From positions 1 through 38,618 of the IMG/VR virus record IMGVR_UViG_3300044568_001772: a DNA stretch of 38,618 nt. One strand, 5' to 3'. Origin of the DNA: a virus. Each line of letters opens with the position of its first letter. Positions within the stretch are counted from its first letter, which is position 1. The position numbers and the translations under genes are program-made. The notes under the pieces were generated by a model. It made no database searches, was not told where the DNA came from, and saw nothing but the letters and a program-made list of their open reading frames with translations. This document shows positions 1 through 38,618 of this stretch, in pieces.

Positions 1-146
1 GTGGCAATGTGTCGCCGGCTATAGCGGATGTGCCATGCTTCGGCGTTTGCACCGTCACGAACTTCCCATGAGAAACCGTATTTGAGGGCGTTGCTGGTCA
101 TAAATCCGTCACCGAGCAACCATTCAAGTCGCTTACCTGACGCTGA
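1..146. repeat. Terminal overlap, left copy
   Basis: These bases recur at 38471-38618 with a single 2-base difference: after GGCT at position 20 the right copy has an extra AC/CA. This is the signature of a circular or circularly permuted genome whose contig ends overlap. The repeat lies inside a peptidase gene, and only the right copy keeps that gene in frame, so the left copy probably carries an assembly or sequencing error, or a minor variant. A true short direct terminal repeat is possible but would unusually interrupt a gene. Confidence 0.9.
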
Positions 147-524
147 GGCAACATCAATTGCGAGTCCCCAGCCATGATTACTGGTGGAAGGGCTCCCTGC
201 TGGAGCCATACCTTTTTTCAAATACCAAGTCTTACCTTGATAGGTGCGAGTTACTTGTGGTGTACGACCGGTAGGTGTAGCCGAATAACGTTCATTGAAC
301 ATTGCTACTTGGCGATCTAGTGGGCGGTATGCGCCGACATGCTTCAGTTCGATCCCGTCGAAGTATGCGGCGAGTTGCATGGCGTTCCATGCGGTTGCTG
401 CTAAACGATGAAGTTTGCCGTTGGGTGCTTTGATGTTTCGTAGTAATGCTGGGTTGATTTCGCCGTTCTTTTGACCTGCAAGGTCGGTGGGCATGATGAT
501 GGGGAGTACGGTGTATGTGGTCAT
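1..524 (-). CDS. VanY-like M15 D-Ala-D-Ala peptidase, N-terminal part
   Basis: Predicted peptidoglycan peptidase (endolysin-type, cutting peptide cross-bridges). The ATG at 524 opens with MTTYTVLPIIMPTDLAG. Visible family marks are GAYRPLDRQ, the zinc-site stretch SNHGWGLAIDV and the distal EAWHIRY histidine motif. The gene runs off the left end and continues at 38470 downward in the circular genome, giving 191 aa in total, a normal size for a single-domain VanY/L-Ala-D-Glu peptidase. In this copy a 2-base deletion after position 20 shifts the frame just after HIRY; the right-end copy is intact. It lies between the fibre gene and the mucin-like secreted protein, consistent with host lysis or entry. 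No cell-wall-binding domain is present. Confidence 0.85.
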   Translation of the reverse strand, partial: MTTYTVLPIIMPTDLAGQKNGEINPALLRNIKAPNGKLHRLAATAWNAMQLAAYFDGIELKHVGAYRPLDRQVAMFNERYSATPTGRTPQVTRTYQGKTWYLKKGMAPAGSPSTSNHGWGLAIDVASASGKRLEWLLGDGFMTSNALKYGFSWEVRDGANAEAWHIRYSRRHIA

Positions 525-545
525 TATGTTTTCTTTCTGTGAGGG

Positions 546-1811
546 TTAGTCCATGATCCTGGTCATCCAAAGACGACCAGTAATATTTTTGCCACTTGCT
601 CCTGGATAAAAATAAAGTTTGATTACATCAGTAGCTTCTAAATATAAAGATTTTCCGTCAAATGTTTTTGTGGTTGTAACACGAGGAGTTGAGTTTGTCC
701 CAACTTCAACACCATTTAGTTCAATATACGCATATGTTGTATTGCTAGTAACATCCGAAGATATTAAATATCCAATATTGTATAAACCTGTCAATCCAGA
801 TGGAACTGTAATAGAAGCAGAAGTAGCAGATATAAAACCACTAGCATCCGCATCTTCTGTATCCCATGAAACATAACCACCGGTACTACCTGAGAAGGCT
901 TGTGTTGCTGCTCGTCGAAGTTTTAATTCTATCAAACCTAATTTTGCAACTGTTATTGCACTGTCAGCAATATCGGCAGTTGCTATAGTCCCGTCAAGAA
1001 TCATCGTGCTAGTAACAGTCCCTGTATCTGCGGCTGTGATAGCAGTACCAGAAATTTTAGTTTTAGTGATCGCTGCTGAAGCATTAATATCTGCATCAAC
1101 AATAGTTCCGTCAGCAATCTTGGCCGATGTAACAGAACTATCAGCCAATTTCCCTGTAGTTATCGCAAGATCATTGATCTTCCCTGTAGTTACAGCAAGG
1201 TTCACAATCGCAGCAGTATCAACCGCATCATCAGCTAACTCCGAAGCACCGACAGCGTTAGCAGCGATCTCGTCAGCACCAACAGCACCAGTAGCGATCT
1301 TCGCTGCGGTAATAGCATCATCAGCGATACCGGCAGTAGCGACCTGACCCCACTCCGGAGAAGTCGCACCACTATTCACACGCAACACCTGAGCCGCAGT
1401 ACCGATACCGACACGACCAAAAGTAGAAGCACCATGAATAAGAATGTCACCCTGCGTCGTCAGCGTCGAAGCAAGTTCGTTAGCTTCATCAGCATCAGTA
1501 GCAGTGAACACAGGATAAACAGTTGAAGCACTGTTGTGAGCAAAAGCGGTCGTACCATCAACGCCACGGTTAGCAGCGACATTAGGAGTCGCATAAATGT
1601 TGATGGTCGTATCAGTAGCACCAGTACGGGTCACCAAAATCTTTTCTTCGTTAGAAGTACCAGGCTCGACAACAACATGGAACGGTGCTGAACCATACGG
1701 CCAGCCCGTATAAGCAGCGATAGTGAACGAGGTAGTACCCGATGAAGCGATACTTGACCCTGTTGTAGTGCTTGCTGCACCACCTGTATATGATCTGCGT
1801 GTCTTTGCCAT
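546..1811 (-). CDS. Tail fibre/appendage protein with repeat shaft and C-terminal head domain
   Basis: A 421-aa probable receptor-binding fibre. The N-terminal ~130 residues are a Ser/Thr/Gly-rich beta-type domain. Residues ~160-290 carry a roughly 10-residue periodic pattern (AIT..KI, AVT.GKI, AIT.GKL, SVTSAKI, DADI, TADIADSAIT) typical of trimeric beta-helical shafts. The last ~120 residues form a compact beta-rich domain with alternating Tyr and Ser/Thr strands, resembling C1q/TNF-like knobs in size and position. It is last in the leftward virion series, next to the cell-wall peptidase. The fibre role is inferred from composition and position. Confidence 0.7.
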   Translation of the reverse strand: MAKTRRSYTGGAASTTTGSSIASSGTTSFTIAAYTGWPYGSAPFHVVVEPGTSNEEKILVTRTGATDTTINIYATPNVAANRGVDGTTAFAHNSASTVYPVFTATDADEANELASTLTTQGDILIHGASTFGRVGIGTAAQVLRVNSGATSPEWGQVATAGIADDAITAAKIATGAVGADEIAANAVGASELADDAVDTAAIVNLAVTTGKINDLAITTGKLADSSVTSAKIADGTIVDADINASAAITKTKISGTAITAADTGTVTSTMILDGTIATADIADSAITVAKLGLIELKLRRAATQAFSGSTGGYVSWDTEDADASGFISATSASITVPSGLTGLYNIGYLISSDVTSNTTYAYIELNGVEVGTNSTPRVTTTKTFDGKSLYLEATDVIKLYFYPGASGKNITGRLWMTRIMD

Positions 1812-1819
1812 GATAATCC

Positions 1820-3664
1820 TTATGCTGTGAGTGAACGTAAAGTAATAACTGCTGTACCATCAAAAATCCAGTTCTTGACATGAGAGTCAACTGGTATCCA
1901 TTCAACGTTCTCAACAATAACTTTGAACGTTTCTTCACCTTCTTGGTATGTGATAATGCGAGTATCGGAAATGAGACCACGCAAAAACGCTAACTCATTG
2001 TTGACATCGTAATAATATTCTCTGTTTGAACGATTAAGTTTTTCGTGCAATAGGACAGGGACAGAGAACAGTTCGGATCGTTTTGGTGCGGGGAAAGCAC
2101 GAACTTGCCAGCGGGTTAATGTCGGCCCACTAGTCGCATCGGTAGATGATCGAGCAAAAGTTATTTTGAAAGCTGCTTCACCGAACGAAGTGTCTGAACC
2201 GTCAAGAGTTTTCTCTGTCACACCCTGCGTATCAAATGTAGCAAGAGATTCGTAGCCACCGTTGTCAAGGTTCAAAGCAAACGTGAGCGACCCTGTTAAA
2301 GGTAGGGTACGGAAGTCTACGAAGGTAGCGAACTTAGGGTCGGGGATTCCCCAACGCCATGAACCTGTCTCCACATAACCTGTTGACGCAAGATTGGTGG
2401 CATGTTCACGATACAACCCTTGCCCTGATACAGAGAACACACGGTACTCACCCCAGTTAACGACTGCGTTCACAGCACCCTGGACATCAACCATAAGATC
2501 AGAAGCATAAGCAGGTTCGTTAATACTATTGAACTGCGATAAATCAATGCGCCCTAAACCTGTAGATGTCGCATCAAAGTTTGTCCACCCGTACCATACG
2601 AAACGACCGTCACCAACCGCACATTTGACACTGCTTGTCGTTTCCAAAAGAGGCCCGACTATCAAATCTGCTTCACTGTCAGCAGTAGCCAAACGGATAC
2701 CTTTATTTGTTCCGATACAAACATTACCTAAATATCCGGTTAGCGAAGAAAGAGTTTCACCTAACGGGAGTTCAGCAGCAACAACAGGAACGTTTAGTGT
2801 GCCATCGGCTTTAACAGTTATCTTGTAAACAATTGCGGTTAAACCTGCATTACCACCTACATAGATAGCGTTTTGTCCAGAACAAGAATCAACAAAATCA
2901 AATGATGTGTTGGGATGCTCATAGAACGGGGTATGTGATCCACCCGAACCAGTAGGTAGATGGATGTGGTTGTCATGCAAAGCTATGATTCGACTTTTCG
3001 CATACTTCAACGAGTTGTAGGTATATGCGGTTGAACCTGATGTCGGATAATATTGGGCGACAGAAGCCCCGCCCGCAGTAGAAGAATAAATAGCGTTGTT
3101 GTTGTACGAAACAAAAACTGTTGTACCGTCAGTTGTTAATGCTTCAATCGCTGCCGTTGGCGCACCGGTAGTGACGCTAGTCCAACTAGACAAGTTGGTC
3201 GTATATTTTAATGTGTTACCGTCACCGACATACAAATAACTACCGACGACGACCATAGGTAAATTAGTGTTTGCAGAATCTAAAATTTCTGAAGTCGTTT
3301 TTAGTAACGACAACTGGCCTTTAGTCCACGGGTCAACATTCTTAGATGACGAAAACCTGGTGTCAACACCCTCAGCGGTATCACCATACTTTTGTGCAGA
3401 ACCCTTATGCCACGACACTTGTCCACGCCGCCACAAACCTTGCGGGTTAATTGCACCCTCACCAGGAATATTGGAATCGTCAGCAGAGTCACGCAACCGT
3501 TGTTCAAACGCACGACCAAAACGACCAGACTTCAAATCCAACATGTACGGTCGACCAGCGATAGCGACAGGGAAAATGTCTGGCACTAAACCTGATACGC
3601 CTGTACCCGTATAGTATGTAGGCCCACCCACATATGGGGTAGTAAATCTCGTTAACGTAGCCAT
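1820..3664 (-). CDS. Large tail protein, possible beta-propeller (tail nozzle-like)
   Basis: A 614-aa structural protein. After a short N-terminal arm (MATLTRFTTPYVGGP) and a charged stretch with ALQ-like helices around LRDSADD, the body is made of repeated strand-turn elements (GDGNTLKYTTN, DGTTVFVSYNNNAIY, LGNVCIGTNKGI), which suggests a beta-propeller. It follows the likely head-tail adaptor (3668-4549) by 3 bases, as nozzle genes follow adaptor genes in podoviruses (tail tubular B beside tail tubular A). That specific role is inference; no diagnostic motif was recognised. A GGAAG ribosome-binding site precedes the ATG. Confidence 0.55.
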   Translation of the reverse strand: MATLTRFTTPYVGGPTYYTGTGVSGLVPDIFPVAIAGRPYMLDLKSGRFGRAFEQRLRDSADDSNIPGEGAINPQGLWRRGQVSWHKGSAQKYGDTAEGVDTRFSSSKNVDPWTKGQLSLLKTTSEILDSANTNLPMVVVGSYLYVGDGNTLKYTTNLSSWTSVTTGAPTAAIEALTTDGTTVFVSYNNNAIYSSTAGGASVAQYYPTSGSTAYTYNSLKYAKSRIIALHDNHIHLPTGSGGSHTPFYEHPNTSFDFVDSCSGQNAIYVGGNAGLTAIVYKITVKADGTLNVPVVAAELPLGETLSSLTGYLGNVCIGTNKGIRLATADSEADLIVGPLLETTSSVKCAVGDGRFVWYGWTNFDATSTGLGRIDLSQFNSINEPAYASDLMVDVQGAVNAVVNWGEYRVFSVSGQGLYREHATNLASTGYVETGSWRWGIPDPKFATFVDFRTLPLTGSLTFALNLDNGGYESLATFDTQGVTEKTLDGSDTSFGEAAFKITFARSSTDATSGPTLTRWQVRAFPAPKRSELFSVPVLLHEKLNRSNREYYYDVNNELAFLRGLISDTRIITYQEGEETFKVIVENVEWIPVDSHVKNWIFDGTAVITLRSLTA

Positions 3665-3667
3665 CGG

Positions 3668-4549
3668 CTACTTCCTGAAACGCAGAGGATACTGGCGGGT
3701 AAGACGAGATGCTTCAGCAATAATACGATCTCGACGCAAACGCAACAAGTTGTTGATGCTATTTGTGACAGACCCAGCAGGTACTTCGTCAGCACGACGA
3801 GTGTCACCCTGAGATTCAGTGAAGTTACGTTTCACTTCACGGCCAGCAACCATACGGATTTGGACACCCAAGACAAGTAGGTCTTCTAACTCTGTGCCAA
3901 CACCCGCTGTGTCAAGCACTGTTGCTTCAGTAGCGAGCGTACCGTAAGCAGCTTTGTATATCACACGGACAGTACCGGAACGGACATACGAGTCAAAAGC
4001 AAGAACAAACCCTGAAGCGAAGTCTGCGGTTGGCATGTCTCGTAACAGTCGAACGTTACGGACTACAGGGTAGTCGTCGTTCAAATAGCGGTATCGGACA
4101 TCGTATAGGTCAATCATGTTGGTGACACCCGTGAGGTTCACCATGCGATCCGAACCGTTGTACGAAAGGTCTACAGTTTTGATTTGGAACAACCCGTTTA
4201 GTGGGGATGATAGATCGGTTAATTCGGAGTTGAGTGCTGTCAACATTTGTCCACGAGGGAAACGAGGGTTCACCGTAGCGATATCGCCTGCCGTATGAGC
4301 AGCAGCGACAGACCCACCGTAACCTCGTTCAACAGTCACAGTTTTAGAAGTGCTGTTCGCTTCCCAAACAAACATCATCTCTGAACCGATCTCAAAGACA
4401 GTGTTCTCACGAAGCGAACCCAACGCATACGACATCGTGAGCGTGGTTTCAGAGGCATCACAAGAAGCCGCAAGCTTGTTGCGTTCTTCTACGACACCCG
4501 CCAGGAGTAACTGGTTGGCTCGATCAAGGATCGTACCTGCTGTAGTCAC
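3668..4549 (-). CDS. Putative head-tail adaptor (tail tubular A-like)
   Basis: A 293-aa protein starting at GTG, in a GTGA overlap with the small upstream gene. The N-terminal helix (ILDRANQLL) leads into a beta domain with VERGYGGSVAAAH, a signature often seen in phage adaptor/tail proteins. A long helical C-terminus (INNLLRLRRDRIIAEASRL) is rich in Arg. Its size and its place just before the large tail protein suggest the ring that joins portal and tail nozzle. The function is inferred from position and domain style. Confidence 0.5.
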   Translation of the reverse strand: MTTAGTILDRANQLLLAGVVEERNKLAASCDASETTLTMSYALGSLRENTVFEIGSEMMFVWEANSTSKTVTVERGYGGSVAAAHTAGDIATVNPRFPRGQMLTALNSELTDLSSPLNGLFQIKTVDLSYNGSDRMVNLTGVTNMIDLYDVRYRYLNDDYPVVRNVRLLRDMPTADFASGFVLAFDSYVRSGTVRVIYKAAYGTLATEATVLDTAGVGTELEDLLVLGVQIRMVAGREVKRNFTESQGDTRRADEVPAGSVTNSINNLLRLRRDRIIAEASRLTRQYPLRFRK

Positions 4550-4662
4550 TTCTTTTTAGCCTTCGGAACACAATTAGGGACAGGTTTGCCTGACTTGCCT
4601 TTTTTCATACCAACCATCATGTAGTTATCCCAACAGGGTGTTGATTTCTTTTTGGCAACCAT
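4546..4662 (-). CDS. Small basic CW-motif protein
   Basis: A 38-aa Lys-rich peptide: MVAKKKSTPCWDNYMMVGMK, then KGKSGKPVPNCVPKA and a KKK end. The Cys-Trp-x-x-Tyr ... Lys-rich ... PNCVP pattern recurs, as I recall, in very small basic proteins of environmental phage virion modules, where its role is unknown. The stop TGA overlaps the next start as GTGA, so it is translationally coupled to the adaptor gene. Two cysteines flank the basic core. Confidence 0.7.
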   Translation of the reverse strand: MVAKKKSTPCWDNYMMVGMKKGKSGKPVPNCVPKAKKK

Positions 4663-4685
4663 AGCCCCAAGTATACCCTATTTGG

Positions 4686-5804
4686 TCACAGAAATTCGGT
4701 AACATTCCCTGAGTCCACAAGAACATCAAAAGTAGACACTGGAATCCATTTCAGTTCTCCTTTCGGAATCCTGATCTTGTACGCCCCAATGTCAGCCTCA
4801 ACCTTTTTTAACGCTTTAACACAAACCAAGTTCTCGCCGGCAGGTTTCCACTTTTTTGTAGTCAACATGCCTGTAGGGGGATGGGCGGTCAACAGTTTGT
4901 CCACAGTGTTATCCCACGAAAACCCTAAAGTCCGTTTGTGTCGAGCTTGCCGTTGAATAAAAGTAGGGCGACCCTTAGCGTAGGCATCTTGAATACTGTC
5001 CACTAGTTGGTCGTGGTTGGGGACAAGCCAGTTGCCGATATCTTTGTACGTCTGCATGTGTGCTGTCTCAGGGGAAGCATCCAGCGCATAGTCGAAAAGG
5101 TGGGAGAACATGAGGTGTCCTGTAGTAGCAGGGGCGATCACCCTGTTCCCTAACGCCAACTGCTGTAATGGGATCAACCCGAACCCTTCGCCTCTAGAAG
5201 CAGACACGAAACAATCGGCAGAGGCGTGTAGGTCTCGTTCTTCAGTAACCGACAGGTTGTCCCTGACAATGGTCACATTCGGGCCGAGGTTGAACTCTTT
5301 AGGATCATCAAACAGATAGGTGGGAAGTTTGACAATCAGTTCGCTGTCAGGCAAAGCAGCATCATGGAACGCCTGTACCACCTGCGGGATACCTTTGCGT
5401 AACCATCCTGAGCCACCGGTCATAAACCTAAACTTAGAGTTATCTTCTACTACTTGGGGTTTCCACACATCATGGTTGACACCTAACGGTACGACATGGA
5501 CATCAGGGTGGATAGCGTCAAACAGTTCTTTGTTCCAGTCGCAGGGAACTAAGACTCGATCATATGCGGGGAGAAGGCGAGCGAAACGGGGAGGCAAAAC
5601 ATCTGTCTCCCACATAGTCAAAACTGCGGTTGACTGACCTTCCCATGAGCCTTTAATCATGTCAGGAGTCATACCGTATACGACTGTTCCTGCGTCTTCA
5701 GTTTGGTCAATGCGATCTACAGCAACATCCTGTATTTCTTGCATCATCCTGCCGTAGCCGACATGAGGAATATTGACACCCTGAATATCGTAAGGGTGTT
5801 TCAC
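4686..5804 (-). CDS. GT-B family glycosyltransferase (GT4-like)
   Basis: A 372-aa protein with the two-domain GT-B layout. The N-terminal half has HVGYGRMMQE (donor-loop Gly-rich turn), MWETDVLP and VPLGVNHDVW. The C-terminal half has the domain-2 start KFRFMTGGSGWLRKG and the nucleotide-sugar signature SASRGEGFGLIPLQQLALG with its acidic GEGF. An extra ~75-residue beta-rich tail follows the catalytic fold. It starts at GTG in a GTGA overlap with the upstream gene. Being embedded among tail and adaptor genes, it may glycosylate a virion protein, or alternatively host surface glycans. The family is clear; the substrate is unknown. Confidence 0.8.
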   Translation of the reverse strand: MKHPYDIQGVNIPHVGYGRMMQEIQDVAVDRIDQTEDAGTVVYGMTPDMIKGSWEGQSTAVLTMWETDVLPPRFARLLPAYDRVLVPCDWNKELFDAIHPDVHVVPLGVNHDVWKPQVVEDNSKFRFMTGGSGWLRKGIPQVVQAFHDAALPDSELIVKLPTYLFDDPKEFNLGPNVTIVRDNLSVTEERDLHASADCFVSASRGEGFGLIPLQQLALGNRVIAPATTGHLMFSHLFDYALDASPETAHMQTYKDIGNWLVPNHDQLVDSIQDAYAKGRPTFIQRQARHKRTLGFSWDNTVDKLLTAHPPTGMLTTKKWKPAGENLVCVKALKKVEADIGAYKIRIPKGELKWIPVSTFDVLVDSGNVTEFL

Positions 5805-6070
5805 ACGTGGCCTGATTCCACCTGGAACGCTGTCTCAGCCTTTTTCTCTACGTTGGCTGCACCATCAATTTTGTTGGGTTGTAGACCGTCTGCCCGTAGG
5901 CGTTTGTAGGCGGCCATGTCTTTGTCCCATCGGGATTCTGTGGCGTTGATGCGAGCTGCGTCACTGCGACGGTTGGGGGTGCATGACGAGTCCATTGATA
6001 CCGTTGAGATACGGCATGCGAAACAGCCTTCGACATCAAGAGTGGGGTGGGTTTCTTGGTGTTTAATCAT
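5801..6070 (-). CDS. Conserved actinophage-type small protein
   Basis: An 89-aa protein with an N-terminal HPTLDVEGCFACRIS cysteine pair (C-x-x-C) and a helical C-terminus, DMAAYKRLRADGLQPNKIDG. This W..DM.AYKRLR..GLQP..IDG pattern is one I associate with small proteins repeated across actinobacterial phages; their function is unknown. The CxxC and a third Cys suggest metal binding. It overlaps the glycosyltransferase start by 4 bases. Confidence 0.65.
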   Translation of the reverse strand: MIKHQETHPTLDVEGCFACRISTVSMDSSCTPNRRSDAARINATESRWDKDMAAYKRLRADGLQPNKIDGAANVEKKAETAFQVESGHV

Positions 6071-6083
6071 AGTTTTATTATAG

Positions 6084-6371
6084 TCAGGTGATGTATGCGC
6101 TGTATCCTGCGGCGGTCAGGCTGGCAGCTTCAGCATCTGAAACTGTGTAGACATGTCCACCGAGATAACTAATTTGGATTGTGTCAAAGTCAGCAGGATC
6201 GTTTTCGGTGTATGTGTTGTCATCTAGTTTATAAACATTTCTGCCACGAGGTAGTGACGCAAAATGGCGTAGCAGTCGAAACGACAACCGCAGGTTTTCT
6301 GTCGGTGGGGTGTCAACATCAAAGTCGGTGAGGTTCAGATATGCGTCTGTGGGCGGGGTGAACGTAGGCAT
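6084..6371 (-). CDS. Small tail-associated protein, paralogous C-terminal module
   Basis: A 95-aa protein. Its C-terminal half (VYKLDDNTYTENDP ... ISYLGGHVYTVSDAEAASL..AGY) closely resembles the end of the next upstream protein (FRLNTGAYTNTDP ... VYYGGHEYFVDQTEKDQL..AGY). The two genes share a 1-base TGATG junction. The duplicated module ending in GGH.Y.V......L.AAGY may be an assembly or anchoring domain for fibres. No enzyme motif is visible. Confidence 0.65.
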   Translation of the reverse strand: MPTFTPPTDAYLNLTDFDVDTPPTENLRLSFRLLRHFASLPRGRNVYKLDDNTYTENDPADFDTIQISYLGGHVYTVSDAEAASLTAAGYSAYIT

Positions 6372-7186
6372 CAGGTGACAGTATACCCTGCTGCGACTAG
6401 CTGGTCTTTTTCGGTTTGGTCTACAAAGTATTCGTGACCGCCGTAATACACTTTGTCTACGAGTGTGGGGTCTAACGGATCGGTGTTGGTGTATGCACCG
6501 GTGTTGAGCCGGAAGATGTTTCTTGCCCGATATCCCTGGTTGGCTTTGGCGAATAGTCGGTGGGCGGGTTCGGAGTTACGGTAGTCATCCCACGGGAATC
6601 GGTCTTCAACGGGTGTGCGGAAGATCAACGATTTAGTCCAGGTAGCAGTTTCGGTTGATGCCCCTGAACCAGTAGCGGTACGAATATAAACGATCCCGCT
6701 AAGGGTGGCCGCTGTTCCTAATCCTGAGCCTGTTGCGGTTCTAGGTGCGATGTGAACACCGATAGCAGTATCACTGGTTGTTGACCCTCCAGCACCGTAA
6801 GCGGTACGCAAATTCTTGTGGAGGATACTGTTGAGCGATGTGCCTACGCCTGAACCTGTAGCAGAACGTGGAGCGATGTGGAGTCCGGTGGAATCAAATC
6901 CTCCTACGCCTGATCCTGTAGCGGTACGGACTGGTACACGGATACGGGTAGCTGACTCTGTACCTGTTCCTGAACCTGTAGCAGAACGAACTGGATTGAT
7001 ATTCGAGTCAGCAGTTTCTGTACCTGAACCTGAACCTGTACCGATTCTTGCTCGTGTAACCGACGATACTGCTGTCTCTGTACCAGTACCCGAACCTGTA
7101 GCCGTATTCGTAAATGTGACTACGCCGTTGTATGAAAGATTACTAGCGTTATAAAGAAACGAGGAGTCGTTATACAGGCGAGGCAT
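6371..7186 (-). CDS. Repeat-containing tail fibre/spike protein
   Basis: A 271-aa protein built of Gly/Ser/Thr-rich repeats of about 20 residues, each carrying R(T/S)ATGSGxGTxT, spanning residues ~10-190. A C-terminal module is shared with the 95-aa neighbour. The repeats look like an extended fibre shaft. At DNA level several units are spaced exactly 60 bp apart. The ATG at 7186 overlaps the upstream stop as TAATG. Confidence 0.65.
   Translation of the reverse strand: MPRLYNDSSFLYNASNLSYNGVVTFTNTATGSGTGTETAVSSVTRARIGTGSGSGTETADSNINPVRSATGSGTGTESATRIRVPVRTATGSGVGGFDSTGLHIAPRSATGSGVGTSLNSILHKNLRTAYGAGGSTTSDTAIGVHIAPRTATGSGLGTAATLSGIVYIRTATGSGASTETATWTKSLIFRTPVEDRFPWDDYRNSEPAHRLFAKANQGYRARNIFRLNTGAYTNTDPLDPTLVDKVYYGGHEYFVDQTEKDQLVAAGYTVT
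6851..7110 (-). repeat. 60-bp tandem repeats inside the fibre gene
   Basis: On the + strand, copies of CTGAACCTGTAGCRGWACG-like units begin at 6851, 6911, 6971, 7031 and 7091, exactly 60 bp apart; more diverged copies start near 6667 and 6723. They encode 20-residue shaft repeats and could expand or contract by slippage or recombination. Confidence 0.8.
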
Positions 7187-7353
7187 TACGCCTCCGGTGG
7201 CGGTGATACCGTTTGGATAGACCCATCATCGTTACGGACAAAAGAGTCGTTTGCATCTTCATCGGCCTGACGGTTCTCATCGTCCGTATATGGACGAATT
7301 ACCACTTCGCCCGTAAGCGCATCTACTTCTGTCCATACTCGGCTATCTGTCAT
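7186..7353 (-). CDS. Small acidic protein
   Basis: A 55-aa ORF, MTDSRVWTEVDALTGEVVIR followed by an Asp/Glu-rich segment and a Pro-rich end (SPPPEA). The start overlaps the upstream stop as ATGA and its stop overlaps the next ATG as TAATG, so it is locked into the fibre operon. No family was recognised; a fibre chaperone or linker is possible by position. Confidence 0.7.
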   Translation of the reverse strand: MTDSRVWTEVDALTGEVVIRPYTDDENRQADEDANDSFVRNDDGSIQTVSPPPEA

Positions 7354-8303
7354 TTCGTGTATCCAAACACTTGATAGTTACCAGAAATTGTGCCGGTCGA
7401 GGTGTAGAGGGTGAACCCATCGTAAGCAGTTTCAACATTGTGGACACCACCACCAGACATGGTGAAGAAGTTGGTATAAATGTTGATGGCGTTCCCCAGC
7501 CAAGCGGTTCGGCGGGCGACATTCGGCTGGAAAACGTCTAACGAAAACGCGGCGACACCGTTTGATGTGCTGTTTGTGTCCCCAACATACAAGCCAGTTT
7601 GACCAGTCCCGTTATTGAGGTTGATAGAAGCCCCATTCACGTACAAATACGGCCACCCATAATCCCACGACGTGGCTGAGTTGTCAGTTCCGCTCAACCT
7701 CATGCGTATGCGGAGGACAAGCGTTGTGGAATGGGTGATGTTGCCAAAGACAACCCGATAGTTTGTGTAGGTCGATGAGAAGCAGTTATTGATGCTGACC
7801 GCAGACGACGAACTAAATGTGCCACTTGTGATGTACACCAACCCCAAGTCGGCGGTCGTAGCGACCGTGCCGGTCTTATCAGGCAAAGTTAAAGTACGGT
7901 TAGCAGTCAAAGTAGTAGGTGTCAATTTGACACTCAACGATCCTGTACCACCAGCACGACCAGCCAACTGAATACCATCTTGTGTAGATGCGGGTCGAAT
8001 AACTTGTGTACCAACCATGTCCAATTCAACTGAAGGAGACTGATTATTGATACCAACACGATTATTAGTAGCATCAACAACAAGGACACCACTATCAACA
8101 TTCAACGCACTATGGATACCATTAGTGACCTTATAGTCCAACGATGAAGTTACCGCAGAACCATTAACACCAACCTTCGCCTCCAACGCCTCAATAGCAT
8201 CATTAGCATCAGCATGCTGACCCGCATGATCCGGCGACGCAAGCGTATTACCCGAAGTCGGATTAGTTAAAGCATCAAGCCCAGTAGGAAACGAAGTAGC
8301 CAA
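7350..8303 (-). CDS. Tail fibre protein with beta-rich C-terminal domain
   Basis: A 317-aa protein. The N-terminus (FPTGLDALTNPTSGNTLASP, then DHAGQHADANDAIEALEAKVG) is a form common in phage fibres, where a short helix starts the trimer. A middle beta region (RVGINNQSPSVELDMVGTQV, LTANRTLTLPDKTGTVATT) matches shaft and intramolecular-chaperone-adjacent segments seen in many fibres. The C-terminal ~150 residues form a Ser/Thr/Tyr-rich beta domain that probably contacts the receptor. It sits directly downstream of a 121-aa fibre-associated protein. Confidence 0.7.
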   Translation of the reverse strand: MATSFPTGLDALTNPTSGNTLASPDHAGQHADANDAIEALEAKVGVNGSAVTSSLDYKVTNGIHSALNVDSGVLVVDATNNRVGINNQSPSVELDMVGTQVIRPASTQDGIQLAGRAGGTGSLSVKLTPTTLTANRTLTLPDKTGTVATTADLGLVYITSGTFSSSSAVSINNCFSSTYTNYRVVFGNITHSTTLVLRIRMRLSGTDNSATSWDYGWPYLYVNGASINLNNGTGQTGLYVGDTNSTSNGVAAFSLDVFQPNVARRTAWLGNAINIYTNFFTMSGGGVHNVETAYDGFTLYTSTGTISGNYQVFGYTK

Positions 8304-8309
8304 CTACAA

Positions 8310-8672
8310 TCAGTCCAACGACAATGTAAGGCTAGTGATCTGAAAAGTATCCCCAGCAGTCACAGCAGCACTAGAAGCCAAAGCACCACTCCACAAACAA
8401 TTACCACTAGTCGAAGCATCCCACAACGACCAATGCGAATAAGTCTCAGTCGTAGACACATTAGTCCACTCAACCGTCGCACTAGAAACCATCGAACCAC
8501 CCGAAGCAGCACTAAACGAAACCGACTTACGAGTCGCCTCAACAGCAGCATTAGAAGTCCCATCCTCACCAGGATCACCCAAATGCAACTTCAAATACGG
8601 CGTAGCCACAGCAAACGAAGTGTTACGCAACGTATTAAGAAACGCTAACTCACCATAATTAGAAATACTCAT
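8310..8672 (-). CDS. Small tail/fibre-associated protein
   Basis: A 120-aa protein from the ATG at 8672 (MSISNYGELAFLNTLRNTSF). It contains LKLHLGDPGEDGTSNAAVEA, a pattern seen in small phage structural proteins encoded beside fibres, then alternating beta strands with SHWSLWDASTSGNCLWSG. A TAGGAG site precedes the start. It is the first gene after the capsid terminator, so it depends on read-through or an unseen promoter. Confidence 0.6.
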   Translation of the reverse strand: MSISNYGELAFLNTLRNTSFAVATPYLKLHLGDPGEDGTSNAAVEATRKSVSFSAASGGSMVSSATVEWTNVSTTETYSHWSLWDASTSGNCLWSGALASSAAVTAGDTFQITSLTLSLD

Positions 8673-8685
8673 CAAACACTCCTAC

Positions 8686-8732
8686 AAAAAGAAAAACTGG
8701 GTGGCACGACACCATTGTATCGCACCACCCAG
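8686..8732 (-). terminator. Strong intrinsic terminator after the capsid gene
   Basis: On the minus strand a 16-bp stem (arms 8717-8732 and 8697-8712, three G-U pairs, 4-base loop) is followed by TTTTTCTTTTT. It lies between the capsid stop and the next gene, the usual way to give the major capsid protein its own abundant transcript. Confidence 0.9.
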
Positions 8733-8750
8733 CCTTCACACCGGACAAAC

Positions 8751-9704
8751 TCAGAGAGAGCTTGCAGACTCGATTCGGCGCAACGAAGCCTCACGGAATC
8801 GACCGTAGCCACCCAACCAGTACCAACCGATTGGCTGGAGACGGTTCAAGGTGTCAACCACAGGGCCACGAACGACCTTCGGAACAGCACCGTTACCGTC
8901 AATTGACGAGTACGCCTTAGCCAAAGCCTGACGACCCATCACGTGAGTGCAGTAAACTTCGATAGTTCCGGTTGAACCCGAACCGTCAGAAGCGTTCTGG
9001 AACACCTTTGCACGAGGAGTTTCGATGAAACGGACACCTTCAAAAGCACCGATTTCGGCGTTGTAGATGTTCGAGGTGTCTTGGTACACGTGCGGGTCAC
9101 GCCAAGCAGCAGCACCAGTTTCACGACGCAAGTCATAAGCAACATCGGGGTGGATGTAAGCCATGTACAAACCGTTGAAAGTAGGAACATTCGCACCACG
9201 AAGCTGTGCGGTCACCTTACGGATGTCGTTAGCTTCGATGATGTCAGTAGCCTTAACCGTGGTACGGCTTGAAGGGGTGCTTGATCCGCCACCACCGTAG
9301 ATCACGTTTGATCCACCGGCGAGAACTTCACGAGCAACTTCGTCAATTGAAGCACCAGCGTTGTAACCAACAATGTTAGCGGCAGCCGAGTCAACGTCAA
9401 GGAAAGCAGTTCCACGCAACTTAGCGGTGGTGATAACGGCATTACCGTATTCGTTGAGGGTAACCGTGACCTGCGAATCGCTCAAAGCGGGAGCAGTAAC
9501 GTCAGTGGTTTCCGACAAGGTGGCGGTAGCGGTAGCAAGATCGTTGAAGATCGTGAACGTTACGCCAGTACCAGGCATAGCCTGTTGCGTCGGTTGGACA
9601 TCCGCAGCAGCGTCGAACAACAGTTCTGAACGAAGAGCGAAATAGGCCAGGCGATCAAACGCCACCTGGTCAACTGATAGGGAGGATGTTTCTGTATAAG
9701 CCAT
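8751..9704 (-). CDS. Major capsid protein, N4-gp56-like
   Basis: A 317-aa HK97-fold coat protein candidate. Pattern matches to the N4-gp56 capsid family include the N-terminal helix with ALRSELLFDAAADVQPT, the segment VTVTLNEYGNAVITTAKLRG, DEVAREVLAGGSNVIYGG, and the conserved YIHPDVAYDLRRETGAAAWR. The C-terminus ends with WYWLGGYGRFREASLRRIES. The scaffold gene precedes it by 18 bases, a promoter lies upstream of the scaffold and a strong terminator follows, which fits high expression of a capsid operon. Confidence 0.88.
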   Translation of the reverse strand: MAYTETSSLSVDQVAFDRLAYFALRSELLFDAAADVQPTQQAMPGTGVTFTIFNDLATATATLSETTDVTAPALSDSQVTVTLNEYGNAVITTAKLRGTAFLDVDSAAANIVGYNAGASIDEVAREVLAGGSNVIYGGGGSSTPSSRTTVKATDIIEANDIRKVTAQLRGANVPTFNGLYMAYIHPDVAYDLRRETGAAAWRDPHVYQDTSNIYNAEIGAFEGVRFIETPRAKVFQNASDGSGSTGTIEVYCTHVMGRQALAKAYSSIDGNGAVPKVVRGPVVDTLNRLQPIGWYWLGGYGRFREASLRRIESASSL

Positions 9705-9722
9705 GAGATTTGCCTTTCGGGG

Positions 9723-10160
9723 CTAGTTTTGTTGGAGAGACCTTACTTCTTCCAGCAACATCTCAATCTCAGCTTGGCTAGTAGCCTTACTGATCCGAGT
9801 CACCATGTCCACAGGGGCTTCACCAACAGTGTTACCGGAAGCGGCCTGATTGGTTCTGTCCCAACCTTTAGCTTCCTGCGCTACCTGTGCAGCCTTAGTA
9901 TCTTGGATAAGTCTCGCTTCGATAGCAGCGGCTCTAATAGCATCAGGGGAAAGTTCACCGTCATAAGCCTTCACGAAATACTTTGCCATCGGATCGGCAG
10001 AATCAACTCCTGCTCTTACGAAAGCTAGTTCACGTGCGGCGTTAGAGGCTTCGTCGGCCCTTGCCTTCAGTGCTGCGTTTTCCGATTCAAGCTGCTTCAT
10101 GCGATCACGCAGAGGATTTCGGCCTGTTTCTTGTTCATCGAATTCGATGTCGCTGTCCAT
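9723..10160 (-). CDS. Scaffolding protein
   Basis: A 145-aa acidic, mostly helical protein with a coiled coil at residues ~14-45 (MKQLESENAALKARADEASN), an Ala-rich middle and an amphipathic C-terminus (ISKATSQAEIEMLLEEVRSL). Such small coiled-coil proteins directly before the coat gene are typical capsid scaffolds. An AAAGGAG site lies 7 bases before its ATG. Confidence 0.75.
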   Translation of the reverse strand: MDSDIEFDEQETGRNPLRDRMKQLESENAALKARADEASNAARELAFVRAGVDSADPMAKYFVKAYDGELSPDAIRAAAIEARLIQDTKAAQVAQEAKGWDRTNQAASGNTVGEAPVDMVTRISKATSQAEIEMLLEEVRSLQQN

Positions 10161-10282
10161 ATGTACACTCCTTTGCCCAGAACCACCACGGAGGCATGGC
10201 GGTTCGCTGCTTACAACCCGAAGGTGTTCCTGCCTATTGGCATCGGATTAAGTGTAGCACATTATTTGTAGGATGCAAGTAC
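10161..10282 (-). promoter_or_regulatory. Capsid operon promoter and leader
   Basis: On the minus strand TTGCAT (10278-10273), a 16-base spacer and TACACT (10256-10251) make a sigma70-like promoter. The ~90-base leader contains an 8-bp hairpin (AACCGCCA / TGGTGGTT) ending just before the AAAGGAG ribosome-binding site of the scaffold gene. The hairpin may stabilise the transcript. Confidence 0.6.
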
Positions 10283-11116
10283 CTACGCTAAAGCAGTTTG
10301 TCCTTGACCTTGCCCAGCAAAACCGCCACCACCCTGAAAGGCTGCGGTTCGTTCCGCTTGCTTCTTACGGAGGCGTTGAGCAGCAGCAGCGTCAGTAGAG
10401 AACACTGCCCCGATCTGTTCCTCCTGAGTCATACCGACACCTTGTTCGCCGGCAAGAGGGTTGAATAGTTCTTGTGCCTGACCGAGCGTAGCGAACCCTT
10501 GTCGAGCCTGCTCCGCATTGATGCCAGCCTGTGCCAACTGCTCGCCCTGCTGGGCTGTGATAGCCAACCCTGCTTGCTTCGTAGCCTCAGCAGCGATTTG
10601 GGCAGACTTAGCTTGCTCAACAAGCATAGGAGCAGCCTTCTGTGGGTCTAGGAAGTAAGCGGCCAGTTGACTGTCGTTCACACCGTATAACCGTTGCATC
10701 TCTTGGATGACCTGCGGATCAGCGTTCTTCACTGCCTCATAACCCTGATTCACCCGTGTAGCAAGTTCCGCCACAGACACATCTCCACCGATCATGGCAG
10801 CAAAATCGTCGTTGCTGTCATAGAACCCTGGGGGCATACCCGCCGAACGCAACTGTTGACGGTAAGCGTTCTCCAAATACAAATATTCGTTCTCAGAAAG
10901 AACGTTAAACCCTGCTCGACGACGAGCCTCATTGCCAGCAAATCGTGTCCTGTACTGCTCAGTTTCACGCATACGGCCACGAATAATGTTCTCATCTAAC
11001 ACGTTCTCTTTAAACACAAGATCGTTCACGAACTGTGTGAGGCTACCCAAACCGTAGCGTTCTAAGTCTTGCCCGATGATGGCATATGCTGACTGTGGTG
11101 CGCCTGTATCGCTCAT
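10283..11116 (-). CDS. Internal virion/ejection-type protein
   Basis: A 277-aa helical protein. Notable segments are YGLGSLTQFVNDLVFKENV, IIRGRMRETEQYRTRF, LSENEYLYLENAYRQQLRSA, LYGVNDSQLAAYFLDPQKAA and a Gly/Gln-rich tail. The YGL ... LRET..Y..RF ... AYFLDP pattern resembles proteins encoded between portal and capsid in podovirus-like environmental phages, presumed to be packaged and ejected with DNA. It starts 1 base after the upstream stop. The function is inferred from context. Confidence 0.55.
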   Translation of the reverse strand: MSDTGAPQSAYAIIGQDLERYGLGSLTQFVNDLVFKENVLDENIIRGRMRETEQYRTRFAGNEARRRAGFNVLSENEYLYLENAYRQQLRSAGMPPGFYDSNDDFAAMIGGDVSVAELATRVNQGYEAVKNADPQVIQEMQRLYGVNDSQLAAYFLDPQKAAPMLVEQAKSAQIAAEATKQAGLAITAQQGEQLAQAGINAEQARQGFATLGQAQELFNPLAGEQGVGMTQEEQIGAVFSTDAAAAQRLRKKQAERTAAFQGGGGFAGQGQGQTALA

Positions 11117-11117
11117 A

Positions 11118-12137
11118 TCATATCTTTCCGAAAAGGTTTGCTAAACCGGATGTGACTTGGTATGCCCGTGAACGAGCCTCATTAGTGTACTCGTAACCCA
11201 ATGATCGTTCTGATCGAAGATAGTCTCCCCACTCGTTAGAGTTCATGGGTCGCTGTTCACCCTTATCTGTAGTGAACGTGATTGCTTTAGACCATTTCGG
11301 ATCGGTGAAGTCAATGGTGTCAACATTGATCTCTAGGGTACGAGCCGCAGCTTGTTTGTATGGGTCAATAATTTGCTGAAAAGTTAAACCCTGATCCAGT
11401 TGTGCGGTGATACTAGGAAACAATGCTTTAGCAGTATTCAAAGCGTACTGCTGAAACGATTTAGTGTTCTCTTCACCACGAGCAACTTTGTCAACCCACA
11501 TATTAAATGTTTGATCAGAAAGTTGCACACCGTAATCACTAGCAGTTTGCTTCAACTGTTGACCCAAGAAACCTGTCCGCAAACCTGACATACCAACAGA
11601 TGTTTTGGATGCCTCTGCACCAATCGAATTATTTAAGATTTGTTGATCCCAATTACCACGCAAACTATCTTCCGAAAGTTTCGCAATTGTTGCATCATCA
11701 AGACTGACACCAAGATTCAAGGCCGCTTCACGGATTGACGCTGAACGGGTGTCTATCTGCTGTTGAGCAGAAGCAGGATCAAGTTGCTTGTTTGTGTCCC
11801 ATGTACGTGTTGAAGCAGAAGTAGTTTTATACCAGTTCGTTTGTTGCAACTCATACGTGAACTTTGCATTAGACCACTTTTGTGATACAGCATTTTTGAT
11901 GAGTTCAGTTAACTCTGGTACGCCTTGAATGATGGCATAGTAACCACCGTATTGTTCTTTGGCGGCTGTCTCCCAATCAACAGGCACAACAGGCGCAGGT
12001 TCAACCGGTGCAGGAACATTGCGTCGTGTAGTATTTTTTGGTTTCAAATAAGATTTAGGCAAAGGAGGTCTACCCAACTTTTCTCGCAACTTATTATAGT
12101 TGTCAAATTCTTCTTGGCTTAAAGTTCCTTCTGCCAT
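11118..12137 (-). CDS. Internal virion-type protein
   Basis: A 339-aa protein. The preferred ATG (12137) overlaps the upstream stop as TGATG and has GGAAG 6-7 bases before it; a GTG one codon earlier is possible. A Pro-rich N-terminal region (VPAPVEPAPVVPVDWE) precedes a helical body with QYGGYYAIIQGVPELTELI, KFTYELQQTNWYKTT and IREAALNLGVSLDDATI. The W(Y)..T ... ALGV ... pattern resembles minor virion proteins in the same environmental phage group. No catalytic motif is seen. Confidence 0.5.
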   Translation of the reverse strand: MAEGTLSQEEFDNYNKLREKLGRPPLPKSYLKPKNTTRRNVPAPVEPAPVVPVDWETAAKEQYGGYYAIIQGVPELTELIKNAVSQKWSNAKFTYELQQTNWYKTTSASTRTWDTNKQLDPASAQQQIDTRSASIREAALNLGVSLDDATIAKLSEDSLRGNWDQQILNNSIGAEASKTSVGMSGLRTGFLGQQLKQTASDYGVQLSDQTFNMWVDKVARGEENTKSFQQYALNTAKALFPSITAQLDQGLTFQQIIDPYKQAAARTLEINVDTIDFTDPKWSKAITFTTDKGEQRPMNSNEWGDYLRSERSLGYEYTNEARSRAYQVTSGLANLFGKI

Positions 12138-12922
12138 CACAAACTTCCAATCGAATCAACAAACTTATTAACATAACCAAGATACTCATAAGCAGCAGCC
12201 TCAGTAGGAGCAGATTCCTGAGCGAACTGTTGGGCAGCAACATCAGCACCCATAGTCTGAGTTACCACGCCACCGCTAGGTTGCTTTTGACCAGCGATCT
12301 CCTGAGCTTGATACGCTTTAACAAATCGGTCAACATCATCATCATTCAATTCTCGGCCAAGAGTTTCCTGAGATACTTTCTTAGCAATCAGTTTCAACTC
12401 ATCAGGATTAGAAACACGGTACGTAGGGGCAGAACCACCACCACCACGATTAAGGATGCTTTCACCAGCAAGACGAGAAGACAAAAAGTTACTTTTCTCT
12501 AAACCTGCATAGTTAGATGCCTGCAACCATTGAGAAATAGCAGTCATTTCACTTGAATAATCGCCAATGCTATTTGGAGACATAAATCCTGCCGTAGCAA
12601 GTTTCTCCATCAAATTATTACGTGACACAGGAGTCAACGATGACCAAATAACACCAGGCTCATTATCAACATCGTAATAATATGGTTGACCATCACGTGA
12701 AGCCACCTTGCCATCAGATGTAACAAGACCTTCACCGGTATAAACCTTCCATTTACCATTCTCAACAATGAGTCGAGACCCAGGCTGATAATCAACAGCC
12801 TTAGATGTTGTCTGCCCAGCAAGAGCAGCAATCGCCGCTATAGCATCAGCGGTTGATTGAGATGTAGTACCTGGAGGGGTAGTCGTCGGTGGTGCATTAT
12901 CTTGAATCTTTTTAGTGGCCAT
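12137..12922 (-). CDS. Virion-associated protein of unknown function
   Basis: A 261-aa protein between the giant internal protein and the 339-aa protein. It has a Thr/Pro-rich N-terminus, an aromatic beta segment (DGQPYYYDVDNEPGVIW) and an acidic helical C-terminus with LGRELNDDDVDRFVKAYQAQE. Its operon position and helical content suggest a third ejection-type protein. No family was recognised. Confidence 0.45.
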   Translation of the reverse strand: MATKKIQDNAPPTTTPPGTTSQSTADAIAAIAALAGQTTSKAVDYQPGSRLIVENGKWKVYTGEGLVTSDGKVASRDGQPYYYDVDNEPGVIWSSLTPVSRNNLMEKLATAGFMSPNSIGDYSSEMTAISQWLQASNYAGLEKSNFLSSRLAGESILNRGGGGSAPTYRVSNPDELKLIAKKVSQETLGRELNDDDVDRFVKAYQAQEIAGQKQPSGGVVTQTMGADVAAQQFAQESAPTEAAAYEYLGYVNKFVDSIGSL

Positions 12923-12924
12923 AA

Positions 12925-15900
12925 TTATTCTCCTTTAACAATATCTACTTCTTGGAATAACAATCGATCCCAAATACGAGCAAACTCAGGATATTGGTCA
13001 ACAAGTTGTTCACCAGCGTTACGCAAAATAGTACGCAAATCAGCATTAGCAGCAGTCCCTAAACCTTTACCTCGTTGTTCAGCAATCGCTAATGCACTAT
13101 CACGAACAGCCAAATATTCACGAGTAGCTTGGGCAACAGGGTTGTCATCCATACGGCTATCAAAAGCAGCTTCGTACAAAACGCTTATATTAGTTTTGAA
13201 CTGGTTTACATCAAGAGTGGTGCGAGCGAAACCAGGATATTCTTGTTCTAACTTAGCGCGTTCTTGATTAATAATTTCTTTTTGAGCCGCATTAGGATTA
13301 GGGCCAGCGGAACGAACAACCTCACGATATAGAGCAGTACCGACAAGACGTTGAGATTCAGCAACAAGTTCATCCGGTTGCAAACGCTCACGCAAACCTA
13401 ATTCGATTTGTCGTGTGTAAACCTGATAATCAAACTTAGTGCCAACAGGAGCAAAATATCCTGCGACCTCTTTGTATGTTGTAAAGAACTTACTGTTGTT
13501 ACGTTCCCATACAGCAAAATCTTGAGAAGCGTCTAAACCGCCAACAGTTGATTTAGTTTTCCCTGCCATATAAAGGAACGCATCTTCACCAAAAGTATCC
13601 ATAAACTTTCGGACAGCTGTGTCATAATCTGCTGTTTGAAGTTGCCTAAAATATTTAGATAATTCCGTACCATGAATATCAATTTTAGAAAGATCAATTT
13701 TTTCGCCATCAATAGTGATAGTGCCTTGTTGTTTATCTTTAGGTAATGGGGCAATAACTTGTGGGACAGGTCGAGTAGGGCCAGTAAATTGACCTAATGC
13801 CCGTAAACCTAAAAGAACACGGGCTTTAAGGTTGGCATCGTCTTCAAGTTTTTGTGCGCCAGCAAGAGTCTTCAAATCATAGTCACCGCTTAATGTCAAT
13901 GCTTCCATGACAGACATTTTTATGTCACCAAAAATACGATCATTTTCAGGATCGGCTACATACGCAGACCACATCTTGTCTAACCAAGATGGCATAGTAA
14001 CAAAACTGACATCAGGTTCTCCATAAGGAATAAACAGTTTACGAATCCAATCGTTAGACGGTTTCTGAGGAATAATTTTGTTAGCCAACACTTGAACATA
14101 TGGGCCGACACCAGGAGATAATTGCAAACCCATGTTTAAAGATTTGGCTGGAGCAACCATATCGGCTTTTAGACCACCTAATGCTATTTCACCAGGAACA
14201 CCAACACTAGTTCCTGCCAAAGCACCAGGAACAACACCCACTGGGCCAGCAACAACAAAACCTAAAGCAGCACCAGCAACACCGGTCATCCACGGAGCAA
14301 AATGTTCCGACATCGGATAATTAAAAACATATTCTCCGCTGATTGGGTCTTTATAAAAGAACCCTCGACCGTCAGCATCAGGGTCTGCTTGCTTTAATCC
14401 TTGAACAGTACGTAATGACTTCTTCAATGCTTCAGGGTTTGTCGCTAACGTTTTAGCCCAATTCTTTGTTACTTCTGCCCACGCTGAACCAAACGGTGCG
14501 ATGATACGAAAAACGTCAGCAAAGTTAGATTTTTCTGCGGCGTTATAAAACAGTTTTTTGGTTTCGTCTAATGCGTAACCTTTAGCGTAAGCGTCAAGTT
14601 CTTCAAAAGTCAGTTTGCCGTTAGACGGTAATTTCCCTGATCCTTTGTCTAAAAGTTTTTGAGCAAGTTTTGAATCTCCAACATATCGAGCCAAAAATTT
14701 GTCAGTGTATTTTTCGCCTGCTTCTTTAGCAGCATTTTCAATGTTGCGGAGAATGGTTTTTGCTTCGCCAGGTTGGAGTTCATCTACCAAATTTTTGATA
14801 ACACTGTAATATTGTTGGCGGAATACAGGAGAACGGTTAAGGAAAGCTTCTCGTTTCGGATATAACTGACCAAAAAAGATGTCAGTTGTTTTATCCCAAC
14901 TAGCAAGTATGCGATCACGGTTAGTGATTGCCTCACGGTTCTTACCAGTGACTTGTGATTTATAATATTTCTTTAATACAATATTTGGGTCTTCAACAAT
15001 TTTGTTGATTTCACTCAAAAATTCGTCGCTATATCCTGAGATTTCTCCAGTTCGATGTTTCATCAACGCAGGTATAACATCACCGTTTGCGTCGGTAAAT
15101 GATCCTGTTGAAATAACGTCTTTCAAACGTTTATCTCCGCCAGTCATTTTTTCAATACGAGGAAGAACAGAGTTTTCAATATATTGAGTTAAATTATTTA
15201 TGTCAAATTTTCCTGTTGTGCGATCAATAAAAATTACTGACCCAACAGTTTTATTCCCAGGAGTTGAACTTGGCAATGTTCGATTAGTCCAAATGTTTTG
15301 CAACGACCTAACATATTTTTTGCCTTCGTCAGTGTTTTCCATCCACTTCAAAATTTCTAATGTTGGCATACCTTCAGCAACCATACGGGCCACTTGGTCG
15401 TCATGCGCTAAAGCAACTTCTGCTGCAACACCTTTGCTGTAATCTTCTAAACCGTCACCGATTTCAACTCGTCGCCAAACACCTGTTTTTTGTTCACGTG
15501 CCAATGTTCCTAAAGGGTCACGTGCTTCACGCATACTGCCACCAGCAGCTTCAGCCATTTCACGTTGACCAAGACGAATCAAATCTTCGGGATCACCTTT
15601 AAATGTTGTACCCCAAATGTCACCTTTGAATCGTTTAAACATTGCTACTTGAATGAGTTCAAATGGGTGAAATAATCCTGTGCGAATGTTTGGTGCAAAA
15701 GATTGGCGCAATAGTGAGTCACTCATGTTGCGGAATACATAACCGCCAGTTGCTAATGCCATTGGTCGCCATACATCATTTTGAAAAAACTCTAAAGCGG
15801 AAAATGGGATACGTAATTCGCCAAATTTTTCGCCCTTTTTAATAACTTGTTTTGTAGTAACCCAAGCTAAAGGATTGTTTTGTGAAGCAATACGTCGAAC

Positions 15901-17622
15901 TTGTCGAGGGTCAGCAAGCATCACAGAATGTTTTAATGCTTCAGATTGGAACATTGCAGTATTTAACGGCTGGCCATCAGTAACAACTTTGCCGTTAACA
16001 ATCCATGTATATGTAGCACCATGTTCTGCCGCAGTACCTAAATCGCCAATTTCACCATACAGACTTCTATCAAGAACAACTTTGAATTCGCTAAAACCTG
16101 CATGTAACAAATCGTTCAATTTGTCATTGACACCCATAGATTTAAATGACTCACGAGAAACAGTTTCAATTTCTTTAACAACATTGCGAATAGAATTATC
16201 GCCTTCAACAAAAGCTTTAGTTAAAGAATCAATAAGTTCAGCCCGACGATCAGCAGGAACTTTGACAGCCCTCAAATAATTCTTAACATTCCTAATGCTT
16301 TTAGTTACTTCACGTTCTGAACCACCAGCAATAATCACATGTTGACCAGGCAAATCAGCCATGAGTCGAGCAACCTTAGATTCTTTCTGCGTACCAAAAT
16401 ATGGAAACTCACGCTTTACTGTGTCCCACCGTGAAATATTGATATCGTCAACTGCTCTAGGGCCGATACCACGGGTAACATCACCTAAACCAAGAGTGTC
16501 ATTCAATAATTGAGCAACCGCAGTTTCATCTTTGGCATCAACAACTTCAGTCCAAAATTTGGCGTTAGCAGTAGGGAAAATTTCCATTGCTTCATCAACA
16601 GTATTAACTTTAGTCAACCGTTTAATAATTGACTGGCCACCGGATGAACGCAAAAATTCTGACACCTTAGAAGGAATAATCATTGTTGATTCAGAGTTTT
16701 GTAAACCCTGCATGATACGCAACGGCAAAACTGCTTCAGCACCAAGTTTTGCAGCATCAGCGACTAAACCACCACCAGGGATAGCAGGAACAGACAAAGC
16801 AACACCCATATCAACTAAACCTGAAAGAACGTTATATTCCAATGTTCCAGGTTGCATAACAAGGTTTGCTACCAATCGGCCACCAGTAGCAGCAGACCCA
16901 TTAATAGTTCCTCGTGTCTGTCGTGCTTCCTCAGCTTGTTTCTCCCAAATTCGAGCATTGGGCATCCACCCTGTACCAATAAGATCAGGGTTCTCAACCA
17001 TTGTCCCTAACAATGTTTGATCCCACAAAATATTTTTGAATCCACCTTTACCAACAGTGAATTCAGGTGGGGTGATAGAACCCTGATTTGTTACATCACT
17101 AAACCCCATTTGTGTTTGAGGATTAAATTCTGGTGCTTTAGGAATAACTGACGGTGTTAAATCAACATTGCCTGTTTGCGCTGTTTCGGAAACCATACCG
17201 ACAGCACTCATCGCTTGAGTCCCTGCCCAACCGACAATGCCTTGCCCTACATCTTGTGTCCATTGCAAACCAGCCTGCCCCCACCGGACAGCACCTTTGG
17301 CTTTATCAGAAACATTGCGTTCAAACCAACTTTTCTTTTTCGGTGGTTTGTAATTTTTCATCATGTCTTGCATACTTTTTAAAGTAACGCTTGCCAAAAA
17401 ATCTTTAGCCGTTTTTTCATCCATTGTTCCAGCCGCATAAGCCTTAGCAGTAGGAATAGCAACCCACGGACTAGCGTTCGGATACAAATTAAAAAACTCT
17501 GTAACCGTTTCAGCTAAAGTAGGAGTAGCAGTAGCAGCAATTGAAGCAACCCGCTGTTCAGCAGCGTTCAACTCATCAATAAGTTGATTTTCTTCATCAT
17601 CAGTAAAAGGATTAAACGGCAT
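12925..17622 (-). CDS. Giant internal virion protein
   Basis: At 1565 aa this is the largest gene, taking 12% of the genome. It is long, mixed-charge and helical with no metalloprotease HExxH or lysozyme motif found by eye. A Gly/Ala-rich hydrophobic segment at residues ~1105-1150 (WMTGVAGAALGFVVAGPVGV ... GALAG) could insert into membrane. Amphipathic helices (VFRIIAPFGSAWAEVTKNWA) lie just before it. Its position between portal and scaffold, its size and the membrane segment fit a DNA-ejection protein like the large internal proteins of podoviruses. A packaged enzyme of unknown type remains possible. Confidence 0.55.
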   Translation of the reverse strand: MPFNPFTDDEENQLIDELNAAEQRVASIAATATPTLAETVTEFFNLYPNASPWVAIPTAKAYAAGTMDEKTAKDFLASVTLKSMQDMMKNYKPPKKKSWFERNVSDKAKGAVRWGQAGLQWTQDVGQGIVGWAGTQAMSAVGMVSETAQTGNVDLTPSVIPKAPEFNPQTQMGFSDVTNQGSITPPEFTVGKGGFKNILWDQTLLGTMVENPDLIGTGWMPNARIWEKQAEEARQTRGTINGSAATGGRLVANLVMQPGTLEYNVLSGLVDMGVALSVPAIPGGGLVADAAKLGAEAVLPLRIMQGLQNSESTMIIPSKVSEFLRSSGGQSIIKRLTKVNTVDEAMEIFPTANAKFWTEVVDAKDETAVAQLLNDTLGLGDVTRGIGPRAVDDINISRWDTVKREFPYFGTQKESKVARLMADLPGQHVIIAGGSEREVTKSIRNVKNYLRAVKVPADRRAELIDSLTKAFVEGDNSIRNVVKEIETVSRESFKSMGVNDKLNDLLHAGFSEFKVVLDRSLYGEIGDLGTAAEHGATYTWIVNGKVVTDGQPLNTAMFQSEALKHSVMLADPRQVRRIASQNNPLAWVTTKQVIKKGEKFGELRIPFSALEFFQNDVWRPMALATGGYVFRNMSDSLLRQSFAPNIRTGLFHPFELIQVAMFKRFKGDIWGTTFKGDPEDLIRLGQREMAEAAGGSMREARDPLGTLAREQKTGVWRRVEIGDGLEDYSKGVAAEVALAHDDQVARMVAEGMPTLEILKWMENTDEGKKYVRSLQNIWTNRTLPSSTPGNKTVGSVIFIDRTTGKFDINNLTQYIENSVLPRIEKMTGGDKRLKDVISTGSFTDANGDVIPALMKHRTGEISGYSDEFLSEINKIVEDPNIVLKKYYKSQVTGKNREAITNRDRILASWDKTTDIFFGQLYPKREAFLNRSPVFRQQYYSVIKNLVDELQPGEAKTILRNIENAAKEAGEKYTDKFLARYVGDSKLAQKLLDKGSGKLPSNGKLTFEELDAYAKGYALDETKKLFYNAAEKSNFADVFRIIAPFGSAWAEVTKNWAKTLATNPEALKKSLRTVQGLKQADPDADGRGFFYKDPISGEYVFNYPMSEHFAPWMTGVAGAALGFVVAGPVGVVPGALAGTSVGVPGEIALGGLKADMVAPAKSLNMGLQLSPGVGPYVQVLANKIIPQKPSNDWIRKLFIPYGEPDVSFVTMPSWLDKMWSAYVADPENDRIFGDIKMSVMEALTLSGDYDLKTLAGAQKLEDDANLKARVLLGLRALGQFTGPTRPVPQVIAPLPKDKQQGTITIDGEKIDLSKIDIHGTELSKYFRQLQTADYDTAVRKFMDTFGEDAFLYMAGKTKSTVGGLDASQDFAVWERNNSKFFTTYKEVAGYFAPVGTKFDYQVYTRQIELGLRERLQPDELVAESQRLVGTALYREVVRSAGPNPNAAQKEIINQERAKLEQEYPGFARTTLDVNQFKTNISVLYEAAFDSRMDDNPVAQATREYLAVRDSALAIAEQRGKGLGTAANADLRTILRNAGEQLVDQYPEFARIWDRLLFQEVDIVKGE

Positions 17623-18008
17623 CAGAGATTACCTGATGTATAACTAGAAATAATTTCTGCCAAACCATCAGTTGGATACATGCGATATAAAGCTCTCAAA
17701 GTTTCTAAATTGTCATCAACAGGAATACGACGAGGCATTAACCCAGCCTGCAAACTATTAGGGCCAGCACCAATATCAGCACCAGCAGTAATCGGTTCAT
17801 CAGGTCGTTCAGTAGGGCGAGTCAAAGACTGTGCGCCAGGAACAGGTCGAGCAACCTGCTGTGCCTGAACATCAACCGGCGCAGAACCAGGAGACACAGC
17901 CCGCTGAGAAGAAGCCTGCTGTGTAGCCTGCCCATAAGTTTGTCCCGTAAACGCAACCTTTTTAGTTGCAGGATTACGCAAATCTGAACGGTTCGGATAA
18001 TCGACCAT
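17622..18008 (-). CDS. Portal-adjacent protein of unknown function
   Basis: A 128-aa protein beginning directly after the portal stop. It is Gln/Ala/Pro-rich in the middle (TYGQATQQASSQRAVSPGSA) and has a short helical end, DNLETLRALYRMYPTDGLAE, that resembles the N-terminal segments of the giant protein. It is probably a disordered virion component. No family was recognised. Confidence 0.5.
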   Translation of the reverse strand: MVDYPNRSDLRNPATKKVAFTGQTYGQATQQASSQRAVSPGSAPVDVQAQQVARPVPGAQSLTRPTERPDEPITAGADIGAGPNSLQAGLMPRRIPVDDNLETLRALYRMYPTDGLAEIISSYTSGNL

Positions 18009-19784
18009 TTAGCCCCCCAATTGAGCGAGTAACGATTGGATGTCAGGTTGACCCTGTGCGCCTTCCGGTGGTGCGATAGGTTGTTCAGCCCCCATACCTG
18101 GAGGAGCAAGACCTGGCATAGTTTCAGGTGCGCCCTGCGGTGCTTGTGTGGCTTGACGTTCTTTAGCCGCAGCATCAACTTCAGTGACAGCATCAAATAA
18201 CGATTTGTTTTCCATCATAACTTTTTTGACAAGCATCGCAAGATCGGCAGGTTGATACGGTGACTGCGGGCTAGCGGCCTGTTGCTGAATAGATGACAGC
18301 AAAGCTGCTTCGACACCTTCACCAATAATGCGATCATGTTCCATATCAGGATCGCTGATAAGCGGATCGGCTTCACGGGCAGATTCCTTAGACATCAAAC
18401 CTGTACCGACACGCTGACCCAAACCGACAATCAGGTTGTTGACATCTGAACCTGCCGCCGAATATGCGACATAGTGGAAGTCTGTTTCCCAAATTTTGTT
18501 TGGAGTGTAATCAACTTTGCCTGTTCCTGCTCGACCAGGTAGGAAGAACATTTTAGGTGTGTCTCCCCAATACGACTTTTCAATAGCAATAGCGATCTTG
18601 TCTTCTTCAAGGATAGATGAAGCAAAAACTTCTTGTGCTTCTTGGACACGGAAGTCAACAGTTGCTGACAACACGTTTTCTCCTCGCCGGCCTGTACGAA
18701 TGTTAGAACCTGATTCTCCACCGAACTCTGCGGGGATAGAACCTTCAAGTCGTTCCTGTCGTTCCAAACGATCTAGTGCGGTATCGGTTTTGTAGCCTGG
18801 GTTGACCTGCTGGATTTGGATGTCGCCACCCTTAACAACACCAAGCAAACCTGTTTTACCGTCAGCGACCTGTAAGATTTCGGGGTTTTCACCTGGGCGA
18901 GCAACAAGGTACTCGTCAGGGAAAATGCCTCGTTCAATAGCAATTTCAGTGAGGGCTTGTAGTCTTGCTCGTGTGTAGAACATTCCCATGAGACCGTCAA
19001 ATTGTCCGTGTGGGCGATCAAGAGTGATTCGTTGCGGGACAACACACAACGGCATACCGGTGCGGTTGACGATGCGTTCTAGTTCAATGAAGTCTAAACC
19101 TGAGCGTTCGTATTGTGTGAGTTGCGGGTTGTCTTCTGCACCGATGACACCAAGTACAAGTTCGTTTTCATCAATGTATTCGATGATGGTGAACATCGTG
19201 TCATATTCAACTTTGCCTAAACGCAAGCGGCCATCAACGAGACCGCCGTAGTTCATTACTAGCCATGAGTACGGTTTGCGGTATGTGAAGATGCAGTCGT
19301 TTGGGACAGGATTGTCAGGATCGTCTGACGGGCAAGGGAATGTATCCAGTGGGTTACGAACATGCCAGCGTGGAGTCAATGTTTTGAAGTCAGGCTTCAG
19401 AATGACTGGTGCTGATGCGTATGCCAAGAAGTGTCTGGCACGTCGACGCATCTTCATGTTCATGCGGTTCTGATCCCAAATAGACAGCATCGCTTTTTTA
19501 CGAAGTCCTGCCATTTCTTTGGATCGTTCTGAACCTTCCCTAAATGGTGGGAAGTATGGGGATGGCATCGTTGACGACACCCGCATAGACATCTGATCCA
19601 AACCCTGAACCAGCAAGTTAGCGACAGAAGATTTAGCGTTGCGGTCTAACTCGTTAAGAGGAACAATAATGTCGCCGTTAGCTAATTCTCGTACCTTTTG
19701 CATCTGTTGATGTACAGGGCCGAGCGAACGACGACGATGATTGTACAGTGCAACTATCTCTTCAATTGATCGCATAGTTACCAT
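18009..19784 (-). CDS. Portal protein
   Basis: A 591-aa protein two genes after the terminase, with portal-like features. The N-terminal IEEIVALYNHRRRSLGPVHQ is followed by a region with NLLVQGLDQMSMRVSSTMPS. RPRWHV-like strands (LTPRWHVRNPLDTFPCPSDD) form the stem/wing. There is a long helical segment and a Gln/Pro/Gly-rich C-terminus (PPEGAQGQPDIQSLLAQLGG). Length and order (terminase-portal) support the call. AAGGTG precedes the first ATG, and the start overlaps the upstream stop by 7 bases. Confidence 0.75.
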   Translation of the reverse strand: MVTMRSIEEIVALYNHRRRSLGPVHQQMQKVRELANGDIIVPLNELDRNAKSSVANLLVQGLDQMSMRVSSTMPSPYFPPFREGSERSKEMAGLRKKAMLSIWDQNRMNMKMRRRARHFLAYASAPVILKPDFKTLTPRWHVRNPLDTFPCPSDDPDNPVPNDCIFTYRKPYSWLVMNYGGLVDGRLRLGKVEYDTMFTIIEYIDENELVLGVIGAEDNPQLTQYERSGLDFIELERIVNRTGMPLCVVPQRITLDRPHGQFDGLMGMFYTRARLQALTEIAIERGIFPDEYLVARPGENPEILQVADGKTGLLGVVKGGDIQIQQVNPGYKTDTALDRLERQERLEGSIPAEFGGESGSNIRTGRRGENVLSATVDFRVQEAQEVFASSILEEDKIAIAIEKSYWGDTPKMFFLPGRAGTGKVDYTPNKIWETDFHYVAYSAAGSDVNNLIVGLGQRVGTGLMSKESAREADPLISDPDMEHDRIIGEGVEAALLSSIQQQAASPQSPYQPADLAMLVKKVMMENKSLFDAVTEVDAAAKERQATQAPQGAPETMPGLAPPGMGAEQPIAPPEGAQGQPDIQSLLAQLGG

Positions 19785-20053
19785 TTCACCTTGTTAGCCC
19801 AATAAGCAGCAGACATTTTACCTTTAGCAATATTTGAGGCGTGACGAGCCTTAAACGATTCTCGTCGATTACGAGAAGCATCAGACTCGCCGGCTTTTGC
19901 TGGTGACCCTGACACACCCTGTTGACCGAACCTAATAAGTTTTACCGTACTACCTTCTTTGGCTAGTACGGCATGCGACTTTTTTGGGTTTGACGGGGTG
20001 CGTTTAGGTTTGTTGTAGCCAGCAAACTTTTCGCCTCGATATTCAATTGGCAT
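19778..20053 (-). CDS. Small basic virion-module protein (DUF6321-like)
   Basis: A 91-aa strongly basic protein with IRFGQQGVSGSPAKAGESDA, RRESFKARHASNIAKGK and the C-terminal AAYWANKVKW. From memory this pattern (iRFGQQGV.G ... R..SFkaRHa.NI..Gk.saaYWa..vKW) belongs to a widespread phage domain annotated as DUF6321, of unknown function. It sits between terminase and portal and is probably nucleic-acid binding or structural. Confidence 0.7.
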   Translation of the reverse strand: MPIEYRGEKFAGYNKPKRTPSNPKKSHAVLAKEGSTVKLIRFGQQGVSGSPAKAGESDASRNRRESFKARHASNIAKGKMSAAYWANKVKW

Positions 20054-20063
20054 GTGTCAGTTG

Positions 20064-20201
20064 TTACATTTTCTTCTTTGCCATTTTTGACTTAGCTGCC
20101 GAAGTAGTCATCTTAGAACTAGCAGACTTCTTGGCTGCGGCTTTAGCGGCCTTCATGCCAGCAGCTGTGTAAGGAAACTTTTTATTACCGACTTGTGGCA
20201 C
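20064..20201 (-). CDS. Tiny Lys/Ala-rich basic protein
   Basis: A 45-aa histone-H1-like tail protein: VPQVGNKKFPYTAAGMKAAK followed by Ala/Lys/Ser repeats and KMAKKKM. The GTG at 20201 is chosen because AAAGGA lies 6 bases upstream; an ATG at 20270 would add 23 residues of unlike composition and overlap the terminase. KKFPYTAAGM..A is a motif I have seen in small virion-module proteins. A DNA-compacting or structural role is possible. Confidence 0.6.
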   Translation of the reverse strand: MPQVGNKKFPYTAAGMKAAKAAAKKSASSKMTTSAAKSKMAKKKM

Positions 20202-20248
20202 AGGAAATCCTTTGATAGTAGTTTCTCTAAATATACCACAGAAACCAT

Positions 20249-22243
20249 CTACAACCACGAAGGTCTCCATCTTTGTGCAGGCAAACGAGGCGCAGACAAA
20301 CGTGGCGCATGAAGAAGTGTAAACCATAAAGACATCGCAAGGTCAGTACCCTTCTTCTTATCCTTAGTCCACGAACACAACTCCTCAATCAACGCCAAAG
20401 TTTTCCAGTTACCCGACAAAGTAGGCAGACGTAACGAACCTGACCGAACAATCGGAGGAATCAAAGCTTCCAACCCCAAGTTCTCATCCAACTTGTTGCG
20501 AGAAGTCGTATGCGGAATGATGTTCACCTGACGAGAAGCTTGCCAGCGACGCACAAAATCGTGTGCCAACAAGAAACGCTGCGCCGCATTAACCTCAACA
20601 ATGATGTGAGTCACTGGGTAACCCATTTCGTCGGCTCGACACACCCAATCTTCAAGAATACCGGTGTACTCACCCGTCGCCATCTGCCAACCCAACAGTT
20701 CTTCGGCGGTTAGTTTCACTCTTTCAATGTCAACGACATGGTATAACCCCAGGTCAGGTTGCACAATTGTCCAAATGACACCCCAAAACTGTGAAGGTGA
20801 CGGGTCAACAGAGATAATTGACACCCACGGGGCAGATAATCCACGTTGAATGTTCCCAGGTTGCCTGTCCCTGTCCAAACATCCAGGGTATTGCACCCCG
20901 TCAACACCCATACCGCCAGTCAGCATGGTGCGTTCAACCAACTGGTAGTCCAAATCGATGTCTTCTTGCTGATATACAACCCTGAATTTGGATGGCTGGT
21001 TGTATTTGATGAATGACAGGTCTTTCCACGGTAGACGCACCGGATCAAGTAGCGGGCCGTTCGGCCACGGTAACGATTTCTTAGAACGAGACTTGATGCC
21101 CGTATCAAATTCTTCGTAGTACGCCTTATAAATAATGTGATGGTACTTCTGTTTTTTGACAGGGTCTTTTAACTGTTCTTCGACAGTGGCATCCTCGCCC
21201 GACGCATCGTCATCATCCTCAATGTCGTCATATGTGATCTTGTTGAGACAGTGGGCGTACAGGTCGCCTGGCCCTAAACGCTGCCCGATCACAGCGACTA
21301 GTCCGCCTGGATCGCAACGAGCTTCAGCCATCGAATCCCACCGTTCCAGCAGTCGGTCACGAGAAGTGGACTCTTTAGCGTTCTCTGTAGACGCAACGTC
21401 GTCAAACAAACAGAGATCGGCACGATGTCCGATGAACTCTGAGTCAATACCGTAAGCCGAAACGGTTGGTTCTTTGTTTTCGAGCATGCCGATGTTGAGT
21501 TGTTCAACAATGAATTCTTCGGCTCGCCACAATGAACCGCTAGCGGTCGGTTTGAACCTGCCGTAATCGTGTGCCAAACATCCCTCAGCGTCAACTGCTA
21601 ACCCTTTGCGTACCAGTTCAGGGTCAGCAATAAGACGGGTGGGGCGTTCTAGGGTTTCACGGATACGACGAGAATACATTTTGGCTAGCGTCTGCGAAAT
21701 AGAACCGATCAGTACACGGATAGACCGGTTACGAACGATGCACCATACGGCAACGTCATGGAACAGAGTCGATTTACCTGCACCAGGGGGACAGTTCAAA
21801 ACTAGGAATTCTTTTTCCTCAGATTCCAAATACTCCACGATCCGTAAAGCGGCTTCTACTTGCCACGGTGACGACACACGCCCCAAATACACTCGACGGA
21901 AATACTCAAAATCATCCCACCCCTGTTTCGCCCGTTCCGATAATCGGGCATACGGGATAACGGGAGGTAACTCTGCGGTCTGATCTATCGTTGCTCGTAA
22001 CTCAGCAACTTTATCCCCGTTACGGTGCGCTTTAACACCCGACACTTTGACTTCAAGGTTAGCTGCCTGCAACTCTGCCTGCATCTTACGACGCTTACTA
22101 TCCCACTCTTGACCAGTATTGTAATGAATACCCGCAATCTTGCAGGCTTCCTTGATAGTTATGCCGGCGGCACGAGCTTCCCAAAACCTGATCTTGTCTT
22201 CAGGAGTAATAAACTTGCGGCCACTATTTTTATTGCCAGTCAT
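20249..22243 (-). CDS. terL: Terminase large subunit with fused N-terminal HTH
   Basis: A 664-aa DNA-packaging motor. Walker A CPPGAGKST is at residues 151-159, Walker B LCLFDD at 277-282, with a coupling region after it. The RNase-H-like nuclease shows IISVDPS (D480) and HIIVEVN (E550). Unusually, residues ~10-55 form a helix-turn-helix-like segment (KIRFWEARAAGITIKEACKI, then AGIHYNTGQEW), the kind of domain normally found in a separate small terminase. No TerS gene lies nearby, so this may be a TerS-TerL fusion. A long acidic insert (DIEDDDDASGED) lies near residue 345. Confidence 0.9.
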   Translation of the reverse strand: MTGNKNSGRKFITPEDKIRFWEARAAGITIKEACKIAGIHYNTGQEWDSKRRKMQAELQAANLEVKVSGVKAHRNGDKVAELRATIDQTAELPPVIPYARLSERAKQGWDDFEYFRRVYLGRVSSPWQVEAALRIVEYLESEEKEFLVLNCPPGAGKSTLFHDVAVWCIVRNRSIRVLIGSISQTLAKMYSRRIRETLERPTRLIADPELVRKGLAVDAEGCLAHDYGRFKPTASGSLWRAEEFIVEQLNIGMLENKEPTVSAYGIDSEFIGHRADLCLFDDVASTENAKESTSRDRLLERWDSMAEARCDPGGLVAVIGQRLGPGDLYAHCLNKITYDDIEDDDDASGEDATVEEQLKDPVKKQKYHHIIYKAYYEEFDTGIKSRSKKSLPWPNGPLLDPVRLPWKDLSFIKYNQPSKFRVVYQQEDIDLDYQLVERTMLTGGMGVDGVQYPGCLDRDRQPGNIQRGLSAPWVSIISVDPSPSQFWGVIWTIVQPDLGLYHVVDIERVKLTAEELLGWQMATGEYTGILEDWVCRADEMGYPVTHIIVEVNAAQRFLLAHDFVRRWQASRQVNIIPHTTSRNKLDENLGLEALIPPIVRSGSLRLPTLSGNWKTLALIEELCSWTKDKKKGTDLAMSLWFTLLHAPRLSAPRLPAQRWRPSWL

Positions 22244-22268
22244 CGTCTACCGATCATATACCCACGAG

Positions 22269-22305
22269 ACCCCTGCCCAGGAAAGGGGGTGAACTGGGCA
22301 GGGGT
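22269..22305. other. Perfect 12-bp inverted repeat upstream of terminase
   Basis: ACCCCTGCCCAG (22269-22280) and CTGGGCAGGGGT (22294-22305) flank a 13-base loop, 26 bp from the terminase ATG in the divergent intergenic region. There is no T-run on either strand, so it is not an intrinsic terminator. It could be a packaging (pac/cos) recognition element or a leader structure. Confidence 0.6.
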
Positions 22306-22374
22306 TCGCTATGGGGGATCGACTCGGAGAGAGAGTACAAGTCGACAAGAAATAGTATAGCGCACCAAACACCA

Positions 22375-22391
22375 AAATGTGTGATACATTT
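22375..22391. promoter_or_regulatory. Operator-like palindrome before the replication gene
   Basis: AAATGT-gtgat-ACATTT lies 24 bp before the initiator ATG. A possible -10 (TATACT read leftward, 22359-22354) is nearby, but no convincing -35 was found on either strand. This is a candidate repressor site for the divergent pair. Confidence 0.35.
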
Positions 22392-22414
22392 GTTGCAGAG
22401 AGAAAGAAGATGTT

Positions 22415-23221
22415 ATGAGCATGGAAGCAATGGGGTACGTGTATCGACACTCCCCTTACAAAGGCGCAGAGTTTGCAATCCATCTAGCGATAGCTGACAG
22501 CGTGAACGATCAGAACCACAACACGTTCTGGATGTCCATAGCGAAACTCGCAAACAAAAGTAGGGTCTCCCGAAAGACAGCATCTTTTGCTGTAAGCAAA
22601 ATCGCCGTGGATGGATTTTTGGTGTTAGAGAAAGAACGCCCAGGGGGAACAAATCTGTACCGTTTCGTGTTTGTCGATCAGCCTGTCGTGTATGAATCAC
22701 GCACCACACCCCCAGGTTACAGTTATCCACAACCCGTAACGTCAGGTAACACCACCCGTAACGTCACGTTACACCACCCGCTACCTGAGGTAACACCACC
22801 CGTAACGTCAGGTAGCACTAACCCAATAGAACCCAAGAAGAAACCAAAAGAACCTCTCTCATCCAAATCATTCGATTTGGAATTTAATGAGTTCTGGGCG
22901 ATCTACCCACGCAAAGAAGGCAAAGGAGTCTGCAAAAAGAAATTCGACAAGATCGCACAAACAGTAGACCCCCAAATCATTATCAGCGCAGCCCACATCT
23001 ACGCACTCCGACGCAAAAATGAAGACCCACAATACACCGCCCACCCAATCACATGGCTCAACCAAGAACGATACCTTGACGAACCCAACCAACCCATAGA
23101 GCAAAAAATCGTTGAACCACCCAAACCCGAAGAACCATGCACCAACCCCGACTGTCGAAACAGCTGGATATTCCTACCCGACAACACCGTCACCAAATGC
23201 CCAACATGCAAAGGAAACTAA
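22415..23221 (+). CDS. Lambda-O-like replication initiator with internal origin
   Basis: A 268-aa protein. Residues ~1-90 form a winged-HTH DNA-binding domain (GYVYRHSPYKGAEFAIHLAI, ISIAKLANKSRVSRKTASFA-like helix pair). A Pro/Thr-rich linker follows (residues ~97-140), then a C-terminal domain with EFWAIYPRKEGKGVCKKKF and YTAHPITWLNQERYLDEP, typical of phage replication/helicase-loader proteins. A terminal zinc ribbon is visible (CTNPDCRNSW ... CPTCKG). The linker DNA holds a DnaA box and four iterons, as in lambda O. It probably binds these repeats and recruits host helicase. The next gene starts 1 base after its stop. Confidence 0.8.
   Translation: MSMEAMGYVYRHSPYKGAEFAIHLAIADSVNDQNHNTFWMSIAKLANKSRVSRKTASFAVSKIAVDGFLVLEKERPGGTNLYRFVFVDQPVVYESRTTPPGYSYPQPVTSGNTTRNVTLHHPLPEVTPPVTSGSTNPIEPKKKPKEPLSSKSFDLEFNEFWAIYPRKEGKGVCKKKFDKIAQTVDPQIIISAAHIYALRRKNEDPQYTAHPITWLNQERYLDEPNQPIEQKIVEPPKPEEPCTNPDCRNSWIFLPDNTVTKCPTCKGN
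22723..22731 (+). promoter_or_regulatory. Perfect DnaA box
   Basis: TTATCCACA matches the high-affinity DnaA box exactly and lies 1 bp before the first iteron, inside the initiator gene. This suggests that the origin recruits host DnaA. Confidence 0.75.
22733..22820 (+). repeat. Four tandem 22-bp iterons (putative origin)
   Basis: Units begin at 22733, 22755, 22777 and 22799, each 22 bp with no spacer. The type unit begins CCCGTAACGTCAGGTAAC. Unit 2 has a near-perfect palindromic core, GTAACGT-C-ACGTTAC; unit 3 is diverged but keeps TACCT-g-AGGTA. Because 22 is not a multiple of 3, the repeats are read in shifting frames, so conservation acts on DNA rather than on protein. The arrangement copies lambda oriO. 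Confidence 0.85.
22863..22880. other. AT-rich inverted repeat beside the iterons
   Basis: CCAAATC-attc-GATTTGG lies in an A-rich, low-melting stretch (22820-22900) directly after the iterons, where an origin would be expected to unwind. It is still within the initiator coding sequence. Confidence 0.4.
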
Positions 23222-23222
23222 A

Positions 23223-23984
23223 ATGAACACACCCCGAACACTCGTATGGTTCTCAGCCGGAGCAGCATCCGCAATCGCCGCCAAACTCACCATCGCCCAA
23301 AACCCACCCAACCTAGTCATCGCATACACCGACCCAGGATCAGAACACCCCGACAACGAAAGATTCCTAACCGACTGCGAAAAATGGTTCGGCCACCCCA
23401 TAATCCGACTCAAATCCAAAAAATATGTTGACACCTGGGATGTCTTTGAAAAAGAAAAATTCTTAGTATCACCATACGGGGCAAGATGTACAGCAGAACT
23501 AAAAAAACGAGTACGGCAAGATTACCAACAACACGACGACATCCAAGTATTCGGATATACGGCTGAAGAACAACATCGAGCCGACCGCTTCAGAGAACAA
23601 AACATAGAAGTAGACCTACGCACCCCACTCATTGACTACAACCTCACCAAAGACGACTGCATCGCAATGGTACAAAGAGCAGGAATTGAACTTCCCGCAA
23701 TGTACAAACTTGGTTACCGAAACAACAACTGCATCGGATGCCCAAAAGGAGGTATGGGCTACTGGAACAAAATCCGGCGAGACTTTCCCGACACCTTCAA
23801 TCGCATGGCCCAGGTAGAACGAACCCTCAACATCTCCATACTCCGATCCGAAAACCAACCAGTCTTCCTCGACGAACTCGACCCAACCAGAGGAAACCAC
23901 GCCGACGAACCCTCATTTGAATGTTCCCTGCTCTGCACAATCGCAGAACAAGACATCGAACTCTCAACAAACACCGACTACTAA
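23223..23984 (+). CDS. PAPS reductase-like (PP-loop) protein
   Basis: A 253-aa phage phosphoadenosine-phosphosulfate reductase family member. It has a PP-loop variant WFSAGAASAIAAKL (residues 9-22, in place of SGGxDS), IAYTDPGSEHPDN, SPYGARCTAELKKRVR (83-98), FGYTAEEQHRADRF and the C-terminal NNNCIGCPKGGMGYWNKIR (168-186). The ATG at 23223 has AAGGA 7 bases upstream. In phages this family is common but its substrate is unsettled: sulfate assimilation, tRNA or DNA thiolation (DndC relatives), or nucleotide chemistry. It is coupled to the replication initiator. A second Cys pair (CSLLC) is near the end. Confidence 0.8.
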   Translation: MNTPRTLVWFSAGAASAIAAKLTIAQNPPNLVIAYTDPGSEHPDNERFLTDCEKWFGHPIIRLKSKKYVDTWDVFEKEKFLVSPYGARCTAELKKRVRQDYQQHDDIQVFGYTAEEQHRADRFREQNIEVDLRTPLIDYNLTKDDCIAMVQRAGIELPAMYKLGYRNNNCIGCPKGGMGYWNKIRRDFPDTFNRMAQVERTLNISILRSENQPVFLDELDPTRGNHADEPSFECSLLCTIAEQDIELSTNTDY

Positions 23985-23993
23985 TGCTATAAT
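23964..23993 (+). promoter_or_regulatory. Sigma70-like promoter with perfect TATAAT
   Basis: TATAAT at 23988-23993, with TCAACA (4 of 6 matches to TTGACA) 18 bases upstream. It overlaps the end of the PAPS-reductase-like gene and points into the hairpin-rich non-coding region. Confidence 0.6.
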
Positions 23994-23999
23994 GAACAC

Positions 24000-24125
24000 A
24001 CAACCAAACACCCCACTGGGGACAGAACCATCAGGGTTCACCAGACCCACCAGCAGCTGAACCTGGCCGAGGATGACACACCGAAAGGTGGGTAGACCCC
24101 TATTCAACGAAATAGAGGATCAGCG
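24000..24125 (+). ncRNA. Hairpin-rich candidate non-coding RNA
   Basis: Downstream of a TATAAT promoter lie consecutive hairpins: CCCC-act-GGGG (from 24011), GAACC-atcag-GGTTC (from 24024), and a closed element GCTGA (24056-24060) / TCAGC (24120-24124). That element encloses CACC-GAAA-GGTG, a GNRA tetraloop hairpin, and CTATT-caacga-AATAG. No convincing ORF with a ribosome-binding site covers it. The 3' end may extend to the terminator at 24525. It matches no RNA family I know. Confidence 0.45.
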
Positions 24126-24343
24126 TACCAACGTTAAAGGCGACAGGTGTCCACCAAAACTAGACCGGCTACCCACACAGACATGTGTAAACAGTGGGGG
24201 GGAAAACCTTCAGTCCGTCAGTCGACCACACACAGTCACAAAACACACCAAACCACCACCCACAGTGACCAAACAAAACCACACATCCCGACAACAGGTA
24301 ATATATATGTACCCTGTGCGGTAGCTCGGCAGACCCCCGGTTG

Positions 24344-24484
24344 CGAACATCTGTTCGACCCCAGACCCCCACCCGAACAAATGTTCTGGGGCCGGGCGTA
24401 CAACTGTTCCCAAACACCTGTTCGTAGAACACCCGTACCCCATACATACGTTCGCAGAACACTTGTACCCCGAACACCCGTTCG
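24344..24484. repeat. Array of eight LexA/SOS-box-like palindromes
   Basis: Sites of the form (G/A)(A/T)AC-N4-GT(T/A)C start at 24345, 24375, 24398, 24412, 24427, 24442, 24457 and 24472. The last six are 14-15 bp apart. The first (CGAACATCTGTTCG), second and last (CGAACACCCGTTCG) match the mycobacterial/Gram-positive SOS box GAAC-N4-GTTC. Host LexA or a phage regulator could bind cooperatively. A replication or partition array is the alternative. Confidence 0.75.
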
Positions 24485-24500
24485 ATCCCCAGTGCTGCTC

Positions 24501-24525
24501 GTGTTAGTCGCGCCTAACACTTTTT
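24501..24525 (+). terminator. Intrinsic terminator, rightward
   Basis: A perfect 7-bp stem, GTGTTAG-tcgcgc-CTAACAC (24501-24520), is followed by TTTTT. It would end transcripts coming from the TATAAT promoter at 23988 before the small-gene operon. A shifted alternative stem (CCTAACA/TGTTAGG) overlaps its right arm, so an attenuation switch is conceivable. Confidence 0.75.
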
Positions 24526-24551
24526 GTTAGGTGTGGTTAACATTCTATTTT

Positions 24552-24610
24552 GTCATGACGTTATTGGTGGGGGTGTTATGGGTGCGGTAGCTATTTCGTC
24601 ATGACGTTAT
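24552..24610. promoter_or_regulatory. Paired direct repeats, probable operators
   Basis: GTCATGACGTTAT occurs at 24552-24564 and 24598-24610, 46 bp apart, each containing the palindrome GTCATGAC. The pair sits between the terminator and the promoter of the rightward operon, so it is a likely binding-site pair for a dimeric regulator. Confidence 0.6.
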
Positions 24611-24624
24611 AGATAGGGGTTGAT

Positions 24625-24639
24625 GTCGAGCCAAATTTT
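24625..24639 (+). repeat. 15-bp dispersed repeat, copy 1
   Basis: GTCGAGCCAAATTTT is found here and again at 26777-26791, each time upstream of a small gene with the GA-rich leader. At the second site it forms the 5' edge of a structured RNA. Confidence 0.7.
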
Positions 24640-24660
24640 TGGTTTTTTTGAAGCCAAGAC

Positions 24661-24688
24661 TTGACTTTGGTTTGGGTGTTGGTATTGT
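24661..24688 (+). promoter_or_regulatory. Promoter for the rightward small-gene operon
   Basis: TTGACT (24661-24666), a 16-base spacer and TATTGT (24683-24688) lie 44 bases before the first small gene. The -35 is good and the -10 modest; placement after the terminator and operators supports it. Confidence 0.45.
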
Positions 24689-24731
24689 TGGGGGTAAGGC
24701 AATTCCGCTGAAGTGAGAGAGGGAGTTAGTT

Positions 24732-25136
24732 ATGTTGAGGCAAGTCGCTGGAGATTTTTTGTTGGATCAGTTGGAGGAGGTGACGGGGTTCTCTTGGGGT
24801 GTGTTGCATACGGGCGGGGGTTGCTTCTTGTTGGAGGCGGTTTTTCCGTATGCGTGGGTGAATGGCGGGGATCGAATTTGGGTTACGGGTGATGAGGTTT
24901 TGGATCAGTTCGGGAGTCCTGAGTCGTTCGGGTCACGTGTTCATGTTTGTTTGATGGCGGGCGGTATTGAAGCGACCGAAGAGGACAAAGAGGAGTATTG
25001 CGTCGCTGAAGCGTTCCGTGATACGGGTGCGGTTTGGAACGAAGAGGATGAGGAGTTGGAGTTGTCCGCTTCCCGTGTTGCTGAGTTAATCGTTGAGTGC
25101 TTGAACGAGTTAGGCGTTGAGGGGGTGGGGGCGTGA
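24732..25136 (+). CDS. Acidic protein of unknown function
   Basis: A 134-aa acidic protein, first in the rightward operon, with the extended GAGAGAGGGAGTTAGTT leader before its ATG. It has alternating strands in the first half (FSWGVLHTGGGCFLLEAVFP) and an acidic helical second half (EEDEELELSASRVAELIVECL). No family was recognised. Early, small and acidic, it is a candidate host-takeover or DNA-mimic-type protein, but that is speculation. Its stop overlaps the next GTG as GTGA. Confidence 0.7.
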   Translation: MLRQVAGDFLLDQLEEVTGFSWGVLHTGGGCFLLEAVFPYAWVNGGDRIWVTGDEVLDQFGSPESFGSRVHVCLMAGGIEATEEDKEEYCVAEAFRDTGAVWNEEDEELELSASRVAELIVECLNELGVEGVGA

Positions 25137-25414
25137 ACTTGCTGGAGATTGGTTTTTGTGGTTTGTGTGGTGATGATTGCGGTATGGATCGCCTCCGTCT
25201 GTTGGCGGGGGATGAGTTGTGCCCCCGTTGCTATGCGGGCGGTATCGCTTCGGGTGTCACTGATGAAGAGGAGGATGGCGATTGCTATATGTGTATCGCT
25301 ACCTACCCCGACTCTTATCTCGAAAAAGTTGGCGACTTCATTGATGATGCGCCCGTGTTGTTGTGTCGTGATTGCGCTGCGGAGTGGAGGTTGACAAGTG
25401 AACGCCTTGGATGA
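25133..25414 (+). CDS. Small Cys-rich, probable zinc-binding protein
   Basis: A 93-aa protein starting at GTG in a GTGA overlap. It contains four Cys pairs: CGLCGDDCG, CPRC, CYMC and CRDC, spaced like two zinc ribbons. The remainder is acidic. A zinc-finger adaptor or transcription-modulating role is plausible; no specific family was recognised. Confidence 0.7.
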   Translation: MNLLEIGFCGLCGDDCGMDRLRLLAGDELCPRCYAGGIASGVTDEEEDGDCYMCIATYPDSYLEKVGDFIDDAPVLLCRDCAAEWRLTSERLG

Positions 25415-25541
25415 TTTGTTGGAGTTGTTGCCAACTGATTTGGTGGATCGCTTCCCTGATGCTGAGGAGCGTATTTATTGGATCAAGGATAACTACGGGG
25501 TGTCTCTCGCTTTAGCGTTTAAGGTGAACAAGTCCCTATAG
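25398..25541 (+). CDS. Small helical protein
   Basis: A 47-aa ORF from a GTG with GGAGG 7 bases upstream, overlapping the previous gene by 17 bases. The sequence begins MNALDDLLELLPTDLVDRF and ends with a short amphipathic helix (VSLALAFKVNKSL). The DLLELLPTDLVDRFPDAEER segment suggests a helical bundle. No family was recognised. Confidence 0.6.
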   Translation: MNALDDLLELLPTDLVDRFPDAEERIYWIKDNYGVSLALAFKVNKSL

Positions 25542-25548
25542 TTGTTTC

Positions 25549-25593
25549 GCCGTGACCCGCTGGGGGTTTTGTTGGTTCAATTCCAACTACGGC
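25549..25593 (+). other. tRNA T-arm-like minihelix in a leader
   Basis: GTTGG-TTCAATT-CCAAC (25571-25587) is a canonical T-arm: 5-bp stem and a 7-base loop fitting TTCRANY. It abuts the 3' side of a 6-bp stem, GCCGTG (25549-25554) / TACGGC (25588-25593), just as in tRNA. Only 16 bases with a small CCC/GGG hairpin replace the D and anticodon arms, so it is not a functional tRNA. It lies before the GA-rich start leader of the next gene. Confidence 0.4.
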
Positions 25594-25634
25594 ACTCCTC
25601 CCAAATCCGGGGGGTAATAGAGAGGGAGTTAGTT

Positions 25635-25808
25635 ATGGAATATTCAGATGTGTTGCCTCATTTGAGGAGTTACGTCGAAAAAGCTTTGGAGACTTCTTTG
25701 ACTCAGGTTCAGTGGGAGAATTTTTTGGCTTCATTTAATTCTGATCTGGACAATTGCGCTGATCAGGCAATCGGTGAATTCCTCGAAAATTTTGAAGCGG
25801 AGGGATGA
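25635..25808 (+). CDS. Small acidic helical protein
   Basis: A 57-aa protein, preceded by AGAGAGGGAGTTAGTT. It starts MEYSDVLPHLRSYVEKALET and ends in an acidic helix (DQAIGEFLENFEAEG). It resembles the 83-aa protein at 26072 in overall style (helical, acidic, internal Cys) but without clear homology. No family was recognised. Confidence 0.65.
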   Translation: MEYSDVLPHLRSYVEKALETSLTQVQWENFLASFNSDLDNCADQAIGEFLENFEAEG

Positions 25809-25809
25809 G

Positions 25810-26070
25810 ATGACTCAGGTTTATACTCACATAGTTTGGGAGGGTGAGGGGGCGCAAATTCGCCCAGATTCTGTCGTTCGCCCGCTTTTTATTGGTAGTG
25901 AAAAAGAGTGCCGCACCGCTGCCGCTGAGTTGTACGAATTACTCACCAACCGCTACGAACAGTGGCAAAGTGTTTGGGTGACAGTCAAACCGATTACCTC
26001 TAGTTCTTGGCTTCAAATGTCAGTTGCTGAGGTTTGCGATTATGTCGAACAACTTGATTGGGCGGTGTGA
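25810..26070 (+). CDS. Unknown small protein
   Basis: An 86-aa protein starting 1 base after the previous stop (TGAGATG) with GGAGGG upstream. The N-terminal strand pattern MTQVYTHIVWEGEGAQIRPD is followed by a helix (ECRTAAAELYELLTNRYEQW) and a strand-helix end. A compact alpha/beta fold is likely. No family was recognised. Confidence 0.65.
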   Translation: MTQVYTHIVWEGEGAQIRPDSVVRPLFIGSEKECRTAAAELYELLTNRYEQWQSVWVTVKPITSSSWLQMSVAEVCDYVEQLDWAV

Positions 26071-26071
26071 G

Positions 26072-26323
26072 ATGGAGAAGCGTTATCAGCAAATCATGCG
26101 GGCAATCGTGCAGTTTGACGTGCTCGCTAGAGAGAATCGGGCAGACGATTGGCAAGATTTTTTGCAGGATGCTCAGGAATATATGGGGGACTGTTGTCAC
26201 GAAATTTGTGATCAGTACGTGGACTTGTTCGGTGTCGGGTCGCTGACTGAAGACATCGAACAAACTATTTTCAAACTTGGTGGAATGTACATAGACTCAC
26301 TTCTGGAGGAAGTTAAATCATGA
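26072..26323 (+). CDS. Unknown small acidic helical protein
   Basis: An 83-aa protein starting 1 base after the previous stop, in the same TGAGATG arrangement. It is mainly helical (QIMRAIVQFDVLARENRADD) with a CCHEIC cluster that could bind metal. It ends in an ATGA overlap with the next gene. No family was recognised. Confidence 0.65.
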   Translation: MEKRYQQIMRAIVQFDVLARENRADDWQDFLQDAQEYMGDCCHEICDQYVDLFGVGSLTEDIEQTIFKLGGMYIDSLLEEVKS

Positions 26324-26673
26324 ATGCAACAATTAAGCAATTACGGGCGCAGGTTGAGCGAATCAACCAAGTAGCGAAAGAGTTGAACCTGTTGGAGGGT
26401 GAAAAGTGGGTGGAGGGTATTCCCGGCCACTTGGTTGGGACTGCTTTTGAGTATCCTCATCTCTACCTTGAGGAGGGAACGCAAACCTACGGGCGGGCAT
26501 GGCGACTAGTCGGAGTCGGCGGGTCGAAATATCGGACAGGGACATATGATGTGTTCCATCTAGGGAACGGATACGTGGGTTGGACTAAGAACGAAACTAG
26601 TCTCAGTCTTCGCATGATCTATTCGTCACTTGAACACGTCAGCAACAAGGCACGAGAGGCGACCGCTGTATGA
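26320..26673 (+). CDS. Unknown protein with beta-rich core
   Basis: A 117-aa protein starting in an ATGA overlap. An N-terminal coiled helix (IKQLRAQVERINQVAKELNL) precedes a beta-rich region (YGRAWRLVGVGGSKYRTGTY) and a C-terminal helix. Its stop overlaps the next start as ATGA. No family was recognised. Confidence 0.65.
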   Translation: MNATIKQLRAQVERINQVAKELNLLEGEKWVEGIPGHLVGTAFEYPHLYLEEGTQTYGRAWRLVGVGGSKYRTGTYDVFHLGNGYVGWTKNETSLSLRMIYSSLEHVSNKAREATAV

Positions 26674-26768
26674 ACTTGATCGAATTTTTCACTGTTCCAG
26701 TTGGGGCGTTCTTTTTTGTGAGCATCCCGCTTTTTGTTTGGGCGAAGCGTGAAATTATGGGGGACTGA
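26670..26768 (+). CDS. 32-aa single-pass membrane peptide
   Basis: MNLIEFFTVPVGAFFFVSIP, then LFVWAKREIMGD: one hydrophobic helix with a positively charged C-side. The start overlaps the previous stop as ATGA, so it is translationally coupled. Its role is unknown; such peptides can act in membrane targeting or superinfection exclusion. Confidence 0.6.
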   Translation: MNLIEFFTVPVGAFFFVSIPLFVWAKREIMGD

Positions 26769-26776
26769 TCCATCAC

Positions 26777-26879
26777 GTCGAGCCAAATTTTCCTATTCCG
26801 TTCAAGCGGTCACCAAGTGCAAGTCTTGGATAGGAACTACTGCTAAATTTGGCAGTATCGGGCGCAATCCTGCCCCGAC
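26777..26879 (+). ncRNA. Structured leader RNA 1
   Basis: A multi-hairpin element ahead of a small gene. GTCG (26777) and CGAC (26876) close it. TTCCTAT (26790) / ATAGGAA (26830) enclose CCG/CGG and CCAAG/CTTGG hairpins. CTGCT-AAATTT-GGCAG (26840-26855) and GGGC/GCCC (26860-26875) follow. The layout matches the element at 27070-27157 although most stems differ in sequence. The strongest shared piece is TCGGGCGCAATCCTGC (16 identical bases). A riboswitch-like or RNA-stability leader is possible. Confidence 0.45.
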
Positions 26880-26898
26880 AATTTAAAGAGAGGGAGTT

Positions 26899-27060
26899 AT
26901 GTCTAAGAAGAAAAAAGTGATCACGTTAACCCGAAGCGAAGCGCAAGAGCGGTTAGGTATGTTGATCGAATTTGTTAACGATTGCCAAGATTTTGATGAG
27001 AATGAGTTGGCTTGGGTTCTTGGTGAATTGGAGCTATTCCAGGAGGCGTTTAAAGATTGA
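26899..27060 (+). CDS. Small basic-N-terminus helical protein
   Basis: A 53-aa protein preceded by AGAGAGGGAGTT directly before ATG. MSKKKKVITLTRSEAQERLG is followed by an acidic helix (DFDENELAWVLGELELFQEA). It is sandwiched between the two structured leaders. No family was recognised. Confidence 0.65.
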   Translation: MSKKKKVITLTRSEAQERLGMLIEFVNDCQDFDENELAWVLGELELFQEAFKD

Positions 27061-27069
27061 GAGAGTTAA

Positions 27070-27157
27070 CCCTAGTTCCCCCAGGGGGTGGATACGTCAA
27101 AGTATCACTAGGGACTAGCCAATATTGTTTGGCTACTTCGGGCGCAATCCTGCGCCC
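27070..27157 (+). ncRNA. Structured leader RNA 2
   Basis: The same architecture as leader 1. CCCTAGT (27070) / ACTAGGG (27107) enclose CCCC/GGGG and GATAC-gtcaaa-GTATC hairpins. TAGCCAA/TTGGCTA (27116-27135) and the perfect GGGCGCA-atcc-TGCGCCC (27140-27157) follow. The stems are preserved while sequences change, which is compensatory variation. It ends 23 bases before the next ATG with its GA-rich leader. Confidence 0.45.
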
Positions 27158-27180
27158 AATCCTAAAACAGAGAGGGAGTT

Positions 27181-27645
27181 ATGAATAATAAAGAGAGAGG
27201 CAATCGAGCCGCTGAAGTTTTGGCCCACTATTACGGGGCTGATATTTCTGAGGCTGAATATGAGGTAGTCCAAGATTTTTTGACTGATTTACGCCACTTT
27301 TGTGACCGGCCATCAATTAATTTCAATCTGGATGATGCTTACATTGGTAGTGAAAATATGTATCACGAAGAGAAGTCAGAGCAAGAGTTTGATGTTGAAG
27401 TGTGTCAGTCATGCTATGAGAATCATGAGCATCACGGAGAGTTTTATACTGATCATCCGACTGATGACACTACAAATTTTCGCCCGCTCGAATGTTTGTT
27501 GGACTATCAGTTGAGTGACAATACTGACCCGGAATCGGAGCGGGGTTTTACTGTTTTCAGCAAGTCAGTTTGTGAGGGGTGTATGTCCCGATTGGCTGGC
27601 GGTAGGTGGACTCTTCACGCCGTACTTATCGAAGATAATGAATGA
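27181..27645 (+). CDS. Acidic Cys/His-rich protein
   Basis: A 154-aa protein with the AGAGAGGGAGTT leader. It has an N-terminal helix pair (RGNRAAEVLAHYYG), an acidic middle, then CQSCYENHEHHGEF and CEGCMSR, two Cys pairs with histidines that probably bind zinc. No family was recognised. The operon of such small acidic or zinc-binding proteins is reminiscent of early host-takeover regions. Confidence 0.7.
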   Translation: MNNKERGNRAAEVLAHYYGADISEAEYEVVQDFLTDLRHFCDRPSINFNLDDAYIGSENMYHEEKSEQEFDVEVCQSCYENHEHHGEFYTDHPTDDTTNFRPLECLLDYQLSDNTDPESERGFTVFSKSVCEGCMSRLAGGRWTLHAVLIEDNE

Positions 27646-27925
27646 CCGAATTTATTGGTGGCTTCTTGATAGCCCTATTCTTGGCTTTTTTGTCAAGGGT
27701 AGGGCTATTGTTTTGCGCCCACCAAATTATTTTGTGGTACGCCATTCACTTTTCAATATGTATTGGCGTGACCCGTATGGTTTACGTGCTAATAGTGCCG
27801 GCCATCTCGCCCAGTGGGGGAAATTGAAACAGGCGTGGAGATTCTCTACCGAAGAAATAGCTATGGGAGTATTGTTTGAGATGAGCGAGAACGGTGTTAT
27901 CGAGAGTTATCCGTATCCAGATTGA
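27638..27925 (+). CDS. Unknown protein ending the rightward operon
   Basis: A 95-aa protein from the ATG at 27638, overlapping the previous stop by 8 bases: MNDRIYWWLLDSPILGFFVK, then NMYWRDPYGLRANSAGHLAQ and a helical end. A competing frame starts at 27642 in an ATGA overlap and would encode a 61-aa hydrophobic protein; the longer frame is preferred for its balanced composition. An intrinsic terminator follows. Confidence 0.5.
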   Translation: MNDRIYWWLLDSPILGFFVKGRAIVLRPPNYFVVRHSLFNMYWRDPYGLRANSAGHLAQWGKLKQAWRFSTEEIAMGVLFEMSENGVIESYPYPD

Positions 27926-27953
27926 TAACAAACTTAATCTAATTTGACGATTG

Positions 27954-27982
27954 ACCATAGGGCTAACCTCCTATGGTTTTTT
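27954..27982 (+). terminator. Intrinsic terminator of the rightward operon
   Basis: ACCATAGG (27954-27961) pairs with CCTATGGT (27970-27977) over an 8-base loop and runs into TTTTTT. It lies where the rightward and leftward operons converge, overlapping the WhiB stop codon. Confidence 0.85.
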
Positions 27983-28417
27983 GTTGCGAGCAATCCTGCT
28001 TTTGTAGGTTGCAATTCTGCTTGTTTCTGATCGCTGGAGTTCTTCGGCTACGACACCGTGGATCAGTCGGAGTAATTCGGCTAAATCTTCGGCTCGTTTA
28101 GTTTCTTCTGGCGGTAATGGTTTACGTGCCGCTGATCGAATGGTGACTCGCTGAGATGGCAGTGTTCCACCGTAGACCCCGTGATTATCTTGATCCTGCG
28201 GGAACGATAGGGCGTAATCAAGGCATTGTAGGCGCACCGGACAACCCGCTATTCCTGTGGTTGCGCTCAATCCTGTGTTCGGATCAACGACTTCGGCCAG
28301 TGTGCCGTTGCAGAATGTGACTGCTTGGCGTTGTGTGTGGATGTCGCCGTTCTCAGCAAAGAACAGGCGGGTGTCTGTGCCACGGCATAACGCTTCTTTT
28401 AGCCACTCTTGGTTCAT
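27971..28417 (-). CDS. WhiB-like transcription factor with insertion
   Basis: A 148-aa WhiB-family protein. Cys11, Cys36, Cys59 and Cys65 are candidate ligands for a [4Fe-4S] cluster, and GVYGGTLPSQR matches the G(V/I)xGG turn before the basic DNA-binding tail. Oddly, the usual central C-x-x-C is replaced by C-x22-C, an inserted loop (NGTLAEVVDPNTGLSATTG) between ligands two and three. It is the last gene of the leftward operon, coupled to the 56-aa gene by ATGA. Phage WhiB proteins can interfere with host WhiB regulation; the target here is unknown. Confidence 0.8.
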   Translation of the reverse strand: MNQEWLKEALCRGTDTRLFFAENGDIHTQRQAVTFCNGTLAEVVDPNTGLSATTGIAGCPVRLQCLDYALSFPQDQDNHGVYGGTLPSQRVTIRSAARKPLPPEETKRAEDLAELLRLIHGVVAEELQRSETSRIATYKSRIARNKKP

Positions 28418-28584
28418 TGTTTGCCTTCGTATTCGCTTTTAAGTCGAAAAGCATTTACGCATATATCAAAGTCGTCGTCAAAAGAATCTTCTTCATGATG
28501 GTTAAACCCGCTATCGTGTTTTAAACAGAACCACCATAGATAGTCGTGGTCTATCCCGTATTGCACCCATTCTTCTTCGGTCAT
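28414..28584 (-). CDS. Small acidic protein
   Basis: A 56-aa protein with ATGA overlaps at both ends (with the methyltransferase and WhiB genes). MTEEEWVQYGIDHDYLWWFC is followed by a His/Asp/Glu-rich segment (SGFNHHEEDSFDDDFD). No family was recognised; tight coupling suggests co-regulation with the methylase. Confidence 0.65.
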   Translation of the reverse strand: MTEEEWVQYGIDHDYLWWFCLKHDSGFNHHEEDSFDDDFDICVNAFRLKSEYEGKQ

Positions 28585-29687
28585 GTTATCTCCAATATTT
28601 TTTTGATATGTTTGGCAACCCATTTTGCTACTGGTGTTGCGACTCCGTTGCCGCATTGTTTTAGGCGCACAGTGTCTGCTTGTTCTTCACCGTTTGCTGT
28701 CCAACGGGTATGATCGTCAGGCCATCCTTGTAATCTTTCACATTCCAATGGGGTAAGTCGACGGACAGACAAGTCTATGTTGGCTATTGACGGTGCTTGT
28801 TGAGAAGCTTTTAATGTTGGTGTCTGATTTTCAAACACTGCGGCGTTGCTGCCGAACTGGGTGTCAAAAGAATAAATAGGTTGCGGTTCTGCAATAAATA
28901 TTTGTGCGTGATGTGATTGAGGTGATGGTATTAAACCGTTTAAACATAACGCTGTGTCTGTTTGTGTTGCACTGAATGTGTTGGCTTTAGCATCTTCACG
29001 TATTGAATATGCGACAGGTGTTAAACTTGTTTGTTCATCACTTGTGTTAGTGCTTTCATTAATAGTTCTGGCAAGATTTTGCCTCGCCGTTCTGCTCTTC
29101 TTAAAATCCCCTCGGCTGCCTTCGGTGACAGGTAACAGCGTGTCGGGACATCTTGCGGCGGCTGAAGTATCGAAGATAGCAACGACAAATATTCTTCTTC
29201 GTCGCTGGGGGACTCCGAAGTATTGTGCATCCAGGATTGACCAGTGGATGTCCACCGCCCCGCACTCTGCCAACGTGTCGAGGACTTGCCCGAAGTCGGC
29301 TCCGTTATTAGATGTGATGGCCCCTGGTACATTTTCCCAGACGACGATTCGGGGGTAAACAGATTCAGTTGCATTTCTCATCTCCTTGATGATACGGGTT
29401 GCTTCGTAAAACATTGATGACCTATCACCTTCTAAACCTGCTCGTTTGCCGGCGACGGATAGGTCTTGACATGGTGAACCAAATATGAGTACGTCACATG
29501 GCGATACTTCTGCACCGTTGACTTCTTGCACGTCTAACCATTTCGGTACTTCAGGCCAGTGACGATTAAGAATTTTTTGGCATGACTTGTCCCATTCCAC
29601 TTGGAATACGCACTCGTACGATTCCTGGTCAAATCCAAGGTCAAAACCGCCCACGCCTGAAAACAAACTGCCATAAGTTAGTTTCAT
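28581..29687 (-). CDS. C5-cytosine DNA methyltransferase
   Basis: A 368-aa Dcm-type enzyme. Motif I FSGVGGFDLGF is at residues 9-19, motif IV GSPCQDLS has catalytic Cys73, motif VI is WENVPG, motif VIII is PQRRRRIFVVA, and the C-terminal motifs are RRLTPLECERLQGWPDDH and QCGNGVATPVAKW. The target-recognition region is ~190-290. The ATG at 29687 has AGGA 6 bases upstream. No partner restriction enzyme is nearby, so it is an orphan methylase, probably protecting phage DNA or imitating host methylation. It is coupled to a tiny membrane peptide by TAATG. Confidence 0.92.
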   Translation of the reverse strand: MKLTYGSLFSGVGGFDLGFDQESYECVFQVEWDKSCQKILNRHWPEVPKWLDVQEVNGAEVSPCDVLIFGSPCQDLSVAGKRAGLEGDRSSMFYEATRIIKEMRNATESVYPRIVVWENVPGAITSNNGADFGQVLDTLAECGAVDIHWSILDAQYFGVPQRRRRIFVVAIFDTSAAARCPDTLLPVTEGSRGDFKKSRTARQNLARTINESTNTSDEQTSLTPVAYSIREDAKANTFSATQTDTALCLNGLIPSPQSHHAQIFIAEPQPIYSFDTQFGSNAAVFENQTPTLKASQQAPSIANIDLSVRRLTPLECERLQGWPDDHTRWTANGEEQADTVRLKQCGNGVATPVAKWVAKHIKKILEIT

Positions 29688-29764
29688 TATTTTCCTGCTT
29701 TCCATATAGCTGCTATAAGAGCAACGCTATGGATGATGATGAGTGCTGTTAAGAATGTGTCCAT
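29687..29764 (-). CDS. 25-aa membrane peptide
   Basis: MDTFLTALIIIHSVALIAAI then WKAGK: one hydrophobic helix with a basic end. The start overlaps the WhiB stop as TGATG and its stop overlaps the methylase ATG as TAATG, so it exactly fills the gap. It may be a real membrane peptide or merely a coupling ORF carrying ribosomes to the methylase. Confidence 0.5.
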   Translation of the reverse strand: MDTFLTALIIIHSVALIAAIWKAGK

Positions 29765-30036
29765 CAGAACAGTTCTTCTTCCACTATTTTGATCTTCATT
29801 TCTTTAAGGATGATTCGACGTTGCTTTTGAGTAAGCCCACCCCATACACCTTGTAAGCGCAAGTGTTGAGAAAGTTTTAATGCGTATTCTCGACATGGTT
29901 CTATGACAGGGCAAGATGCACAAGTCGCTAATGCTTTTTGCCGTAAGTGGTAATCAAGTTTTTCACCGAAGAACATGTCGGTCATACCTTTGCATGCTGC
30001 ATCAGCGAACCAGGCAGGAGTTTTTTCTGCGATCAT
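29764..30036 (-). CDS. WhiB-like transcription factor, canonical
   Basis: A 90-aa WhiB protein with all four ligands: C15 (DAACKG), C39 and C42 (CASCPV) and C48 (PCREYAL), then GVWGGLTQKQRR, the turn and basic tail that contact sigma factor and DNA. The length is typical of phage WhiB proteins. GAGG precedes the ATG, which overlaps the upstream stop as ATGA. It directly supports an actinobacterial host. A second WhiB gene lies 1.3 kb downstream. Confidence 0.92.
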   Translation of the reverse strand: MIAEKTPAWFADAACKGMTDMFFGEKLDYHLRQKALATCASCPVIEPCREYALKLSQHLRLQGVWGGLTQKQRRIILKEMKIKIVEEELF

Positions 30037-30308
30037 GGGTTGTCCTCACGATTCACTTGTTCGTGGTAAGCGTTATGTGCCACACACCGGACACACGGGT
30101 CTTCTTTACGGGTGTGCAGGTGTGAGTAGTCGTCGTGTTCTGTATACACAAGATCGGCAGCGATCTCACGCCAAATAGCAACTAACGCTTTCGCTTCATC
30201 AGCTTCTATTTGTGCTGTCTGGGCAATCATTTCAAGTCGATCAATGATCGCTTGTTGTTTCTCAATAATCGCAACCATTGTTTTAGGTAAAACTATTTGT
30301 TCTTCCAT
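30033..30308 (-). CDS. Coiled-coil protein with CxxC
   Basis: A 91-aa protein. Residues ~10-50 form a heptad-rich helix (IIEKQQAIIDRLEMIAQTAQ), followed by a CVRCVAHNAYHEQ motif that could bind zinc. The leader AAAGAGAGAGAGAC precedes the ATG. No family was recognised; it overlaps the WhiB start by ATGA. Confidence 0.65.
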   Translation of the reverse strand: MEEQIVLPKTMVAIIEKQQAIIDRLEMIAQTAQIEADEAKALVAIWREIAADLVYTEHDDYSHLHTRKEDPCVRCVAHNAYHEQVNREDNP

Positions 30309-30323
30309 GTCTCTCTCTCTTTG

Positions 30324-30830
30324 TTACTTGTTTTTTAGATACGCCCAGGGTTTCCACCCTGACGAATTTTGTAATGCTACAGCAAACGTAAGGTTGTGTC
30401 TAGCAATCTTCATCATGTCACGATCAATGCCCATTTGTAAAGCCCATTCTTTGTGAACGTTCCATTGGATTTGAGCGAGACCGACCGAACCATTGTTGTC
30501 TAACCCATCAATACAACGGCTCTCAATCCACAGCACAGTAGACCATGTAGGCCAGTCGTGAATGTCGCCACCAACTTCTAGCAGCAACGGTAACCATTCG
30601 GCGCAACGGGGGTACATGATGCCAAGAGTTTCAACTATCGGGTTGATCGTTGTTGTCGTCGTAGGAGGCACTGTAGTGGTCGCTAGGTCTTCTTGTAACG
30701 CTTCATGGGCGTTCAACGGTTGAGTTGACACGGGCGCAATAGCAACCGTTATAGGTGGCAATGCGGGCTGCGGAACGATACTTGCTGTACCGCATCCAAC
30801 CAATAGCAATAAAGGTAGTAAACGTTTCAT
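30324..30830 (-). CDS. Lipoprotein with lytic-transglycosylase-like domain
   Basis: A 168-aa protein from the ATG at 30830. It has a lipoprotein signal, MKRLLPLLLLVGCGTAS, with the lipobox Cys13. A Thr/Pro-rich spacer (TTTVPPTTTTT) leads to an SLT-type domain with catalytic-style Glu103 in LWIESRCIDG and NGSVGLAQIQWN (residues 113-124). It would be anchored outside the membrane to cut or remodel peptidoglycan. It sits in the early/DNA block rather than the lysis block, so a role in superinfection exclusion or wall modification during infection is possible. GAGAGAGAAAACAT precedes the ATG. Confidence 0.72.
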   Translation of the reverse strand: MKRLLPLLLLVGCGTASIVPQPALPPITVAIAPVSTQPLNAHEALQEDLATTTVPPTTTTTINPIVETLGIMYPRCAEWLPLLLEVGGDIHDWPTWSTVLWIESRCIDGLDNNGSVGLAQIQWNVHKEWALQMGIDRDMMKIARHNLTFAVALQNSSGWKPWAYLKNK

Positions 30831-30844
30831 ATGTTTTCTCTCTC

Positions 30845-31180
30845 TCAGTAGCCAGCTTGCTTCAGCAAGCCGACCATCTTCTCTAAAGTCATAACACAAT
30901 ACTGTTGTGCGGGATCACCAACTCCCATACGTTTAGCGATCAACACACCGAAGTCAGCGTGAGCGTTAGTCGTTTCGACCGATGTCTCACGCAACCATTC
31001 GGACAACTTTAATGTCTTATGATTTTTACATTCCCAAACGATACCTGGTGTACCGGTGATATCCCCTTCGTCGAACTGGCCTGTTAAAGCTTTCCGTTCG
31101 GCGTGGGGGAAACCGTGTTCTTGTAAATAGCGGGTGATAAGCGTTTCAAACGCTGTCCCTTTTTGCTTTTGCTTGCTCAT
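30845..31180 (-). CDS. Holliday-junction-resolvase-like nuclease
   Basis: A 111-aa PD-(D/E)xK nuclease candidate. GTAFETLITRYLQ gives the N-terminal Glu, EGDITGTPGI the Asp40, and IVWECKNHKT the E50-x-K52 catalytic pair. The size and the KGTAFE...GD...ECK pattern resemble archaeal Hjc-type resolvases found in actinophages. The ATG at 31180 is chosen because the fold begins there. It probably resolves recombination or replication intermediates together with the annealing protein and SSB upstream. Confidence 0.7.
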   Translation of the reverse strand: MSKQKQKGTAFETLITRYLQEHGFPHAERKALTGQFDEGDITGTPGIVWECKNHKTLKLSEWLRETSVETTNAHADFGVLIAKRMGVGDPAQQYCVMTLEKMVGLLKQAGY

Positions 31181-31331
31181 TGACGGACTCCAATGGTATT
31201 CGCTGTTGCCGTTTACTTTTACAAGTGTGCATTGGCACACCGTTCAACGGTACATGGGTTACTAATGTTGTCCGACATAGGGGACACCACCAGTTTACCA
31301 AATGGACATCAGAAAGGTTCTTCGTCATCAT
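31146..31331 (-). CDS. Possible small zinc-ribbon protein
   Basis: A 61-aa frame overlapping the SSB end and the nuclease start. WWCPLCRTTLVTHVPLNGVP and MHTCKS give a CxxC ... HxC metal-site pattern. No clear ribosome-binding site is present, and the start is uncertain among two ATGs and a TTG. It is retained because of the Cys pattern and because it bridges the gap between two genes. Confidence 0.4.
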   Translation of the reverse strand: MMTKNLSDVHLVNWWCPLCRTTLVTHVPLNGVPMHTCKSKRQQRIPLESVNEQAKAKRDSV

Positions 31332-31692
31332 CAATTACATCTGCATGCAGGGCTTTTGCGGCACGAGCAGTGGGGTCACTAGCACCCCAACGTAACGATA
31401 CAGCTACTTCGTCAGCGATAACTTCGACACGCTTGCCTTTTGTTCCGTCTTTCTTTTCAAAGTTTTCAATCTGCAAACGACCAATAACAATTACACGAAC
31501 ACCTTTACCAATTTTGTCGGCAACACTTTCTGCCTGTTCACCAAATACCACGATGTCATGCCAAGTTGTTTTCTTGTTGTCGTCTTTACCAGAAGTGTCA
31601 GCGACACTGAATTTGAGGATCGCTAAATTAGCCGGCGTGTATTTCAGTTCGGGGTCTCGCCCTACGTTCCCTGCGATAGTGATGTTGTTCAT
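31309..31692 (-). CDS. ssb: Single-stranded DNA-binding protein
   Basis: A 127-aa OB-fold SSB: MNNITIAGNVGRDPELKYTP, FSVADTSGKDDNKKTTWHDI, VVFGEQAESVADKIGKGVRV and VIGRLQIENFEKKDG are standard family segments. It ends with an acidic tip, DDDEEPF, which in bacterial SSBs recruits partner proteins. The start overlaps the annealing-protein stop as ATGA, the usual pairing of recombinase and SSB in phages. Confidence 0.92.
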   Translation of the reverse strand: MNNITIAGNVGRDPELKYTPANLAILKFSVADTSGKDDNKKTTWHDIVVFGEQAESVADKIGKGVRVIVIGRLQIENFEKKDGTKGKRVEVIADEVAVSLRWGASDPTARAAKALHADVIDDDEEPF

Positions 31693-32333
31693 TTGTTTTG
31701 GCTCATTTCTTTGAAGGCGGCACGAAGTTTGTTCATGTCGTCGTTGGTTACATTGGATAAATTAACGCCAGCGTGATCGGCTACTTTGTCGTGATCGAGG
31801 TTTGCATCAGCGCATGCTTTAATGAACTTGCCGATGATCTCAGGATCAACAGGGATCGTTGATGTTACTTCAACGTTCGCTACTGGTTTTGGTGCTGGCT
31901 TGCGGGCAGGAATACTTTTTTGTGGTGCTGGTGCGTGACCGCCCAGGTCTTCCCATTCGTTCTTAGTCCACAAAGACAAGCTGATACCGAATCGCATAGC
32001 GGCGTTACGCAAGAAGTCACCGACAAGTTCTTTGTCGAGTTCTTGTTTGTCGGCACGAACGCTACCAACACCCAACATTTTCTTACCATAAATGGTGAGG
32101 TATCCCCACATGGTAGCCATACCGTTTTCGACATGAATCGCTGGTCGACCGTTGTCCCATCCGCATGGTTCGTATGACCACAGTGGATCAATCTCAATGA
32201 GGATACGGGTGATGTCTGCGTGACCAACAAAATCTAATTGCATACCACCTTTAGGCAGTTTGCCAACAATCTTCGGGTCTGGGACTGCGTAGTTAGATAA
32301 AATATCTTCTAATAATTCTTTTTTGTTTTCCAT
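31689..32333 (-). CDS. Rad52/ERF-like single-strand annealing protein
   Basis: A 214-aa protein. VGHADITRILIEIDPLWSYE, TMWGYLTIYGKKMLGVGSVR, LVGDFLRNAAMRFGISLSLW and KNEWEDLGG follow the pattern of phage Rad52-type/ERF annealing proteins (aromatic core, then R-F-G-x-x-L-x-L-W). An Ala/Pro/Lys linker and a small helical C-terminus follow. With SSB directly after and the YqaJ exonuclease upstream it completes an exonuclease-annealase pair. The subfamily is uncertain. Confidence 0.7.
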   Translation of the reverse strand: MENKKELLEDILSNYAVPDPKIVGKLPKGGMQLDFVGHADITRILIEIDPLWSYEPCGWDNGRPAIHVENGMATMWGYLTIYGKKMLGVGSVRADKQELDKELVGDFLRNAAMRFGISLSLWTKNEWEDLGGHAPAPQKSIPARKPAPKPVANVEVTSTIPVDPEIIGKFIKACADANLDHDKVADHAGVNLSNVTNDDMNKLRAAFKEMSQNK

Positions 32334-32350
32334 TATTTCTCTCCTTTTGG

Positions 32351-32965
32351 TTAATTTAACACAGGTTGTGTACTTTTAAATAACATCTTAATAAGTTTGG
32401 GCGTATTTACATCAGGCCCAAACTTAATATACGTACCGTCAACACTATCAACTCCCCACATGAAAGCTAACTTCATGCGTTTGGTGCTGTTAACTCTACC
32501 CATATGAACGTGTTTATTTCTGTCTTTTGCTTCACCAGTTATACGACGGGCTGTTTCTGACAATTTGTATTGTGTTGTTCCACCGATGAACACGCAATCT
32601 AATTCATCCCAAGGGATCGAACCACCGTTTTCTCCGTCTTGTAAAACATAAGTTGCTTTATGCCCCATGTTTTTTACATGACCGGAATGGATATCCCACA
32701 GTAATCGAGTTTGCAAAGCATCTCCTACGACATCAGGGACTACGGTAAACAATGGTTTTGAAGGCCATTTGTCTAACCATTTTTTCCATTTGGTTTCATT
32801 CCAGTTAGATGAGTAGCAACCGTTGTCTGCGGCTGCTACCCAATCTGGGTCACCCAATGTGTATTGTCCATGAGGTGTTGGTGTAGCCATGAAACCGATC
32901 CCTGCGTTTTGAAGCATTTGTTTTAAGTGTGGTTCTTTAGGAAGTGCGCCGCTGAGATAAATCAC
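32351..32965 (-). CDS. DpdA-like 7-deazaguanine DNA transglycosylase
   Basis: A 204-aa TGT-superfamily protein. AAADNGCYSS (Asp47) corresponds to the substrate-binding D-S/T-G-G region of tRNA-guanine transglycosylases and VVPDVVGDA (Asp78, Asp82) to a catalytic acidic strand. CVFIGGTTQYKLS, HVHMGRVNS and DSVDGT are signatures of the phage branch. It is half the length of tRNA TGTs and lacks their zinc-binding region, as expected for phage DpdA enzymes that swap guanine for preQ0-type bases in DNA. It starts at GTG, overlapping the transporter gene by 29 bases. Acting on tRNA instead is the alternative. Confidence 0.72.
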   Translation of the reverse strand: MIYLSGALPKEPHLKQMLQNAGIGFMATPTPHGQYTLGDPDWVAAADNGCYSSNWNETKWKKWLDKWPSKPLFTVVPDVVGDALQTRLLWDIHSGHVKNMGHKATYVLQDGENGGSIPWDELDCVFIGGTTQYKLSETARRITGEAKDRNKHVHMGRVNSTKRMKLAFMWGVDSVDGTYIKFGPDVNTPKLIKMLFKSTQPVLN

Positions 32966-33470
32966 GGTTGTAAATCCAAATCAGTAGTCCAGCCAACAAG
33001 CTGACATATGCTTTGCCGATTACTTGTCCTTGCCAAAACATCGTTGACCCGAAAGCAATCTGGAGGAATAGTAAGGAATCGACTACGCCACCAATGATTC
33101 CTGATACAACTACTGCGGTCACAATCCGCTTTTTATGTAGTGGTGTGTAGACACAGAAGTCAACTAGTTCTCCGATTGCAAATGCGATAACTGAAGCTGT
33201 CGCAATATTTTTATCTGCAAGCAAATAGGAAATTAGTGATCCTAAACCGATGGCGATTAAAGCAATCTTTCGCCCTGAGACACGTTGAATAATGTCTCGT
33301 GCAAATAAAGCGAAACCGATTAGTAAGACTCCTGATGGTGCGGAGTATCCGAAACCGACAGGTATTGTGTGTGGGCCATCTGGAAAACTTTGAGTTCCAA
33401 TATTAGAAATCATCCAGTTGGCTGCCGGTATTGATAAACAATAAACTGCAAACGCTAAAATCTTTTTCAT
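32937..33470 (-). CDS. VUT/YhhQ-family queuosine-precursor transporter
   Basis: A 177-aa integral membrane protein with about six hydrophobic helices. Family marks are ANWMISN near the N-terminus, IPVGFGYSAPSGVLLIGFAL, FARDIIQR, GELVDFCVYTPL and VVDSLLFLQIAFG, matching YhhQ-type importers of 7-cyano-7-deazaguanine. The ATG at 33470 (TAATG overlap) has AAAGGAG upstream. It overlaps the DpdA-like gene, so the phage may import or boost uptake of the base that DpdA inserts into DNA. Confidence 0.8.
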   Translation of the reverse strand: MKKILAFAVYCLSIPAANWMISNIGTQSFPDGPHTIPVGFGYSAPSGVLLIGFALFARDIIQRVSGRKIALIAIGLGSLISYLLADKNIATASVIAFAIGELVDFCVYTPLHKKRIVTAVVVSGIIGGVVDSLLFLQIAFGSTMFWQGQVIGKAYVSLLAGLLIWIYNRDLSQRRTS

Positions 33471-34438
33471 TATTTTTCTCCTTTGAATCGCATTACTCTG
33501 TATTGGCTTGTTTTCTGGTATTGATGGAACAACTCTGGCTTCTCCGAGGCGAGCAACTTGCTGTCGAAGGAGGTCTTGGATTGGGGTTTCCACGAAACTA
33601 CCTGCTTTCCGTTTACGACACCATACTGGTTGTCTTTTAATAGTAAACCGATGGTTGCTTTCAACTCATCTTCTTCAACACCCAACAACTTCTTTTGTTG
33701 CTGGACTTCACTTAACCGTGTGAACACTTCAGCGTACTCAGTGAGATCGGCTGTCTCACTACTGGAGTCCACATATGCGGCTGACACTTCTTCGTATGTT
33801 GCAGGCCATTCGGCAGGGATACTACCGAGTTTGATCCACCACACAAACTCTGTGACAGCACCAATGTGCAACAATTTTTCTTCCATAGTGACCGGTTGAC
33901 GGTGAACATGTAGGTCGAGGGTACTGTCAAAGATACCCCAAATGATTTCGTCTACGTTGGCACAGATAGCTTGATGTACACCCTGCCAGTACCAGTAGCG
34001 AGGCAGTACGCCATCCCATTCACGGTTGTAGGTTTTGATTTCGGCAACAACTTTAGGTAGATCAAACGCTGACCCGAAACCTTTGAGGTATGACTCTTTG
34101 TCTACACCATCAAGGGTCGCAACCATTGGGCTACCAGAGTTCTCAATCGCATACATGACTGACGGTTCGATCAGTTCAATACCGATCTCGTCACCGAGCC
34201 ATTCAAGAAGTGTGGCTTCCAAACGGTTGCCTCGTTCCATAGCACGATTCGTTTCAGTAACAACAGGCTCATCAACCATCTTCGCTACAGCCAAACCGTA
34301 CTTACTGATGAACCGATGTTCACCGTGTACAGCAGCAGCTTCCGATGCTGAGATACGAGGGTTACCTTCCTCGTCACGATGTCTGGCTTTAAGCCATTCC
34401 ATCGAACCGTGGGGTGGTTTAATAAAAGTTGATGACAT
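33470..34438 (-). CDS. YqaJ-like recombination exonuclease
   Basis: A 322-aa member of the YqaJ/lambda-exonuclease PD-(D/E)xK group. Segments visible are GSMEWLKARH, RISASEAAAVHG, ERGNRLE (Glu74), MVATLDGVD (Asp110), VAEIKTYNRE (Glu133-x-Lys135) and YWYWQGVHQAI. The C-terminal third is a coiled helix plus strands. It degrades one DNA strand to load the annealing protein encoded two genes later. A promoter precedes it, and the GAGAGAGAGAGATT leader precedes its ATG. It heads the exonuclease-transporter-DpdA-annealase-SSB operon. Confidence 0.85.
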   Translation of the reverse strand: MSSTFIKPPHGSMEWLKARHRDEEGNPRISASEAAAVHGEHRFISKYGLAVAKMVDEPVVTETNRAMERGNRLEATLLEWLGDEIGIELIEPSVMYAIENSGSPMVATLDGVDKESYLKGFGSAFDLPKVVAEIKTYNREWDGVLPRYWYWQGVHQAICANVDEIIWGIFDSTLDLHVHRQPVTMEEKLLHIGAVTEFVWWIKLGSIPAEWPATYEEVSAAYVDSSSETADLTEYAEVFTRLSEVQQQKKLLGVEEDELKATIGLLLKDNQYGVVNGKQVVSWKPQSKTSFDSKLLASEKPELFHQYQKTSQYRVMRFKGEK

Positions 34439-34469
34439 AATCTCTCTCTCTCTCTTGTTTGTTTATTTT

Positions 34470-34498
34470 ACTTTACTATAGGGGTGTATGGAAGTCAA
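34470..34498 (-). promoter_or_regulatory. Promoter of the exonuclease-DpdA operon
   Basis: TTGACT (34498-34493), exactly 17 bases, then TAAAGT (34475-34470) on the minus strand, ending 31 bases before the exonuclease ATG. It overlaps the end of the upstream gene. Confidence 0.6.
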
Positions 34499-34863
34499 TC
34501 CAATTCTTGATTCCAATTCACTGGCATATGGATAGCTAGCGAGTACACGTTAACAATGTTCTCCCACGGGATGTGGTTGATATCACCAACGACTTCAGGT
34601 TCTTCAGCATCATTCATAACAGTACCGACAAGAGTCATATAACCAGGCTTGCACCTCGGCCATACCCAGCCGACAGTGATCGGCATAACAACCTCAGGTT
34701 CGTACCCGTCAGTCAAAGTCCACGATGCGTCACCACCGGAATGAGCGTCACGCCACTGCACAACAACCATCGGCCAAGTGGGATCGTCTTCATCGTAAAC
34801 TTCACTCATCGGGTTCTTCGGTGGGAACGCCGACCGATCCGCACTCTGAGCATCGTCTTCCAT
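34495..34863 (-). CDS. Unknown acidic protein
   Basis: A 122-aa protein from the ATG at 34863, chosen because GGAG lies 8 bases upstream (an ATG seven codons earlier lacks one). An acidic disordered N-terminus precedes a beta-rich Trp-containing body (PMVVVQWRDAHSGGDASWTL, ITVGWVWPRCKPGYMTLVGT). The SH3-like strand pattern is suggestive only. No family was recognised. Confidence 0.6.
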   Translation of the reverse strand: MEDDAQSADRSAFPPKNPMSEVYDEDDPTWPMVVVQWRDAHSGGDASWTLTDGYEPEVVMPITVGWVWPRCKPGYMTLVGTVMNDAEEPEVVGDINHIPWENIVNVYSLAIHMPVNWNQELD

Positions 34864-34911
34864 CCCGTTGTCTCCAATACTCATCGCATTTTTCGCAGTA
34901 CAGATATTCTG

Positions 34912-36060
34912 TCACACATACAGTTTACCTCGCCACCACGCCCTGCCGCTATGGATTGGGATTTGCTCATACCAGAATTCCCCGTCACCAAGCTGATATG
35001 TGACCACGGCTAACCCTTGTTGCCAGTCCTCGACTATGGGCAGTGGGCGACCGTCAAGGTCTATGCCACCCTTTGTCGAAGGAACTGCACCATCTGTCTT
35101 AGCGAGTGTACCTGGTGAAGCTGCAAGGATGGTTTTTGCGCCATCGTAATCTTCACGTGACCGTTCTGCCCATTCACGCCTGTGGATGTGTCCGAATACC
35201 ACGCTGGTTTTTGATGTTGCAAGGTACTTATGGGCCGTGGAGCTTCCGCTTGCCACTTTGTCTCCGTGGATGACCCTGATACGTTCGTTGATCCAGTACG
35301 ACGAGGCGGGGTAGCCAGCCAAATACCTAATCCGATACTCATCGAAACGACACAGATGAGGGACACTGAGAATAGGCCAACTATCCGGTGTGTTACCTCT
35401 GCGTAAACCGAACGCTGCTTTGGCGTTGTCAAGGACATAGTTGGGTAGCCTTTCTTCGTGGTTTCCTGCGAGCCATACGATATCTGCGTTGGGGGCGGCT
35501 GCCCGTAGTTCGGCAGAGAACTTGGTCGCTCGATCAATAGATGCTTGGGTTGTTTGGGCGAACGCAGGGGACAGACGGTACTTGCCGAATTCGGGGAAGT
35601 CCATGTTGTCGCCTACGAGGATTACTTTTTCAGGGTTACTTGTAGCCACAATATTGAGAGCGATAGTTAACGCTGTCTCGTCGTGGGTAGATACAAGATC
35701 GCCGTTGCTGTCACGGTAGTAACCGAACTGGATGTCGGGCAGGATCACTGCTGTCTCATATCCGTCAGGTTTCGTTATCGGTTTCGGTAACACCATTTTG
35801 ACATTGGCTGGTTTACCAGGGTTAATAACAGGCCATTGTGGGCCTGTCTCCCATGCCGGCGAGAACTGAATACCCATGAGGTCATGGATTTCTGCTTCGC
35901 CTTCATCGTTTTTGGTGAGCGATTGGTAGATGGATACTCGACCGATCTGCCCTACTTCTTCGACGTTGATGCCTTGCCGTTCAAGTAGGTCTGCGATTTT
36001 GCCGAGGACTTCTTTGCGGTTGGCGGGTGGGCCTGCTGCTAGTTCTTCACTTAATGCCAC
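34912..36060 (-). CDS. Calcineurin-like metallophosphoesterase
   Basis: A 382-aa protein. Metal-binding motifs run in order: ILPDIQFG (D-x-Q in place of D-x-H), VGDNMDFPE (GDxxD), AGNHEERL (GNHE), RVIHGDKV and FGHIHRREW (GHxH). The N-terminal ~90 residues are a helical domain with VLGKIADLLERQGINVEEVG. A GTG at 36060 with AAGGGAAG upstream is the likely start, overlapping the previous gene by 14 bases. Relatives act on DNA ends or cyclic/phosphodiester substrates; the substrate here is unknown. Confidence 0.8.
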   Translation of the reverse strand: MALSEELAAGPPANRKEVLGKIADLLERQGINVEEVGQIGRVSIYQSLTKNDEGEAEIHDLMGIQFSPAWETGPQWPVINPGKPANVKMVLPKPITKPDGYETAVILPDIQFGYYRDSNGDLVSTHDETALTIALNIVATSNPEKVILVGDNMDFPEFGKYRLSPAFAQTTQASIDRATKFSAELRAAAPNADIVWLAGNHEERLPNYVLDNAKAAFGLRRGNTPDSWPILSVPHLCRFDEYRIRYLAGYPASSYWINERIRVIHGDKVASGSSTAHKYLATSKTSVVFGHIHRREWAERSREDYDGAKTILAASPGTLAKTDGAVPSTKGGIDLDGRPLPIVEDWQQGLAVVTYQLGDGEFWYEQIPIHSGRAWWRGKLYV

Positions 36061-36325
36061 AAGAACACTTCCCTTCCAAATGCTTTCGTAAAGCAATCTT
36101 GCCTAAAGTGTGACCGTTTTCTGCTAACACTTTCCGTAACCATACACTAGTCCACGGGTATACACCGGACTTTTTGTCGGCTTCTGATCCTTCTTTAACT
36201 TTGCCGATAGCTACCACTAGGGCTTGGCGTTCAACTTTGTCTAACTCATCAAGAAGAAATTGGACTTTGCAATCAAAATATTTAGGGTTGTTTGGCTGCT
36301 TGTATAACTGTTCTGCGAGACTCAT
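36047..36325 (-). CDS. HTH-type DNA-binding protein
   Basis: A 92-aa protein. VQFLLDELDKVERQALVVAI is followed by WTSVWLRKVLAENGHTLGKI and LRKHLEGKCSCG, the L...G......RH..G.C.C ending that I associate with small HTH proteins in actinophages. GGAGG precedes the ATG. It is a probable regulator, or a small-terminase-like binder given that no separate TerS was found. Confidence 0.6.
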   Translation of the reverse strand: MSLAEQLYKQPNNPKYFDCKVQFLLDELDKVERQALVVAIGKVKEGSEADKKSGVYPWTSVWLRKVLAENGHTLGKIALRKHLEGKCSCGIK

Positions 36326-36449
36326 GTTCCTCCAGTTTGTCTATGATGAAACCAAGACGGTCGCCATCATCTCTCCCTTTAGGTATCACTCTAGTTAAGT
36401 AATACCTGATTTCAGGGTACAGTTGACTAAGTTCGGTACACAATGTCAA
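36282..36449 (-). CDS. Unknown small protein, start uncertain
   Basis: A frame of 55 aa from a TTG at 36449 with TAGGAG upstream (up to 75 aa from an ATG at 36509). ELSQLYPEIRYYLTRVIPKG and GDRLGFIIDKLEEHE look protein-like and amphipathic. It overlaps the HTH gene start by 44 bases. A hairpin plus T-run lies just upstream of the TTG, favouring the shorter start. Confidence 0.45.
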   Translation of the reverse strand: MTLCTELSQLYPEIRYYLTRVIPKGRDDGDRLGFIIDKLEEHESRRTVIQAAKQP

Positions 36450-36460
36450 GCATCTCCTAT

Positions 36461-36477
36461 AAAAAAGCCTGTGGGCT
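36461..36477 (-). terminator. Weak intrinsic terminator
   Basis: On the minus strand AGCC-caca-GGCT is followed by TTTTTT, just after the end of the small membrane-protein gene at 36487. The stem is only 4 bp, so read-through is likely. It marks the boundary between lysis and DNA-metabolism blocks. Confidence 0.4.
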
Positions 36478-36486
36478 GGTTGTTTG

Positions 36487-36687
36487 TTATTCTTCAGACT
36501 GGTGAGCATGCCAGTCTATATGCTTGTCTAGTCGCCGGCGCACAGTTTTCATGTCGTCACGAACTTCGGTCAACAGTTTGATTGATTGACCGTGTTGCTC
36601 AGTGTTTCGTTTATCGAAACGGGATAAGAACCACATGACAGGCCCGCCGATGAGGGCGACCGCAATGGGGACTAATACTAACTCCAC
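36487..36687 (-). CDS. Single-TM coiled-coil protein (holin-like)
   Basis: A 66-aa protein starting at GTG. It has an N-terminal transmembrane helix (MELVLVPIAVALIGGPVMWF) and then a charged coiled-coil-prone tail (IKLLTEVRDDMKTVRRRLDK). The layout is that of small phage holins or antiholins. It is third in a run of small membrane proteins downstream of the M15 peptidase, the expected lysis context. Confidence 0.6.
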   Translation of the reverse strand: MELVLVPIAVALIGGPVMWFLSRFDKRNTEQHGQSIKLLTEVRDDMKTVRRRLDKHIDWHAHQSEE

Positions 36688-36690
36688 GAC

Positions 36691-36972
36691 TCACTCGTCG
36701 TCGTTATTAGATTTGTTTGAGAGAGCAGCTCCAGCGGCGAGACCCGTGAGTGCGCCTGTAATGCCAGCGGTCAACGGACTTAATATCTCGAACATTTTAA
36801 TATCCGCTTCGGCCATCTTGTCAGGCTGGTAAACAAAAATAAGCGAGTACAAGAGTCCACCTACGATGAACGCTAAAACTCCTGCGAGTGTGAGAACAAG
36901 TAACGCACGTACTCGTGCTGCGATCTCATCTGGCGATAGTCGTTTGCGGGGGTTCTTGGTTTCTTGGGTCAT
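36691..36972 (-). CDS. Two-TM membrane protein (holin-like)
   Basis: A 93-aa protein with a basic cytoplasmic N-terminus, TM1 (VLTLAGVLAFIVGGLLYSLI), a loop, TM2 (SPLTAGITGALTGLAAGAAL) and an acidic end, SNNDDE. The two-helix topology and the charged tails suit a class II holin. AGGA lies 9 bases before the ATG. Its N-terminus overlaps the small lipoprotein gene by 47 bases in another frame. Confidence 0.65.
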   Translation of the reverse strand: MTQETKNPRKRLSPDEIAARVRALLVLTLAGVLAFIVGGLLYSLIFVYQPDKMAEADIKMFEILSPLTAGITGALTGLAAGAALSNKSNNDDE

Positions 36973-37069
36973 CAGCGGGATTCCTATAGCGATCAGAACA
37001 TGCGGTTAAAAGAGAAGCTAACAGCACACAGCCTACGATGGCTAGGTTAAGTCGGCTACGGGTAATCAT
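36926..37069 (-). CDS. 47-aa lipoprotein overlapping the holin-like gene
   Basis: MITRSRLNLAIVGCVLLASL continues LTACSDRYRNPADDPRNQEP and a short Pro/Gln tail. LLTAC is a clear lipobox with Cys24, so the mature peptide would be a ~24-residue lipoprotein. It overlaps the next gene by 47 bases. Its size, lipobox, proline content and nested position recall Rz1-type outer spanins, unexpected for a Gram-positive-type host. Immunity or superinfection exclusion is an alternative. The ribosome-binding site is weak. Confidence 0.55.
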   Translation of the reverse strand: MITRSRLNLAIVGCVLLASLLTACSDRYRNPADDPRNQEPPQTTIAR

Positions 37070-37090
37070 ACACCAATTTTAGCAGGTTTG

Positions 37091-37246
37091 TTACTTGTCT
37101 ATCATGCTCGCACTAATAAACAGGGCGAGGCTTACGGCACTGGCGATGAGGCCGATGGTTTGGGTTTTCCCTGACAGGGTGATGATGACTAGCACGAGTC
37201 CTGATGCCATTACGCCTGCTTCAAAGAGGGTTTTCCATAGTTTCAT
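37091..37246 (-). CDS. 51-aa two-TM membrane protein
   Basis: MKLWKTLFEAGVMASGLVLV with a second hydrophobic segment, TIGLIASAVSLALFISASMI, and a terminal DK. The ATG overlaps the stop of the mucin-like gene as ATGA. It is another small membrane protein of the lysis/surface cluster and a holin or antiholin candidate. Confidence 0.6.
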   Translation of the reverse strand: MKLWKTLFEAGVMASGLVLVIITLSGKTQTIGLIASAVSLALFISASMIDK

Positions 37247-38424
37247 TTTGTCTGCTTTCTGTTTGCTACGGGGATTGTTGCTCCTAAAGCGGCGGTTGCT
37301 GCGGTGACTGTGCGTCGGGTTGATACGGATACGTTTGATCCGAGGGGGACATAGGTGTCGAATGTCCCGTCAAAGACGTTGATTTCTTCCTCAAAAGCTT
37401 CTCGTACTTCGGGGGGTGCGTCTTGGACTGCGGACACTATTTCGGCGGCTTGTTCTGGGGTGAGTTCGTCGACGATGATGGCATCAAAGATTTCGGTTGC
37501 TTCGTCTGCTGTGACGGTAGCAAGAACTTGTGGGTCGGTAGCATAGGCGACCGCTATTTCGGGTTCTACGGCTTCCCCTTCTACAATCGGGGGTAATGTC
37601 GTAGTTGTGGTTTCGGGGCTGTCAGGGGCGGTCTGAGGGGGTTCTGAGGCGATTTCTGTAGGCTGCGAGGTAGGCGGGATGGTAGTCGTCGCTGTCGTAG
37701 TAGGCGGCGAGGTTGTCGTCAACGGAGTCGGAAAAAAGGGACTCAAAGAAGTGGTAGGAACTAATGAAGTTTGGGGGGTTTCCAGCACCGATGTAGAAGT
37801 CGTCGGTGCTTCCGTGACAGGGACAGTCGTTGTTGGGACAGTGGTAGTAGTTGTCGTCGGCAGGATCGTGGATGTTGTAGGCAGTTCCCATGTTGTTGTG
37901 GTCTCCGGTATCGTCGAGGTGGTGGAGGATGTGGTTGACGGTGGTTCGCCAGGCAACAGCGTTGTGGTAGGCAATTCGGGCTGGGTCGTCGTCGAAGATA
38001 CTTCGGGTGGTAGCGATGTTGTCACCTCAGTTGTAGTCGTCGGGTCGGTTTGTAACCCGTTGTAATACAGTTCGTACTGGATATTCCATTCGCCACCTCC
38101 CCGCCATACGTCAGGTTCGTAGCAACAAGTAGATGCCCGTAAACGGTATCGGCCTGCGGGTACTTCTATCTCGATCCGTGATTGTAACCCAATGAAGTCG
38201 TCATTGGTGATCAATAACACCCCGTCTTCTGTGTATAACCAGAGTTGGGGGTCTGACGGGAATGTATCAGATTGATATGTTATTGCCACGAACAGGGTTG
38301 GTTCGGAGTAATCAAACCAAAAGTCTGTGGGTTGGGTGACACGGATTGTTGATTCAGCCGAAGCGGGTGTAACAAAAGCTAGGGCTGATACAAATACGAG
38401 GGTGATGCGAAGTATGTATCTCAA
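37243..38424 (-). CDS. Secreted mucin-like Thr/Pro-rich protein
   Basis: A 393-aa protein from a TTG start in a TTGA overlap with the peptidase stop. The signal peptide RYILRITLVFVSALAFVTPA-SA begins immediately. Residues ~25-130 form a beta domain ending with a Cys-Cys pair (RASTCCYEPDVW). Residues ~131-280 are almost purely Thr, Pro and Ser (TTTTEVTT, TTTTTTVPTTTVP). The C-terminal domain has DELTPEQAAEIVSAVQDAPP and YVPLGSNVSVSTRR, a style found in actinobacterial surface proteins. It would be exported by the infected cell or sit on virions; a glycosylated stalk is likely. Confidence 0.7.
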   Translation of the reverse strand: MRYILRITLVFVSALAFVTPASAESTIRVTQPTDFWFDYSEPTLFVAITYQSDTFPSDPQLWLYTEDGVLLITNDDFIGLQSRIEIEVPAGRYRLRASTCCYEPDVWRGGGEWNIQYELYYNGLQTDPTTTTEVTTSLPPEVSSTTTQPELPTTTLLPGEPPSTTSSTTSTIPETTTTWELPTTSTILPTTTTTTVPTTTVPVTEAPTTSTSVLETPQTSLVPTTSLSPFFPTPLTTTSPPTTTATTTIPPTSQPTEIASEPPQTAPDSPETTTTTLPPIVEGEAVEPEIAVAYATDPQVLATVTADEATEIFDAIIVDELTPEQAAEIVSAVQDAPPEVREAFEEEINVFDGTFDTYVPLGSNVSVSTRRTVTAATAALGATIPVANRKQTK

Positions 38425-38618
38425 CGAACGTCAAGAGTGGGGAACGCTGCGAGAGCATCAGTAACTGCTTGTGGCAATGTGTCGCCGGCTACATAGCGGA
38501 TGTGCCATGCTTCGGCGTTTGCACCGTCACGAACTTCCCATGAGAAACCGTATTTGAGGGCGTTGCTGGTCATAAATCCGTCACCGAGCAACCATTCAAG
38601 TCGCTTACCTGACGCTGA
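38421..38618 (-). CDS. VanY-like M15 peptidase, C-terminal part
   Basis: The 3' end of the peptidase gene that begins at 524. The reading frame passes through EAWHIRY, continues VAGDTLPQAVTDALAAF and stops at TGA 38423-38421. The stop overlaps the TTG start of the next gene as TTGA, so translation is probably coupled. The intact frame here shows that the 2-base deletion in the left copy is not a real gene break. Confidence 0.85.
   Translation of the reverse strand, partial: SASGKRLEWLLGDGFMTSNALKYGFSWEVRDGANAEAWHIRYVAGDTLPQAVTDALAAFPTLDVR
38471..38618. repeat. Terminal overlap, right copy
   Basis: Matches 1-146 except for two additional bases. Read from here, the M15 peptidase frame runs unbroken into its stop codon, so this copy is taken as correct. 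Removing one copy gives a circle of about 38,470 bp. Confidence 0.9.

Follow-up and report, generated by a model that had tools for sequence, protein, structure and literature searches.

Whether phages without genes for preQ0 synthesis modify their DNA by means of an imported precursor has been an open question since 2019. This question is raised by two overlapping genes on the minus strand of IMGVR_UViG_3300044568_001772, a linear virus contig of 38,618 nt (38.6 kb) that may be a fragment and that was analysed over its full length (the window). One gene encodes a YhhQ-type membrane protein and the other a small DpdA-like protein. We put the probability that the two genes form a salvage cassette by which phage DNA is modified with 7-deazaguanine at roughly 60%. 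Judged from the sequences, such a cassette is probably real and functional.

The first gene of the pair (32937..33470, minus strand) encodes a Vut_1/QPTR (YhhQ-type) predicted queuosine-precursor transporter of 177 aa. Translation most simply starts at the ATG at 33470, which overlaps the stop codon of the preceding recE-like gene (TAATG) and lies 7 nt after an AAAGGAG ribosome-binding site (33478..33484, minus strand); the GTG at 33593 proposed by the ORF lister is unnecessary. The protein scored 41.4 bits against Pfam family PF02592 (Vut_1), above the cut-off of 27.2, and matched phrog_4899 with an E-value of 2.8e-34. TIGR00697, the NCBIfam equivalog for queuosine precursor transporters, gave 34.1 bits and thus stayed below its cut-off of 50.95. 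Using hhalign, a profile of 35 phage Vut_1 members matched E. coli YhhQ with 96% probability (E 4.9e-9), and the AF2 model of the transporter (pLDDT 92.1) contained six helices. The proposal of a six-helix VUT/YhhQ-type protein, made in an initial annotation of this DNA, was borne out by these results. When its fold was searched, nothing beyond weak similarity to components of ECF type emerged (E 0.07 at best). The membrane protein resembles an importer of a queuosine-precursor base, in a family (QPTR) whose members differ in substrate (PMC11130926).

The second gene (32351..32965, minus strand) encodes a 204-aa protein that we place provisionally in the TGT superfamily as a minimal, DpdA-like member. 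It starts at a GTG at 32965, 29 bp ahead of the end of the transporter gene, and stops at 32351. The two frames overlap at positions 32937..32965 (minus strand), and the initial annotation had both genes and their overlap exactly right. The overlap possibly reflects translational coupling; it is identical in the relatives L013, L014, L016, L017, L069, L026 and L028 (L numbers denote homologous loci). The protein belongs to PHROG 15826, a family labelled "unknown function" (E 7.7e-46). Pfam returned no family at E ≤ 1, including PF23859 (DpdA) and PF01702 (TGT), and the canonical phage DpdAs P0005, P0010 and P0011 likewise failed to match PF23859. Neither sequence nor profile searches against solved structures gave a relevant match.

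To examine the relationship with known transglycosylases, we compared structures and profiles. The AlphaFold2 model of the enzyme was a TIM barrel (pLDDT 94.5), and TGT structures ranked near the top of a fold search with this model (Z 14.9, rmsd 2.9). Pyruvate kinases, epimerases and other TIM barrels scored equally, so the fold by itself proves nothing and was rejected as proof of a TGT. By hhalign, a profile of 62 relatives matched a six-sequence profile of phage DpdA-type proteins with 93.7% probability (E 1.8e-7), and three canonical DpdAs alone with 78.9%. The alignment of the enzyme and DpdA-type profiles paired DNG, PDVVGD, GG and HxGRVN of the enzyme with DSG, xDxIGD, GG and HxFGIT of DpdA, the aligned positions being D47, D78, G128-G129 and H154. 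Two sequences bridge the families: P0015, a 226-aa phrog_887 protein encoded beside the Vut_1 gene of a phage, has a second match, to phrog_15826, and the short TGT of L044 matches phrog_887 at E 1.5e-4. Together, these similarities support a relationship of the enzyme to phage DpdA. The earlier description of a short, DpdA-like TGT-superfamily protein with the motifs ADNGCYS, PDVVGD, GGTT and HMGRVNS holds as regards the motifs, all of which are present, and the profile relation to DpdA; structure prediction, to which the same annotation had looked, confirmed a barrel but was not specific for TGT.

Residues D47, D78, Q109, G128, G129 and D176 are invariant across 62 homologues. Four elements of this set follow the catalytic order of TGT (D, D, GG, D) as D47, D78, G128-G129 and D176. 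The last of these, in the motif GVDSVDG, would correspond to the TGT nucleophile (D280 in GIDMFDC), an equivalence drawn by eye from the GxDxxD pattern; a MAFFT alignment that included E. coli TGT misplaced the C-terminal motif and was rejected. Q109 is part of a QDG motif that recalls the VQGG loop of TGT, and canonical phage DpdA has other residues at this place. The C-terminal zinc site of TGT (CxCxxC...H) is absent, the only cysteines of the enzyme being C50 and C124, and hhalign of the enzyme with E. coli TGT gave 0.2%, that is, no sequence match.

The pair is part of a minus-strand run that looks like a DNA recombination gene block, in the order RecE-like exonuclease, transporter, enzyme, single-strand annealing protein, single-strand DNA-binding protein and RusA-like resolvase. 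The RecE-like gene (33470..34438, minus strand; phrog_434, E 1.4e-49; PF09588, 27.4 bits) lies directly upstream of the pair, and the annealing protein gene (31689..32333, minus strand; phrog_3290, E 2.9e-50) directly downstream, followed by the gene for the single-strand DNA-binding protein (31309..31692, minus strand; PF00436, 94 bits). Among relatives that share the RecE and annealing protein genes, these shift position around the pair, which itself stays intact. Elsewhere in the window, a C5 cytosine DNA methyltransferase is encoded ≈ 2.6 kb downstream of the pair (28581-29705, minus strand; PF00145, 209 bits); such methyltransferases also occur in the flanks of several relatives. A PAPS reductase-like gene (phrog_424) is present at 23112-23984 (plus strand), and similar genes adjoin or lie near the short TGT gene in ReqiPine5, Erythrobacter phage R6L and L021. 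A WhiB-like regulator (27971-28417, minus strand; phrog_472, E 2e-12) suggests an actinobacterial host.

How widespread is this arrangement? The family of the enzyme is large: of the first 600 candidate stretches from IMG/VR, 537 encoded a relative. We analysed 80 IMG/VR loci, a sample biased towards the nearest relatives; in 63 of them, a Vut_1 gene on the same strand lies no more than 360 bp away. A pairing this frequent is not due to chance. The gene order was that of the window in 48 of the paired loci and reversed in 15. As a scale for Vut_1 in phages, of 50,697 phage records 21 were hit with one phage Vut_1 query and 73 with another, which is a lower bound. The distances between transporters were correlated with those between enzymes (Mantel test, r 0.595; 0 of 2000 permutations). 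The pair thus recurs in many phages that are unrelated to each other. It was also present in the named phages Bunnies (Mycobacterium), Aoka (Arthrobacter) and ReqiPine5 (Rhodococcus) and on contigs from genomes of Nocardia, Microbacterium, Cellulomonas and Micromonospora.

Several variations on the arrangement were seen. Remoter short-TGT-like genes from Paraburkholderia, Caballeronia and Pseudomonas genomes (L136-L181) nearly all had no adjacent Vut_1 gene. In L053, a nucleoside deoxyribosyltransferase-like gene lies between transporter and short TGT (6640-6989; PF05014, 27.9 bits, with a cut-off of 28.8). Between the two genes of L042 (6759-7004) and L056 (2096-2374), in the slot that a QueF-like gene occupies in other relatives, lie small unassigned ORFs (81 and 92 aa, respectively) whose products have a CPxD-like motif. 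The short TGT of Escherichia phage phiG7 is split across two overlapping frames (L008, 5917-6509), and the match in SHIN8 is likewise in two pieces.

We also examined how genes for import and for synthesis are distributed around the enzyme. As regards QueC, QueD, FolE and QueF, the four families searched, the window agrees with the earlier claim that biosynthesis genes are absent: none of them had a match in the 38.6-kb record, which may be a fragment. Among 50 longer records, 41 contained Vut_1 and 4 contained QueC (3 of these also QueD), and none contained both Vut_1 and QueC. One QueC-carrying locus, L029, is instructive: queC, a QueE-type radical-SAM gene and queD immediately precede the gene of the short enzyme, and a phrog_887-type DpdA was not detected in its 42-kb record. 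A QueF-like gene separates transporter and enzyme in Aoka, L055 and L079, and in L050 this place is taken by a reading frame that is QueF-like by sequence; this suggests that conversion of the imported base can precede its insertion. Phage Vut_1 genes without a short TGT (Pam5, RHph_N3_2, RHph_X2_30 and phiLM21) are 0-2 genes away from other DpdA-type proteins. Import and synthesis thus alternate around the same enzyme family, which supports the logic of salvage. We rejected a strict either/or of transporter and synthesis, since phiG7-type phages have Vut_1 and biosynthesis genes together. The tree contains few independent switches, and a phylogenetic pair test of the alternation found fewer independent pairs than significance would require.

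In the mechanism that we infer, the membrane protein would import a free 7-deazaguanine base into the infected cell, either preQ0 or preQ1, with queuine as a further candidate. The small TIM-barrel enzyme would then exchange the imported base for guanine in replicated phage DNA. D176 would act as the nucleophile that opens the glycosidic bond and D47 as the general acid/base, while D78, Q109 and G128-G129 would bind the base. As the outcome, phage DNA would be protected from restriction.

The enzyme might instead act on tRNA, the imported precursor ending up as preQ1 or queuine in tRNA during infection. The enzyme belongs to the TGT superfamily, its Q109 motif recalls TGT rather than canonical phage DpdA, and pairing of QPTR with bTGT, including natural fusions, is known in tRNA queuosine salvage (PMC11130926). 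We nevertheless consider this unlikely: the protein has no TGT match in Pfam and no CxCxxC motif, profile comparison links it with phage DpdA but gives no match with E. coli TGT, and its gene is placed between recombination genes. The main doubt about our reading comes from phages in which the short TGT coexists with a canonical DpdA, and where it may have another role, be it an accessory one or one in tRNA. Sonali, phiG7 and Vibrio phage R29Z carry the short TGT plus canonical DpdA and biosynthesis genes, and in L058 it lies beside a canonical DpdA. By analogy with two-subunit TGTs, the small protein could here assist a DpdA-type enzyme encoded by phage or host, in an accessory role or with an alternative specificity, and not be the inserting enzyme itself. 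That every catalytic position is conserved argues against such a role, as does the scarcity of candidate partners: phrog_887-type DpdA was undetected in the majority of the 50 longer viral records, the annotation of ReqiPine5 and of those flanks of Aoka and Bunnies that were read shows none, and L029 pairs its synthesis operon with the short TGT only. We regard a partner function as unlikely.

Base exchange is reversible in principle. The presence of a short TGT alongside another DpdA in Sonali, phiG7 and R29Z could accordingly mean that the enzyme removes 7-deazaguanine from DNA or tRNA, in de-modification or in recovery of the base from host RNA, and that the transporter moves the freed base. 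To this reading we give very little credence, since both the position right after queC-queE-queD in L029 and the adjoining importer-type gene fit a supply of base for insertion. Only slightly more credible, and still highly improbable, is an unrelated pair, in which Vut_1 would take up a different nutrient and the TIM barrel would have an activity other than transglycosylation. Pfam names PF02592 merely a "putative vitamin uptake transporter" and the fold search did not single out TGT, but the match to the DpdA profile and the company of QueF, QueC, QueD and radical-SAM (QueE-type) genes in relatives are hard to reconcile with it. Modification of phage DNA with a salvaged base remains our preferred reading.

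How does the pair compare with known systems? It shares with the phage DpdA systems of Rosebush, CAjan and 9g (PMC6884629) the TGT-superfamily motifs, the DpdA profile relation and a predicted insertion of deazaguanine, and in some relatives there is clustering with Que genes as well. The canonical phage DpdAs compared have ≈ 300 aa, whereas the short TGT has ≈ 200 aa and its own PHROG (15826); moreover, the former systems are fed by FolE, QueD, QueE and QueC and the window pair by a transporter. Another parallel is found in phages with DpdA only (group 3 of Hutinet et al.; Salmonella phage 7-11, Pantoea phage MED16 and Orion), which have no preQ0 synthesis genes and for which dependence on a host or exogenous precursor was proposed, as we do for the window pair; in the window, however, the reading frames of importer and enzyme overlap. 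Phages with DpdA but no synthesis genes, 76 in number, were the largest group in the 2019 survey, and uptake of a precursor from host or surroundings was suggested for them at that time (PMC6884629). Such phages are not unusual, and the view of the initial annotation that a system of this kind is usually fed by biosynthesis genes was overstated. The same study noted YhhQ genes in phages, which did not correlate with any phage group, and found dADG in the DNA of phage 7-11 but no deazaguanine in that of Mycobacterium phage Orion (PMC6884629). MED16 carries dADG (PMC8306585). No Orion-type phage was among the tblastn hits of the enzyme family. A 2023 NAR paper reportedly defined DpdA3 and DpdA4.

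A phage transporter is also found in EC151 and Seurat-type phages, whose Vut_1 (phrog_4899) was proposed to raise cellular preQ0; there, the preQ0 transporter supplements full biosynthesis and a canonical DpdA (PMC8310023). The arrangement of the window itself recurs in Bunnies (Fishburnevirus; gp54-gp55), Aoka (gp38-gp40) and ReqiPine5 (gp04-gp03), whose enzymes are 35-38% identical to that of the window; Aoka differs by its intervening QueF-like gene. In SEA-PHAGES records, Aoka gp40 and Bunnies gp55 are already called "DpdA-like tRNA-guanine transglycosylase", while the transporters of these three phages are annotated merely as membrane proteins. Given these precedents, the idea of salvage is not in itself new. 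As far as the literature examined shows, what is new is the scale, the tight and widespread two-gene linkage with swapping gene order, and the minimal-TGT subfamily.

A bolder proposal, which we hold to be unlikely, is that the family forms a separate, minimal (≈ 200-aa) class of DNA transglycosylases which, together with the importer, would tie the modification of phage DNA to the supply of a scavenged micronutrient. Most actinobacterial hosts are predicted to salvage queuine and not to make preQ0 (PMC11130926), and in such hosts the inserted base might even be queuine, giving deoxyqueuosine in DNA. Deoxyqueuosine was sought and was absent in the phages tested so far (PMC6884629).

Phages of Mycobacterium smegmatis, which are tractable in the laboratory, carry the pair, and this makes the salvage question directly testable. 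This host is reported to have neither preQ0 nor queuosine genes. If our preferred reading is true, a large gene family now labelled as unknown would gain a function, and the resistance of phages to restriction would depend on a micronutrient in their surroundings.
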